Source: an uncultured Desulfomicrobium sp.
GTDB taxonomy: Bacteria > Desulfobacterota > Desulfovibrionia > Desulfovibrionales > Desulfomicrobiaceae
Reading direction: 5' to 3'
Length of the DNA stretch: 64,000 bases
NCBI GenBank assembly: GCA_937872685.1
Contig: CALMTS010000437.1
Coordinates: 42,289-106,288, forward strand
Position 1 is the first letter of the stretch; each line of letters opens with the position of its first letter. The position numbers were made by a program, and so were the translations under genes. A model generated the notes under the pieces. The model ran no database searches. It worked only from the letters and a program-made list of their open reading frames with translations, and had not been told where the DNA came from. Of the stretch, positions 1 to 64,000 are shown in pieces.

Positions 1-65
1 AAAGCGGGGACGGTGATGAGCGCAATGGCGAGCAGCGCGACTGCGCACGTAAAGAAACGTTTCAT
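1..65 (-). CDS. N-terminal fragment of a secreted protein (signal peptide MKRFFTCAVALLAIALITVPAF), possibly a solute-binding protein; truncated by window edge
   Basis: ATG at 65 on minus strand with GAAGGAGG RBS; hydrophobic signal peptide; next to CitAB-like TCS. Confidence 0.6.
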   Translation of the reverse strand, partial: MKRFFTCAVALLAIALITVPA

Positions 66-249
66 GACTCCTCCTTCAACATATTCGTGTTGGGGCGCGG
101 TATGCGCCGTGGAATGGACCTCAAGTTTCTGAAGCCACGAATATGCGGTTGCGGGGAGGAAATGTTCTTTGGATCGTAAAAAGGAAAATCCCCATTTTGG
201 GGATTTTGTTCATTTTGTTCACGGCGGGGAAGGGGGCGGTCGAGATGCG

Positions 250-942
250 TCAGCTGCGGAAATACCGGCGTTCGGGCCGCCCCACGCTGCCGTAGACCGC
301 TTCGGCGTAGAGCATGCCTTCGGAGATGAGGTATTCGAGGTAGCGCCTGGCCGTGGACCTGCTGATGCCGATGAGCTCTCCCACGTCCTCGGCGCTGCGG
401 CCGGCCGCGTCGGCCTGGTCTTCGAAGACGGCGCGGACCTTGATCAGGGTCAGGGCGTCGATGCCTTTGGGCAGGCAGCCGCTGCCGGCCGGCGTGCGCG
501 AAGTGACGGGGTGGAGCAGGGTGTCCACGTCGTGCTGTTCGATGACGCTGCCCTGGCGCAGGCGGTCGCGGTATGCGCAGAACTTGGTCAGGCAGTCGTG
601 AAATCGTTCGGCCGTGACGGGCTTGATGAGGTAGTCGAAAACGCCGCCCCGCAGGGCTTCCTTGAGAGGGCCCATCTCGCGGGCCGCAGTGATGAGGATG
701 ACGTCGATTTCGAGCCCCCTGGTTCTGATCTCGCGCAGGAAATCGGTGCCTGGGCCCTCGGGGAAATAGAGGTCCAGCAGGATGAGGTGCGGCTCCAGGG
801 CCAGGGTCATGTCCCTGGCGTCGTCCAGGCGGTGGGCGATGCCTATCACCTCGCAGTTCGGCACGCGCTCCGTGAAACGGCGGTGCAGCTCGGCGATGCG
901 TACGTCGTCCTCGACAATGAGTACTCTGGTGACCATCTTCAC
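250..942 (-). CDS. Response regulator, CitB/DcuR family
   Basis: Receiver domain (VLIVEDD...LILLDLYFPEGPG...), C-terminal HTH (ELIGISRSTARRYLEYLISEG). Confidence 0.9.
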   Translation of the reverse strand: MKMVTRVLIVEDDVRIAELHRRFTERVPNCEVIGIAHRLDDARDMTLALEPHLILLDLYFPEGPGTDFLREIRTRGLEIDVILITAAREMGPLKEALRGGVFDYLIKPVTAERFHDCLTKFCAYRDRLRQGSVIEQHDVDTLLHPVTSRTPAGSGCLPKGIDALTLIKVRAVFEDQADAAGRSAEDVGELIGISRSTARRYLEYLISEGMLYAEAVYGSVGRPERRYFRS

Positions 943-2555
943 TCCTTGGGGATGACCACGGTGAACAGGGCTCCGCCCAATCCGCTGCGGCTCACCATGA
1001 TTTGTCCTCCGAGTTCCTCCAGGCGTTGCCGCACGAGGTACAGGCCCACGCCGCGCCGCCCCTGGCCCTTGGACGTAACGCCCCTCTCGAAAATGTGGTC
1101 CTGCTCGTCCACGGCCACTCCGGGCCCCGAGTCTTCGATCTCGAAGACGATGTCGTTACCCAGGTCGGTGAAGGACATGTCCACGGAACGCAGGCCGGGC
1201 GGGCGCTGCAGGGCCGCTTCGAAGGCGTTGTCCAGCAGGTTGCCCACGATCGTCACGATTTTTTCCTGGCTGATGGACTTGGGCACGTCGGCCAGGGTGC
1301 TCTCCCGGTCGATGGAGAAGTTCACCCGCAGCTCCTTGGCCCGGTTGTACTTGCCGAGGATGATGGCGGCGATGACCGGGTGCGGGACCGCTTCGCCGAG
1401 GAACCGGATGAAGTCTTCGTAGCCCGATGACTCGGTGACCACAAGGTCCAGGGCTTCCCGGTAGGCCTCGATCTGGATCAGCCCGGCGATGGTGTGCAGC
1501 TTGTTGGAATATTCGTGGGTCTGGACCCGCAGCAACTCGGAGTATTCCTGTACCTTCGACAGTTCGGCGGCCAGGCGGTCCAGCTCGTCCTTGCGGCGGA
1601 AGCTGGCCACCACCCCGCGCACCTTCTGGTCCTGGAACACGGGCACGATGTTGAAGATGAGCTCCTGGCCGCCCACGGTGCGCTCCTGGTCGAATTCGGC
1701 CTGTCCGGTGTAGAGCGTGTGAAGCAGGCCGGCCTCGGGTATGACGCTGTCCACCGGCCGGCCCGAGAGACGCTCCTGCTGGCTCAGTCCGATGTACCGG
1801 CGGGCCGCCTGGTTGGTCACGCGGATATCGCCCTGGTGGTCGATGGCCACGACGCCTTCGCGGATGGTTTGGAGCACGGCGACGCGTTCCAGGTAGAGGT
1901 TGGTGATTTCGGAGGGCTCCAGGCCCAGGGTCAGGCGTTTGAGCCGGCCGGCGATGACCACGGCGCTCAGGATGCCGACCACGCTCATGCCGATGATGTA
2001 CATGAGCGGCTTGTCCAGGTGCGCCGATATGGATTGGTGCACGTTTTCCGAGAGGTAGCCCACGGACACGAAGCCTATGATGCTCCCGTCCTCGTCCAGG
2101 ATGGGCGTCATGCCGCGCAGGGATCGTCCCAAGGTGCCGACGGCCTCGGAGACGTATGATTTGCCTTCCTTCAGGGCCGGCCCCGTGTCGCCGCCGACAA
2201 AGGTCTGTCCGATGCGTTCCGGGACCGGGTGCGAGTAGCGCCGCTCCTGCGTGTCGCCGATGACGACGAACGAGGCGCCGGTCTTGCTGCGGATGGCTTC
2301 GGCCAGGGCCTGGATCTCCCCCTGGGGGTCGCCTGCCAGCAGGGCCTCTCGTATGCGCGGTATCTGGGCGATGGTCTTGGCCGTCTGCAGGGCCGTTTCG
2401 CCGATCTGCTCGTGGAGCATCTCTTCGGCCAGTTCGGAAATGACGTGCCAGCTGACGGCGATCTGGATGACGACCAGGGCCAGCACCATGTGGATCAGGT
2501 GCGACTGGATGGTTGCCGGCTTCAGCCAGCCGAGGATTCGTGACCAGGACAACAT
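939..2555 (-). CDS. Sensor histidine kinase, CitA/DcuS family
   Basis: MLSWSRILGWLKPATIQ start with GGAGG RBS; periplasmic sensor, PAS, HATPase (GNLLDNAFEAAL, GPGVAVDEQDHIFERGVTSKGQGRRGVGLYLVRQ); overlaps RR by 4 nt. The 842-aa ORF is an over-extended frame. Confidence 0.9.
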   Translation of the reverse strand: MLSWSRILGWLKPATIQSHLIHMVLALVVIQIAVSWHVISELAEEMLHEQIGETALQTAKTIAQIPRIREALLAGDPQGEIQALAEAIRSKTGASFVVIGDTQERRYSHPVPERIGQTFVGGDTGPALKEGKSYVSEAVGTLGRSLRGMTPILDEDGSIIGFVSVGYLSENVHQSISAHLDKPLMYIIGMSVVGILSAVVIAGRLKRLTLGLEPSEITNLYLERVAVLQTIREGVVAIDHQGDIRVTNQAARRYIGLSQQERLSGRPVDSVIPEAGLLHTLYTGQAEFDQERTVGGQELIFNIVPVFQDQKVRGVVASFRRKDELDRLAAELSKVQEYSELLRVQTHEYSNKLHTIAGLIQIEAYREALDLVVTESSGYEDFIRFLGEAVPHPVIAAIILGKYNRAKELRVNFSIDRESTLADVPKSISQEKIVTIVGNLLDNAFEAALQRPPGLRSVDMSFTDLGNDIVFEIEDSGPGVAVDEQDHIFERGVTSKGQGRRGVGLYLVRQRLEELGGQIMVSRSGLGGALFTVVIPKE

Positions 2556-2778
2556 GCGGTTTCCTCCGTACACGAGTTTCATCACCAATTGCTGCTGGTC
2601 TGGCAAGGGTACACATCCGCCGGGCGGTGATGGGAGGGGAAGGACCGGCGGTCCTGGATGCCGGGGGATATGCCGGAACCCTGCGAGATTGCGGACGGAA
2701 TTCAAGGGTCGAGATTGCCGTGGGGCCGGACACGGAGTATGACAACCGAAATATGGAACACGCAATGGAGGATGGCGT

Positions 2779-3591
2779 ATGCACGAATGGTTTTTGACCC
2801 AGAGCCCGGTGATGCAGGCTTTTCTGGCGACGTGCTTCACCTGGTTCGTCACCGCCCTGGGTGCGGGGGTGGTTTTTTTCTTCAAGCGAATCAACCGCAA
2901 GCTGCTGGACGGAATGCTCGGGTTTGCCGCCGGAGTCATGATCGCCGCCAGTTTCTGGTCATTGCTGGCGCCGGCCATCGAGATGGCCGAAAACATGGGG
3001 CACAGGGCCTGGCTGACTGCGGCCACGGGTTTTCTGTCCGGGGGCGCCTTCCTGTGGCTGGTGGACGCATTCCTTCCCCATCTGCACCTGGGGTTTCCCA
3101 GGTCCGAGGCCGAAGGCGTGAAGACAAGTTGGCACCGAAGCATCCTCCTGGTCCTGGCCATCACCCTGCACAACATCCCTGAAGGCCTGGCCGTGGGGGT
3201 GGCCTTCGGGGCCCTGGCCGCGGACCTGCCTTCGGCCAACATGGCCGGCGCCATCGCCCTGGCCCTGGGTATCGGGCTGCAGAATTTTCCCGAAGGCGCG
3301 GCGGTGTCCGTCCCCTTGCGCCGGGAAGGCTTCTCCAGGCTGAAAAGTTTCTGGTACGGGCAGATGTCGGGGATCGTGGAGCCCATAGCCGGGGTGCTGG
3401 GAGCCTTGGCTGTCATCACCATGCAACCCATCCTGCCGTACGCATTGGCCTTTGCGGCCGGGGCCATGATTTATGTGGTGGTGGAGGAGCTCATCCCGGA
3501 GTCGCAACTGGAAAAGAATACCGATATCGCAACCATTGGAACCATGCTTGGTTTCTCCGTGATGATGATGCTTGACGTGGGGCTGGGATGA
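2779..3591 (+). CDS. ZIP family metal transporter
   Basis: [14 protein letters not shown] and [15 protein letters not shown] motifs, eight-TM pattern. Confidence 0.9.
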
Positions 3592-3741
3592 GGCGTCCAA
3601 AAGTGCATGGACCGTGCGGAAAATCTCGATGATTCGAGTGGTTACTTGAAACGAAGAAAAAAAACGGCGCCTCCTCTTGTCATTGAAATACAGGGTATTA
3701 TTCTTAGTCAATCGAATGAAAGAATCTCTCTCTGTTTTTCG

Positions 3742-3768
3742 TTGACTCTAAATTGATTGAAACATAAT
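3742..3768 (+). promoter_or_regulatory. Putative sigma-70 promoter of the 3806 gene (TTGACT-N17-TAATAC)
   Basis: -35-like TTGACT and AT-rich -10 region about 40 nt upstream of the ATG. Confidence 0.45.
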
Positions 3769-3805
3769 ACTCGACACAAACATCCAACTCATTTTGGAGG
3801 CTGCT

Positions 3806-4186
3806 ATGGTTAATATGGATTATCCAGGACCGTGCTTTGCGTGTTCCGCCATTGATGGCTGTGCGACTGAAGAAGCGAAGAAGCTCGCTGTAAAAGGTTA
3901 CTGCAAGGGCGTGGAGCGTGAACTCAACGCCTGGAAAGCCACTCTCTATGAGGTCATGGCAGGTTTTCTCGATCTTGGCGACAAGGATCGTGGCGCAGCT
4001 GCCGACGCAGTTGCAGAGATAAAGGCCCTGGTACGGGAAATCGAAGCCAAGACAGCCCAGCTCGAAGCCGAATGCCCGCTTGAGATGGCCCCCATCGAGA
4101 AAGACCTCGGCGACAAGATGGGCAAGCTCCGGGTGCATTACACCAAGGCCATGGAAGTGATCGGAGCCGGTTCTTTCGGAGGCTGA
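3806..4186 (+). CDS. Conserved hypothetical small protein (CFACSAIDGC motif, helical)
   Basis: ATG preceded by GGAGG; followed by terminator; no family recognised. Confidence 0.75.
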   Translation: MVNMDYPGPCFACSAIDGCATEEAKKLAVKGYCKGVERELNAWKATLYEVMAGFLDLGDKDRGAAADAVAEIKALVREIEAKTAQLEAECPLEMAPIEKDLGDKMGKLRVHYTKAMEVIGAGSFGG

Positions 4187-4217
4187 TCCCCGGCCCGAAG
4201 CAGAAAATGAACGTGTG

Positions 4218-4247
4218 CGCCCGGTGTTTAACGCCGGGCGTTTTTTT
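4218..4247 (+). terminator. Rho-independent terminator
   Basis: CGCCCGG...CCGGGCG followed by TTTTTTT. Confidence 0.85.
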
Positions 4248-4290
4248 GGCTCGCCAGTCCTGGCACAGAGATTCAACCGGAGGTTATCCC

Positions 4291-4698
4291 ATGAATTTCA
4301 TGTTCTGGGCCAAGCTCTATCTGGCAACTGTTCCGGTCTTTTTCGCCATCGACATGGTCTGGCTGGGCTTTGTGGCCAGAAATTTCTATAAGTCCAATTT
4401 GAACCATCTTCTGAGTCCCGACGTCAACTGGCCCGCCGCCTTCGTTTTCTATTTCATCTATATCGCGGGCATTCTCCTCTTTGCCGTGCGCCCCGGCCTG
4501 GAGGCCCAGTCCCTGGCCAGGGCCTGTCTGTGGGGCGCGCTCTTCGGTTTCTTCACCTACGCGACCTATGACCTGACCAATCTGGCCACCCTGCGGGACT
4601 GGCCCGTGAACGTCGTGGTCGTGGATATCCTGTGGGGCACGGTCCTGTGCACCCTGGTGGCCGGAGGCAGCTATCTGATCGGCCTCCGGCTGGCCTGA
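4291..4698 (+). CDS. DUF2177 family membrane protein
   Basis: FAIDMVWLGFVARNFYK..., four TM, TYATYDLTNLATL. Confidence 0.8.
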   Translation: MNFMFWAKLYLATVPVFFAIDMVWLGFVARNFYKSNLNHLLSPDVNWPAAFVFYFIYIAGILLFAVRPGLEAQSLARACLWGALFGFFTYATYDLTNLATLRDWPVNVVVVDILWGTVLCTLVAGGSYLIGLRLA

Positions 4699-4715
4699 AA
4701 CAAACGGAGGGACGC

Positions 4716-5531
4716 ATGACGACCGTTCTGCTCGGCGCGGCCGTGGCTCTGCTTCTGACCATGAACGCCATGTTTGTCGTGAACATGCGCGCAAACGACA
4801 ACAGCCTCATCGACGTCGCCTACGGTCCGGCCTTCATCCTGGCCTCGGCCGGGGCCTGGCTCGCGGGCGGGATGCCGGATCATTTCCGGATCCTGCTCAT
4901 GCTCGGCATGGTCTGCCTGTGGGGCGTGCGGCTGGCGTTGCATATCGGCCTGCGACACCGCGGCCGGGGGGAGGATTTCCGCTATCGGAACTTCCGTGAA
5001 GCCTGGGGCGAAGATTTTGTCTGGCGCAGCTTCCTGCAGATCAACATGCTGCAGGGGGCCGTCATCCTCGTCGTCGCCACGCCCATTCTGCTGGTCATCG
5101 CCCGTCCCGGCGGTGAGCCGGCCTGGACCGACGCGCTGGGGTTGGCCCTTTTTGCGCTGGGCTTTTTCTTCGAGGCCGTGGGTGACTGGCAGCTCATGCG
5201 TTTCAAGAAGGACCCGGCCAACAAGGGGCGCATCATGACCCTTGGCCTGTGGAGGTACACCCGGCATCCGAACTATTTCGGGGAGGCGGTCCTGTGGTGG
5301 GGTATCTTTTTCGTCGGTCTGGCATCGCCTTTGGGCCTTTTCGGCCTGATCAGCCCTCTGGTCATCGGTTTTCTGCTGCTCAAGGTTTCGGGCGTTCCCA
5401 TGCTGGAGGCCAGGTACGGCGGAAATCCCGAGTTCGAGGCCTACAAGGAGGCGACCAGCGCTTTCATACCCAGGCCTCCGCGTCAGCCCGCGGCGGCGCC
5501 TTCGGTTCCTGAACAGGGAGAAGAGCCATGA
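4716..5531 (+). CDS. DUF1295 domain (steroid 5-alpha-reductase-like) membrane protein
   Basis: LWRYTRHPNYFGEAVLWWGIF motif. Confidence 0.85.
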   Translation: MTTVLLGAAVALLLTMNAMFVVNMRANDNSLIDVAYGPAFILASAGAWLAGGMPDHFRILLMLGMVCLWGVRLALHIGLRHRGRGEDFRYRNFREAWGEDFVWRSFLQINMLQGAVILVVATPILLVIARPGGEPAWTDALGLALFALGFFFEAVGDWQLMRFKKDPANKGRIMTLGLWRYTRHPNYFGEAVLWWGIFFVGLASPLGLFGLISPLVIGFLLLKVSGVPMLEARYGGNPEFEAYKEATSAFIPRPPRQPAAAPSVPEQGEEP

Positions 5532-6796
5532 ACACTGCGCCGGCACAGAAGTCCGTGGCGGTCATCGGCGGCGGGGTTGCGGGAATCGTGGCCGCGCATC
5601 TGCTGCAGGGAACCCGCGAGGTGACCGTCTTCGAGGCGAACGACTACCTGGGCGGCCACACCCACACGATCTCCGTGCCGGACGGGCCCGATTGCGGCAC
5701 TCCGGTGGACACGGGCTTCATCGTCTTCAACGAGGCTACGTACCCGCTTTTCATACGGTTTCTGGATGAACTGGAGGTCCCTTCCCGAGAGTCCGAAATG
5801 TCCTTCGGCTTTCATTGCGAACGAACGGGGCTGACCTATGCGGGCACGGACCTGAACGGCCTTTTCGTCCAGCGCGGGAACGCCGTCTCTCCGCAATACT
5901 GGCGCTTTCTGTTCGAAATCGCCCGTTTCTGCCGCCAAGCCAAGAAGGATGTCGAGGGCGACGAGGACATGGGCACCCTGGATGATTACATCCGGCGGCG
6001 CAACTTCTCGCCCTTCATGGTCGAGAATTATCTCCTGCCCATGGCCGCGGCCATCTGGTCCACACCGGCCGGGCGTGTCGGCCGGTTCCCGGCCCTGTCC
6101 TTCCTGCGCTTCTTCCGCAACCACGGACTCCTTTCGCTCGTCGACAGGCCGCGCTGGAGGACCGTACGGGGAGGGAGCTGCAGCTATGTTCGGGCCTTCC
6201 TGCGCCGTTTCCGGGGCACGATACGGCTTGGAGCGCCGGTGCGCAGGGTCATGCGCAACGCTGGGGCCGTGACGGTGGAAATCGATGGCGGGGAGTCCCG
6301 CGTGTTTGATGACGTCTTCATCGCGGCCCATGCCGATCAGGCCCTGCGGCTTCTGGGCGACCCCTCGCCCGAGGAGGTCCGGCTTCTGGGCGCATGGCGC
6401 TACGAGGAGAACAGGACCGTCCTGCACACGGACGTCTCGGTCCTGCCACGGGAGCGAGCGGCCTGGGCGTGCTGGAATTTCAGGCGCGAGGCCAGGGAGG
6501 AACGGAGCGTATTCGTGACCTATTCGATGAATCTCCTGCAGGGCCTGGCCGGGGATCGGCAGTTTCTGGTCACCCTGAACAGCCCGGCGCCCCTCGCCAG
6601 GTCGAAGGTCCTGGCGGACCTGGTCTATCATCACCCCGTGTACACGCGGGAGTCCATGGCCACCCAGGGCGAGCTCGCTTCGCTCAACGGGCAGCGGAAC
6701 ACATGGTTCTGCGGCAGCTATTTCGGGTACGGATTCCACGAGGATGCGGTCCGCTCCGCTCATGCGGCCGTGGAAAGCTTCAGGAGGAAAGGATGA
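5528..6796 (+). CDS. FAD-dependent oxidoreductase (amine-oxidase-like), CFA-synthase-linked
   Basis: VIGGGVAGIVAAHLLQ, NDYLGGHTHT; ATGA overlap with DUF1295. Confidence 0.88.
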   Translation: MNTAPAQKSVAVIGGGVAGIVAAHLLQGTREVTVFEANDYLGGHTHTISVPDGPDCGTPVDTGFIVFNEATYPLFIRFLDELEVPSRESEMSFGFHCERTGLTYAGTDLNGLFVQRGNAVSPQYWRFLFEIARFCRQAKKDVEGDEDMGTLDDYIRRRNFSPFMVENYLLPMAAAIWSTPAGRVGRFPALSFLRFFRNHGLLSLVDRPRWRTVRGGSCSYVRAFLRRFRGTIRLGAPVRRVMRNAGAVTVEIDGGESRVFDDVFIAAHADQALRLLGDPSPEEVRLLGAWRYEENRTVLHTDVSVLPRERAAWACWNFRREAREERSVFVTYSMNLLQGLAGDRQFLVTLNSPAPLARSKVLADLVYHHPVYTRESMATQGELASLNGQRNTWFCGSYFGYGFHEDAVRSAHAAVESFRRKG

Positions 6797-8769
6797 ATTC
6801 GAGGATCTATGCCGGGATTCTGCGCCACGAGCGGCTGCACGCAGTCCGGCACGGCTTCGAGTACGGGCTGCACATGTTCGCCCTGGACCTGGCTGAACTG
6901 GGTGAACTGGATCGCACATGCGCCCTGTTCGGGCACAACCGGTTCCGCCCGTTGGCCCTGTACGACCGTGACTATCTGTATCCGGGCGACGAACCCCTGG
7001 GCGACAAGGTCCAGCGCGTACTGCGCGGGAGCGGGATCGACGGAGAGCCTGCCCGGGTGGTACTGCTCACGGCCCTGCGGCAGTTCGGCTACGTCTTCAA
7101 TCCGGCCAGCTTCTTCTACTGCATGGACGCGTCCGGCCGCCTTTTCTGCGTGCTGGCGCAGGTCAACAACACCTTTGGCGAGACGCACCTCTATGTCCTC
7201 ACGCCGCAGGGGGACGCTGGACGTTTCCGGGCGGACAAGGCTTTTCACGTCTCCCCTTTCTTCCCGCGCGAGGGTCGCTACGAATTCGATTTTTCCGGGC
7301 TGGAAGAGGGGATGTCCATCACCATCACCTATTTTCTGGAAGACAGGCCTGCCCTGACGGCCTCCTTCTGCGGTACCGCCAGCCCCATGACCGGACGGAA
7401 TCTGGCCGCCCTGCTGTGGCGTCATCCTCTGCGCGCCGCCATGACATTCCCGCGCATTCTTGCGCAGGCGGCACGGCTCTATTTCGGGAAAAAGCGGCCG
7501 GTATTCCCCAAGCCCGAGCCCGCCTCGGCCATGACCATCCGACATGCCCCCCCGACTTTCGCTGACAGGCTCGGGAGGGCTGCGGTGCGTTCCTTCCTGA
7601 ACCGTCTGGATCATGGGCGCCTGACCATGACCCTGCCGGACGGGAGCAAAGAGATTTTCGGCGTTTCCGACGGGGGGCCGGACGTCGAAATGGCCGTGCA
7701 CCGCTTCCGTTTCTTCCGGCGGACGCTCTTTTCCGGAGACATCGGTTTCGGCGAGGCCTATGCCGACGGGGATTGGAGCGCTCCCGAACTCACCCGGTTG
7801 CTCGGCTTGCTGGCCCTGCGCGAGGAAGTCCTGAACGACCGCCGCTTTCTCCCGGCGCTGGCCGGGCGGGCCCTGAATTTCGCGGCCCACCTGCGCCGGC
7901 CCAACACCGTCCCCGGAAGCCGGCGCAACATCGCCGAACACTACGACCTGGGCAACGACTTCTACCGCCTTTTCCTGGACCCGACCATGTCATATTCCGG
8001 CGGGCTCTTCCTGAGCGGGAATGACAATCTGGAACAGGCCCAGAGGAACAAGATGCGAGCCGTCATCGACATGGCCGGCATCGGCCCCGGGGACCACGTC
8101 CTTGAGATCGGGTGCGGGTGGGGCGGTTTCGCCCTGGAAGCGGTCCGGCAGACCGGATGCCGGGTAACCGGGCTCACCATTTCCGCGGAGCAGCACCGGC
8201 TGGCCACGGAGCGTGTCCGCGAAGCCGGCCTCGAAGACCGGATCGAAATCCTGTTGACCGACTACCGCCACGCACAGGGCATGTTCAGCCGCATCGTGTC
8301 CATCGAGATGCTCGAGGCCGTGGGACACGCCAACCTGCCCGTCTACTTCGAGGCCATCGATCGCCTGCTCTCCCCGGGCGGCACGGCCGTGCTGCAGGTC
8401 ATCACCATGGCCGACCAGAAGTACGGTGCCTACCGCCACGGCTCGGACTGGATCCGCAAGCACATCTTCCCCGGCGGCCATCTGCCTTCACTGGGAGCCA
8501 TGGTCCGGGCCATGAGCGCCCGCACGAGGCTTGGCGTCACGCGGCTGGCGGACATCGGGCCGGATTATGCGCATACGCTCAGGCTGTGGCGCGAGGCGTT
8601 CCTGGCCCGCGACCAGGAGATACGGGCGCTGGGTTTCGACGATATTTTTATTCGTAAATGGTTGTATTATTTTGGTTATTGCGAAGCTGGATTTGCCTGC
8701 CGCACGGTGCGCAACTACCAGTTGCAGCTTTCGAGAATGTGTGAGCCGGGCAACCGGGGGCGGGCGTGA
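6793..8769 (+). CDS. Fusion protein: DUF1365 domain + cyclopropane-fatty-acyl-phospholipid synthase family methyltransferase
   Basis: N-term IYAGILRHERLHAVRHGFEYGLHMFALDL and FGYVFNPASFFYC (DUF1365); C-term AEHYDLGNDFYRLFLDPTMSYS, VLEIGCGWGGFALEA, GSDWIRKHIFPGGHLPS (CFAS); one 658-aa ORF. Confidence 0.88.
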   Translation: MNSRIYAGILRHERLHAVRHGFEYGLHMFALDLAELGELDRTCALFGHNRFRPLALYDRDYLYPGDEPLGDKVQRVLRGSGIDGEPARVVLLTALRQFGYVFNPASFFYCMDASGRLFCVLAQVNNTFGETHLYVLTPQGDAGRFRADKAFHVSPFFPREGRYEFDFSGLEEGMSITITYFLEDRPALTASFCGTASPMTGRNLAALLWRHPLRAAMTFPRILAQAARLYFGKKRPVFPKPEPASAMTIRHAPPTFADRLGRAAVRSFLNRLDHGRLTMTLPDGSKEIFGVSDGGPDVEMAVHRFRFFRRTLFSGDIGFGEAYADGDWSAPELTRLLGLLALREEVLNDRRFLPALAGRALNFAAHLRRPNTVPGSRRNIAEHYDLGNDFYRLFLDPTMSYSGGLFLSGNDNLEQAQRNKMRAVIDMAGIGPGDHVLEIGCGWGGFALEAVRQTGCRVTGLTISAEQHRLATERVREAGLEDRIEILLTDYRHAQGMFSRIVSIEMLEAVGHANLPVYFEAIDRLLSPGGTAVLQVITMADQKYGAYRHGSDWIRKHIFPGGHLPSLGAMVRAMSARTRLGVTRLADIGPDYAHTLRLWREAFLARDQEIRALGFDDIFIRKWLYYFGYCEAGFACRTVRNYQLQLSRMCEPGNRGRA

Positions 8770-9320
8770 TGTCCGGACTCCTGCGGACCAGGCTGCTCAA
8801 CTTCGTCCTTTTTCAGGCCGGGTGGTTCTGTTGCGTTCTCGGTGCGGCCTCGGGGCGGCCATGGATGGGCGCGGGTCTGGGCCTTCTGCTTGTCATGGCG
8901 CATCTCGGGCTGGTGCGGACCCGCCGGAAGGAGGCGACGCTGCTGCTGGGGGCACTGGCGCTGGGCCTTGTGATCGACACGTTGCACATGCGCACGGGTT
9001 CCCTGGTTTTCACGGGCGGCAGCCTGCACGCCGAGTTCGCCCCTGTCTGGATTCTCGTCATGTGGATGCAGTTTGCCTCCACGCTGCGCTTTGCCATGAG
9101 CTGGCTGGAGGGACGCTACGTGCTGGGCGGCCTGCTGGGAGGCGTTGCCGGGGCCATGGCCTACTGGGCCGGGGTGCGTCTCGGCGCAGCAACTCTTGGT
9201 CCCGATGCGGCCGTTTCCCTGTTGCGAATAGGCTTGAGCTGGGCCCTGGCCCTGCCGCTCCTGCTGTTTCTGGCAGGCGGCGACGGTGACGAGGGCGCGA
9301 GGCTTTATCGCATATTCTGA
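8769..9320 (+). CDS. DUF2878 family membrane protein
   Basis: LLNFVLFQAGWFCCVLGA, hydrophobic, end of operon. Confidence 0.75.
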   Translation: MSGLLRTRLLNFVLFQAGWFCCVLGAASGRPWMGAGLGLLLVMAHLGLVRTRRKEATLLLGALALGLVIDTLHMRTGSLVFTGGSLHAEFAPVWILVMWMQFASTLRFAMSWLEGRYVLGGLLGGVAGAMAYWAGVRLGAATLGPDAAVSLLRIGLSWALALPLLLFLAGGDGDEGARLYRIF

Positions 9321-9364
9321 GAATTCGCAGCCAGAGCTGCTCCGTCTGATCATGAAACGCAAAA

Positions 9365-9398
9365 AACGCCCGCAGATGCCTGCCGGGCGTTTCTTTTT
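9365..9398 (+). terminator. Rho-independent terminator
   Basis: ACGCCCG...CGGGCGT followed by TTCTTTTT. Confidence 0.8.
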
Positions 9399-9417
9399 GC
9401 ACGCGACTGAAGGCTGG

Positions 9418-9452
9418 ACGGTTTGGCTGAGAAGCCAGCTCAGCCAAACCGT
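9418..9452. repeat. Perfect 14-bp inverted repeat, 7-nt loop
   Basis: ACGGTTTGGCTGAG-AAGCCAG-CTCAGCCAAACCGT. Confidence 0.85.
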
Positions 9453-9655
9453 GCACGTGCCATGACGCGATAGTCGGTGTCCGGATAGCATAGAAAAAAT
9501 AAAAAAGTAAATCAAAAAAGGTATGTATGACAAAAATCGCTGCATTTGTAGGACGTCGGTCGGCGGTCTTTCCAGGTCATACGCCCGGACTGTTTCCGGC
9601 CGCTGCCACACGTTGGCCCGCCTTTTGATCTGCTTCCGCCAGCAGGAGGTGGATC

Positions 9656-11722
9656 ATGCAGTTTTTTCCCTCAGTGGATGCAGGCACAGGACAGTTGGCG
9701 CTGGCGAACCCGCGGTTCGAGTCTGCGGATATGGCGTCGGGAAGGGATTTTTCAGGTTTGCTGTCGGAACAGATGAATCGGCCGGAACCCGTGCCCGCCG
9801 CCTCCAAGACGGCTGAGACCGCCAGCGCGCCGGAGCCGGAGCCTGCGGTGACCGATGTTCGTTCCCGCAATGCCGCCGATGAGGAAAAGACTCACCGAAA
9901 CGCGCCGCACGCGGAAAATAGCGCTTCTGACAGCCATCGCGAGGAGCCGGAAGGAAAGGACGGCATGGAAGCAGTCCAGGAGGACGGTTCGGCAAAAGCT
10001 GCCGACTCAGAGGCGGCAAGACCTCAGAAAAAGGCGGACGACGCGTCCGTTCCAAAAGATACCGCCGAGGAATCCGTGTCTGTTTCCGGTGCAGAGAGCG
10101 TCGGCGCCGCACGCGGCGCGGAAGGATCCGTGGGCGTGAATCTGCAGGAGGCTCTGGCTCAAGTGGTCCGGGAAGCCCGGGGACGTGCTGCGGTGAACCC
10201 CGAGGTTGAAGCCAGGATCGAGGCGCTGCATGGGCTTCTTCGCCAGTTTCGGCAGAGCGCCCCGGCGGAACGCAAGGAGCTGGCCACTGCCCTGGGCGCG
10301 CAAATCGCGGAGCTGCGGAAGGAATTGGCCGCAGCCAGGAATGCGGGCGAGGCCGTCGCAACAGAAGCCGGGAAAGGCTCTGCAGAAGGGAAGGGCAAGA
10401 GTGGCCGGGCAAAATCTGCGGATGTGATCCCGGCAGAATCCGCAAAGCCCGGTGCGAAAGAGTCCGGGAAGGACGCTACGGTCTTGCCGCAACGGGAGGG
10501 GAGAGCGGAAAAGGGCTCCGAGGCTCCGGCGCAGCCGCACGTTGCCGAAGGGAAGGGCGCGGCCATGAACGCGCAGGAGCTCCGGGCCGGAGTGAAGGCC
10601 GGAGAGGCCTCGGGCCGTTCGCAGGATACCGGTGGTGACAAGAATTCCAAGGCGGAAGCGGAGCACGTTTCCGCGGCGCGTCAGGACGCCGTCCCGGCGC
10701 AGCCCAAGGCCGAGGGGAAGCTTGCGGGCAGGATGTCGTCCGACGCGGCTCGCTCCGGCAAAGCCGACGCCGGTGTGCGTCAGGAGAGTGCGCAGGCGCA
10801 GGAGACAGCCGTTTCTGAAAACAGGGACGCCGAGGGCCGGGAGGCGGAGCGGGTTTCTTTGAAACATGACGCGAAGTCCGGGAAGGGTGCGGCGCACATG
10901 AGCGCGCCCGAGGCTCCCGCGCGCGAGGCGGCGAAGGGTTCCACGCTGTCCGCCGGTCTTGCCGGCCGGAACGAAATTGCCAGGGACAAGGGCGAGGCGC
11001 AGCCGCAGCCGGTCTCCGACGCCCAGGACGGGGGCGTCCGGCAGCGTGTGGCGGCCGATTCCGCAGACGGCAAGAGTCGGCAGAACAGCCGGGATTCACG
11101 CGACGGGTTTTTCAGCGCGCGGGGGGAAAACAAATCCGCGGCAGCCAAGTCGGCCGATTCCGTATCCGGCAAAATCGTCCTTGAGACCGAAGCCCAGGCG
11201 CAGGGAGCAGGGCAAAATCCGCAGTCCCCGGTTCAGCAGCGGCTGGAGTCGCCCGTCAGCGCACGCTCCGCGGAGGTGTACAGGCAGGTCGAGAATGGAG
11301 CCTTCAAAAACCTGGGGCAGGGGGTCAAACAGCTGGTCATCCGTCTCGACCCCGCCGAACTGGGCCAGGTCAGCGTGATCCTGCAGGTCAAGGGCAAGGA
11401 AGTTCAGGCCGTGCTCAGGGCCAGCAGCCAGGAGGCAACCCATGCCCTCGGCGAGCAGTTGGCCCAGCTGCGGACCCAACTGGAGTCCCAGGGCCTCAAG
11501 GTCGGCAAGCTTGAAGTCCAGACCCAGCTGGCCGACTCCCAGGGGCAGCCCCAATGGCAGGGCGCCGAACAGCACAACCACTATCAGGAGAACCGGGAAC
11601 TGGCACTCTCCGCCCAGCGCTGGCGGACATTGGAGCGGGTGGATACCGGTCTGGTCCGGGATGTGCAGAATGCCCCGCAGAGGGAAAAACTTTCCTCCGG
11701 CGGATTGGATCTTTTTGCCTGA
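9656..11722 (+). CDS. fliK: Flagellar hook-length control protein FliK
   Basis: Low-complexity N-terminal region and conserved C-term VKQLVIRLDPAELGQVSVILQVKGKEVQAVLRAS; upstream of flgD-flgE. Confidence 0.88.
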   Translation: MQFFPSVDAGTGQLALANPRFESADMASGRDFSGLLSEQMNRPEPVPAASKTAETASAPEPEPAVTDVRSRNAADEEKTHRNAPHAENSASDSHREEPEGKDGMEAVQEDGSAKAADSEAARPQKKADDASVPKDTAEESVSVSGAESVGAARGAEGSVGVNLQEALAQVVREARGRAAVNPEVEARIEALHGLLRQFRQSAPAERKELATALGAQIAELRKELAAARNAGEAVATEAGKGSAEGKGKSGRAKSADVIPAESAKPGAKESGKDATVLPQREGRAEKGSEAPAQPHVAEGKGAAMNAQELRAGVKAGEASGRSQDTGGDKNSKAEAEHVSAARQDAVPAQPKAEGKLAGRMSSDAARSGKADAGVRQESAQAQETAVSENRDAEGREAERVSLKHDAKSGKGAAHMSAPEAPAREAAKGSTLSAGLAGRNEIARDKGEAQPQPVSDAQDGGVRQRVAADSADGKSRQNSRDSRDGFFSARGENKSAAAKSADSVSGKIVLETEAQAQGAGQNPQSPVQQRLESPVSARSAEVYRQVENGAFKNLGQGVKQLVIRLDPAELGQVSVILQVKGKEVQAVLRASSQEATHALGEQLAQLRTQLESQGLKVGKLEVQTQLADSQGQPQWQGAEQHNHYQENRELALSAQRWRTLERVDTGLVRDVQNAPQREKLSSGGLDLFA

Positions 11723-11728
11723 CGGGAG

Positions 11729-12427
11729 ATGACCATGGCTACGGTTGATTCGATACTTTCCGAACTGGGTTCGGCCTCGGCGGGGGCCTCAAGCGCCTCA
11801 TCGGCGGTCAGCAGCGCCCTTGGCAAGGATGACTTTCTGGAGTTGCTTGTGGTGCAGCTGCAGAACCAGGATCCTCTCAACCCGCTCGACGACAAGGAAT
11901 TCATCGCCCAGCTGGCCCAGTTCTCGAGCCTGGAGCAGATGTCCAACGTCGCCTCGGGCATCGAGGCCCTGACCGAGACGGTCTCCAGACAGGACTCTCT
12001 GAGCGCCGTAAGCTATATCGGCAAGAATGTCGTGGCGGACGGGAGCTCGGTCACGAAGCTGGATTCGGGCATCACCCCCCTCTATTTCACGCTGGAGGAC
12101 ACGGCTGCGACGGTGACGATCAACGTCTACGACCAGAACAACAACATCGTACAGACGCAGACGCTCAATTCCATGCAGGCCGGCGAATACACGTTTTCCT
12201 GGGATGGGCTCAACTACAATGGGCAAGAGGCGGATAACGGGCAGTACAAGGTGTATTTCGCCGCGGTGGACGCCACGGACAAAGCGGTTCTGGTTGACAC
12301 GAAGGTTGTGGGGACCATCACGGGAGTGTCCAAGACGACCGACGGCATATCTTTCAGGTTGAGTGACGGACGGACCGTCGAGTTCGATGACATCTCCATG
12401 GTCACTCAGGGAGTTTCAGCAGAGTAG
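11729..12427 (+). CDS. flgD: Flagellar hook assembly protein FlgD
   Basis: [36 protein letters not shown]. Confidence 0.95.
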
Positions 12428-12463
12428 TTTCTCCATGCTTCATGGCTGGATGAGGAGGTAAAT

Positions 12464-14119
12464 ATGGGTTTGTCGGCATCACTGTACTCCGGGACGAGCG
12501 GACTCAAGGTTCACGGCGAGGGCATGACCGTCATCGGTAACAACATTTCCAACGTTTCGACGCTCGGGTACAAGGGTTCAAGCATGTACTTCGAGGATGC
12601 CCTCAGTCAGGAAGTGACGACGGCGTCGGGAGTCGGACAGGTCGGACGCGGCGTGGCCGTGGGCGCGGTCATGGCGGATTTCGCCCAGGGCTCCCTGGAG
12701 ACCACCACATCCGCGACGGACCTCGCCATCGGCGGCAACGGCTTCTTCGTCGTTTCCCCGGCAGGCGAGGAGGTCAATTACTACACGAGGGCCGGCAACT
12801 TCACGTTCGACGAAGACGGTTTTCTGGTCGATTCTCACGGCTACCGTCTGCAGGGCTGGGAAGTGCAGCAGACGGATTCGAGCGTCGCAGCCACGGGCGA
12901 CGCCACCTCGTCCGCCTCGACGGGCGTGAAGACGACAGGCGTGCCCCAGGACATCAAGCTGGAGAATTTCCAGTCGCCGCCTCAGTTTACCAGTCACGTG
13001 GACATGATCGTCAACGTCGACTCCCAATCCGAAGACCGGACCACGGGCGAGGCGGCCATCCCTGCGGACGACGCCCCCTTTACCGGAATTTTCGATGCGT
13101 ACGACGCGGACTCCGTGGACGGCATTCCCCTTGGCGACACGGCGTACGCGTACCAGACGACGATCAAGGTTTACGACGAGAACGGCTCTTCCCACACGCT
13201 GACCATCTACATGGACCCCGTGGAATACGAGGACGTGGTCGATCACGCCGGCGGCAAGAGGTACTGGGAGTATGTCGTGGCCGTGCCGCCCAGCGAGGAC
13301 AACCGGGAGTTCTGGGGAACGGCAAGCGACACGAGCGCCCGCGGCATCCTCATGACAGGGACCCTGACCTTCAACGCCGGCGGCGAGCTGGAGAACATGT
13401 CGGCCTACACGGTCAACGATGCCACCGCGGACCCCGCCGACCTGACCAATTGGGAACCGGCGAACTTCTCCCAGAACGGGTATCCCATCTGCACGGCCAA
13501 CTTCCTCGGCGCGACCGACGCCAGCACGACGACCGCCACGGAAGCGAACAACATCGAGATCAATTTCGGCCTGCGCAACAAATCCACTTCCTGGTCGGGC
13601 AGCGTGGACAACCTCCAGGAACTGCAGGACCTCGACGTGACCACTGCAGCCTCGTTGGCGACTATGAACGGCATGGCCTCCACCGAGATCAGCGCCCTGG
13701 CGACGACCAACTACAGCACCGGCTCGACCACCATCTTCCAGTCCCAGGACGGATACACTGCGGGCTTCCTGCAGAACATCTCCGTGGACCGTGACGGGGT
13801 CATCACCGGCAACTACTCCAACGGCCAGGTCCTGCAGCTCTTCGCCGTGACCCTGGCCACCTTCAACAACAACTTCGCCCTGTACCGCGAGGGCGGCAAC
13901 CTCTTCTCCGAGACCCGCTCTTCAGGGCCGCCCATCACCGGCCTGGCCAACACCGGCGGCAAGGGCAGCATCGCCTCCAACTCCCTGGAGCAGTCCAACG
14001 TGGATCTGGCCACGGAATTCGTGAAGATGATCACCACGGAGAAAGGCTTCCAGGCCAACTCCAAGACCATCACCACGGTGGACCAGATGCTGACGACCCT
14101 GATCCAGCTCAAGCGGTAA
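12464..14119 (+). CDS. flgE: Flagellar hook protein FlgE
   Basis: N-term [34 protein letters not shown]-term [22 protein letters not shown]. Confidence 0.95.
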
Positions 14120-14145
14120 GCGTCCCGGTTCGTCCGGACAACGTG

Positions 14146-14183
14146 AAAAAGCCCGTACTGCATCTGCAGTCACGGGCTTTTTT
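14146..14183. terminator. Bidirectional terminator between flgE and flaG
   Basis: AAAAAGCCCGTACTGCA-TC-TGCAGTCACGGGCTTTTTT. Confidence 0.85.
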
Positions 14184-14200
14184 CTGTCCAAGGGAAGGGG

Positions 14201-14590
14201 TTAGAGCGCCCGGTCCAGGAAGAGGCCGACCATGTTCTCGATGGAAGCGGCCAGATCGAGCATCTCGTCGGCAGGGATTTTGCGGATGAGCTTGTCGGTC
14301 TCGGGGTCGCGAACTTCCACCTGGACCATGTCCGTGCGCTCGTCGATGTTGAATTTGAGGCTCACGCCGATGGACGACATGTAGGAATCCACGGCTTCGG
14401 TCAGGTGCTGCAGCTTCTGCAGGGAAATTTCTTCCGTGTCTTCCTGCTGCGCGGCTTCGCGCTGGTCGCGCAAGGGTATGGGCGCGGTGCGATCGGCGTT
14501 CTCCAGGGAAGAGCGCTGCTGCGAAACCTGATCGACGGCTGTCAGCATGTCCTGGGGCTCAAACGAAAGGGAGGATATCTTCATGGCCAT
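14201..14590 (-). CDS. flaG: FlaG family flagellar protein
   Basis: LKFNIDERTDMVQVEVRDPETDKLIRKIPADEMLDLAASIENMVGLFLD; ATG at 14584 has better RBS spacing. Confidence 0.85.
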   Translation of the reverse strand: MAMKISSLSFEPQDMLTAVDQVSQQRSSLENADRTAPIPLRDQREAAQQEDTEEISLQKLQHLTEAVDSYMSSIGVSLKFNIDERTDMVQVEVRDPETDKLIRKIPADEMLDLAASIENMVGLFLDRAL

Positions 14591-14621
14591 GGCCTCCTCG
14601 GAATAAATTGATTCATCTTAT

Positions 14622-14648
14622 TGATCGGCCGCCGGCGGAAAAACTTTA
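14622..14648 (-). promoter_or_regulatory. Sigma-28 (FliA) promoter of flaG: TAAA-N15-GCCGATCA
   Basis: Near-exact TAAA-N15-GCCGATAA. Confidence 0.8.
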
Positions 14649-14738
14649 GAAGGGAGGGGCAGGCAAATTTGACCTGTTTTTTGACAGATGTGGCGGGTGT
14701 TTTTTTTAATCATTTGAAAATAAAAGATAATTTAAAAA

Positions 14739-14754
14739 TGGCACCGGGCCTGCA
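14739..14754 (+). promoter_or_regulatory. Sigma-54 promoter of flagellin: TGGCACCGGGCCTGCA
   Basis: GG-N10-GC exact spacing, TGGCAC -24 element, AT-rich upstream tract, 36 nt before ATG. Confidence 0.82.
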
Positions 14755-14789
14755 ATGCCGCGTGTACAACTGCATAAGGAGGTCTTCTC

Positions 14790-15683
14790 ATGTCTTTGGT
14801 CATAAATCACAACTTGATGGCGATGAACGCCGCCAGAAACTTGTCCCAGTCGTATGGCAACCTTGCAACCTCGACCAGGCGTCTTTCCTCCGGACTGCGC
14901 GTGGGCACTGCCGCCGACGACGCGGCCGGCCTGGCCATCCGTGAGTTGATGCGAGCCGATATCGCGTCCCTCAACCAGGGCATGCGCAACGCCAATGACG
15001 CCATCTCCATGATCCAGACGGCCGACGGCGCGCTGCAGGTCATCGACGAAAAGCTCATCCGCATGAAGGAGCTTGCCGAACAGGCCGCCACCGGTACCTA
15101 CACTTCGGATCAGCGTCTGATCATCGATTCCGAGTACCAGGCCATGGCCTCGGAAATCACACGAATCGCCAACGCTACGGATTTCAACGGAATTTATCTT
15201 CTGAACGGCAATCTTTCCTCGACTACCCATAACGGCGCGGGCCTCAATTCCACGGGCCAGCTCAAGGTGCATTTCGGCACCGGCAACGATTCGGCCGAGG
15301 ACTACTACTACATCCAGATCGGCAACGCCACCGCTTCGGCCCTGGGCGTGGGCAGCCAGACGGGCGTAGGTCAGGCCGGCCACAGCATTTCGACCCAGCA
15401 GGCGGCCCAGAGCGCCCTGGCCGCGATCAATACGGCCATCGTATCCAAGGACAAGATCCGGGCCAGCCTGGGCGCCTTGCAGAACCGCCTGGAGAACACC
15501 ATCACCAACCTGAGTATCCAGGCCGAGAACCTGCAGGCTGCCGAATCGCGCATCTCCGACGTCGACGTGGCCCAGGAAATGACCGAGTTCGTGCGCAACC
15601 AGATCCTGACGCAGTCCGCCGTGGCCATGCTGGCCCAGGCCAATCAGCTGCCGCAGATGGCCATGCAGCTCATGCAGGGCTAA
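14790..15683 (+). CDS. Flagellin
   Basis: SLVINHNLMAMNAARNLSQSYGNLATSTRRLSSGLRVGTAADDAAGLAI; C-term QILTQSAVAMLAQANQLPQMAMQLMQG. Confidence 0.96.
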   Translation: MSLVINHNLMAMNAARNLSQSYGNLATSTRRLSSGLRVGTAADDAAGLAIRELMRADIASLNQGMRNANDAISMIQTADGALQVIDEKLIRMKELAEQAATGTYTSDQRLIIDSEYQAMASEITRIANATDFNGIYLLNGNLSSTTHNGAGLNSTGQLKVHFGTGNDSAEDYYYIQIGNATASALGVGSQTGVGQAGHSISTQQAAQSALAAINTAIVSKDKIRASLGALQNRLENTITNLSIQAENLQAAESRISDVDVAQEMTEFVRNQILTQSAVAMLAQANQLPQMAMQLMQG

Positions 15684-15718
15684 TGATGGGATTTCTGGCA
15701 AAGGCGATGATCAAAGAC

Positions 15719-15747
15719 AAAGCCGGGGCATGTTGCCCCGGCTTTTT
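15719..15747. terminator. Rho-independent terminator
   Basis: AAAGCCGGGGCATGTTGCCCCGGCTTTTT. Confidence 0.85.
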
Positions 15748-15771
15748 CGATTTGCTTGGCGCCGCGTCCGG

Positions 15772-16497
<726 letters not shown>

Positions 16498-16508
16498 CAA
16501 GGTTCTCC

Positions 16509-18602
16509 ATGAGAGACGTTTTTCTTCACGCCCTGTTTTCTCCCAAAGCCATCGCTGTCGTCGGTTCTCTTGACGACGCAGGGGCTCCGGCCCGTGTGGT
16601 CCTGGCCAATCTGGCTGGCTCCGGGTATCAGGGGAGGATCGTTCCCGTCAATTGGACCGGTGGGCTCCCCGCCGGCGCGTTCGCAGAAGTCGACGGCGCC
16701 GACCTCGCCGTGGTCTGCCTGCCGCCAGAGTCCGTCCTCGAAGCCCTGGAGGGGATCGCCGACCGCGGCATCAGGTCGGTCATCGTCACGTCCGCCGGTT
16801 TCCGCGAGATCGGAGGCAAGGGCTACTATCTCGAAGAGGCCGTGATCCAGTTGGCCGAGCGCAGGAACATGACGCTTCTGGGGCCAAACTGCCTCGGTGT
16901 GGCGTCCTGGGCCGACCGCCTGAACGCTTCCCTCATCTCCCGCTTGCCCGCCGAAGGCAATATCGCCTTTTTTTCGCCATCCGGCTCCATGTGCAACGCC
17001 ATCCTCGACTGGGCGGCCAGCGAGGAGATCGGCTTCTCCAAATTTGCGAGCCTGGGCAACAGGGCGGTCATCGACGAAGCGTCCATGCTGCAGTTTTTGG
17101 CCGACGACCCCCATACCCATGTCGTCATCGGCTACCTCGAAGGCATGAACAACGGCCGGCGCTTCGCGCGAATCAGCCAGACCATTACCCGCGAGAAGCC
17201 GGTCATCATGCTCCAGGCGGGCATGACCGAGCACGGGCAGAAGGCAATTTCTTCCCATGTGGGGGCCCTGACCGGGTCCGAGCGAGCCTATCAGACGGCG
17301 CTGAAGCAGGCCGGCATCATCCAGGTGGACAACCTCTCGACGCTCTTCGACCTGGCGCGCATGTTCGGCACGCAGCCCCTGCCCAAGGGCGCGAGCCTCG
17401 CCATCGTCACCAACTCGGGCGGGGCCGGCATCCTGGCTGCCGACGGCATGGCCGGGACGAGCCTGCACCTGGCGCGCCTTGGCCGGGACACATCCGAGGC
17501 GCTGTCTGCGTTTTTGCCCCGGCATGCCCCGGCTTCAAATCCCGTGGACATCGGCACGGAAGCCGCGCCCGAGGACTACGCCAGGGCCGTCGAGCAGGTC
17601 GCCCGTGACCGGCAGGTGCACATGGTGCTCGTGGTAATCGCCCCCGGCCTCGGGGTGGACATGCCGGCCATCGTGCGGGCTCTGGCGGAGCTGTCCCAGC
17701 CTCTGGACGCGTCGCTGGCGGTCTGTCTTCTGGGGCAGGAAGGGGTGCTGGAAGAGAGACGGTTCCTGCAGCGCAGCGGGTTGCCGTGCTATTCCAACCC
17801 CAAGTCGGCTCTGGCCAGCCTTGAGGCCATGATCCGCTATGCGCAGTGGCAGACCACGTCCTATCCGGTGGAGGTCTGCTACCGTCGTGACAAGGCCAAG
17901 GCCGAGCGGTTCCTGGCTGAATGCCAGGAGATCGGCAAAACGGAGCTTTTCGGGTTTGAGGTGCAGCCTTTGCTGCAAGCCTATGAATTGCAGTATCCCC
18001 GCACCGAGCTGGCCCGCACCAGCAGAAGCGCGGCCAAGATCGCCAAGCGTCTGGCCTGCCCCGTGGCCCTCAAGATCGCGTCCCCGCACATCGAGTACAA
18101 GAGCGACGTGGGCGGAGTGGAGCTTGGCCTGCAGACGCCGGATGACGTGCGCCAGGCGTTTCTCCAGCTGACTTCCCGGGTGCAGTGCCTGCGTAGCGAG
18201 GCCTTCATCTCTGGGTGCCTGGTCCAGGAGATGATCCAGGGCAAGCCCACCGAGGTCTGTATCCGCGCCCGGCGCGACCCCAAGTTCGGCCCCCTGATCC
18301 GTTTCGGGCTCTCGGGCAGCCAGGCCGAGATATTCCAGGACTATTCCCTGCGCCTTGCGCCCCTTTCCCTGGCCGACGCCGCGGGCATGATGCGCGAGCT
18401 CAAGGTCTTTTCCCTGCTCAAGCGCGAACGGGGGCGGGACGCTCTGGACTTGCGGGCCCTGGAGGATGTACTCCTGACCGTGTCGCAGATGACTCTGGAT
18501 TTTCCCGAAATATACGCACTCGAATTCGATCCTGTCCTGGTGACCCCGCGGGGGGCGTGGATTGCCGGGGCGCGGATGTCTCTTTTGCCTCAGTCCGAAT
18601 AG
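16509..18602 (+). CDS. ADP-forming acetate/acyl-CoA synthetase (fused CoA-binding, ligase and ATP-grasp domains)
   Basis: FSPKAIAVVGSLDDAG, LLGPNCLGV, FFSPSGSM, C-terminal ATP-grasp CPVALKIASPHIEYKSDVGGVELGL. Confidence 0.9.
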   Translation: MRDVFLHALFSPKAIAVVGSLDDAGAPARVVLANLAGSGYQGRIVPVNWTGGLPAGAFAEVDGADLAVVCLPPESVLEALEGIADRGIRSVIVTSAGFREIGGKGYYLEEAVIQLAERRNMTLLGPNCLGVASWADRLNASLISRLPAEGNIAFFSPSGSMCNAILDWAASEEIGFSKFASLGNRAVIDEASMLQFLADDPHTHVVIGYLEGMNNGRRFARISQTITREKPVIMLQAGMTEHGQKAISSHVGALTGSERAYQTALKQAGIIQVDNLSTLFDLARMFGTQPLPKGASLAIVTNSGGAGILAADGMAGTSLHLARLGRDTSEALSAFLPRHAPASNPVDIGTEAAPEDYARAVEQVARDRQVHMVLVVIAPGLGVDMPAIVRALAELSQPLDASLAVCLLGQEGVLEERRFLQRSGLPCYSNPKSALASLEAMIRYAQWQTTSYPVEVCYRRDKAKAERFLAECQEIGKTELFGFEVQPLLQAYELQYPRTELARTSRSAAKIAKRLACPVALKIASPHIEYKSDVGGVELGLQTPDDVRQAFLQLTSRVQCLRSEAFISGCLVQEMIQGKPTEVCIRARRDPKFGPLIRFGLSGSQAEIFQDYSLRLAPLSLADAAGMMRELKVFSLLKRERGRDALDLRALEDVLLTVSQMTLDFPEIYALEFDPVLVTPRGAWIAGARMSLLPQSE

Positions 18603-18658
18603 CGGGGTGTGATCCTTAACGTGGCGCCAGAATATCGCAGTCCAGATCAGGAGGGAGT

Positions 18659-19720
18659 ATGGTAGGAATTTATGTGGGAGCGACTTCCGGCTATTCCGGA
18701 AAGAACATGATCGCCATGGGCATTGGGCTCAAGCTGCAGAAGGAGGGCTACCGGGTCGGCTACATGAAACCCGTCGGCGCCCTGCCGCAGGAAAAGAACG
18801 GCGTGCTCGGCGACGCCGACGCCTTTTTTGTCCAGGATATTCTCGGCCTGTCCGATAATCCCGCCCTGGTCACCCCCGTGGTCGTGGACCAGGACTTCAA
18901 GATGAAGGCCTTTACCGGCAAGTGCGAAGACCTGATGCCCCGCATCAAGACCGCCTTCGAGGAGCTCAGCAAGGACAAGGACGTCATGATCGTGGCCGGG
19001 TCGGGCAGCATGTACTCGGGCAAGTACTGCGGGCTGGACGGTGTCAGCGTGGTCAAGTCCCTGGGCATCAAGGCCATCGTCATCGACCGCTACATCAAGG
19101 AACTCAACTACGACTACCTCATCGCCATGAAAGAGCGTCTCGGCGACCAGCTCCTGGGCGTGCTCCTGAACGACATCCCGCCCGTCTTCAAGGAAGAGCT
19201 CGACACCCTCCTGCATCCCTTCCTGGAGAGCAAGGGCATCAAGGTTCTGGGCAAGATCCCCAGCGACCCCCTCATGGGCGCCATCAAGGTCGCCGACCTG
19301 GCCGACCGACTGGGCGGCCGCATCATCACGGCCCAGGACAAGTCCGAGCGCGTGGTCGAGAATTTCCTCATCGGCACCATGCAGGTCGAAAACTTCATGA
19401 CCCATTTCCGCAAGAGCAAGAAATCGGCGATCATCGTCGGTGGCGACCGCTCGGACGTGCAGCTGGTGGCTCTGGAAGGCCAGTGCCAGTGTCTGGTCCT
19501 GACGGGCAACCTCTACCCCAACGACATCATCATGACCCGGGCCGAGGTCCTTGAAGTGCCCATCGTGGTGGTCCGCGACGACACCTTCACCGTGGCCAAG
19601 AAGATGGAAGCCATCCTCTCCCGCCACAAGCTGCGCGACGTCATCAAAATCCAGCATGGCTCCCAGCTGGTCAGTTCCATCATCGACTTCCAGTTCATGA
19701 AGGAGAATCTGGGAATCTGA
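18659..19720 (+). CDS. Phosphotransacetylase N-terminal-like protein (BioD-like P-loop + DRTGG domain), no PTA catalytic domain
   Basis: IYVGATSGYSGKNMIAMGIGLKLQKEGYRVGYMKPVG; DRTGG-type middle domain; C-terminal hydrophobic strands. Confidence 0.75.
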   Translation: MVGIYVGATSGYSGKNMIAMGIGLKLQKEGYRVGYMKPVGALPQEKNGVLGDADAFFVQDILGLSDNPALVTPVVVDQDFKMKAFTGKCEDLMPRIKTAFEELSKDKDVMIVAGSGSMYSGKYCGLDGVSVVKSLGIKAIVIDRYIKELNYDYLIAMKERLGDQLLGVLLNDIPPVFKEELDTLLHPFLESKGIKVLGKIPSDPLMGAIKVADLADRLGGRIITAQDKSERVVENFLIGTMQVENFMTHFRKSKKSAIIVGGDRSDVQLVALEGQCQCLVLTGNLYPNDIIMTRAEVLEVPIVVVRDDTFTVAKKMEAILSRHKLRDVIKIQHGSQLVSSIIDFQFMKENLGI

Positions 19721-19741
19721 CGCTTTCTCCCGAATCCCAAA

Positions 19742-19770
19742 GAAAAAGCCCCGTAATCCGGGGCTTTTTC
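19742..19770. terminator. Rho-independent terminator
   Basis: AAAAAGCCCCGTAATCCGGGGCTTTTT. Confidence 0.85.
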
Positions 19771-19817
19771 TTTGGGATTCACAGCGATATCGACGGCGTC
19801 CGCCTTTCCGGCCGCTG

Positions 19818-21437
19818 TCAGATCTCCCGTATGGCCTGTGTCAGCTTGCGCTGGTCGTCCTTGAACAGCTTGTAGTTGATGGAGTCCTCCAGGGCCTGGC
19901 GGCTGGCCTCGATGATGTTGTAGGACACGCCCACCGTGGTCCAGCGGCTTTTCTGGTCGCCGGACTCGATCAGGACGCGCACCACGGACGCCGTGCCGCT
20001 GTTTCCGTCTTCGCTGACCGTTCCGGCCAGGACCCGCACCTTGAAATCCATGAGTCGCATTTCCCCCAATTTCGGGTAGAAACGCTCCAGACCCTTGCGC
20101 AGGGCACAGTCCATGGCGTTGACCGGACCCTTGCCCGTGGCGGCGGTGTGTTCGATCACGCCGCCCACGCGCAGCATGACCGTGGCCTCGGTGAACGGGT
20201 CGGCACCTTCGGTGAAGACCGAGTCCATGATGCGGAAGCTGATGACGCGGAAATAATTTCTCGCACGGCCCAGGACCCGGTTGACCAGCAGTTCGTAGGA
20301 CGCTTCGGCGGCGGAGTACTCGTAGCCCTGGTCCTCGCGGTTCTTGAGCTCCGTCAGGAGTTCCAGAACGAAGGGGTCGCCCTTGTCCAGTTCGAACCCG
20401 TACTGCTTGGCCTTGAAGAGGATGTTGGACTGCCCGGCCAGGTCCGAGAGGATGATGCGCTGCTTGTTGCCGACGAGTTCGGGTTCGATGTGCTCGTAGG
20501 TGCGCGGGTTGCGACGTACGGCCGCGACATGCACGCCGCCCTTGTGGGTGAAGGCCGACTGGCCCGTGTATGGCTGGCGCTTGAAGCAGCGCAGGTTGGC
20601 CACCTCGGAGACGAAGGCCGAGGTTCCGGTCAGGCGTTCCAGGTGCCCCTCGGGCAGGCAGGACAGGCCCATCTTCAGTTCAAGGTTGGGGATGATGGAG
20701 CAGAGGTTGGCGTTGCCGCAACGCTCCCCGTAGCCGTTGACGGTCCCCTGGACCTGTACGGCACCGTGGCGCACGGCAGCCAGGGAGTTGGCCACGGCCA
20801 GTTCGCAGTCGTTGTGGGCGTGGATGCCCAGCCGGGCGCCGGGCAACTGCGCGCGCACGGCGTCCATGATAGATGCGATCTCGTCGGGCAGGCTCCCGCC
20901 ATTGGTGTCGCACAGCACCAGGAGTTCCGCGCCGGCGTCCCAGGCCGTGCGCAGGCAGGAGATGGCATAGTCCGGGTTGGCCTTGTACCCGTCGAAGAAA
21001 TGTTCGGCATCATAGAAGAGCTCCTGCGCGTGGGGACGCAGGAAGGCCAGGGAGTCGCGGATGAGCTCCAGGTTGCGCTCCAGGGTGATCTTGAGGGCAT
21101 CGGTGACGTGAATGTCCCAGGTCTTGCCGAAGATGGTCAGGACCGGCGCCCCTGATTCCACCAGAGCCAGCAGGTTGGGATCGTTCTCTGCCGAGGATTT
21201 GGCGGCATGCGTGGAGCCGAAGGCCGCAAGCTTGGCCGTGCCCAGTTCGTACTGGCGCATTTCCGCGAAGAAACGCTTGTCTTTGGGGTTGGAGCCGGGC
21301 CACCCGCCTTCAATGTAGGCGATGCCGAGTTGGTCGAGCCGTGTGGCGATGCGCAGTTTGTCCTCGGTGGACAGGTTCAGCTCCTCGGACTGGGTGCCGT
21401 CACGCAGGGTGGTGTCGTAGATCTGGATGGTGTTCAT
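19818..21437 (-). CDS. cimA: Citramalate synthase (alpha-IPM/homocitrate synthase family)
   Basis: IYDTTLRDGTQSEELNLSTEDKLRIATRLDQLGIAYIEGGWPGSNPKD; GIHAHNDCELAVANSLAAV; C-terminal regulatory domain. Confidence 0.92.
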   Translation of the reverse strand: MNTIQIYDTTLRDGTQSEELNLSTEDKLRIATRLDQLGIAYIEGGWPGSNPKDKRFFAEMRQYELGTAKLAAFGSTHAAKSSAENDPNLLALVESGAPVLTIFGKTWDIHVTDALKITLERNLELIRDSLAFLRPHAQELFYDAEHFFDGYKANPDYAISCLRTAWDAGAELLVLCDTNGGSLPDEIASIMDAVRAQLPGARLGIHAHNDCELAVANSLAAVRHGAVQVQGTVNGYGERCGNANLCSIIPNLELKMGLSCLPEGHLERLTGTSAFVSEVANLRCFKRQPYTGQSAFTHKGGVHVAAVRRNPRTYEHIEPELVGNKQRIILSDLAGQSNILFKAKQYGFELDKGDPFVLELLTELKNREDQGYEYSAAEASYELLVNRVLGRARNYFRVISFRIMDSVFTEGADPFTEATVMLRVGGVIEHTAATGKGPVNAMDCALRKGLERFYPKLGEMRLMDFKVRVLAGTVSEDGNSGTASVVRVLIESGDQKSRWTTVGVSYNIIEASRQALEDSINYKLFKDDQRKLTQAIREI

Positions 21438-21528
21438 GGTGCTCCTGGCATGGTCCCCGGTGTTGCGCCCCTGGTGCGGAGCGGTCTGTGTCGCGGAACC
21501 GGTTGTTCGAAAATTCCCCTTGAAAGCG

Positions 21529-21560
21529 AAAAAGCCCCCGGACCTTTCGGTCGGGGGCTT
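21529..21560 (-). terminator. Attenuator terminator in the cimA leader
   Basis: Minus strand AAGCCCCCGACC-GAAA-GGTCCGGGGGCTTTTTC. Confidence 0.88.
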
Positions 21561-21593
21561 CTGGTGTGCGGATGTCCGTTTCGTACAGGCGCG

Positions 21594-21668
21594 TCACTCC
21601 CCCGATCGTGACCGGATAATCACGGAAATCAGAATAATAATGGAGATGGGGGCGGTGATGTTTTTCAT
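21594..21668 (-). CDS. Isoleucine-rich leader peptide MKNITAPISIIILISVIIRSRSGE (8 Ile in 24 residues), upstream of cimA
   Basis: ATG with AGGAA RBS; five of the Ile codons cluster in codons 10-14 and 17-18 region; terminator 33 nt after stop; cimA follows. Confidence 0.88.
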   Translation of the reverse strand: MKNITAPISIIILISVIIRSRSGE

Positions 21669-21686
21669 GTGTCGTTCCTGACTGCG

Positions 21687-21715
21687 TAGATGAACAATGG
21701 AGAATCGATTGTCAA
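21687..21715 (-). promoter_or_regulatory. Putative sigma-70 promoter for the cimA leader (TTGACA-N17-CATCTA)
   Basis: Perfect -35 hexamer, weak -10, TSS predicted about 12 nt before leader ATG. Confidence 0.5.
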
Positions 21716-21744
21716 GCGTGATCTTGGGATTTCGTGATCCGCGA

Positions 21745-22014
21745 TCACTGGGCGATCTTGATCTCCATGGCGTCAATGAACTCAAGGCCGTTGTCCTTGC
21801 CTTCGTCGCCCAGGACGATGGCCCTGCGCCCGTCCAGGCCCGAAGCGTCGATGCCGCGCACGATGTAGCTCGATGCCTCGGTCACGAGGATGGTGCCGGT
21901 GCTTGTCTCTTCCAGGATGCCGTGGACCTCGACGGTTTCGCCGGCCTGCCCGGCGGGTGGGGTTGCCAGCAAAAAGACGCCGGCCAGGGCTGTGCATGCG
22001 CACATCTTCATCAT
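21745..22014 (-). CDS. Small secreted protein with signal peptide (hypothetical)
   Basis: MMKMCACTALAGVFLLATPPAGQAGETVEVHGILEETSTGTILV... Confidence 0.65.
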   Translation of the reverse strand: MMKMCACTALAGVFLLATPPAGQAGETVEVHGILEETSTGTILVTEASSYIVRGIDASGLDGRRAIVLGDEGKDNGLEFIDAMEIKIAQ

Positions 22015-22272
22015 TCTACCTTCCACTTTCGTGTTCTCCTCAAAAATGTTCGGCCCGCAGAGTTTTCCGGACACACGTTCGGCGTCTTTGGGCGCGGGTG
22101 CGCTAGCACAAAATATGCCTTAGCTACAACGTGCCGAAATTATGGAGTTTGCGAAAGAAGGGCGGTCAGCGATGGAGAATCGGCGATTCTTTTTTTGCGC
22201 GAAGACCATGAGGGAGCGCAGATTTCGGCCTTCCGGGACGAGAACTGCCAGTTCTGTTTTGCTGAAACGGAA

Positions 22273-23676
22273 TCACAAGTTCCGCTTGGACTTGGGCCGG
22301 AAGGATTTTTTGTCGAGACGGTGCCTGGTCATGAGTTTGTGCAGCTGGCGGGTGGTGATCCCGGCAGTGTCCGCGCTCTTCTTGATGCTGCCGTTGCAGG
22401 ATTGCAGCAGGGCCCACAGGTAGCGGCGCTCGAATTCCTCGATGGCCGCGGCGCGGGCGGAATGCAGGGGCATGAGGGTGTCGGAGCGGGTTGGGGAGTC
22501 GGGCTGGGTTTCTGGCCGCAGGGCCAGCAGCTCCAGGGGCAGGCTTTCGGAGTGGATCTGGTCCGTCTCCTCCAGAATGCAGGCCCGCTCGATGATGTTC
22601 TCCAGTTCGCGGACGTTTCCCGGCCAGGCGTATTCCTGCAGGGCCCGGGCTGCGCGCGGCGCGATGCCCGTGATGTTCTTGCCCGCGTCGCGGCGGAAAT
22701 TGGTGATGAACTGTTCGGCCAGGGGCAGGATGTCCTCGACACGCTGTCGCAGGGGGGGGACCTCCACGGGAAAGACGTTAAGTCGGTAGAAAAGGTCCCA
22801 GCGGAATTTTCCCTGCTCGCACAGTACGGCCGGGTCTTCGTTGGTGGCGGCGATGATGCGCACGTCGCAGGGGATGAGCTTTTCGCCGCCCACCCGTTCG
22901 AAGGCCTTTTCCTGCAGGATGTGCAGGAGCTTGATCTGGGCCGAGGGCGTGATGGTGCCGATCTCGTCGAGAAAGATGGTTCCGCCGTCGGCCAGCTCGA
23001 ATTTTCCCTTGCGTGTCCTGGCAGCACCGGTGAAGGCCCCTTTCTCGTGGCCGAAGAGTTCGCTTTCGATGAGGGACTCGGGCAGGGCGCCGCAGTGCAC
23101 GCTGATGAACTGGCGGCTGCAGCGGGAGCTGAGCTGGTGGATGAGCTTGGCCAGATAGCTCTTGCCCGTGCCCGTTTCGCCGGTCAGCAGCACGGTGGTC
23201 CGGGTCGGGGCGACCATCTGCACCTTGCGGAAGACGTCGCGCATGCTCTGCGAGTGCGTCATGGACAGGATGTCCTGGCTCTGCGGAATCTGGCAAACCA
23301 TGCCGGCCGAGCCGTTCATTTCCAGGGCGACCCGGCTCAATGTCAGGTGGATGGAGCGTGCCTCAAGGGGCGGGAACACGGGTTCGGCATGGCATTGGCG
23401 CAGCACTCCCGTCTCTGGCAACAGAGCGTGGTCCCTGATCAGAAAAAGGATGCGGCAGGACGGGGCCCTGCCGGCAAAGCGCTCCAGGGTGTCCTGGACC
23501 GCGTCCGTGTCCGTCAGGTCGCGCAGGTCCAGGATGATGATCTCCTGGCCCGGGTGGTCGGGCGCGGTTTCGGTGGGCATGGTCCTGACCGTGGCCGTGA
23601 AATCGTCTCCGGCGGCGGAAAGGAGGAGTTCACGAATGTCCCGGTGTGCCGAATAGATGGTCAGAGGGTGCGTCAT
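22273..23676 (-). CDS. Sigma-54-dependent (NtrC family) transcriptional regulator
   Basis: LLTGETGTGKSYLAKLIH, GAFTGA, Fis-type HTH; atypical N-terminal receiver-like domain. Confidence 0.92.
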   Translation of the reverse strand: MTHPLTIYSAHRDIRELLLSAAGDDFTATVRTMPTETAPDHPGQEIIILDLRDLTDTDAVQDTLERFAGRAPSCRILFLIRDHALLPETGVLRQCHAEPVFPPLEARSIHLTLSRVALEMNGSAGMVCQIPQSQDILSMTHSQSMRDVFRKVQMVAPTRTTVLLTGETGTGKSYLAKLIHQLSSRCSRQFISVHCGALPESLIESELFGHEKGAFTGAARTRKGKFELADGGTIFLDEIGTITPSAQIKLLHILQEKAFERVGGEKLIPCDVRIIAATNEDPAVLCEQGKFRWDLFYRLNVFPVEVPPLRQRVEDILPLAEQFITNFRRDAGKNITGIAPRAARALQEYAWPGNVRELENIIERACILEETDQIHSESLPLELLALRPETQPDSPTRSDTLMPLHSARAAAIEEFERRYLWALLQSCNGSIKKSADTAGITTRQLHKLMTRHRLDKKSFRPKSKRNL

Positions 23677-24800
23677 GGCTTTTTCCGCATGGTTTGGCAG
23701 ACTATTTCCGCGGCGCGGTCTGCGGCCCCGCCGCTTCCGAGCAGGTCGGGCAGGGTCGCCAGCCGGGTCAGGACCTCGGCGCGTTCCGGGGTTTCGGGAA
23801 TCCACTGGGCCACGGCTGCGGCCAGGGCGGCCGGCTGGGCGGCGCGCTGCAGGAATTCCGGGAAGACCGGGGCGTTGAGAATGAGGTTGGGCAGGGACAT
23901 GAAGGGGACCTTCACCAGCATCCTGCCCAGGAGATATGTGGGCAAAGAGAAGGTGTAGGCCACGGCCGTGGGCGTTTCAAGCAGAGCCGTCTCCAGGGTG
24001 GCCGTGCCGGAGGCGGCCATGATGGCCCGGCAGGAGCGCATGAGTTCGTAGCGGCCGGAGCTTTCGGCCAGGGTCACCGGGAGGTCGGAATGCCAGCAAC
24101 TCCTGATGAGTTCGCGGTCCATGCCCGGCGCTACGGGAAGCGCGAACTCCAGGTCCGGAAAGCGTCCGGCCAGAAGGGTCGCGGCCCGGGAGAAGACGGG
24201 CAGCAGTCCCTCTATCTCCCGTTTGCGGCTCCCGGGGAGGATGCCTATGCGCCTGGGGTTGCGGGGAGTGTTCAGGATGGCGTCCGTGCGGATGGAGTCC
24301 AGCAGGGGATGTCCGACATAGTCCACGGCCATGCCGTGGCGGGCATAGAATTCGACCTCGAAAGGCAGGATACAGACGAGGCGGTCCACATGGCGGCGCA
24401 GGAAATCGACGCGGCCTTCGCGCCAGGCCCAGAGCTTGGGACTGATGTAATAGACCACGGGGATGTCCAGGCTCTTGGCGATCTTGGCCACGCGGAAATG
24501 AAAGTCGGGGGCGTCGATGAGCACCACGACGTCCGGACGAAGCGCGGTCAGACGCTCCCGGATGGTGCGCAGCAGTCCAAGGATTTTCGGCAGCTGGGCC
24601 AGTACCTCGGTGAATCCCATGACCGAGAGGGATTCGGTGCGCAGCAGGTCCTCGACCCCTTCCTCGCGCATGGCCGGTCCGGCCATGCCCGTGAAGCGGG
24701 CACCAGGGCACCGGTCGCGCAGGGCGCGGACCAGGAGCTGTCCGTGCAGGTCGCCGGAGGTTTCCCCGGCGTTGATCCAGATGGCGGGCTCGTTCGTCAT
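23673..24800 (-). CDS. lpxB: Lipid-A-disaccharide synthase
   Basis: INAGETSGDLHGQLLVRAL, VVYYISPKLWAWR, ILPGSRKREI. Confidence 0.94.
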   Translation of the reverse strand: MTNEPAIWINAGETSGDLHGQLLVRALRDRCPGARFTGMAGPAMREEGVEDLLRTESLSVMGFTEVLAQLPKILGLLRTIRERLTALRPDVVVLIDAPDFHFRVAKIAKSLDIPVVYYISPKLWAWREGRVDFLRRHVDRLVCILPFEVEFYARHGMAVDYVGHPLLDSIRTDAILNTPRNPRRIGILPGSRKREIEGLLPVFSRAATLLAGRFPDLEFALPVAPGMDRELIRSCWHSDLPVTLAESSGRYELMRSCRAIMAASGTATLETALLETPTAVAYTFSLPTYLLGRMLVKVPFMSLPNLILNAPVFPEFLQRAAQPAALAAAVAQWIPETPERAEVLTRLATLPDLLGSGGAADRAAEIVCQTMRKKP

Positions 24801-24882
24801 GGGGTGCAAATAGTCCCTTGCCGCCAAAATAACAAGAAGCCTAACCCCTTGCCCGGCCTGGATGTTTGGCATAGTTGGGGGC

Positions 24883-25242
24883 ATGCGAAAGAATCTGATC
24901 TCCCGTTTTCACCGATTGGCCTGGGTCTCGTATGTCCTGGCGCTGATCGTGTCCTCCCTCATTCCCGTGGATTTTTCCCAGGCGCCCGAGTACAGTGACA
25001 AGATCATGCACGCTGCGGCCTATTGCCTCCTGGTGCTGTTCTGTCCTCCGGCCTGGCTCCGTTCGGCCGGGGTCATGCTCGGCTTTGCCGCGGGACTCGG
25101 CATTGTCCTCGAGATCGCCCAGGGCATTCTGCCCACAGGCCGGTTCATGGACCCGTGGGACGCCCTGGCCAACGCTCTGGGCGCATGCCTGGGCCTGGGG
25201 CTGATGCTGGCGGCGCGGCGCGGCTCGGGAGGACGGTCGTGA
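24883..25242 (+). CDS. VanZ-like membrane protein
   Basis: SYVLALIVSSLIPVDFSQAPEYSDKIMHAAAYCLLVLF, DPWDALANALGACLG. Confidence 0.7.
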   Translation: MRKNLISRFHRLAWVSYVLALIVSSLIPVDFSQAPEYSDKIMHAAAYCLLVLFCPPAWLRSAGVMLGFAAGLGIVLEIAQGILPTGRFMDPWDALANALGACLGLGLMLAARRGSGGRS

Positions 25243-26189
25243 GCGCTGCGGAATTGTGGGGGCAGATCCTGTGGCCCCTGTGCAAACTCATGGGGATGGT
25301 CTCCGTGGGTTTGTTCATCGGCAACCTCATCGAGGCCCTGCACTGGACCCGTTTTGTCGGGAAGCTGGCCATGCCCCTGGCCCGCATCGGGCGCATGTGC
25401 GAAATTTCCGCGGCCAGCTTCGCCGTGGCCTTCGTTTCGGGCGTCACGGCCAACACCATGCTGGCCGAGGCGTACGACCAGAACAAGCTGACGCGGCGTG
25501 AGCTCGTCCTGACGAACCTCTTCAACAGCCTGCCGACCTACTTTCTGCACCTGCCGACCATGGTCTTCATCACCGTGCCCATCCTCAAGTCCGCGGCCGT
25601 GGTGTATCTGGCCATCACCGTTGGTGCGGCCCTGTTGCGCACCGTGAGCATCCTGGCCGTGGGCCGCGTGCTGCTGAGCGGGCTCGATCGCTGCCACGCC
25701 GCGGAGATGCCCGGCAACACAACCATCACCGCCCGCCAGGTGCTGGACAAGACCTGGAAGCGTTTCCGCCGCCGGATCAGGAAGATCGCCATGATCACGG
25801 CGCCCATCTACGTGGGCGTGCACTTCATGCACAAGCTCGGCATGTTTTCGGCGGCGGAGCGTTTTCTCGCCGAGCACATGGGCGCCTTCGCCTGGTTGCA
25901 TCCGAAGGCCATGGGCATCATCGTCTTCCAGTTGGCCGCGGAGTTCTCGGCCGGCATGGCCGCTGCGGGGGCCATGCTCGATGCCGGGTCCATGCCGGAG
26001 CGCGACGTGGTCATCGCCCTTCTGGTCGGCAATATCCTGTCCTCGCCCATGCGGGCCTTCCGGCATCAGTTCCCCTACTACGCGGGCATCTACAAGCCGG
26101 TCCTGGCCATGGAGCTCATCGTCTGCAGCCAGAGCTTCCGGGTGGCGAGCCTCGCCGTCTGCGGCGCGGTGTATTTCTGGTTGAGTTGA
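25239..26189 (+). CDS. Nucleoside-recognition (Gate) domain membrane protein
   Basis: GTG start overlapping upstream stop; SGVTANTMLAEAYDQNKLTRRELVLTNLFNSLPTY. Confidence 0.75.
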   Translation: MSAAELWGQILWPLCKLMGMVSVGLFIGNLIEALHWTRFVGKLAMPLARIGRMCEISAASFAVAFVSGVTANTMLAEAYDQNKLTRRELVLTNLFNSLPTYFLHLPTMVFITVPILKSAAVVYLAITVGAALLRTVSILAVGRVLLSGLDRCHAAEMPGNTTITARQVLDKTWKRFRRRIRKIAMITAPIYVGVHFMHKLGMFSAAERFLAEHMGAFAWLHPKAMGIIVFQLAAEFSAGMAAAGAMLDAGSMPERDVVIALLVGNILSSPMRAFRHQFPYYAGIYKPVLAMELIVCSQSFRVASLAVCGAVYFWLS

Positions 26190-26284
26190 GGTCTTGCGAC
26201 GGGCAGCGTCCTGCCGTGCTTCCGCCGCAGCGTGTGCAACGCGCCATCCTTGCGGCTTTCTGATTTTGACGGTTCCGCAGACCC

Positions 26285-26318
26285 AAAAAAAAACCCGGAC
26301 GAATCCGGGTTTTTTTTG
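26285..26318. terminator. Bidirectional rho-independent terminator
   Basis: AAAAAAAAACCCGGACGAATCCGGGTTTTTTTT. Confidence 0.85.
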
Positions 26319-26336
26319 GTTGCAGTGAGGTTGCCT

Positions 26337-28577
26337 CTAGCGGCGCGGGCCTCTGCGCTCTCCGCCGCGGTCACCGCCGCGACGTTCACCGCCGCGGTCG
26401 CCGCTGCGGGGACGGTCGCCGCGCGGGCGGTCGCTGCGGGGCGGGCGGGGCTGCTCCGGCTCGGGCTCTTCGCCAAGTTCCTCCAGGATGATGGCCTTGC
26501 GGCTGAGCTTGATGCGGCCGGAGGGCTCGACGTCGATGACGCGGACGCGGATGGCGTCGCCTTCCTGGCATACATCCTGGACCACGTTGACCCGGTCGCG
26601 GGCCAGCTGGGAGATGTGGCACAGGCCTTCGAGGCCGGGCAGAATCTCGATGAAGGCGCCGAAGTCCATGATCTTCTTGACGATACCGTCGTAATCCTTG
26701 CCCACTTCGGCCTTCTGGTCGTAGTAGAGGACCATTTCGCGGGCCTTGGCCAGAGCGGCGGTGTCCGGGGCGAAGATGGAGATCTTGCCGGAGTCGTCGA
26801 TGTCGATGTCGGCCTGGGTGGCTTCGCAGATGGCCTTGATGTTCTTGCCGCCGGGTCCGATGACTTCGCGAATCTTCTCGGGGGAGATGTGCACGACTTC
26901 CATCTGCGGGGCGTACTTGGACAGCTCGGGACGGGGCTGGGCGATGACGGCCTCCATCTGGTCAAGGATGTGCACGCGCGCTTCCTTGGCCTGGTGCAGG
27001 GCCTTCTTCATGACTTCGGCCGGGATGCCGGCGATCTTGATGTCCATCTGGATGGAGGTCACGCCGTCGCGGGAGCCGGCGACCTTGAAGTCCATGTCGC
27101 CCAGGTGGTCCTCGTCGCCGAGGATATCCGTCAGCACCAGGTATTCTTCACCTTCCTTGATGAGGCCCATGGCGATGCCGGCGATGGGCGTCTTGATGGG
27201 TACGCCCGCGTCCATGAGGGCCAGGGTGCCGCCGCAGACCGAAGCCATGGAGGACGAACCGTTGGACTCCATGATGTCGGAGACGACGCGGATGGTGAAG
27301 GGGAACCCGTCGGGCGCCGGCAGGACAGGGGCCAGGGCGCGCTCGGACAGGGCGCCGTGTCCAACCTCGCGGCGGGACGGGGCGCGCAGCATGCGCGCTT
27401 CGCCGACGCTGTACGGCGGGAAGTTGTAATGCATGAGAAAGCGTCTGGAGATTTCGCCGGCCAGGGTCTCGATGCGCTGCTCGTCGCGGGTGCTGCCCAG
27501 GGTGCAGGTGCACAGGGACTTGGTTTCGCCGCGGGTGAAGATGGCCGAGCCGTGGGTGCGGGGCAGGAAGCCCACTTCCATGGTCAGGGGGCGGACCGTG
27601 GTCAGGTCGCGGCCGTCGATGCGGATCTTCTCGTTCATGATGCGCTGGCGCACGAGCTTCTTCTCCAGCTTCTCCATGATCTCGCCGACGTTCTTCAGCC
27701 GTTCCGGGGTTTCGGCATAGCGGGCTGCCAGCGCTTCCATCAGGTTCTGGCGGACCTTTTTCTTGGCGTCGCGGCGGTCCATCTTGCCGGGCACGGCCAG
27801 GGCCTGGGTCAGGGGCGCGGAGGCCAGTTCCGCTACGGCTTCAATGAGTTCCGTATCTTCCTGGGGCGCGGTGACGGTGAATTTTTCCTTGCCGAGCAGG
27901 GAGCGAAGCTCATCCTGGACGTCCAGGAAGGGGCCGAGCTGGGCATGGCCCCAGGCCACCGCTTCGGTCATGACGTCCTCGGGCAGGAACTGGGCCCCGC
28001 CTTCGACCATGACCACGGCGTCACGGCTGCCGGCCAGAACCATGTTCAGCTGGCTGGTGGCCAGTTCCGAGGCCGTGGGGTTCAGGAGGAACTGTCCGTC
28101 CCGGTAGCCCACGCGGATGGCGGCGATGGGGCCGGCGAAGGGGATGTCGGAGATGTGCAGGGCCACGGACGCACCGAGCATGGCCAGCACGTCGGCGTAG
28201 CGTTCCTTGTCCGAGGAGATGACCGTGGCGATGACCTGGATCTCGTTGGTGCAGCCTTTGGGGAACAGCGGCCGGATGGGCCGGTCGATGAGCCGGGAGG
28301 TCAGGGTCTCGTGTTCGCTCGGGCGACCCACCTCGCGGCGGAAATAGTTGCCCGGGACGCGGCCGGCCGCATAGAGCATTTCCATATAGTTGCAGGTCAG
28401 CGGGAGAAAATCCACTACCCGGTCCAGGGGCTGGTGCGTGGCCGTGACCAGGACGACGGTGTCGCCCCACTGCACGGTCACGGAACCGCTGGCCTGCAGG
28501 GCCAGTTTGCCGTGCTCGATGACGATTTCGCTGTCACCCATGGGGATGGTGCGACGTGTTGTCTGAAAAGCTGCCAT
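26337..28577 (-). CDS. pnp: Polyribonucleotide nucleotidyltransferase
   Basis: GRVPGNYFRREVGRPSEHETLTSRLIDRPIRPLFP; KH and S1 domains. Confidence 0.97.
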   Translation of the reverse strand: MAAFQTTRRTIPMGDSEIVIEHGKLALQASGSVTVQWGDTVVLVTATHQPLDRVVDFLPLTCNYMEMLYAAGRVPGNYFRREVGRPSEHETLTSRLIDRPIRPLFPKGCTNEIQVIATVISSDKERYADVLAMLGASVALHISDIPFAGPIAAIRVGYRDGQFLLNPTASELATSQLNMVLAGSRDAVVMVEGGAQFLPEDVMTEAVAWGHAQLGPFLDVQDELRSLLGKEKFTVTAPQEDTELIEAVAELASAPLTQALAVPGKMDRRDAKKKVRQNLMEALAARYAETPERLKNVGEIMEKLEKKLVRQRIMNEKIRIDGRDLTTVRPLTMEVGFLPRTHGSAIFTRGETKSLCTCTLGSTRDEQRIETLAGEISRRFLMHYNFPPYSVGEARMLRAPSRREVGHGALSERALAPVLPAPDGFPFTIRVVSDIMESNGSSSMASVCGGTLALMDAGVPIKTPIAGIAMGLIKEGEEYLVLTDILGDEDHLGDMDFKVAGSRDGVTSIQMDIKIAGIPAEVMKKALHQAKEARVHILDQMEAVIAQPRPELSKYAPQMEVVHISPEKIREVIGPGGKNIKAICEATQADIDIDDSGKISIFAPDTAALAKAREMVLYYDQKAEVGKDYDGIVKKIMDFGAFIEILPGLEGLCHISQLARDRVNVVQDVCQEGDAIRVRVIDVEPSGRIKLSRKAIILEELGEEPEPEQPRPPRSDRPRGDRPRSGDRGGERRGGDRGGERRGPRR

Positions 28578-28620
28578 GATATGCCTCATGTTGGTTGGGC
28601 GCTCCTGCGGGGCAGCTGCG

Positions 28621-28683
28621 GCGGGTTTGGTGTTTAGTGCATGTCGCGACATGGGTCGCAGCATGGACTAAACACAAAACCGC
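28621..28683 (-). promoter_or_regulatory. Long near-perfect hairpin in rpsO-pnp intergenic region (pnp leader)
   Basis: GCGGTTTTGTGTTTAGTCCATGCTGCGAC-CCAT-GTCGCGACATGCACTAAACACCAAACCCGC. Confidence 0.8.
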
Positions 28684-28715
28684 AGGCGTGAAAGTGCTGC
28701 CGGGAGCGCGTTGGT

Positions 28716-28748
28716 GAAAAGGGCAGGCGGGGCCTTGCGGCCCCGCCT
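28716..28748 (-). terminator. Terminator-like hairpin after rpsO
   Basis: GGCGGGGCCGCAAGGCCCCGCC then TGCCCTTTT. Confidence 0.6.
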
Positions 28749-28755
28749 TTGGTGT

Positions 28756-29025
28756 CTACTTGCGCAGACCGAGTTTCGCGATCAGATCGCGGTAGCGCTG
28801 AATATCGGTTTTCTTCAGGTAGTTCAGCAGCTGGCGGCGCTTGCCGACGAGCTTGAGCAACCCGGTCCGGGAGTGGAAATCCTTCTGATGACCCTTGAAG
28901 TGGTCGGTCAGATAGGTCACGCGGGCCGTCAGCAGGGCAACCTGCACTTCGGCGGACCCGGTGTCCGTTTCGGTTTTTCCATATTCCTTGATAATTTCAG
29001 CCTTGCGTTCAGGGGTTAAGACCAC
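28756..29025 (-). CDS. rpsO: 30S ribosomal protein S15
   Basis: (M)[34 protein letters not shown] start 8 nt after GGAGG gives canonical 89 aa. Confidence 0.95.
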
Positions 29026-29086
29026 AGCAATATCCTCCGGTTTCATGTTTCTTCCGCCTGACCATAACCAATTGCGAACCGGAGCC

Positions 29087-30010
29087 TTACGCTTGCCAGA
29101 GCCCGCGCAGGATCGCCCAAGACAGCACCTGGCCTTTGCTCTGCGCTTCCACCAGAGCCAAAGGCTCGCGGGACGGGGAGAGCAGGAGGGCGCGGTCGCC
29201 TTCCAGGGCCGGGTACTCCGGAAAGAGGGTCACAGGCAGCCAGGCCCCGTTGCGCACCAGCTGGGCCTGCTCGTTGTTGAGGACGAGCTTGGGCCAGTGG
29301 GGCAGGGCCTGGGTCATGGGCAGGACCAGCTCGCAGAGCCGGTCTTCGCTTGCCAGGACCTCTTCCAGGTTGTGTGCCTGGGCGAGGGTGAACGGGTGGC
29401 TCGCCTCTCGCTCCAGTTCGCTGAGCACCGCTCCGCACCCAAGTCGCATCCCCAGGCTGTGGGCCAGGGAGCGGATGTAGGTTCCCGCGGAGCAGGTTAC
29501 TCGAAAGCTGACGCTGGGCAGGTCCATGGAGAGAACCTGCACGTCGAAAATTGTCACGTCCTTGACCTTGACCGGGACTTCCTTCCCGGCCCGGTGCAGG
29601 GCGTACAGGGGCTTGCCCTGGTGCTTGGCCGCCGAGACGGGCGGCACTTCCTGGCTCATGGTCCCGAGCCATCCCAGGATTTCGGCCTTCACTGACTCAG
29701 GCTCCAGATGTTCCCAGGGGGCTTCGGACAGGACCTTGCCCTCGACATCATACGTGTCCGTCGCGCGGCCCAGGATGAGGGTTCCGCGGTAGGTCTTGCG
29801 GTCCTCGCTCAGGTAGTTCGCGAGTTTGGTGCCCTGTCCGAGCAGCACCACGAGGACTCCCGTGGCCATGGGGTCCAGGGTGCCGGCGTGGCCGATCTTC
29901 TTCTGGCCGAGACGGCGCTTGATCTGGTTCAGGCAATCCGTCGAGGTCGGACCTCCCGGTTTATGCAAAACCAGCACCCCGTCAAGTTGTTTCAGCACGG
30001 GCTGGCTCAT
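29087..30010 (-). CDS. truB: tRNA pseudouridine(55) synthase
   Basis: [32 protein letters not shown]. Confidence 0.95.
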
Positions 30011-30972
30011 GCGCGGTCAAGCTCCTCGATCACGGCCCGAAGCATGGTCGCCTTGGCCTGATCCATGTCCATCTCCAGGGTGCCGCCGGCGGCGTTGCGA
30101 TGCCCGCCGCCACCGAAGTGCGCGGCCACGGCCTGCACGTTGACGCTCCCCTTGGAGCGCAGGGAAAATTTGATGCCCTTCTCTTCCTCGCGCAGGCTGA
30201 CGGCCACCTGCACCCCGCGCACGTAGAGCACCGTGTTGACCAGCCCTTCGGTGTCCTCGGGGCCCGTGCCCGTACGCTGAAAGATCTCGCGGGTGAAGGC
30301 GATGAGGGTCACGCGGCCGTCGGCGTGCAGGCTGGCTTTTTGCAGCACCTCGCCGCGCATCTGCAGCTGATTCAGCGTGCCGGTCGATTGCTTCTGCTCA
30401 TGGAAGGGGCCGGGAAGCAGGCCCAGGCGGAGAATCTCGGCGGCCATTTCCAGGGTTTCGGGGCGGGTGTTGTTGAAGCAGAAATCACCGGTGTCGGAGA
30501 TGAGGGCCAGATATACGTACTCCCCGAGCAGGCCGACCATGGGCACGCCAAGCTTGCGGGACAGGATGCCGATCATCTCGCCCACCGAGGAGGAGCGCTC
30601 CTCGATCCAGTTCATGGTTCCGAACCTGGGGTTGCCCAGGTGGTGGTCGATGTTGATCACCGTCTTGGACGCAAGCCACGGGGCAATGACTTCACCCGTG
30701 CGCTCGGAACTGCCGCAGTCCAGCACGATGATCGTATCCGGCTCCTCTTCGGGCAGGGCCGTCAGAATCTCGCGCTTGGGGGCCAGCCAGGCGAAGCGGC
30801 TCGGGATGCCGGATTCGTTGAACAGCGTTACGCGCTTGCCCAGGGCCGCCAGAAGCTCGCCCATGGCCAGCATGGAGCCCAGGGCGTCGCCGTCCGGGGC
30901 CACATGGGAGAGGACCAGGAAGTTGTCGGTCTCCCGGATATGCTCAATGATCGGCTTGAGGTGGGGCGTCAT
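30007..30972 (-). CDS. nrnA: DHH phosphoesterase, NrnA-like oligoribonuclease/pAp phosphatase
   Basis: SHVAPDGDALGSMLAMGELL, NIDHHLGNPRFG, FGGGGHRNAAGG. Confidence 0.92.
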   Translation of the reverse strand: MTPHLKPIIEHIRETDNFLVLSHVAPDGDALGSMLAMGELLAALGKRVTLFNESGIPSRFAWLAPKREILTALPEEEPDTIIVLDCGSSERTGEVIAPWLASKTVINIDHHLGNPRFGTMNWIEERSSSVGEMIGILSRKLGVPMVGLLGEYVYLALISDTGDFCFNNTRPETLEMAAEILRLGLLPGPFHEQKQSTGTLNQLQMRGEVLQKASLHADGRVTLIAFTREIFQRTGTGPEDTEGLVNTVLYVRGVQVAVSLREEEKGIKFSLRSKGSVNVQAVAAHFGGGGHRNAAGGTLEMDMDQAKATMLRAVIEELDRA

Positions 30973-31288
30973 AGACCATGTCCTCGAGAAAGGTGTCCCA
31001 CTGGAAGCGCAGGTCCGGGATGCCGCGCAACTGGAGTTCCTTGCCCAGGCGCGTGCGCAGGAAACCCTTGGCGCGCGTGAGGGCTTTGGTGATCTCAGGC
31101 TCGGCCGAGCGGCCCCGGATATGAGTGTAGAGGACTTCGGCGATGCTGAAGTCCCTGTTCAGGCGCACGCCGGTGATGGTGACCAGCTGCAGTGTCGGGT
31201 CCTCGACCTCCTGAACCAGGAGCGAGGCCAGGACCTGCATGATCTGATCGCCCATCTGGACGGCACGGCGGGAATTGCTTCTCTGCAT
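30944..31288 (-). CDS. rbfA: Ribosome-binding factor A
   Basis: LLVQEVEDPTLQLVTITGVRLNRDFSIAEVLY; between infB and nrnA. Confidence 0.92.
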   Translation of the reverse strand: MQRSNSRRAVQMGDQIMQVLASLLVQEVEDPTLQLVTITGVRLNRDFSIAEVLYTHIRGRSAEPEITKALTRAKGFLRTRLGKELQLRGIPDLRFQWDTFLEDMVYDAPPQADH

Positions 31289-31294
31289 ATAAAA

Positions 31295-31582
31295 TCAGGC
31301 TCCAAATACATCCATGTCGGCATGAACGAGTTCGTCCGCGGTGGCTGCCTCGACCATGGCAAGGACCTTGGACAGCTGGCTGTGCACATACCCGGATTCG
31401 TTGGCCACCGTGACCACTCCGAGGACCAGGGTCTGATGCGAGTCCTGGGCTTCGGTCTCGGCCACGGCGACATTGAAGGTGTTGCGCAGCTTCTGTTTCA
31501 GACTGTTGGCGCTTTTTCGCTTGTCCTTCAAGGAAAAAACGCCGTGCAGTCTGAATTCAAGGCGCAGGGTGCCGATGATCAT
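31295..31582 (-). CDS. DUF503 family protein
   Basis: IIGTLRLEFRLHGVFSLKDKRKSANSLKQKLRNTFNVAVAE. Confidence 0.9.
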   Translation of the reverse strand: MIIGTLRLEFRLHGVFSLKDKRKSANSLKQKLRNTFNVAVAETEAQDSHQTLVLGVVTVANESGYVHSQLSKVLAMVEAATADELVHADMDVFGA

Positions 31583-31603
31583 GGCCCCTCTCCCGGCCCG
31601 GAC

Positions 31604-34405
31604 CTAGATGGTCCGGGCTTCCTCGACCAGTTCGAAGGCCTCGATGATATCGCCGACCTTGACGTCGTTGAAGTTCTCCAGGCCCGCGCCGCAGTCGTAG
31701 CCCTTGGTCACTTCCTTGGCGTCGTCCTTGAATCTCTTCAGGGACGAGAGCTTGCCGGTGTAGATGACCACGCCGTTGCGCAGGAGGCGGATATTGGCGT
31801 TGCGCTTGAGCTTGCCGTCGCTGACCATGCAGCCGGCGATGTTGCCGATCTTGGGCACGCTGAAGACCTGCTGCACATCGGCCTGTCCGAGATACACTTC
31901 CTTGATGTCGGGCGAGAGCATGCCGGACATGGCCGCCTTGATGTCATCCACCAGCTTGTAGATGATGTCGTAGAAGCGGATGTCGACCTTTTCCTGCTCG
32001 GCCACTTCCTTGATCTTGGCCGTGGGCCGGATGTTGAAGCCGATGATGATGGCGTTGGATGCCGAGGCCAGCAGAATGTCGGATTCCGTGATGGCGCCCG
32101 CTCCGCCATGGACGATGGCGATCTTGACCTCGTCCGTGGACAGCTTGCGCAGCGCCTCGGAGATGGCTTCCAGCGATCCCTGCACGTCGGCCTTGAGAAG
32201 CAGGTTCAGGTTCTGGGCCTCTTCGCCGGCCTTGGAGGCCAGGAAGCTTTCCAGAGTGACCTTGGACTCCTTGGCCAGTTCGCGGTCGCGGTGCTTGACG
32301 CGGCGATCCTCGGCGATCTTGCGGGCGACCTTCTCGTCCTTGACGATGACAAACTCGTCACCTGCCTCGGGAATGGCTTCAAATCCCTGGATTTCCGTGG
32401 GAATGGCCGGCCCGGCGGTCTTGATCTGCTTGCCCTGGTCATCGAACATGGCGCGGACCTTGCCGCTGATCATGCCGCAGACAAAGGCGTCGCCCTGGCT
32501 GATCTGGCCTTCCTGGATGAGAACCGTGCCCACGGGGCCGCGACCCTTGTCCAGTTTGGCCTCGACCACATGGCCACGGCCGGGCTTGTCCGGGTTGGCC
32601 TTGAGGTCGAGGACTTCGGCCTGCAGGAGGATGAGTTCCAGCAGTTCATCCAGGCCCTGGCGCTTCTTGGCCGAGACATGGGCGTAGATGGTGTCGCCGC
32701 CCCAGTCTTCGGGCATGAGGCCCAGGTCGGACAGTTCGCGCTTGACGCGGTCGGGGTCGGCCCCTTCCTTGTCCATCTTGTTCACGGCCACGACGATGGG
32801 CACGCCCGCCGCCTTGGAGTGGCTCACTGCCTCGCGGGTCTGATCCATGACGCCGTCATCGGCGGCCACGACCAGGACGACGATGTCCGTGACCTTGGCT
32901 CCGCGGGCACGCATGGTGGTGAACGCCTCGTGGCCGGGGGTGTCCAGGAAGACGATTTCGCCGCGCGAAGTGGCCACGTGGTAAGCGCCGATGTGCTGGG
33001 TGATGCCGCCGGCCTCGCCGGATGCCACGCTCGTGGAGCGGATGGCGTCCAGGAGGGAGGTCTTGCCGTGGTCGACGTGGCCCATAATGGTAACCACGGG
33101 AGGACGGGGCTTCAGATCCTCGGCCTTGTCGGCCTCCTTGGGCAGCAGGAATTCGTCTTCGGAAAATCCGACCTTCTCCACTTCGTACTTGAACTCCGCG
33201 GCCAGCAGCAGCGCCGTGTCGAAATCCAGGGACTGGTTGATGGTCGCCATGACGCCCATGGAGAAGAGCTTCTTGATCAGGTCCTGGGCCTTGATGCCCA
33301 TCTGATGGGCCAAGTCCGTCAGGCGGATGGTGTCCTCGACGCGGATCTTGCGCTTGGAAGCCTTCAGGGGCTGGGTCACCTGCTGCTGGGCGTGCGACCC
33401 GCCGGCCCGGCGGGCTTCGGCGCGCTGGGCCTTCTTGCCCTTGCCCATGGAGAACTCTTCCTTGCGGTACAGATCGGCGGCCTCCACCGTGCGGCGTCCT
33501 TTCTTCTTCTTGCCGCGGGAGTCGCGGGCGCCTTCGCCTTCCGGAGCCGGACGGGGAGCTGCGCCCTGGTCGGCCGGGCCCATGGGGCGGGGGCCGCCCG
33601 GACGCGGGGCGCCGGGACCCGAGGGACGCTGGGCCGGACCGGCAGGACGGCCGGCCGGACCCATGGGCCTGGCCGCCGGGCCCATGGGCCTGACGGGGGG
33701 CTGCCCTTCGGGGCGGGTATCGGGAAATTCGACGATGGTCGGCCGCGAGATGATCTTGACCTGCACCGAGGGCGGGGCGGGCTTGGCCTTCTTGGTCTTC
33801 TTGCGGGCTTTCTTGGCATCTTCTTCGGACTCGCCTTCGGCGGCCGCCTCGGCCGGTGCCTCTTCGGCGGCTGCCGGCTCTTCCGCGGATTCCGGAGCCG
33901 GGGCCTCTTCGGCGTGCACTTCAGCCGGAGCCTCAACTTCGGCCGGGATTTCGGCCTCAACCGGTTCTGGCATCTCGGCAGCCTTGGGGGCAACCGATTC
34001 GGGCGCTTCCTCGGTGATGATGCGGGCCGGCGTGATGACGACCGCACGGGGGGCCTTGCGAGCGTGGGGCTTTTCGGGTTCGGCTGCCGGTTCGGCGGCC
34101 TCTTCCGGGGCCTCTTCGTCCTCCGGGCCAGCCTGACCGGCGGCCTCGGATGCGGCGGGGGCTTCGGCAGCCGCGGTCCTGTGGCGCTTGCGTACGATGA
34201 CCCCTGAAGTGGCGCGCGTCTCGACGACTTGCGGTTCGGCGGATCTGTTCCGGTGATGGTTGCGCACCTGCTCGACTTCCTCGTCGGTCAGGCTGCTCAT
34301 ATGGCTCTTGGCCGGGATCTTGAGCTCCCGCAACAATGTCATCAAATCCTTGCTGGAGATATCAAGCTCCGTGGCAAGATCTCTCACGCGCAATCTAGTG
34401 GACAT
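31604..34405 (-). CDS. infB: Translation initiation factor IF-2
   Basis: [51 protein letters not shown]. Confidence 0.97.
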
Positions 34406-34652
34406 TCCCAACCCCCTTGCATTTCTTCTGCCAGCCCTTGAATCGCTCGAATCTGTTCCGGCACGCCGCATCGCGGCAAAGATAAAAACCCCGTCCCGGT
34501 TGTTTTCCGGTGCTGTCAGCGGTCAGAGTGAGCTCGCCGTGAACAGGGCAGACAAATCTCAGCAGTTCGTCCTTGAAAAATCGTCGTCTGCAGATGACGC
34601 ACATGCGCGTGGGCCTGTGGCCTGCCGCGCAGGTTTCATCGGCAGGCGCCAT
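34395..34652 (-). CDS. YlxR/RnpM family RNA-binding protein (DUF448)
   Basis: [19 protein letters not shown]...[15 protein letters not shown]. Confidence 0.9.
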
Positions 34653-35966
34653 CTAGGCCTCGTCTCCATCGTTGACGTCGTCGCGCTCAGCCTGGTCGGC
34701 TTCCTCGGGCGATTCGTTCTCGGTCTCATCCTTGGTCTGGCTGATGAGCAGGTTCATGGCTCCGCGCAGGGCGCCGATATTTTCTTCGCTGATGCCCTGG
34801 ATGTCGAGCAGTTGCTCGTTGGTGCAGGCCGCCATGGCCTCCAGGGAATCGAAGCCGGCCTCGGTGAAGTCCGTGATGGACACCTGGGCCGCGCTGGCCA
34901 ACTGCTCCAGCAACTGACGGTTCTTGTGCAGCTTGTTGAAGCGGGTGTTGGTGAAGATGTCGATCTTCCAGCCCAGGAGCTTGGCCGCCAGCTTGACGTT
35001 CTGGCCCTTCTTGCCGATGGCCGGGGTCAGCTGGTCCTCGGGCACCACGACTTCCAGGGATTTCTCCTCGTCGTCGATGGCGATCTTGGAAATGCGCGCC
35101 GGGGACAGGGCGTTGGCCGCGTAGGTGGCGATGTCCGGGCTCCAGAGCACGATGTCGATGCGTTCGCCGCGCAGTTCCTGCACGATGCTGTGGATGCGCG
35201 AGCCGCGGATGCCGACGCAGGCGCCGACGGGATCCACGTTGGAATCCTGGGACAGGACCGTGACCTTGGCGCGCAGGCCCGGATCGCGGGCCACGCCCAT
35301 GATGTTGACGGTGCCGTCTGCCACTTCGGGCACCTCGCGGCGGAACAGGGCGACCATGTACTCGGGGTCGGAGCGGGTGATGATGATCTGCGGGCCCCGG
35401 CCTTCCTTGCGCACGTCGATGATGAGCCCCTCGACGCGGTCACCCTGGCGGAAACGCTCGCGCGGGATCTGCTTGTCCTTGGGCAGCAGGGCCTCGGTGC
35501 GTCCGAGGTTGATGATCCAGCCCGAGCGGTCGCGGCGCTGGATGATGCCGCTGACGATCTCGCCCTTGCGGTTCTTGTATTCCTCGTAAATGATTTCCTG
35601 CTCTGCGTCGCGCATGCGCTGGATGATGACCTGCTTGGCGCTCTGGGCGGCGATGCGCCCGAGGTCCTCGACCTGCAGGCGGAAGCCGATGGCGTCGTCA
35701 AGTTCGACGTTGGGGTCGTGCTTGAGCGCGTCGGCCATGAGAATTTCCGTATCGGGATCCTCGATCTCCTCGACCACAATCTTGAACTGATAGACTTCTA
35801 TCTCGCCGGTCTCCTCGTTGAAGGTGACCTCGATATCCATCTTGTCGCCATACTTCTTGGTCACGGAGGCCCGAATGGCTTCTTCCAGGGTGTCGATCAG
35901 CATCTCGCGGTCGATGCCCTTGTCCTTGCTGATCTGATCGATGGCTTTTTTGAGTTCCAAATTCAT
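34653..35966 (-). CDS. nusA: Transcription termination/antitermination protein NusA
   Basis: S1/KH domains: GACVGIRGSRIHSIVQELRGERIDIVLW, IGKKGQNVKLAAKLLGWKIDI. Confidence 0.97.
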   Translation of the reverse strand: MNLELKKAIDQISKDKGIDREMLIDTLEEAIRASVTKKYGDKMDIEVTFNEETGEIEVYQFKIVVEEIEDPDTEILMADALKHDPNVELDDAIGFRLQVEDLGRIAAQSAKQVIIQRMRDAEQEIIYEEYKNRKGEIVSGIIQRRDRSGWIINLGRTEALLPKDKQIPRERFRQGDRVEGLIIDVRKEGRGPQIIITRSDPEYMVALFRREVPEVADGTVNIMGVARDPGLRAKVTVLSQDSNVDPVGACVGIRGSRIHSIVQELRGERIDIVLWSPDIATYAANALSPARISKIAIDDEEKSLEVVVPEDQLTPAIGKKGQNVKLAAKLLGWKIDIFTNTRFNKLHKNRQLLEQLASAAQVSITDFTEAGFDSLEAMAACTNEQLLDIQGISEENIGALRGAMNLLISQTKDETENESPEEADQAERDDVNDGDEA

Positions 35967-36014
35967 GAACGTCCTCCGTTCTCCGTGCGGAAAAAACCCG
36001 CCGTGTTCCGAAAT

Positions 36015-36509
36015 TTAGCGTTTTCCGGGCTTGCCCTGGTCGTGGTGTTCGTAGACGAGGTTGGCCTTGCCTACGTCCTCCCAGTTCAGTTCGAAATCGG
36101 CGCTGTCGTCGGACAGGGTGAACATGGGAGGATTTATGGCGATCAGGCTGCCCTTGAAATTTTTTCTGCCCTCCAGGGGCTTGTCCAGGCGGACGCGAAT
36201 CGTCCGGCCGATGTAGCCGGCCATCTGCTCCGGGGAGAAGAAGGGGCGCTCCAGGCCGGGCGACGAGACCTCCAGCGTGAATGCGCCGGGGATGATGTCG
36301 TCGACATCCAGGGCCAGGCTCAGGTGGCGGCTTATCTCCGCACATTCGTCGATGCCCACTCCATGGGCGGAGTCCAGGTAGACGCGCACGATCTTGTGCC
36401 GACCGCCGGCCCCGAAGAGCAGGTCGATGCCCCATATTTCCAGGTCCCGTGCCTGGCACAAGGGCGTCACCATCTCGAGAATTTTTGCGTGTATTTCGTT
36501 CTTTTCCAT
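36015..36509 (-). CDS. rimP: Ribosome maturation factor RimP
   Basis: YLDSAHGVGIDECAEISRHLSLALDVDDIIPGAFTLEVSSPGLERPF. Confidence 0.93.
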   Translation of the reverse strand: MEKNEIHAKILEMVTPLCQARDLEIWGIDLLFGAGGRHKIVRVYLDSAHGVGIDECAEISRHLSLALDVDDIIPGAFTLEVSSPGLERPFFSPEQMAGYIGRTIRVRLDKPLEGRKNFKGSLIAINPPMFTLSDDSADFELNWEDVGKANLVYEHHDQGKPGKR

Positions 36510-36594
36510 TGCTGCCTGCCTGAAAAAAAAAGGTGGACCACGAAAAGGCCCACCCCCATCAGCTACCGAATATCAGTATGACCACATACAGGAG

Positions 36595-36669
36595 TGGAGC
36601 GGGTGACGAGGGTCGAACTCGCAACTCCAAGCTTGGGAAGCTTGTACTCTGCCATTGAGCTACACCCGC
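36595..36669 (-). tRNA. tRNA-Gly(CCC), CCA encoded
   Basis: GCGGGTGTAGCTCAATGGCAGAGTACAAGCTTCCCAAGCTTGGAGTTGCGAGTTCGACCCTCGTCACCCGCTCCA; cloverleaf, loop TTCCCAA. Confidence 0.93.
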
Positions 36670-36765
36670 TCTGCAACCGTTTCCCTTGCATGAGGGGGGG
36701 GATGGCCGTCAAGTGTTTTTTTTCCCGATGGCATGCAGTGCCGAGCTTTCAGGGCTTTTCCGGAC

Positions 36766-36780
36766 TGGCCTGGTATTTGC
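36766..36780 (+). promoter_or_regulatory. Sigma-54 promoter of flgF operon: TGGCCTGGTATTTGC
   Basis: TGGC-N8-TTGC; GG-N10-GC exact, 29 nt before flgF ATG. Confidence 0.82.
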
Positions 36781-36808
36781 TCAAAGCCTCGTACCGAGGA
36801 GGACCGCC

Positions 36809-37585
36809 ATGCAAGAAAGCAGCTACAGCGCCGTGTTCGGGGCCCTGACCCAGCAGCACCGCCTGGATACCATCGCCAATAATTTGGCGAATGTGAACAC
36901 GACGGGTTTCAAGGGGGACAAATTGTCCTTCCGCGACACCTTCCGCCGCTACGCCCACGACCTGCTGGACCCCAACACCACGCTGCGCGAGCGGGTTCCG
37001 TGGCCCGCTGCCAACGTTCTGGCCCAGCCCAGGATATCCGAGCAGGTCATCGATCTGTCCCAGGGAACCATGAAGAGCACGGGCAACGCCCTGGATCTGG
37101 CCATCGCCGGGGACGGTTTCTTCCGGGTCCAGACCCCGGAAGGGGAATTTATGACCCGCCAGGGCGTGTATCACCGTTCGGCCGAAGGGTATGTCGTGGA
37201 CGGCCATGGCAATCAGCTGCTGGGCGAGGGCGGGCCGATCCAGCTCCCGGAGACCGGCAGCGTGGTCATCGACGCCAGCGGCCAGGTCTCCGTGGACGGG
37301 GAGGCCATCGACGTCATTTCCCTGGTCCGGGTCGAGGACCCCAGGAATCTGGAAAAAGTCGGCAACTCCCTGCTGCGCGTCCGGCCCGACTCGGGCGCCC
37401 AGACCGTCCCGGCCGAGGATTCCACCGTGGAGCAGGGGTTCCTGGAGGCGGCCAACGTCGAGGTGGTCTCGGAGATGGTCAATATGATCGAGGCCCTGCG
37501 GGCCTTCGAGGCCTATCAGAAAATGATCAGCGGCACCTTTGAGCAGGACAAGAAGGCCATCGCCGAAGTCGGTGCGCCGAGATAA
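36809..37585 (+). CDS. flgF: Flagellar basal-body rod protein FlgF
   Basis: LTQQHRLDTIANNLANVNTTGFKGDKLSFRDTF; precedes flgG. Confidence 0.9.
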   Translation: MQESSYSAVFGALTQQHRLDTIANNLANVNTTGFKGDKLSFRDTFRRYAHDLLDPNTTLRERVPWPAANVLAQPRISEQVIDLSQGTMKSTGNALDLAIAGDGFFRVQTPEGEFMTRQGVYHRSAEGYVVDGHGNQLLGEGGPIQLPETGSVVIDASGQVSVDGEAIDVISLVRVEDPRNLEKVGNSLLRVRPDSGAQTVPAEDSTVEQGFLEAANVEVVSEMVNMIEALRAFEAYQKMISGTFEQDKKAIAEVGAPR

Positions 37586-37658
37586 ACATATGGCTGCGGG
37601 CCGGTTCGTCCAGTCCTGAACGCCCGGCCGCGGCGGATTCCGCCGCAAGGAGAAGAAC

Positions 37659-38441
37659 ATGATTCGCGCATTGTGGACCAGCGCTTCGGGCATGATCGCC
37701 CAGCAGCTCAACCTGGATGTGACGTCCAACAACCTGGCCAACGTCAACACCACGGGTTTCAAGAAGAACAGGGCCGAGTTCGAGGATCTCATGTACCAGA
37801 ACATGAAGATCGCGGGTTCGTCCAACCAGGAAGGCAACAGGCTGCCCGTGGGCATGCAGGTGGGCATGGGCGTGCGCCCCGTGTCCGTGCACAAGATATT
37901 TTCGCAGGGCGATTTCCAGAACACGGGCAACCAGCTCGACCTGGTCATCGAGGGCGACGGCTTCTTCCGCGTCGACCGCAACGGCGAGGACCACTACACC
38001 CGGAGCGGCGCCTTCAAGCTCGACAGCGACGGCCGCATCGTGACGGACAACGGCCACCCGCTGCAGCCCGAGTTCATCGTGCCCCCCGAGACCCAGAACA
38101 TCGTGGTCACGGAGGACGGGCATCTGACCTGCGTGGACAAGGCGGGCGCGGAAATCGCGGCCACGGACATCCCCATCTATACCTTCATCAACCCCGCGGG
38201 CCTCAAGGCCGTGGGGCGCAATCTGTATGTCCAGACGGACGGCTCCGGCGATGCCGTGGAGAGCGTGCCCGGCGAGAACAACGCCGGCACCCTGGCCCAG
38301 GGCTTCCTGGAGATGTCCAACGTGGAAATCGTGGAGGAAATGGTCAACATGATCGTGGGCCAGCGCGCCTATGAGGCCAATTCCAAGTCCATCACCACGG
38401 CCGACACGCTGCTGCAGATCGCCAACCAGCTGAAGAGGTAG
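37659..38441 (+). CDS. flgG: Flagellar basal-body rod protein FlgG
   Basis: MIRALWTSASGMIAQQLNLDVTSNNLANVNTTGFKKNRAEFEDLMYQ. Confidence 0.96.
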   Translation: MIRALWTSASGMIAQQLNLDVTSNNLANVNTTGFKKNRAEFEDLMYQNMKIAGSSNQEGNRLPVGMQVGMGVRPVSVHKIFSQGDFQNTGNQLDLVIEGDGFFRVDRNGEDHYTRSGAFKLDSDGRIVTDNGHPLQPEFIVPPETQNIVVTEDGHLTCVDKAGAEIAATDIPIYTFINPAGLKAVGRNLYVQTDGSGDAVESVPGENNAGTLAQGFLEMSNVEIVEEMVNMIVGQRAYEANSKSITTADTLLQIANQLKR

Positions 38442-38444
38442 CTC

Positions 38445-39395
38445 ATGCGTTTTATCGTGGCCCTGCTCGCGCTGCTGCTCTGTCCCGGCCTGTCCTTGGC
38501 GCAGGACCGGCTCGTCGTGGCCGGGGCCGTGTGCGTGGACGGGCCGGTCATCGCCCTGCGCGACCTGGCCAGGGCCGAGGGGATGCAGGCCGAGGCCGTG
38601 CTGGCCGCTGCCGGAGACCGCCCCCTGCTGGCCTCGCCGAAGTTCGACGGGGCCCGGGCCAGCCTCAACGGGCCCAGGCTGCGCGAACTCATCGTGCAGC
38701 GCCTGGGGCCGAACCTGCCGCCCGTCGAGGTCCCGGATCAGGTCATGGTCCAGCGCGGCGGACAGGTCATCGGCACTTTGGCCCTTCTGCCGTCCATCGA
38801 CAAAATTTTGACGACATCCCTGGCCCGGTACGAGGGCGAGGTCCAGATCCGCGAGCACCGCATCGCGGACTACCTGTTCGTGGCGGAGAAAACGCCCGTG
38901 CAGATTCGCGTCGTGCCCGTCGGTACGCCGGTCCCGGGGCGCATCAGCCTGCGCCTGGAGGCCGTGGCCGGGGACGGCCGGGTGGTGCAGGGCTTCACGG
39001 GCACGGTCTTCGCCGATGTCTGGAAGACCGTGCCATGCGCGGCCCGGGTCCTGAACCGGGGCGACGTGCTGGAACCCGGCCTGGTCGGGTTCGCGCGCAG
39101 GAATCTGGCCTACATGCCGCGCCCGGCCTGGGACGGGCGCGGGCTGCCCCTGCGCATGACCGCCCCCGTCGGAGAGGGGCAGGTCATTTCGGCCGAGGCC
39201 GTGGAGCCCATTCCCGTGGTGTCCAAGGGGCAGCTGTTGACCCTGGTCTACGAGGGGAATTCCCTGAAATTGAGCGTTCCGGTGGAAAGCCTGGAGGACG
39301 GCGGCATAGGCAGCACCATCCGGGTCCGGAACATGCAGAGCCGCCGAGTGGTGGCCGCGCGGATAGTCGACGCGGAGACGGCCCTGGTGCCGTAG
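38445..39395 (+). CDS. flgA: Flagella basal body P-ring formation protein FlgA
   Basis: Signal peptide, SAF domain, position before flgH. Confidence 0.88.
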   Translation: MRFIVALLALLLCPGLSLAQDRLVVAGAVCVDGPVIALRDLARAEGMQAEAVLAAAGDRPLLASPKFDGARASLNGPRLRELIVQRLGPNLPPVEVPDQVMVQRGGQVIGTLALLPSIDKILTTSLARYEGEVQIREHRIADYLFVAEKTPVQIRVVPVGTPVPGRISLRLEAVAGDGRVVQGFTGTVFADVWKTVPCAARVLNRGDVLEPGLVGFARRNLAYMPRPAWDGRGLPLRMTAPVGEGQVISAEAVEPIPVVSKGQLLTLVYEGNSLKLSVPVESLEDGGIGSTIRVRNMQSRRVVAARIVDAETALVP

Positions 39396-39408
39396 TCCGG
39401 GAGGAAAC

Positions 39409-40095
39409 ATGCAGATACGGATTTGTTTTTTCATAGTTCTTTTGTCTCTTGCCGGCTGCCGGGCCACGAGCCGCCCGCCCATGCCTTCGGCGGTGGTCAC
39501 GCCGCCGCCCCAGGAGCGGGCGGACCAGGCGAGCAACCCCGGTTCGCTCTACGATCCCGACGGGGCGACATCGCTCTTCGCCGACGCCCGCGCCCGCAGG
39601 GTCGGGGATATCGTGCTGATCAAGGTGGTGGAGACGACCCTGGCCAAGAACAAGGCCACGACCACAGCCGACAAGACCAACAACATGGATCTCGGGGCCA
39701 GCGCGTATCTCGGCAAGGACGCGCTGCCGATCATCCCGGGGGCGACGGTGGGCCCGGATTCCCTGGTCAAAGCCACGTCCAACAGCGCGTTCGAGGGAGA
39801 TGGCGAGACCAAGCGCGAGAGCACCATCAGCACGACCGTGGCGGCCCGGGTCACCCGGGTTCTTGGCGGCGGGCTGATGGAGGTGCTTGGAGCGCGTGAG
39901 ACTCGGGTCAACGGCGAGACGCAGATCGTCATGGTCCAGGGCGTGGTCCGCGACCGCGACATCGACGCCGACAACAGCATCGCGTCCACGAACATGGCCG
40001 AGGCCCGCATAGAACTGTACGGCGAGGGCATCCTGGCCGAAAAACAACGCCCCGGGTGGCTTGCGAGGATACTTGACAATGTGTGGCCATTCTAG
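39409..40095 (+). CDS. flgH: Flagellar L-ring protein FlgH
   Basis: Lipobox [39 protein letters not shown]. Confidence 0.94.
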
Positions 40096-41197
40096 ACAGG
40101 GCGCCGGCCTGATCCGGCTGCTGATCATCGTGGTGGCGCTTTTCGCCGTGTCTTCGCCGGTTCTGGGCGCGCGCCTCAAGGACATCGCGACCTTCGGCGG
40201 GGTGCGCTCCAACGATCTGGTGGGCTATGGCCTGGTGGTCGGCCTCCCGGGGACGGGGGACAAGAGCGGGTCCAAGTTCACGGTGCAGTCCATGGCCAAC
40301 ATGCTGGAGAGCATGGGCGTCAAGGTCGACCGCGCCGCCCTGAAGCCCAAGAACGTGGCGGCCGTGATGGTCACGGTCAAGATGCCCGCCTCGGCCCGGC
40401 CCGGCTCGCGCCTCGACGCCACGATCTCCTCCGTGGGCGACGCGGCCTCCCTCCTGGGCGGCGTGCTGCTGATGACGCCGCTCAAGGGCGTCGACGGCAA
40501 CGTCTATGCCCTGTGCCAGGGGCCCCTGGCCGTGGGCGGGTTTTCCGCAGGCGGCGATGCGGCCTCGGCCACCAAGAACATCACCACCGTGGGCCGCATT
40601 CCCGGCGGAGCCGTGGTCGAGCGCAGCGTCCCCTTCAATTTCAATCAGCAGACCGATGTGAACATCCAGTTGGGGGTGGAGGATTTCTCCACGGCCAAGC
40701 AGGTCACGGACACCCTGAACAGGGCCCTGGGCGGTGATTTCGCCGCGGCCCAGGACGCCTCCACGGTCAGGCTGAAGGTTCCGCCCAGGTACCAGGGGGA
40801 CATCGTGACCCTCATGGCCTCCCTGGAGAATCTGGAGGTCCGTCCCGACAGCCGGGCCCGGGTCGTTGTCGACGAGAAGACCGGCACCGTGGTCCTGGGC
40901 GCGAACGTGACGCTTTCCAAGGTGGCCGTGTCCCACGGCAACCTGAACGTGATCGTGGCCGAGCAGCCGCAGGTTTCCCAGCCCGGGGCCTTCGCCCAGG
41001 GGCGCACCGTGGTCACCCCGTCCACCCAGCTGGGCGTACGGGAGGAGCAGCGCCGCCTGATCCTCATGGCCGGCGCCTCCATCCAGGAGCTGGTGGACGG
41101 CCTGAACGCCATCGGGGCCACTCCCCGGGACCTCATTTCCATCCTGAGGACCATGAAGTCGGCCGGCTCGCTGCACGCCGATCTCGAGGTCCTCTAG
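40079..41197 (+). CDS. flgI: Flagellar P-ring protein FlgI
   Basis: [34 protein letters not shown]. Confidence 0.96.
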
Positions 41198-41210
41198 CAC
41201 CGGAGGCAAC

Positions 41211-41816
41211 ATGAGCGACATTCTCACCACCGCCGCGCTGCCGCCCCAGGACGGCACCCAGAGCCTGCAGAACCGCCTGCGCGAGCTGCGCTCCGATCTC
41301 GAGCCCCGGAAAAAGGGCCAGGACGAGGCCAAGCTCAGGAAGGCCTGCCAGGATTTCGAGGCCGTGTTCATCGGCCAGATATGGAAGCAGATGCGCTCGT
41401 CCGTGCCCAAGGACGGCATGCTCCATTCCAAGGAGGAGGAGAGCTACCTGTCCATGTTCGACCAGGAACTCTCGGTCAAGATGTCCCAGAGCGGCGGCAT
41501 CGGGCTTTCGGACCTGCTGTATGACAACCTGTCGGAGCGCCTGGTGAACGCCAGCCGGGACACGTCGTCCGCCAAGCCCCTCAAGCCTCTGGACAGGGAC
41601 GCCATGTCCCGCAGCCAGGCCCATGCCGCGGTCCCGATCCAGGCCCGGACCCTGGCCGCCCTGACGGCCCAGCGCGAGGCGGAGACGCTGGCGCGCCGTA
41701 TCGAACAGGCCCACATGACCGGACAGGCTGGAGAAGCGCCTGCCGGCGCGGGTCTGCCCACGGACCTGGAGGACGCATTGCAGGCCGTCAGGATGGATTC
41801 GGCCGACGACATCTGA
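41211..41816 (+). CDS. flgJ: Rod-binding protein FlgJ (N-terminal domain only, no muramidase domain)
   Basis: KLRKACQDFEAVFIGQIWKQMRSSVPKDGMLHS...YLSMFDQELSVKMSQSGGIGLSDLLY. Confidence 0.88.
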   Translation: MSDILTTAALPPQDGTQSLQNRLRELRSDLEPRKKGQDEAKLRKACQDFEAVFIGQIWKQMRSSVPKDGMLHSKEEESYLSMFDQELSVKMSQSGGIGLSDLLYDNLSERLVNASRDTSSAKPLKPLDRDAMSRSQAHAAVPIQARTLAALTAQREAETLARRIEQAHMTGQAGEAPAGAGLPTDLEDALQAVRMDSADDI

Positions 41817-42035
41817 AACTCCGGGAAAGGGAAATTCTTGCCGCTGCGCCGGGCCGTCCGCCGTCCGCCCGGCGCCGGGCCGCCGGCTCCCCGGGCCGGA
41901 TCGGGCGCAGTTTCCCGCCGCGACAGGCCCGCCGACGTCATGGTCGGCTATTTGCAATGAACCTGCTGACCGGAGGGGACCCAGCAGAGTTTTCCCGGTC
42001 CCGAATCATGAATTTTCAGGCGCAAGGAAGGCATC

Positions 42036-42509
42036 ATGCATCAGACCATACTCGCCAGTCTCATCCGTCAGGCCAAGGGAACGGAACTTCTCCTCTCGCT
42101 GCTGCGGGAGGAATACGCCTTGCTCCGCAAGGGGCGTCCGGACGAAGTGGCCGGCCTGGAGATGGTCATCCAGGAGCTTGTCCGCCAACTGGTGCGGGAA
42201 CGCGAATTCCTGATCCGCGTCCTCGAACGCGCAGGGTACGGCCGTCTGGCGGATTTCCTGTCAGGGCTGGATCCCGCCGAGCGCGGTGAATTCGAGGTCT
42301 GGCGGGCCAGAATCATCGTCCATGAGCAGGAAGGCGCCAGACAGACGTCGATCAATTCCGACCTGGCCATGGCCCTGTGGGAACAGAGCGGGAACCTCCT
42401 GCGGCATTTCCAGAGCCAGGTCGTCCCCCGGGAGCGCAACACCTATACGGCCAGGGGGACCTGGGGCAGCCGTCCAGCCACAGCGACCATGGTGCGCGGG
42501 AGGCTCTAG
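42036..42509 (+). CDS. flgN: FlgN-like flagellar export chaperone
   Basis: Small helical protein immediately upstream of flgK; EEYALLRKGRPDEVAGLEMVIQELVRQL. Confidence 0.75.
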   Translation: MHQTILASLIRQAKGTELLLSLLREEYALLRKGRPDEVAGLEMVIQELVRQLVREREFLIRVLERAGYGRLADFLSGLDPAERGEFEVWRARIIVHEQEGARQTSINSDLAMALWEQSGNLLRHFQSQVVPRERNTYTARGTWGSRPATATMVRGRL

Positions 42510-44606
42510 ATGATAGGCCCCAACAACCTGCTGGAGATCGGCAAGAAGTCCCTCTTCGCCAACCAGGCGGCCATCCAGGTCGTCGGCAACAACATCTCCA
42601 ACGCCAATACCGAAGGGTACAGCCGGCAGGCCGTGCGCCTCGAGGACGGCATCTACATCGACTACACGCCGGGCCAATTGGGAACCGGCGTCAACGCCAA
42701 GGAAGTCATCCGCTATTTCGACGAGTTCATCGAGTCCCAGTATCTGACCAAGAGTTCTGCCGAAGCCAGGTGGTCCACCCTTTACGACAACCTGCAGAGC
42801 GCCGAGGCGGTGTTCAACGAGTCCAACTCCGACGGCATCACTTCCGCCCTGGCCGAATTCTGGGCCGGATGGCAGGACCTTTCCGCCGATCCCGGCAACG
42901 AGAGCGTCCGCACGGCCCTGCTGGGCAAGGCCTCCAACCTGCAGCAGGCCATCGGGGCTGTGGCTGACGACCTGGCGCAACTCCAGAACGGGGTGGACGC
43001 CCTCATCGATACGGAAGTCGACGAGATCAACGCCATCATGGCGGACATCGCCGACATCAACGCCCAGATCACCATCACCGAGGACACGGGCCGCAACAAC
43101 GCCAACAGCCTGCGCGACCAGCGCGCCGAGCTGGTGCGCCGGCTGGCCGAGAAGGTCGACATCACCTACATCGACAACGGCCTGGGCAATGTGACCATCA
43201 ACACGACCTCGGGCTACACCCTGGTCGACGGGACCGAGGTGTTCCGCCTGGCCTTCGAGAACGTGCCCACGGCCATCGCCGATCAGCGGGCCACGTCGAC
43301 CTACGACGGGGAAGTGACGTTTTCCGGCTCCAGTTCGAGCGAATACACCGTGGAGATCGTCAGCGGCGGAACCATCGCCGGCGGCGCCGCGACCTTCCGG
43401 GTCTCGCAGGACGGAGGGAAGACCTGGCTCAAGGACGAGAACGGCAACACGACCTTCACCGCCAGCGATGCCGGCGTCCTGCTGCCCGACGGCAAGGGGT
43501 CGCTGGCGTTCTCGGCCGGAACCGGCGGCACCCTCGTGACCGGGGACCGTTTCACGGTGCTGCCGAACAAGACCCTTTTCTGGTACCAGACGTCCTCGTC
43601 CAAGGTGAATGTCACGCCCCAGACCCTGGCCAACGGCGAGGACAACACGCGCCGTCTGACGGGCGGCGTCCTGACGGGCTATTTCCAGTTCCGGGACGGC
43701 AGCGTCGGCAACTACCAGGAAAAGCTGGACGCGTTTGCCTCCAGTCTGGCCTGGGAGGTGAACAGGCTTCATTCCCAGGGCACCGGCACCGAGAGCTTCC
43801 AGGAAGTCATCGGCACCTCCCGGGTTGGCAACGACAGCTTCGCCCTCGGTTCGGCCGAGGCCGGCCTGGCCTTTGGCGACAAGCTGGCCGCGGGCAACGT
43901 CATGATCCACGTGTACAACGAGACCACCGGGGCACTGGAGGAATCAAAGGCCATCGATTTCGACGGCGCCGCGGACGGGGTCCAGAACTTCAACCCGGCA
44001 GTGCATTCCCTGGAGGATGTGGTCGCCGCCATCAACGATAGCTTCGAAGGCATCAGCGCCAGTGTGGCCGACGGACGCCTTCAGATCACGGCGGCCTCGG
44101 GCCGCAGCTTCGCCTTCGGCACGGACACCAGCGGCCTCCTGGCCGCCCTGGGCGTCAACACGTTCTTCGAGGGGACCGATGCCAAAGGCCTGGCCATCAA
44201 CGCCACCGTCCTGAACAACACGTCCTTCATCAGCGCCGGGCACGTGAACGGCGCCGGCGAGATGAACGAGGGCGACAACACGACCGCCGCTGCCATCGCC
44301 GCACTGCAGTCCAAGGCCGTGAAGGTCTCGACGGCCTCCGGCGGCACGTCCAGCCAGAGCCTGGGGGAATTCTATTCGGCCCTGGTGTCCAGGGTGGGGG
44401 CCGACACGTCCTCGGCCAAGTTCAACGCCGAATACCAGGCCGCCCTGGCTTCGGACCTCAAGGCCAGGCAGGACTCCGTCAGCGGGGTCAACCTGGACGA
44501 GGAGATGACGAGCCTGATCAAGTTCCAGCATGCCTACACCGCCGCCGCCAAGCTGATCACCACGGCGGATTCCATGATGCAGGTCCTGCTGGGCCTCAAG
44601 TCCTGA
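42510..44606 (+). CDS. flgK: Flagellar hook-associated protein 1 FlgK
   Basis: LLEIGKKSLFANQAAIQVVGNNISNANTEGYSRQAVRLE; C-term FQHAYTAAAKLITTADSMMQVLLGLKS. Confidence 0.95.
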   Translation: MIGPNNLLEIGKKSLFANQAAIQVVGNNISNANTEGYSRQAVRLEDGIYIDYTPGQLGTGVNAKEVIRYFDEFIESQYLTKSSAEARWSTLYDNLQSAEAVFNESNSDGITSALAEFWAGWQDLSADPGNESVRTALLGKASNLQQAIGAVADDLAQLQNGVDALIDTEVDEINAIMADIADINAQITITEDTGRNNANSLRDQRAELVRRLAEKVDITYIDNGLGNVTINTTSGYTLVDGTEVFRLAFENVPTAIADQRATSTYDGEVTFSGSSSSEYTVEIVSGGTIAGGAATFRVSQDGGKTWLKDENGNTTFTASDAGVLLPDGKGSLAFSAGTGGTLVTGDRFTVLPNKTLFWYQTSSSKVNVTPQTLANGEDNTRRLTGGVLTGYFQFRDGSVGNYQEKLDAFASSLAWEVNRLHSQGTGTESFQEVIGTSRVGNDSFALGSAEAGLAFGDKLAAGNVMIHVYNETTGALEESKAIDFDGAADGVQNFNPAVHSLEDVVAAINDSFEGISASVADGRLQITAASGRSFAFGTDTSGLLAALGVNTFFEGTDAKGLAINATVLNNTSFISAGHVNGAGEMNEGDNTTAAAIAALQSKAVKVSTASGGTSSQSLGEFYSALVSRVGADTSSAKFNAEYQAALASDLKARQDSVSGVNLDEEMTSLIKFQHAYTAAAKLITTADSMMQVLLGLKS

Positions 44607-44622
44607 GGGAAGGGAGTCTGAT

Positions 44623-46410
44623 ATGCGCGTATCGCTGCGGAACCAATACAGCAATTTTCTCTACAACCTGCAGGACACGCAGTCGCGGCTGATGGAGCTC
44701 AATCTGCAGGCCTCCAGCCAGAAGCGCATCAACAAGCCGTCCGACGACGCCGTCGGCACGGCCAAGGTGCTCAACTACCGCGGCTCCCTTGCGGCCATCA
44801 GCCAGTACCAGTCCAACATCGACACGGCCACGGGCTGGCTGAACCTGGCCGACGAGTCCATGCTGCAGGTCAGCACCATCCTGTCCAACCTCAAGGGCTT
44901 GGCCGAGCAGGGGGCCACGGGGACCATGACCGCCTCGGACCGCGAGGCGACATCCTACCAGGTCCGGCAGCTTTTCAGCCAGCTGGTCAGCCTGTCCAAC
45001 ACGCAGTTCGAGGGCAGTTCCATCTTCGCCGGGCACAAGACGGCGGGCAACGCGTTTGAAGAGGGGCTGATGGTCCACGACGAGGAGGGCAACAACCTCG
45101 GCATGGCCTCGGGCATGAGTTCCCGCAGCATCCTGGTCCAGTTCCTGGGCGCCGAGGGCTCCACCGCCACGGTGGGCACGGACGACATTTCCTACCGCTA
45201 CACCGCCGACGGAGGGACGACCTGGCAAACGGGCACGCTGAGTTCAACGGCGCCGTTCGAACTGGACCTGGGCGGCGTGGGCGTCACCCTGCGCGAGGGG
45301 TACGAAGTGGACCTGACTCCGGAGAGCAACACGTCCAGGTCGTCGGGATCGTGGCTGACGGTGGCCCCGACGGCCGTTTACCTGGGGGATCACGAAACGC
45401 AGGCGGGTGTTGTTTACGGCGCCGCCAACCCGAACTTTTCGGCCCTGCCCCTGGGCGGCTTCTCCGGGGACGTGGAGGTCGCCATGCCCGGGGGGGTGGA
45501 CTTCGGCGACGGCACCGACTTCGACGTCGATATCACCGTTGACGGGGAGACGTGGACCGTGACCGTCGACAACTCCACGACCACCCCCGTGATCGAAACC
45601 CCGTACGGGGGCATCCGGCTGTCGGGGGAGGCGCCGGCCGCGGCGCAGACCTTCACCGTCCTGTCCGGGGCGACGGGCGTGCAGAGCTTCGGGTCCGACG
45701 TCAACGCCGTGGGCAGGGGGGTGTTCGGGGGCGACGTCATCGTGCGCATCGACAATTCCACGGACATCGGCGACGGAACGTCCATCAGCTACTCGTACAG
45801 CACCGACGGCGGGATCAACTGGGATACGGGGCACACCGCGTCCAACAGCGCTTCCCCGGCCGAACTCCTCGTGCCGGGGGGCAAACTGGTCCTGACCGAG
45901 CGGGGAACGTCCACGAGCCTGGCGCAGGGCGCCCAGTTCACCATACACCCCCAGACCGCCAGCCACGACCTGGAAATTTCCGCGGGAGAGTTCGTGCAGA
46001 TCAATAATGTGGGCTCCCAGGTCTTCGGCGGCTACCATGTCGGCGGCGGCGAGCCCGTGTTCTCCGACAGCGACGAGGCCCGAAACATCTTCGTCGCCGT
46101 GGGCAAGCTGGTGGCGGCGCTGGAAAACAACGACCAGCAGGGCTGCGCCGACGCCCTGGAGGATCTGCAGACGGCCCAGGAATATTTCTCCACGCAGCTG
46201 GCCTCTGTCGGCGCGCGCGAGAACAGGCTCGAAGTCGCCGATACGGTGCTCTCGGGTCTCAAGCTCAACGAGACCGAGCGCATGAGCAACATCGAGGACG
46301 TCGACCTGGCCAGCCTCCTGACGGACCTGGCCAATCAGCAGCTGGCCTACGAGACGGTCCTCAAGTCCTCGTCGATGATCATGAAGATGAGTCTGGTCAA
46401 TTACCTGTAG
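44623..46410 (+). CDS. flgL: Flagellar hook-associated protein 3 FlgL, with large central insertion
   Basis: N-term MRVSLRNQYSNFLYNLQDTQSRLMELNLQASSQKRINKPSDDAVGTAKVLNYR; C-term flagellin-like; 595 aa. Confidence 0.93.
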   Translation: MRVSLRNQYSNFLYNLQDTQSRLMELNLQASSQKRINKPSDDAVGTAKVLNYRGSLAAISQYQSNIDTATGWLNLADESMLQVSTILSNLKGLAEQGATGTMTASDREATSYQVRQLFSQLVSLSNTQFEGSSIFAGHKTAGNAFEEGLMVHDEEGNNLGMASGMSSRSILVQFLGAEGSTATVGTDDISYRYTADGGTTWQTGTLSSTAPFELDLGGVGVTLREGYEVDLTPESNTSRSSGSWLTVAPTAVYLGDHETQAGVVYGAANPNFSALPLGGFSGDVEVAMPGGVDFGDGTDFDVDITVDGETWTVTVDNSTTTPVIETPYGGIRLSGEAPAAAQTFTVLSGATGVQSFGSDVNAVGRGVFGGDVIVRIDNSTDIGDGTSISYSYSTDGGINWDTGHTASNSASPAELLVPGGKLVLTERGTSTSLAQGAQFTIHPQTASHDLEISAGEFVQINNVGSQVFGGYHVGGGEPVFSDSDEARNIFVAVGKLVAALENNDQQGCADALEDLQTAQEYFSTQLASVGARENRLEVADTVLSGLKLNETERMSNIEDVDLASLLTDLANQQLAYETVLKSSSMIMKMSLVNYL

Positions 46411-46419
46411 GAAGGGTTT

Positions 46420-46659
46420 ATGCTCATACTATCGCGTCGTCCCGGCGAGAGCCTGCATGTGGGGGACGACATCAAGATCACCATCCTGAGCATCAAGGGG
46501 CAGCAGATCAAGATCGGCCTCGAGGTGCCCGAGCAGATGCCCGTCTACCGGGAGGAGATCTATCTGAAGGTGCAGAGCCAGAATGCTTCGGCTCTCGAAC
46601 TCGACAACAACGACCTGATGATGGCGGCAGCATTATGGACAAGCACAGACACACAATAA
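46420..46659 (+). CDS. csrA: Carbon storage regulator CsrA
   Basis: MLILSRRPGESLHVGDDIKITILSIKGQQIKIGLEVP. Confidence 0.97.
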   Translation: MLILSRRPGESLHVGDDIKITILSIKGQQIKIGLEVPEQMPVYREEIYLKVQSQNASALELDNNDLMMAAALWTSTDTQ

Positions 46660-47105
46660 ATTCGCGTATCGGGCCCATCTCGGTGTCCGTGGACAAGACC
46701 ATCCGCTTCCCGCGCGGCATCATCGGCTTCGAGAGCCTGCGGGAGTTCGCCCTGGTCGAGTTCAAGCCCGGCTCGCCGTTTCATTTCCTGCAGAGCATGG
46801 AGATGCCGGGCATGGGCATGATGCTGGCCGACCCGTTTTCCTTCCTGCCCGGCTACGAGATCCGACTGGCCGCGGTGGAGGAGCGCATCCTCAAGGCCCG
46901 GAGCGTCCGGGACCTGGTCATCCTGGTCAGCGTGACCGTGCCCAAGGGCGACCCCGGAGGGAGCACCCTCAACCTTACGGGCCCCATCTGCGTCAATGTC
47001 AAGGAACGTCTGGGGCTGCAGTCCCCGCAGACGGACCTGAGCTTCCCGGCCCGCGTCTTTCTGCGGGATCTGGGAGGAGGGGACAAGCGGCTCGCCAACT
47101 CATGA
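46635..47105 (+). CDS. fliW: Flagellar assembly factor FliW
   Basis: IRFPRGIIGFESLREFALVEFKPGSPFHFLQSMEMPGMGMMLADPFSFLPGYEI. Confidence 0.96.
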   Translation: MDKHRHTINSRIGPISVSVDKTIRFPRGIIGFESLREFALVEFKPGSPFHFLQSMEMPGMGMMLADPFSFLPGYEIRLAAVEERILKARSVRDLVILVSVTVPKGDPGGSTLNLTGPICVNVKERLGLQSPQTDLSFPARVFLRDLGGGDKRLANS

Positions 47106-47138
47106 AAAAAGCCTGACCGGCGGACCGGTCAGGCTTTT
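47103..47138. terminator. Bidirectional terminator between convergent fliW and flgM
   Basis: AAAAAAGCCTGACCGGCGGACCGGTCAGGCTTTTT. Confidence 0.88.
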
Positions 47139-47161
47139 TCGATTCCACTTCAATCGGAGGG

Positions 47162-47467
47162 TCATCCCCAGACGTCGAGCTCCTGCTTGACCAGGCTGGC
47201 CGCGATGTCCTTTCCTTCGGGCTTGTATTCGCCGGCCTCTATCTTGGCCTTGAGATCCGCGACCTTGTCGGCCCGTACCCCGTCGCCTTCCTGGGCCGCC
47301 TTGAGCGCGCCTGCCTTCAGGCGTCCCTCCTCGGATATGGAGATGCGGTCGTTGGCTCCCTCCTGGGCGCCGGCCGCAGCCTTCTGGGCTTCCTGGTGCT
47401 TCTGCTCCAGCTGTTCCAGCCGGTGCGCGTCGTACCCGTTGACCTGGGTGATGTTGGTGATGGTCAT
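47162..47467 (-). CDS. flgM: Anti-sigma-28 factor FlgM
   Basis: DRISISEEGRLKAG...RADKVADLKAKIEAGEYKPEGKDIAASLVKQEL. Confidence 0.85.
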   Translation of the reverse strand: MTITNITQVNGYDAHRLEQLEQKHQEAQKAAAGAQEGANDRISISEEGRLKAGALKAAQEGDGVRADKVADLKAKIEAGEYKPEGKDIAASLVKQELDVWG

Positions 47468-47546
47468 GTTCCTCTCCCGCCGGTTTTTCCGGCTGCACCG
47501 GCAGTGCCGGCCGCGTGGGCGGTCTGCCGCCCGTGCATGAAAAATA

Positions 47547-47963
47547 TCAGAGCATGGTCTCGTTGACCCGGTTCAGGGCGATTTCCCACAGACGGCGCAT
47601 GAAAGCATCCTTCTGCCCGTTGGTCAATTCGCTCACGCCCTGTTCGGTCTTCTTGAGAACCTGCAACCCGCTCCCGTCGGACGGATACCTGAAAACCATG
47701 TCGCCGCCGAACTCTTTCATGAGCTGCTGCTTGATGTCCCGCACCACGGGGTTCGTGCTGTCGGAACCGATGAGGTTGTCCACGATCTCCCTGGCGACCT
47801 TCTCCACCAGTTGGCGGCGCTTGGCCTCCTTGGAAATGGAGACGGAATCCCCCTGCCCCGCTCGGTCCATGTACTTCTTGAACCTGGCTATGCGGCGGCC
47901 GGTGTCCTGGTGCTGGTCGTAGGTCCGCACCACGGTTTTGACGAGAAAGGGATTCACTGTCAC
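47547..47963 (-). CDS. Conserved hypothetical flagellar-linked protein upstream of flgM
   Basis: MTVNPFLVKTVVRTYDQHQDTGRRIARFKKYMDRAGQGDSVSISKEAKRRQLVEKVAREIVDNL; SISKEA motif resembles flagellar late proteins. Confidence 0.75.
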   Translation of the reverse strand: MTVNPFLVKTVVRTYDQHQDTGRRIARFKKYMDRAGQGDSVSISKEAKRRQLVEKVAREIVDNLIGSDSTNPVVRDIKQQLMKEFGGDMVFRYPSDGSGLQVLKKTEQGVSELTNGQKDAFMRRLWEIALNRVNETML

Positions 47964-47985
47964 TGCCTATACCTCTTATTTCACC

Positions 47986-48012
47986 CTATCGGCCACCTTC
48001 GTCAGAACTTTA
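47986..48012 (-). promoter_or_regulatory. Sigma-28 promoter: TAAA-N15-GCCGATAG
   Basis: Near-exact FliA consensus with 15-nt spacer. Confidence 0.85.
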
Positions 48013-48130
48013 GAAAAATTTACAAAAGAATGGAAAGAAACGTGCGCCCCCCCTGCGGTCCCGCGGGCGGTTCGACTCGCGCGGGCAAGCTCTGCTTGAA
48101 TCCCCGCCACCTTTTGCTTACAGTTCCGCA

Positions 48131-48980
48131 AATGGGTAAAATCATCACAAAAATCGTCATCGTCCACAACCTCGCGAACGAACTGGCCCGCAATATGGCC
48201 GGGCAGATCAGGGCCTGGCTCGAAAACGAGGGCCGCTCCGTGCGCATCGTCAATACCTCCCGGGAAACGGCGCATCCCGTTTCGACCTGGGACGACACGG
48301 ACATGATCCTGACGCTGGGCGGCGACGGCACGCTGCTTTCGGTCGCCCGGGCCGTGCAGGATCTGGGCATCCCCATCCTCGGCCTGAACCTGGGCCGGGT
48401 CGGCTTCCTGACGGAGCTCTCGCCCGCGGACTGGCGCGAATCCCTGACGGCCATCCTGCGCGGCGAGTACGACATGTCCCTGCGGCTGGTCATCAGTTTC
48501 CATGTGCTCAGGCGCGGGCAGGAGTACTTCCGCGGCTACGCGGTCAACGATCTGGTCATCAGTTGCGGCAGCCTGGCGCGGATGATCCGGCTGGACATGT
48601 GGTACGGCAGCGACCACCTCGGCACGGTGCGGGCCGACGGCATGATCGTGTCCACTCCCACGGGTTCGTCGGGCTACTCCATCTCGGCCGGCGGCCCCCT
48701 GATCTACCCCGAGCTCAACGTCTTCGCCCTGACGCCCATCTGCCCCTTTCTGCACGCCTTCAGGCCCATGGTCCTGCCCTTCGAGAACGACCTGCGCATC
48801 CTGGTCCGCGACGCGGACGTCGACGTCTTTCTGACCCAGGACGGGCAGACCGGCGTGGTGCTGGCTCCAGGAGACAACATTTTCGCCTCCAGGGCCCGGA
48901 AGCATCTCAACCTGATCCGCCCCCTGCATTCCCATTACGCCCACAAACTCAAATCCAAAGGTTTCGTAAGGGAGAGCTGA
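48131..48980 (+). CDS. nadK: NAD kinase
   Basis: LTLGGDGTLLSVARAV, GRVGFLTEL, VSTPTGSSGYSISAGGPL. Confidence 0.95.
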
Positions 48981-50749
48981 TGTCCAAACTGCCCGATTTC
49001 TTTTCGGTCCGCGAGCTGCGTTACGGCCGGGACCCCTATCTTGACGCCTGGCTACTGCACTTCATGACCGAGAACAACATCGAGCCCAACGTCAACCCTG
49101 CGGAGAACGCGCAGCAGGAACAGCTGCGGTTCATGGTCGACCTCGACGACGACCAGGTCTTCGTGCCCTGTTCGGACGAGATGTTCGAGAACCTGCTGCA
49201 CACCCGGCTTTCGACCACGCTGCGCGACGAGTACCGCGAAAAGTGGCGGCTGCTGGTCCATCTGGTGCGCATCAACATCAAGGACCGCTACACCCGGCGC
49301 AAGATTTTCGGCCTGTCGCGGCACAAGGTCGCGCAGGTGCTGCATGCGCCGTTCCTCATCCCTTCGCGTTTCCTCAAGCAGCTGCTGACCATCTTCATGG
49401 CCATGAGCGGCGTGCACGACCCGCAGCGCACGGAGAAACGCCTGGCCAACAAGCGCGCCCAGGATTTCATGACCCGGCCGGCCATGAACCAGTGCCTCTA
49501 TGCCTGTCCGGACTCGACCCTGGGATGCAGTTCGATCCAGAACCTGCGCTGGGAGCTCGACCTGCTGGAACTGGCCCGGCTGTGCCGCCTCTCCCTGCGT
49601 TCCACGATCTGGGAGAACCAGGCCGCGGTGTGGGACAACCCGGCATTTTTTGACGAGATCTGCACGCCCTGGCCGGAATTCGCCGAAGTCATGACCAGGG
49701 TCATGGGGCCCGGCAGCGGGCAGAAATCGCTCAAGATCCTTTTTCTGCCGGCCAGCAGCGGCGAGATCATCTTCGACCTGCGTTTCATCCATGTGCTGAT
49801 CCGCCTCGGGCACAAGGTCATCCTGGCCATGAAGGAGGGCTTCTGCCTGGACAATCCCGTGATCTGGGACGTGGAGCACGACAGCGCCCTGGGGAGCGCC
49901 CTGGGGGAGGCCCGTTTCATCGAGAACAGCCGCATGAGCAAGAACGACCTGCTGCGCGCCCAGCGCGAGAACCCCCTCATCGTCATCTCCGACGGCACCC
50001 GCGAGCGCCTCAACCTCTGGCGCACCAGCGTGACCTTCGCCCGCTCCTGGAAGGAGGCGGACCTGGTCATTGCCAAGGGATTCGCGAATCACCGCCGGCT
50101 GGTGAAGAATTCGCACCTCTTCACCCGGGACATCCTGTGCCTCTACCGGGACCTCGAAGGCAACGACAAGGTGCGCTTCAAGGAGAAATCCCCGCGCGTG
50201 ACCAAGATCACCGAGTCGCAGGTGGTGGCCCAGGCCGACTCCATCATCGCGCGCATGCGCAGCGCCCGGACCATGGGCAACCAGGTCATGTTCTACAGCG
50301 CCATCATCGGCAGCATTCCCGGTCAGACCAAGGTGGCCCTGCGGGTCGTCAACACCTTCGTCTCCCACCTGCGGGCCAAGCATGCCAACCTGATGATCAT
50401 CAACCCGGCCGAGCACTTCATGGAAGGCATGGACGGCGACGACCTCATGTACATGTGGGAGCGGGTGCAGCGCAGCGGTTTCATCGACGTCTGGCGGTTC
50501 CAGACAGTGGGGGACATCGAGACCAGCTTCGAGCTCATGGGCGAACCGGTCCCTGCCGAGTGGCACGGCAAGGACGCGACCTTCTCCACCGGCTGCACCA
50601 AGGAGATGAACATCGCCCTGGACATGCAGGGCAAGCATCCGGAGATGCAGATCATCGGGCCGGAGCCCAAGCGATTTTTCCGGCGCATGGAGTATGGGGT
50701 GGGCAAGTATTTCGACGCGCGCATCCCGGACAAGGGCCGCGGCCTGTGA
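48980..50749 (+). CDS. ARMT1-like (DUF89) domain protein
   Basis: LFLPASSGEIIFDLRFIHVLIRLGHKVILAMKEGFCLDNPVIWDVEHD; ADLVIAKGFANHRRL. Confidence 0.7.
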   Translation: MSKLPDFFSVRELRYGRDPYLDAWLLHFMTENNIEPNVNPAENAQQEQLRFMVDLDDDQVFVPCSDEMFENLLHTRLSTTLRDEYREKWRLLVHLVRINIKDRYTRRKIFGLSRHKVAQVLHAPFLIPSRFLKQLLTIFMAMSGVHDPQRTEKRLANKRAQDFMTRPAMNQCLYACPDSTLGCSSIQNLRWELDLLELARLCRLSLRSTIWENQAAVWDNPAFFDEICTPWPEFAEVMTRVMGPGSGQKSLKILFLPASSGEIIFDLRFIHVLIRLGHKVILAMKEGFCLDNPVIWDVEHDSALGSALGEARFIENSRMSKNDLLRAQRENPLIVISDGTRERLNLWRTSVTFARSWKEADLVIAKGFANHRRLVKNSHLFTRDILCLYRDLEGNDKVRFKEKSPRVTKITESQVVAQADSIIARMRSARTMGNQVMFYSAIIGSIPGQTKVALRVVNTFVSHLRAKHANLMIINPAEHFMEGMDGDDLMYMWERVQRSGFIDVWRFQTVGDIETSFELMGEPVPAEWHGKDATFSTGCTKEMNIALDMQGKHPEMQIIGPEPKRFFRRMEYGVGKYFDARIPDKGRGL

Positions 50750-51909
50750 AGACGCCGTTTCTGGTTGCTTTGTGCCTCGTCCTGCTGTGCGCCTGCGCGG
50801 TCCCCGGCAAGCGCCCGGCGCTGAAAGAGGGCGTTCCGGGCCCCGGTCTTTTTGAGCGCGTGGCGGCGACGGCCGCGGCCCGGCCGGACGAACTGGCCCG
50901 GGCCCTGGAGCGCTCCCTGGAGTATGTGCGCACCCGCCCCCTGCAGGAAAAGCCTTTTGGCGAGGATGGGCCGGGCGCGACCTGGGCGGATTTGGCCGCC
51001 ACGCTGGAACACCTCCTGTGCGCGCTGCCGCGTCTCGATTCGGACCCCGGCCTGCTGGCCAGGGATTTCTCCTGGCACGAGGTGCGCCCCGAACCGCTCA
51101 TGACCGGCTACTACGAGCCGGAGCTTGCGGGGAGCCTCGTCCCCGACCCGCGCTACCCCGTGCCGCTGTTCGGCCTGCCGGACAGCCTGCACAGCGTGAA
51201 CCTGGGCCGTTTCCATCCGCGCTGGGAGGGGCAGACCCTGACGTACCGGGTGGAAGACGGGAAGATTCAGCCCTTTTTCACCCGCCAGGAGATCGATACG
51301 GCCGGGGCTTTGAACGCGACCGAAACGCCCGTGGCCTGGACCCGCGACCTGGCCGACGTGTATTTTCTGCAGGTGCAGGGTTCGGGGCGGCTGCGCCTGC
51401 CGGACGGGACGGTGCGGCATGTCCTGTATGCAGGCAAGAACGGGCATGAGTACGTTTCCCTGGGCAAGGTCATGATCGAACGCGGGCTCATCCCCAAAGA
51501 AGAAATGTCCATGCAGCGCATACGTGCGTATCTGCGCGAGCATCCGGAGCAGGTGCGCGAGCTGCTGAACAGCAACCCGAGCTACGTTTTTTTCCGACTT
51601 GCCGATGCCGGGCCCCTCGGCGCCATGGGCCGGACGTTGACGCCGATGGTCAGCGTGGCTACAGATTCAGCCTTTCTGCCCCTGGGCAGCATCCTGGCCG
51701 TGGAGGCCGACCTGCCGCGACGGGACGGGACGGCCGAGCCCGCGGCCTTCCTGGGCCTGGCCCAGGACCGCGGGGGCGCCATCAAGGGTTCCCGCCTGGA
51801 TCTTTTCTGCGGGGCGGGTGAAGAGGCCGAGTTCCTGGCCGGACACCTGCAGGCCCGCAGCCGCGTTTTTCTTCTGCTCAAAAAACAGGACTCATCATGC
51901 AGACCATAA
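50746..51909 (+). CDS. mltA: MltA-type lytic murein transglycosylase (lipoprotein)
   Basis: LLCAC lipobox; [48 protein letters not shown]. Confidence 0.9.
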
Positions 51910-52550
51910 CCCCTTCGGCCCTCAAGACCCTCCTGCGCGACGCCTGGGCCGCGCAGCTGGAACATGTGGCCCTGTGGCACGCGCAGGATCCCCCGGCGGA
52001 CATCCCTGCGCGGCCCGGCGACGGCCTGGTGGAGCTGGTCCTGCGCCAGCACCTGAAGAATTTTCTGCTCTGGCACGTGGAGGACCGGGCCCGGCGCAAG
52101 GATGTGGACGACAGCGTCATCACCGCCTGCAAGCGCGAGATCGACGGCCTCAACCAGCAGCGCAACGACCTCATGGAGCAGATCGACGCGTGGCTGCTGA
52201 ACGTCGTGAACTCCTTCGGGTCCCAACGGGAGATTCCCGGAGACAAGCGGCGCTTCAACACCGAGACACTGGGGGCGGCCCTGGACCGGCTCTCCATCCT
52301 GAGCCTCAAGATTTTTCATATGCGCGAGCAGACCGAGCGCGAGGACGCGGCCGCGGAGCACCTCGCCCGCTGCCGGGAAAAGCTCGCCGTGCTGCTCGAC
52401 CAGCACGGGGACCTGGCCCGTTCGGTCCTGGAACTGGTGGACGACTACGCCCTCGGCGTGAAGAGCCCCAAAGTCTATTTTCAATGCAAAATGTACAACG
52501 ATCCGGCCCTCAATCCGGAACTGTACGCCGCGAAGCCCGTTTCGGACTGA
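51897..52550 (+). CDS. DUF4254 family protein
   Basis: [46 protein letters not shown]. Confidence 0.85.
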
Positions 52551-52567
52551 GGCGGCAAGGAGAGCCC

Positions 52568-53998
52568 ATGCGCGATTACGAGGTGGTCATCGGTCTGGAG
52601 GTTCATGCCCAGCTGAAGACCAAAAGCAAGATATTCTGTTCCTGCTCGACCCAGTTCGGGGCCGGCCCCAACGAAAACACCTGCCCGGTCTGCACGGGCA
52701 TGCCCGGCATGCTGCCGGTCCTCAACGCCAGGGCCGTGGAATACGCCGTGAAGATGGCCATGGCCGTGGACTGCACCGTCAACCGTCGCTCCCTCTTCGC
52801 GCGCAAGAACTATTTCTACCCGGACCTGCCCATGGGCTACCAGATCTCCCAGTTCGAGCTGCCCGTGGCCGAGCACGGCCATATCGACATCCATACGGAG
52901 CAGGGCGTGAAGCGCATCGGCATCACGCGCATCCACATGGAGAACGACGCCGGCAAGAACATCCATTCGTCCTCTGACAACGCGTCCTACGTGGACCTGA
53001 ACCGCGCCGGGGTGCCTCTCATCGAGATCGTCAGCGAACCGGACATGCGCTCGGCCGAGGAGGCAGTGGCCTACCTCAAGAGCCTGCGCGCCATCCTGGT
53101 GTATCTGGGCATCTGTGACGGCAACCTGGAGGAGGGGAGCTTCCGCTGCGACGCCAACGTCTCCATCCGTCCCTGGGGGCAGCAGGAGTTCGGGACGCGA
53201 GCGGAGCTCAAGAACATGAACTCCTTCCGCAACATCCAGCGCGCCATCGAGTACGAAGTGGGCCGGCAGATCGACCTGGTCGAGGACGGCGAGCAGGTTG
53301 TCCAGGAGACGCGCCTCTTCGACGCGGCCAAGGGCGTGACACGCTCCATGCGCGGCAAGGAGGAGGCTCACGATTACCGTTATTTCCCGGATCCGGACCT
53401 CTTGCCCCTGATCGTCGAGGAGGAGCAGATGGAGGCGTGGCGGGCCGAGCTGCCCGAATTGCCCGTGGCCCGCTGCCGGCGCTACCAGGAGACCCTGGGC
53501 CTGCCCGCATACGACGCGGAGGTGCTGACCGCCGAAAAGGAAGTGGCCGATTATTTCGAGGCCGGTCTGGCGACGTACAACGAGCCCAAGAAGCTTTCCA
53601 ATTGGGTCATGGGCGAGGTCATGCGCGAGTTGAACGACCGCGGCGCGACTCTGGCCGCCTGCAAGGTCGGGCCGGGCGAGCTGGCAAAGCTCGTCAGGCT
53701 GGTAGACGACGGCGTCATCAGCGGCAACATCGCCAAAGGCGTGTTCAAGGAGCTTTTCGAAACGGGCGGGGACCCCGAAGCCCACGTCAAGGCCAAGGGA
53801 CTGGTGCAGATCTCCGACACCTCGGCCATCGAGGGGCTGGTGGACGAAGTCCTGGCCGAGAACCCGGCCGAGGTGGAGCGCTACAAGGGCGGGGACAAAA
53901 AGCTGACGGGTTTTTTTGTCGGGCAGGTCATGAAGAAGTCCAGGGGCAAGGCCAACCCGGCCCTGGTCAACCAATTGCTGGCCAGGAAGATGGGATGA
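52568..53998 (+). CDS. gatB: Asp-tRNA(Asn)/Glu-tRNA(Gln) amidotransferase subunit B
   Basis: [39 protein letters not shown]. Confidence 0.97.
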
Positions 53999-54065
53999 AG
54001 CGGGGATGGATCGCTCCTGGCCGACGGGTTTCCCGTCATGGGCCGGGGGCGCTGGCCTTTGCATG

Positions 54066-54095
54066 AAAAAACGGGCGGCCCGCGGGTCGCCCGTT
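54066..54095. terminator. Bidirectional terminator between gatB and peptidase
   Basis: AAAAAACGGGCGGCCCGCGGGTCGCCCGTTT. Confidence 0.75.
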
Positions 54096-54169
54096 TGAAT
54101 TTCAGCAGGTCCCGTCACCTGTCCGCCACCGGCGGACAACGCAGCACGGGATCGGTGCGCGGCGAGTAG

Positions 54170-55276
54170 CTAGCGCTGCATCAGCGATGCCGTCAGTTGG
54201 GCGGACTTGACCAGGTCCTCGATGCGGATGAACTCGTCCGTGGTGTGCACGCGGCTCATGCCGATGCCGAGGTTGATGCAGGAGAGGCCCTTGCCGGCAA
54301 AGATGTTGGCGTCGCTGCCGCCGCCCGTACCCTTGACCGCGGCGGTCAGGTTCAGGTTGTTGCAGGCGTGCAGGGCCCGGTGCAACAGCATGCTGTGGGC
54401 CGGGACGTCCATGGCCGGGTAGGATATTTCGTGGCTGAAATCGAAGCTGCCGCCGAACTCCTCCACGGCCTTGACGCAGCACAGGCGCATGTGCTCGATC
54501 TGGGCCAGGAGCTTGGATCCGGTCTGGGACCTGGCTTCGCCGGTCAGGGTGACGCTGTCCGGGACGATGTTGGTCGGCCCGCCGCCCTCGATGCGTCCGA
54601 GGTTGGCTACGGTCTCCTCGTCGATGCGCAGAAGGTTCATGCGGCTCACGGCGTGGGCGGCCAGCTGGATGGCGCTGATCCCCTTCTCTGGTTCGATGCC
54701 GGCATGGGCGCTGCGGCCGTGGAAGGTCAAGGTGATGCCCGCCTTGCTCGGGGCGCGGACAATGATGGTGCCGACATCGCCGCCGGCGTCGAGCACCACC
54801 ACCTCCCGGGCCTTGATGCGTGAGAAGTCGAGATGCTTTGCCCCGAACATGCCGGCCTCTTCACAGACGGTGAAGAGCAGATAGAGCTCCGGGTGCGGGA
54901 TCTTTTCCTCCTCCAGATGGAAGAGGGCCTCCAGGATGGCCGCGATGCCGGCCTTGTCGTCGCCGCCCAGGATGGTGTTCCCGGCCGCACGAATGACGCC
55001 GTCGGCCACTACGGGCTCGATGCCCAGACATGGCGGCACGCAGTCCATGTGCGCGGAGAAGGCGATGGCGTCCCCCGGGCCCGTGGCCGGGACACGCACG
55101 ATGACGTTGCCCGTGTCCCCTCCGATGGCGGGGCCGGCGTCGTCGATGCGGATATCGTAACCGCGCTGCGAGAGCAGTGCACAAAGGTGGTCGGCCACGC
55201 CCTTTTCGTGCAGGGCGGGGCTGTCGATGCGGACCAGATCGAGAAAAGTGGATATCAGTCGTTCAGTATTGATCAT
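54170..55276 (-). CDS. M20/M42 family (peptidase T-like) metallopeptidase
   Basis: FSAHMDCVPP, GGDDKAGIAAILEAL, VCEEAGMFGAKHLD. Confidence 0.9.
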   Translation of the reverse strand: MINTERLISTFLDLVRIDSPALHEKGVADHLCALLSQRGYDIRIDDAGPAIGGDTGNVIVRVPATGPGDAIAFSAHMDCVPPCLGIEPVVADGVIRAAGNTILGGDDKAGIAAILEALFHLEEEKIPHPELYLLFTVCEEAGMFGAKHLDFSRIKAREVVVLDAGGDVGTIIVRAPSKAGITLTFHGRSAHAGIEPEKGISAIQLAAHAVSRMNLLRIDEETVANLGRIEGGGPTNIVPDSVTLTGEARSQTGSKLLAQIEHMRLCCVKAVEEFGGSFDFSHEISYPAMDVPAHSMLLHRALHACNNLNLTAAVKGTGGGSDANIFAGKGLSCINLGIGMSRVHTTDEFIRIEDLVKSAQLTASLMQR

Positions 55277-55432
55277 GGTGTTGAAATGTCCTTATGAATG
55301 GGAAATGCCGGGATCATTGCCTTTTGTTCGGGAAAGGTCAACAAGGGCATGGACGCGCGGGGACTTCCCGCCGAAAGAGGCGTCACTACATGCGCACAGG
55401 CTCGCAGAGCCGCAAATCATTGAGGAGGAGAC

Positions 55433-55840
55433 ATGTCAAGAGGAACCATGGTCGACACGCACAGCACGTTCATGGGCTATCTGCTCTGGATCTTCGGGTT
55501 CACGGGGTCCCATCGCTTCTACTACGGGCGGCCCATCTCCGGGACCATCTACTTCTTTACCCTGGGCCTTCTTCTGATCGGCTGGATCGTGGACCTTTTC
55601 CTCATCCCGTCCATGGTGCGCACGGCAAGCCTGCGCTTCAGGCCGGGCCGCATCGATTACTCGCTGGCCTGGATTCTGCTGACGTTTCTGGGGATTTTCG
55701 GCGTGCACCGCATGTACATGGGCAAGTGGATAACGGGCGTCCTCTACCTGCTGACGGGGGGCTTCTTTCTGATCGGCTATATTTACGATTTCTGGACGCT
55801 CAATGACCAGATAACGGTCATCAACGCCCGCGAGGCATGA
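55433..55840 (+). CDS. Protein with two TM2-like domains
   Basis: GFTGSHRFYYGRPISGTIYFFTLGLLLIGWIVDLF and FGVHRMYMGKWITGVLYLLTGGFFLIGYIYDFW. Confidence 0.85.
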   Translation: MSRGTMVDTHSTFMGYLLWIFGFTGSHRFYYGRPISGTIYFFTLGLLLIGWIVDLFLIPSMVRTASLRFRPGRIDYSLAWILLTFLGIFGVHRMYMGKWITGVLYLLTGGFFLIGYIYDFWTLNDQITVINAREA

Positions 55841-55861
55841 TCCTGCCTTTCCCGCCGCGCG

Positions 55862-56602
55862 CTATTTGCCGGCGGGAGGGTCGAACCATTTGTGGACGAT
55901 GGCGTCCAGTTCTCCGTTGTCGCGGATGTCCCGGAGGGCGGCGTTCAAGTCTGCCAACTGGTGCGTATGCCCCTTGCGCAGGGCGATGGCCACCTCCGAA
56001 CCGGGGTCGGGGTTCAGCAGCACGCGCACGTCCACACCAGCTTCCCTGGCCAGATATCTGCCGACCTCCAGCGGCATGATGGCCGCCACGGTCTTGCCCC
56101 CGGCCAGCAGGCGCATGGCTTCCTCCTTGGTCGGAGTCTGCGTGACGCGGATCTTGCGGTGGATTCCCTGTTCCCGCCAGAGCAATTCCACGAAGGAATG
56201 CCGGTCTCCGGTGACAACCTGTCCGAAGAGATCCTCCACGGAAGAGGCCGGGCTGCCCGCAAGGACGAAGACCGCGTCATGCCGTTTGGAGTATGGTACG
56301 CTGAAGTCGAAATAGCCGCGTCGAAACGCGTTGACTTCCATCCCCACAATGATGTCGATGCGCCCGAAGCGCAGCATGCTCACCACATTGTCCCATTCCC
56401 CCTGAACAAAGCGCGCCTCGACTCCCAGGCGGCCCGCGATCGCTTTGGCCACATCCACATCGAAGCCTGCCGGCCGGCCGTCGACAACGAACTGATAGGG
56501 CGGAAATCCCGAGGCCGCACCGATGACCAGGGCCGGCGGTTGCGGCGCGGCCTGGCTTGCGAGGAGCAGAATAAAGGCGACGGCCTGCAGAAGGCGAATC
56601 AT
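55862..56602 (-). CDS. Transporter substrate-binding protein (family 3)
   Basis: Signal peptide; FPPYQFVVDGRPAGFDVDVAKAIAGRLGVEARFV, DIIVGMEVNAFRRGYFDFSVPY. Confidence 0.88.
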   Translation of the reverse strand: MIRLLQAVAFILLLASQAAPQPPALVIGAASGFPPYQFVVDGRPAGFDVDVAKAIAGRLGVEARFVQGEWDNVVSMLRFGRIDIIVGMEVNAFRRGYFDFSVPYSKRHDAVFVLAGSPASSVEDLFGQVVTGDRHSFVELLWREQGIHRKIRVTQTPTKEEAMRLLAGGKTVAAIMPLEVGRYLAREAGVDVRVLLNPDPGSEVAIALRKGHTHQLADLNAALRDIRDNGELDAIVHKWFDPPAGK

Positions 56603-56677
56603 GAGCGGCCCCGGATTTGGAACGGATATTTCGCTTCTAGCGCGTTCGCGGCTGTTGAACAAGGCCGGAAGCGAAAA

Positions 56678-57769
56678 TCAGGGGGCCGGGGCCGATTCCA
56701 GCTCCGTGACCAGCTCGTTCAGCCACTGATGGAGCTTGTGGATGGAAGAGATCGATACGCACTCCTGGAGGCCATGCTGGGAGCCGAAACCTTCCGCGCC
56801 CCATATCGCGCCGGGGATGTTGTGATCCATGAGATGGCGGGCGTCGCTTGCGCCGTGCTCGCGGGTCAGGACGGCGCCGGGGACGATGCCGAGCAGGCGC
56901 TCGGTGACGGGTGAGGGTGGCGAGGCGAAGACCGGGATGACGGAGAGCACATCCACGCTGCTGCGGGCCGCCGCGGTGATCCGGTTGATCAGGTCCTGGG
57001 GGGAGTCCTCCTCGGTGTAGCGGATGTTGAACCACCCCCTGGCCGTCTGCGGGACCTGATTGATGGATTCCCCGGCGCGGATCTTCCCGAAGTTGATGGT
57101 GCGATGCCAGTGGTCGGCACTGGTTTCCCGGAAGAGTTCCCTGATGCGCGCATAGTCCTCGAGCAGCAGGTCGATGGCGTTGGCGCCCAGCCACGGCCGG
57201 GCGCCGTGAGCCGACGCGCCCGTGGCCGTCAGCATGATGTCGATGACGCCCTTTTCACGGGTCACGATGCGTTCGGGGCTGCCTCCGTCCAGGGCCAGGG
57301 CGCAGTCGGCTTCGATGAGCTCAAGAGCCCTGGCCGCGCCATTGTCCCCTCCCGTCTCCTCGTCGCCGGTGATGAGAAGGCCCAGGGCCATGCCGTCCTG
57401 GGTCCCGCCCCTGCGTTCCAGCGCCCTCAGCCTGTCCCGGAAAAGGACCAGGGACAGCGCGGCGGCATACTTGTCGTCGACGGCTCCGCGACCAAAGAGC
57501 CTGTCGCCCTCGATGCGCGGCTGGAAGAGTTCGTCGGGGCCGTCCACCACATCGATGTGGCTCATGAGCAGCAGCCGGGCCTTCCCCGCAGGCATGACCA
57601 GCACGGAGGGGGTGCCTTCATGCACGATCGTGCGGGCAGTGAGGCCCTGGCGCGCGCACCACTGCATGATGAACTCCGCGCAGCGCATGATTTCCGCGGG
57701 CCGTGAATGCATGGACGGGATGCGGATGAGGTCCTGGGTCAGGGTGATGATTTCGTGAAGGGCGTTCAT
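56678..57769 (-). CDS. M20 family metallopeptidase
   Basis: MSHIDVVDGPDELF, RLFGRGAVDDKYAAALSL, ITGDEETGGDNGA. Confidence 0.9.
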   Translation of the reverse strand: MNALHEIITLTQDLIRIPSMHSRPAEIMRCAEFIMQWCARQGLTARTIVHEGTPSVLVMPAGKARLLLMSHIDVVDGPDELFQPRIEGDRLFGRGAVDDKYAAALSLVLFRDRLRALERRGGTQDGMALGLLITGDEETGGDNGAARALELIEADCALALDGGSPERIVTREKGVIDIMLTATGASAHGARPWLGANAIDLLLEDYARIRELFRETSADHWHRTINFGKIRAGESINQVPQTARGWFNIRYTEEDSPQDLINRITAAARSSVDVLSVIPVFASPPSPVTERLLGIVPGAVLTREHGASDARHLMDHNIPGAIWGAEGFGSQHGLQECVSISSIHKLHQWLNELVTELESAPAP

Positions 57770-57881
57770 ATGTTCCGTATTTTCAGATTTCCTGCCGCAG
57801 TTCAGAAAAAGGGAAACCCGGCCGGGCCGGGTTTCGCGTGTTTGGCTGTCCCGCGGCAAACCCGCGGGCCGGGTTTATTCC

Positions 57882-58910
57882 CTACTTGTCTTCGGGGTTC
57901 AGGATCTTCTTGTCCAGGATGAAGACTGCGCCGATGAGCAGCAGGACGAAGATGATGAAGGAGAAGAACCCGAATCCGCCACCGGAAGACGGGGCTTCCT
58001 GGGCGTGGGCCGTGGCCTGTTCGCCATGGGCGGCGTCTTTGGCGGCGGCCGGTTCGGCATGGGCTTCCTTGGCGGGTTCGGCGTGCTTGGCCGGCTCGGC
58101 GTGCTTTTCGGCCTGGGCTTTTTCGGCGTGGGCTTCGGGCGCCTTTTCGGCCGGAGCGGCCTCGGCATGCGTTTCCGCGGCTTCGGCATGTGCGGCCGGA
58201 GCGGCGTGGGCTGCGGCGGGAGCGGCGCCTGCGCGTTCGAGGATGCGTACCTTGCCCGTCAGAATGTCGTATACGCCCCCGACCACGACGACCTTGCCCG
58301 CGGCGGCGCGTTCGGCGATGGCGTGGCTCTTGGCCATGATGTCATCGATGGCCTGCCAGACGTTTTCCTCGATCGCGGCGTTGATCAGGGCTGCCTGATC
58401 GGCGTCCGGGTGTGCATGCCTGGCCCTTTCGACGGCAGGGATGATGTTGTCGACCAGCTGCGGGATGCTGCCGTGGACTTCGGCGCCGGTGGTCACGGCC
58501 GTGACCGCGCCGCAATAGGTGTGTCCGAGGATCATCAGCACCGGTGTGCCGAGGTGGTCCACGCCGTACTCGGCCGAGCCGATTTCATCCGTATCGCCGA
58601 CATTGCCGGCGACCTTGATGACGAAGAGGTCGCCCACGCCCTGGTCGAAGAGAATCTCGACGGGAACGCGGGAGTCGGAGCAGGCGATGACCGTGGCGAA
58701 GGGCGCCTGGCCGTTGGTCGTGGTCAACAGACGGCGGGAGAAGCTGGTATTGGGGTGGGTCGACTGGCCCAGGGCAAAGCGCAGGTTGCCTTCGTTGAGC
58801 ATCTGCAGCGCCTGTTCCGGGCTGACCGGGTGGGCTGCATCTGACGAGGCCAGGGCGGCGATCGGGGCCAGGATGAACAGAAGGATCAGGACAAGACGTT
58901 TGATGAACAT
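57882..58910 (-). CDS. Periplasmic membrane-anchored beta-carbonic anhydrase with Ala/Glu/His-rich linker and C-terminal TM
   Basis: Signal peptide; VIACSDSRVPVEILFDQGVGDLFVIKVAGN, LMILGHTYCGAVTAV; (AEP/AHAE)-rich linker; SSGGGFGFFSFIIFVLLLIGAVFILDKK. Confidence 0.92.
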   Translation of the reverse strand: MFIKRLVLILLFILAPIAALASSDAAHPVSPEQALQMLNEGNLRFALGQSTHPNTSFSRRLLTTTNGQAPFATVIACSDSRVPVEILFDQGVGDLFVIKVAGNVGDTDEIGSAEYGVDHLGTPVLMILGHTYCGAVTAVTTGAEVHGSIPQLVDNIIPAVERARHAHPDADQAALINAAIEENVWQAIDDIMAKSHAIAERAAAGKVVVVGGVYDILTGKVRILERAGAAPAAAHAAPAAHAEAAETHAEAAPAEKAPEAHAEKAQAEKHAEPAKHAEPAKEAHAEPAAAKDAAHGEQATAHAQEAPSSGGGFGFFSFIIFVLLLIGAVFILDKKILNPEDK

Positions 58911-59082
58911 GGCAAACCCCTGTTTTTCATGATTGATGTATGCAAGGGGGGATGCCCCCCATTCAGATGGCCGGAGAACGCTCGGGAAAATATGCACAAG
59001 CTTAGCCCAGGCATGGCCGTATTTCAAGGATTGATGTCTCAAAAAGGAGCGTTCGAGTCGTATCAGTTCGGAAAATAAGGAT

Positions 59083-59113
59083 AAAAAAAGGCGCATGGCT
59101 TTCGCCGTGCGCC
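59083..59113 (-). terminator. Terminator after the CA-like paralogue
   Basis: GGCGCACGGCGAAAGCCATGCGCCTTTTTTT on minus strand. Confidence 0.85.
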
Positions 59114-59137
59114 GTGTGGAGGCCGAAGGGGATGGGG

Positions 59138-59914
59138 CTAGTCTTTGAGGACGACCTTGTCCAGGAAGACCACGGCGCCGACCAGGGCCGCTGCGAAAAG
59201 AATGATCATCATGAAACCGGAACCGCCGCCGGATCCTTCCTCTGCATGAACCGCGGCCGCAGGGGCCTCGTGTCCGGCCTCGGCGGGCTCGGCGTGGGTT
59301 TCGGCCGCCTCCGCCGCGGCTTCCGGGGCATGGCCTTCGGCCGGAGCGGCATGGGCTTCGGCCTGTTCCGTCTCGGCCGGGGCCGCTTCGGCTTTATCCT
59401 CGGCCGGGGCTGCGGCGGCAGGCGCACCCAGAAGGTAACGGCCGACCATGACCTGCTGCTCGGGATGGGCGCCAAGCATCTTCACTGCGCCGGTTTCGGC
59501 ATCGAGCAGAGCGCCCTGGACCGCGACCTGGCCCTTGAGCACGGCGTGAATGAGATCGGGGGACGCAAGCAGGGTGTTGGCATAAACGGCCCACATGGTC
59601 GCTTCATCCAGGCCGAGGATGATGATCACGGGCGCCTTGATGTCCTTGGCTGCCACGGCAAGACCGGCCTCGGGGCCAAAGGGCGCTCGGACCGTGGCGA
59701 GTTGGTCGGCGGACAGCCCGAACAGGGCGGCGGGTTCGCGGGCGATGGTTTCGTCAGCGACGACGACGGCCAGGGGCGCGGCTTCGAGACTCTGTTCCAG
59801 GACGTACTTGGCATTGCCGAGGTCCAGGGTCTTGAGCACCGTCTCGGGAGCCGAGGCCAGGGCGGAGCCGGCAAAGGCGCACAGCAGCACCGCCAGGGAG
59901 ATGACTTTTTTCAT
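59138..59914 (-). CDS. Secreted, C-terminally anchored protein; apparent degenerate beta-carbonic anhydrase paralogue lacking zinc ligands
   Basis: Signal peptide; alignable segment APLAVVVADETIAREP...APVIIILGLDEATMWAV; Ala/Glu/His linker; GSGGGSGFMMIILFAAALVGAVVFLDK tail. Confidence 0.65.
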   Translation of the reverse strand: MKKVISLAVLLCAFAGSALASAPETVLKTLDLGNAKYVLEQSLEAAPLAVVVADETIAREPAALFGLSADQLATVRAPFGPEAGLAVAAKDIKAPVIIILGLDEATMWAVYANTLLASPDLIHAVLKGQVAVQGALLDAETGAVKMLGAHPEQQVMVGRYLLGAPAAAAPAEDKAEAAPAETEQAEAHAAPAEGHAPEAAAEAAETHAEPAEAGHEAPAAAVHAEEGSGGGSGFMMIILFAAALVGAVVFLDKVVLKD

Positions 59915-59948
59915 GTTCCGTTTCCTTAGGGTATGAAGTTTGCGATTG

Positions 59949-60155
59949 TCAGGTTTCCGGCTCGGGCTCCGGTTCGTGCCCGCAGCAGAGCCCCTGTTTG
60001 TATGCCTCGATTGCGTCCTTGTGATGGGCGGCCAGAACATCTCCCCCGCAGTACCTGCAGGAGATGCGCGCCGTGGCTCACCGCCCCGTGATGCTCGCCG
60101 GCTTCCCGCACAGGGGGCAGGGAATGCCGTCGTCTTCAGGAACAACACCCATCAT
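59949..60155 (-). CDS. Small CxxC/CxxC protein with in-frame UGA at 60078-60080 (candidate selenoprotein, or zinc-ribbon gene with a nonsense codon)
   Basis: MMGVVPEDDGIPCPLCGKPASITGR[UGA]ATARISCRYCGGDVLAAHHKDAIEAYKQGLCCGHEPEPEPET; ATGA overlap with upstream gene. Confidence 0.6.
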
Positions 60156-61000
60156 TTTTCCAGTTGCTGAATGCCTTCCACCACCCAGTGGCTGCTTCCG
60201 CCCGTCTCGTAACGGCTGAAATGCCATGCCTCACGGACCTGTTCGGCCGGGGCCGCGGGGGAGTCCTCGCGCAGCATGGTGTCGAAGAGCACGGTGGCGA
60301 CGGTTTGGTTGCCCAGGGTCTTGACCTCGAGCAGCCGTGCTTCCAGGAGCAGGATCTCGGTCTTTCCCGGACCCGGGTCTGCCGCTGCCTGGGCCTGTAC
60401 CTCGGCGAAAACTTCGGGCGAGGTGAACTGCCGCAAGTCTTCAAGGTCTCTTGCGTCCCAGGAAGCCTGCATGCGGGTGTAGGCGGCCTTGGCTCCGTCC
60501 AGGAACTCCTTGGAGTCGAATCCGGGGGGGATGTTGTCCGTGGTCGCGGAGGTCCGGTTTTCAGTGGACCGCAGATTCTGCCAGGCGTCCTGGTGCAGGT
60601 CGTGGACCCGTGGCCCTCCCGCTGGTTGCGGGGTTTCCTGCCGGCTGCGCAGAAAGCGCATCAGCAGGAACAGTCCTCCGCCGATCAGCAGGATGTCGAT
60701 GAACGAAATCCCGGAAAACGGCCCGCCGAAAAAGAGGGAGCCCAGGAGCCCGCCCATGAGCATGCCTCCCAGGAGCCCGCCGAACATGCCCCGTCCGCGC
60801 ATGGGGCTCGTTCCGGGAGCGGCTTGCTGCGATGGCGAGGACATGGGCGCCGTGGGTTTCTGAAAACTTCTCGAATAGGAAGGCCTGCTGCCGAACGAGC
60901 CCCCTCCGCCGAGGCGCCGCGCATCCGCGACGTCGGGCATGGTCATGAGGATCAGGCCGATGCCGAGAATGACTGTAACCAGGCTTGAGAATTTTATCAC
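60152..61000 (-). CDS. Tim44-like domain protein
   Basis: Signal/TM N-term, Gly-rich segment, Tim44-like C-term (SPEVFAEVQAQ...HWVVEGIQQLEK). Confidence 0.85.
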   Translation of the reverse strand: MIKFSSLVTVILGIGLILMTMPDVADARRLGGGGSFGSRPSYSRSFQKPTAPMSSPSQQAAPGTSPMRGRGMFGGLLGGMLMGGLLGSLFFGGPFSGISFIDILLIGGGLFLLMRFLRSRQETPQPAGGPRVHDLHQDAWQNLRSTENRTSATTDNIPPGFDSKEFLDGAKAAYTRMQASWDARDLEDLRQFTSPEVFAEVQAQAAADPGPGKTEILLLEARLLEVKTLGNQTVATVLFDTMLREDSPAAPAEQVREAWHFSRYETGGSSHWVVEGIQQLEK

Positions 61001-61147
61001 AATTCCTCCTTCATAAGCTTTGCCCCGTAACCGATTGATGACCGGTTTGGAAAACGGAATTATCGATGTACGCTATCGGGGATTATAATGGCAAAACGCC
61101 AAAGGGGAAGACCTGGGCATTCCTCAGATCCGGTTGGTAAAAAAAAA

Positions 61148-61174
61148 GGCAGGAGCGAAATTTTCGCACCTGCC
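61148..61174 (-). terminator. Terminator of SRP RNA
   Basis: GGCAGGTGCGAAAATTTCGCTCCTGCCTTTTTTTT. Confidence 0.85.
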
Positions 61175-61177
61175 AGG

Positions 61178-61260
61178 GAAGCCGGGTACCCGGAAACAAC
61201 TGTTACCGCTGCTTCCTTTCGGACCTGACGGGGTTGGCAGCGTTTCCGCCACCCGGCTTC
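61178..61260 (-). ncRNA. ffs: Signal recognition particle 4.5S RNA (small type)
   Basis: Core GTCAGGTCCGAAAGGAAGCAGCGGTAACAG with flanking complementary arms GAAGCCGGG...CCCGGCTTC. Confidence 0.95.
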
Positions 61261-61275
61261 GCTCATTTTTCAAAA

Positions 61276-61367
61276 TGGCGGAGAGGAGAGGATTCGAACC
61301 TCCGGTACCCGTTAAGGTACACACACTTTCCAGGCGTGCGCCTTAAGCCAGACTCGGCCACCTCTCC
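61276..61367 (-). tRNA. tRNA-Ser(GGA), CCA encoded
   Basis: GGAGAGGTGGCCGAGTCTGGCTTAAGGCGCACGCCTGGAAAGTGTG... long variable arm, GTTCGAATCC. Confidence 0.95.
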
Positions 61368-61533
61368 GCGTTCGGGAAAAACGTCTCTATGTCAGACCTA
61401 TTTCTTTGGCAAGAGGAAAATTGCCTGAAATTGCATTTGGTCCTGCCTGAAATTCAGGTGCGCCTCCGGCGATGCCCTTGCTGCATTCGCGTGGCGGCCC
61501 CCTTTGGTCGCTGTCCGGCAGGAATGGGTGCTC

Positions 61534-62985
61534 CTATTTTTCGAAGGAGAGCACAATCCAGTCTTTGAGGTCGTGTACGGAAGGCGATACCTCGTGCGAC
61601 CGGAAAACGTCTTCGACAAGGGCCTTGTCTTTCATCCTCGCCACCAGGCGATACCTCCCGGAGGCGTTGTCAAGGAACGTATCCAGGGCGTCCGCGCGTT
61701 TTCCGCCCTCAGGGCCGAGCCATGCCACTTTTCCGTCGGCGTAAAACTGCAGCCCATAGGCTTTTTCCTTCACGAGGGCCACGATCTGTCCGCTGCCTGC
61801 GTCGGTCACGCCTGCATGGAGCTGACGCATGTTCTGGTGCATGGGCACGATGCCGAGGATGGCCCGCGCACCGGCCGTGACCAGGATCGCGCCGGCGAAG
61901 ATCGCTGCGGCCGTTCGCAGTCTGAGCTTTTCGCGGTGTTGGGCCAGGCCATGGGCGATAAACAGCGTCAGCGGGATGGACAGGGGCAGGACATAGAGGG
62001 GCAGGCGGCTTTTGGCCACGCAGAAAACGATGAGGGGCAGCCCTGCCCACAGTCCGAGAAAGCTGCGCAGTTCGCGGGGCAGGGCGAGCCACGCTTTTTT
62101 GGGGGACTGCGCCAGCCACGCCCAATGAATCTGGCCCAGGAACAGGACCGGGCCGTATATGACCAGCGGCTTGTACCATTGCGGGTTGCGGTTGAAGGCG
62201 TCGGTGGCCACGCGGCCGACGAACTCTTCCCTGACATAGTAGGAAAGCAGGTCCGGGTGCTTCCAAATGATGAAGCCGAACCAGCCCAGTCCCAGCAGGG
62301 CAAACAGTGCGAGCCCGCCGGGATGGAAAAGCCGGCCGTCGCGAAAACGCCAGACGTGCCAGGGGATGATGGCGAGCAGTGGAAGCAGGCCAGGAGGCCC
62401 CTTGGTCAGGAATGCCAGTCCGAAAACGGCCCACATGACTGCCAGCAGCGTGCGTGAGGTGCGGGGAGAGTTGGCCCAAAGCAGGTAGCAGGCCACGGCA
62501 AGTGTTTCCCAGAACGTCAGGAGCATGTCCGTGCTGAGGAAGGTGCCGCCCAGCACTGGCAGGACGGACGTTGCGTAGACCGCGAGCGCGGCCATGCCGG
62601 CAAGTTGTCCCCAAAGCCGCCAGGCCAGCCAGGCGGTCAGCAGGCCCGTACAGACGAAGGCGACAGCATTCCCCATCCGGGCGCCGGGCTCGCTTGCGCC
62701 CGCCAGGACCATCCCTGCCGCCATGGACCAGTAGGCCATGGGCGGTTTGGTCCAGTGGGGAGTGTAATCGAGGCTCGGTTCCAGGAAATTGCCGGTTTCG
62801 AGCATTTCCCTGGCGCATTCGGCGTAGCGGCCTTCGGTCGTTTCCAACAGGCCGCGGTTCATGTTGCCTGCAAAGGAAACCAGGAAAAGGCCGGTCAACA
62901 CTGCCGCCCACATCAGGTTGCGGTGGCGCTGCCAGCACTCATCAACGGTGAGGCCGTCCAAAGCGCGCCATGTCTGTTTCAGCAT
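61534..62985 (-). CDS. ArnT-like glycosyltransferase (GT family 39/83)
   Basis: LLETTEGRYAECAREMLETGNFLEPSLDYTPHWTKPPMAYW; multi-TM. Confidence 0.88.
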   Translation of the reverse strand: MLKQTWRALDGLTVDECWQRHRNLMWAAVLTGLFLVSFAGNMNRGLLETTEGRYAECAREMLETGNFLEPSLDYTPHWTKPPMAYWSMAAGMVLAGASEPGARMGNAVAFVCTGLLTAWLAWRLWGQLAGMAALAVYATSVLPVLGGTFLSTDMLLTFWETLAVACYLLWANSPRTSRTLLAVMWAVFGLAFLTKGPPGLLPLLAIIPWHVWRFRDGRLFHPGGLALFALLGLGWFGFIIWKHPDLLSYYVREEFVGRVATDAFNRNPQWYKPLVIYGPVLFLGQIHWAWLAQSPKKAWLALPRELRSFLGLWAGLPLIVFCVAKSRLPLYVLPLSIPLTLFIAHGLAQHREKLRLRTAAAIFAGAILVTAGARAILGIVPMHQNMRQLHAGVTDAGSGQIVALVKEKAYGLQFYADGKVAWLGPEGGKRADALDTFLDNASGRYRLVARMKDKALVEDVFRSHEVSPSVHDLKDWIVLSFEK

Positions 62986-63161
62986 GTTTTTCTCTCGGCA
63001 ATTGCGAATACGTATTGAGCCGTTTTGCCTAATTCAGTGGTCGAGTGGAATCCCGGAGCGCCGGGCCGGCCACTCTCTAGCCTGATTTTCGCCCGTTTGG
63101 CCCTCATGCGCCGAGACGGCCTCAGTGTAAATGGGTTTGTCGGAGTGTGACAGGGCGAAGC

Positions 63162-63593
63162 TTAGAGATGCTGCCTGACCCAGGCCTGGATCTGCCCCGC
63201 GGGCATGGCGCCCGCCGAACGCGCGGTCTCCCGGCCATGCCGGAAGAGCACAAGGCTCGGCACGGACTGGATGGAAAAGCGTGACGGGACAAGCCGGTTC
63301 GCTTCGGTGTCCATCTTGGCCAGGACGACCTGGCCCTGCAAGCCTGCCGCGGCCTGGGCGAAGGCCGGGCCCATCATCTTGCAGGGGCCGCACCAGGGAG
63401 CCCAGAAATCGACGAGCACGGGCAGGCCGGAGCGGGAAACGAAGCGCTCGAAAGTCTGGTCCGTGAGGTCGATGGGGTGCGCGGGCAGAAGGGGCGTGGC
63501 GCATTTGGCGCAGACCGGTGTCTGGCGGATGCGCTCGGGGAGGACGGCGTTGACGGCCTGACAGTTCGGGCAGACGGCGTGTATTTTTTCCAT
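63162..63593 (-). CDS. trxC: Thioredoxin TrxC-type with N-terminal zinc ribbon
   Basis: CPNCQAVN...CAKC; VDFWAPWCGPCKMMGPAF. Confidence 0.93.
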   Translation of the reverse strand: MEKIHAVCPNCQAVNAVLPERIRQTPVCAKCATPLLPAHPIDLTDQTFERFVSRSGLPVLVDFWAPWCGPCKMMGPAFAQAAAGLQGQVVLAKMDTEANRLVPSRFSIQSVPSLVLFRHGRETARSAGAMPAGQIQAWVRQHL

Positions 63594-63724
63594 GAGGTTG
63601 GCCTCCGGTTTGAGATGTGGCGGAACTTTCAGGGGATAACCATCTTTGTGATGGGGGCAAGGCTGGAGAGGAAAATGATGGGGATGGAGGGAGAGGGACG
63701 GTCAGGGAGTGGTGAGCGGAAGGC

Positions 63725-63769
63725 GGCCCGTTGCCGGTGCGGTCCAGCGAACCGCACCGGCAACGGGCC
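63725..63769. repeat. Perfect 19-bp inverted repeat, 7-nt loop
   Basis: GGCCCGTTGCCGGTGCGGT-CCAGCGA-ACCGCACCGGCAACGGGCC. Confidence 0.92.
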
Positions 63770-63900
63770 TTGAGGCTTTGATGGGATGGTGTTGTCGGGC
63801 GTTGGAGTGTGAAAGGCGGGAAGACATCTTCGCGGATGCCGGCCAGAAACCTATTGGTCAGAGCGTGGGCTCCGACCGTCCCTCATGGGGATTCGGCAAC

Positions 63901-63926
63901 AAAAAACCCCTTCGCGGGAAGGGGTT
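63901..63926 (-). terminator. Terminator downstream of fabI
   Basis: Minus strand AACCCCTTCCCGCGAAGGGGTTTTTT. Confidence 0.8.
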
Positions 63927-63948
63927 GGTGCCGGACGCGGGGGAGGGC

Positions 63949-64000
63949 TCAGATGCCCATGATGTTGTAGCCCGAGTCCACGTAGATGACCTCGCCGGTG
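63949..64000 (-). CDS. fabI: Enoyl-ACP reductase FabI, C-terminal fragment (window edge)
   Basis: TGEVIYVDSGYNIMGI*. Confidence 0.8.
   Translation of the reverse strand, partial: TGEVIYVDSGYNIMGI

Follow-up and report, generated by a model that had tools for sequence, protein, structure and literature searches.

A probable isoleucine-responsive leader-peptide attenuator upstream of the citramalate synthase gene cimA in Desulfomicrobium and Thermodesulfomicrobium

Introduction

In enterobacteria, the ilvGMEDA, ilvBN, leu, and thr leaders sense several branched-chain amino acids, or Val/Leu, Leu, and Thr plus Ile, respectively. In these attenuators, an open reading frame (ORF) with many codons for the product of the pathway is combined with alternative helices that overlap and with an intrinsic terminator, and the structural gene is located downstream. 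The leader of the citramalate synthase gene cimA described here has the same parts, but differs in that it is dominated by isoleucine codons, would control cimA, and is found in Desulfomicrobiaceae.

More distant examples are known from other phyla. The ilvBNC operon of Corynebacterium glutamicum has a translated leader (MTIIRLVVVTARRLP) with branched-chain codons, for which a three-hairpin model was described, and its transcription starts almost at the leader ATG (PMC11857589). In contrast to the putative cimA attenuator, it regulates acetohydroxy acid synthase and requires Val codons (PMC11857589). The ilv-leu operon of Staphylococcus aureus has a leucine-rich attenuator peptide, while isoleucine acts through CodY (PMC5794164); it shares with the cimA leader the principle of leader-peptide attenuation of branched-chain amino acid synthesis, although the operon is a different one. 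In Bacillota, T-box riboswitches at leuA and ilv genes bind uncharged tRNA directly, and a translated leader is not involved (PMC12452182). T-boxes also sense the amino acid supply, as proposed here for the cimA leader, and their targets include genes in the COG that comprises LeuA and citramalate synthase.

A search of the open-access literature yielded no report of a leader-peptide attenuator at cimA or another citramalate synthase gene, which does not prove absence from the literature as a whole. The mechanism is textbook knowledge, while cimA and this lineage appear to be new users of it.

Results

The leader region upstream of cimA

The window, i.e. the whole analysed stretch of 64,000 nt from an uncultured Desulfomicrobium species, contains cimA on the minus strand (19818–21437, ATG at 21437). 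The gene product has a score of 730.7 bits with the citramalate synthase model TIGR00977 (cutoff 450), and the scores with the LeuA, NifV, and LysS models are below their respective cutoffs. All elements of the leader are also encoded on the minus strand. The leader ORF (21594–21668, ATG at 21668, TGA at 21594) has 24 codons, eight of which encode Ile, its product is MKNITAPISIIILISVIIRSRSGE, and it is conserved in 18 genomes. A Shine-Dalgarno-like AGGAA (21675–21679) is located 6 nt upstream of its ATG. Further upstream lies a promoter-like block, TTGACAATCGATTCTCCATTGTTCAT (21690–21715), which contains an exact −35 element, TTGACA (21715–21710). A clear −10 element is missing from the block, and a consensus scan upstream of the leader ORF did not find a consensus −10 or a sigma-70 pair; therefore, only one half of the leader promoter is supported.

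Four regions could take part in alternative RNA structures. The candidate region 1 (the putative protector), CCGCCCCCATCT and neighbouring nucleotides (21644–21659), can pair with region 2 according to duplex predictions and a swap test. It is followed by the putative control codons 10–14, ATT ATT ATT CTG ATT (21627–21641). Region 2, GATCGGGGG (21599–21607), lies within the final codons of the ORF, and covariation identifies it as the predicted 5′-strand of an antiterminator. Region 3, CCCCCGACC (21549–21557), is predicted by folding and covariation to be the 3′-strand of the antiterminator as well as the 5′-arm of the terminator. The intrinsic terminator, formed by regions 3 and 4 and followed by TTTTT (about 21529–21560), starts 33–34 nt past the stop codon of the leader ORF. 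It folds into a GC-rich hairpin with a bulged base and about −24 kcal/mol, and the folding z-score of the leader is −2.55. A simple terminator scan did not detect the hairpin before cimA, probably because of the bulged base.

These results bear out the description given in a preceding sequence-only reading, which had listed the −35 element, the ORF with eight Ile codons, the terminator, and cimA on the minus strand, and had suggested folding of the leader as a check. Also the two complementary stretches that it had pointed out, TCGGGGG at the end of the ORF (21605–21599) and CCCCCGA in the 5′-arm of the terminator (21557–21551), are present. An Rfam covariance-model search of positions 20000–23000 found no known leader family, no T-box, and no riboswitch, and the only three matches were below the threshold and belonged to unrelated families. 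In this respect, the cimA leader differs from the leuA and ilv genes of Bacillota.

Isoleucine content and codon choice

To assess the Ile content of the leader, we used five genes of the window for comparison. Ile accounts for 5.8% of their codons, and the probability of at least eight Ile in 23 codons is about 3 × 10−5. The two strands of the window contain 48 terminator-like hairpins, of which only that of the cimA leader comes after a short ORF containing an Ile run. The choice of codons is also different: the five genes contain 126 ATC, 14 ATT, and 6 ATA (ATT about 10%), while the 18 leaders together contain 77 ATT, 35 ATC, and 2 ATA (ATT 68%). For the leader of the window alone, the numbers are 5 ATT and 3 ATC (Fisher's P = 0.0008). 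The control codons are mostly the ATT codon that is rare in the genome; slower decoding or the need for unstructured RNA may be the reason.

Conservation in two genera

An Ile-rich ORF and a terminator are found directly before cimA in 15 of 16 Desulfomicrobium genomes and in all three Thermodesulfomicrobium genomes. In the 16th Desulfomicrobium genome, a fragmented draft, cimA was not found. The 18 leader ORFs have 20–27 codons including 4–8 Ile codons, and every leader contains a hairpin with a T-run, with predicted energies ranging from −15 to −30 kcal/mol; the leaders of G009 and G015 are identical. Hence, the Ile codons and the terminator, whose presence in orthologous leaders had been named as decisive, are both retained in 18 of 18 cases. 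The leader peptides diverge to about 30% identity. M1, I10, and G23 are invariant, I11 is nearly so, and the codon of G23 is situated in the G-run of region 2.

The 18 loci differ in the gene that precedes the leader, and therefore the leader and cimA represent the unit. In the window, the upstream ORF (21745–22074, minus strand) encodes 109 residues with a likely signal sequence and has no NCBIfam match; orthologues are found upstream of the leader at eight of the 18 loci.

The 26-nt block TTGACAATCGATTCTCCATTGTTCAT is better conserved than the leader. It is identical in four genomes (G000, G015, G009, and G012), has two mismatches in a fifth (G018), and contains the inverted repeat ACAAT-N9-ATTGT. 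A second close copy was not found in any of these five genomes, so that an operator of a wider regulon was rejected. The block may serve only as a promoter or, in addition, as an operator. At the three Thermodesulfomicrobium loci (L016, L017, and L112) the leader ATG is very near to the promoter-like block. Judging from the position of the ATG, translation of the ORF may start on a nearly leaderless mRNA in this genus, and the very short 5′-end would resemble that of C. glutamicum ilvBNC.

Alternative helices and ribosome geometry

Regions 2 and 3 are complementary in all 18 leaders. In a hand-set alignment, which comprises nine distinct arm pairs, four of the nine base pairs of the 2:3 helix are changed on both sides (G-C to C-G, U-A to C-G, and C-G to U-A). 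Pairing is possible in 91.4% of the cells of this alignment, with a covariation score of 0.309 versus 0.151 (sd 0.038) after shuffling, which does not correct for shared ancestry. An automatic alignment, which offsets region 3 of Thermodesulfomicrobium by one base, yielded modest covariation in the same direction. The antiterminator helix proposed from the single sequence therefore covaries, more weakly on the automatic alignment. When arms were swapped between species, the mean energy of the 2:3 duplex changed from −20.3 to −18.2 kcal/mol, and none of 20,000 permutations was as good as the cognate combination, a control that likewise does not remove shared ancestry. The 2:3 helix of the window itself has an A-C mismatch and, with −17.5 kcal/mol, is weaker than those of most relatives.

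Region 1, with a CCCCC immediately 5′ of the Ile run, pairs with region 2, and the fraction of permutations as good as the cognate pairs is 0.001; this region is an addition to the sequence-only reading. The 1:2 helix is dominant at equilibrium in only five of the 18 leaders, and therefore the suggestion that region 1 acts as a protector, which sequesters region 2 if the leader is not translated, is tentative.

In each of the 18 leaders, the chosen control codon precedes region 2 by 22–31 nt, and the distance from the end of region 2 to the stop codon is 2–3 nt in Desulfomicrobium and 11 nt in Thermodesulfomicrobium. The footprint of a ribosome extends about 15 nt downstream of the A site. With these distances, a ribosome stalled at the control codons would leave region 2 free, whereas a ribosome at the stop codon would cover part or all of it. 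Assuming this footprint and the occlusion of region 2, the geometry would suit control by a ribosome in 18 of 18 leaders. Folding of the RNA 3′ of a stalled ribosome, prior to the synthesis of arm 4, resulted in probabilities of the 2:3 helix of 0.87–1.00 for 17 leaders and 0.50 for one.

Pathway, distribution, and origin

No threonine deaminase above the TIGR01127 cutoff was found in nine genomes tested, and none above the TIGR01124 cutoff in the genome of the window, where the best match is threonine synthase. Therefore, cimA is probably the committed step of isoleucine biosynthesis in the source organism, and an isoleucine sensor at cimA makes sense.

For comparison, we analysed 149 further cimA upstream regions from the class Desulfovibrionia (sampled by genus), other Desulfobacterota, and Nitrospirota. 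The combination of an Ile leader and a terminator is absent from all of them. Among deltaproteobacteria, whose cimA upstream regions the sequence-only reading had suggested for alignment, the leader is thus restricted to Desulfomicrobium and Thermodesulfomicrobium rather than being widespread. In 117 of the 149 regions a lysC-like end is located at most 600 nt from cimA. ORFs with Ile runs before other cimA genes were considered and rejected: they are mostly the C-terminus of lysC, and the ORF in G159 starts with TTG and lacks a terminator. Also in the third genus of the family (G017) lysC directly precedes cimA. Five genomes of Desulfomicrobium and Thermodesulfomicrobium were checked for aspartate kinase (G000, G015, G011, G004, and G018); none has a match above the TIGR00656 cutoff, no such gene adjoins cimA, and the matches are only partial or distant.

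A covariance model of the leader, applied to 120 genomes of the order, gave strong matches (E ≤ 1e-14) only for the 18 known leaders, one per genome. Of the weaker matches (E 2e-4 to 1e-2), 14 were inspected; most are ordinary terminators, and none is an Ile leader with a terminator. A tree of 31 cimA sequences unites the 17 that have a leader in a single group (support 100/100). The simplest history is a single origin of the arrangement of leader and cimA in the ancestor of Desulfomicrobium and Thermodesulfomicrobium, together with the separation from lysC. A more detailed scenario has about even chances of being correct, i.e. that an isoleucine-only attenuator of the threonine-independent committed step arose once in the ancestor of the two genera when cimA and lysC were separated, that the rare ATT codons tune its sensitivity, and that translation of the Thermodesulfomicrobium leader begins at a nearly leaderless start.

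In four genomes, a Val-rich leader ORF (e.g. MNRITADVSVSLVVVVVVCVVMDALTL, with many GTA codons) and a subsequent strong GC-rich terminator precede a second gene for the large subunit of acetolactate synthase, about 200–120 nt before the gene (L135–L138, i.e. G000:C127, G012:C7, G009:C1, and G003:C200). This is a probable valine attenuator, as judged from its sequence, and it supports the use of leader-peptide attenuation in the lineage.

Discussion

We regard it as very probable (about 0.9) that the region is a classical ribosome-mediated, isoleucine-responsive transcription attenuator of cimA. This reading is based on the conservation of the Ile ORF and the terminator in 18 genomes, the covariation of regions 2 and 3, and the retained geometry. 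In addition, the Ile leader is unique among the 48 terminators of the window, threonine deaminases above the cutoffs are missing, the leader stays with cimA when the upstream gene changes, each genome has one strong match to the leader model, which is always at cimA, and the second acetolactate synthase gene of the same genomes is preceded by a Val-rich leader with a terminator. The central Ile codons are retained in spite of the divergence of the peptides, cognate arms pair better than swapped ones, and the 2:3 helix is predicted to form when a ribosome is positioned at the Ile codons. From a putative start, RNA polymerase would transcribe the leader, and a ribosome would translate the Ile-rich ORF behind it. 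If charged Ile-tRNA is plentiful, the ribosome would reach the stop codon and mask region 2, the 3:4 terminator would form, and transcription would stop before cimA. With scarce charged Ile-tRNA, it would stall at the Ile run, region 2 would capture region 3, the terminator would not form, and cimA would be transcribed. If the leader were not translated, region 1 may hold region 2, and termination would be favoured.

The hairpin could instead be the plain terminator of the upstream gene (21745–22074), and the Ile-rich ORF a chance frame. This small gene has the same orientation, its end lies about 185 nt upstream of the hairpin in the window, and an orthologue is found at the same place in eight loci. 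However, it is missing at the other ten loci, where the ORF, the hairpin, and cimA nevertheless stay together, a conserved promoter-like block lies between the gene and the hairpin, and the Ile codons as well as the 2:3 complementarity are conserved, so that we consider this explanation very improbable. Slightly more weight, albeit still little, can be given to the possibility that the leader controls cimA by another route, e.g. Rho-dependent or translational coupling or a protein bound to the block or the RNA, with a minor role of the Ile codons. The very strong conservation of the block at the −35 element with its inverted repeat would fit such a role, and actinobacterial ilvB leaders have been described that are attenuator-like, but in which changes of candidate codons had no effect (PMC1262725). 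Yet each cimA leader has an intrinsic terminator with a U-tract, the competing helix, which covaries, ends at the stop codon of the leader, the region has no match among known RNA families, and the single occurrence of the block per genome argues against a regulon operator. Least probable of all is a small hydrophobic peptide with a cellular function of its own and an incidental terminator. Hydrophobic peptides with many Ile residues can be located in membranes, and the leader peptide peTrpL is reported to function in trans (PMC7298713), but the length (20–27 residues) and the sequence of the peptides vary widely, while the Ile run and the RNA arm complementary to the terminator are retained.

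An isoleucine-responsive attenuator of cimA would be of practical interest because cimA is used in metabolic engineering, and a compact switch with a length of about 140 nt could be of use. For the biology of the family, it would add citramalate synthase and a family of sulfate reducers to the range of classical leader-peptide attenuation. It would also be an isoleucine-dominated sensor with an evolutionary before and after, i.e. lysC-cimA in the relatives and a free-standing, attenuated cimA here, which makes the origin of the attenuator datable and testable.
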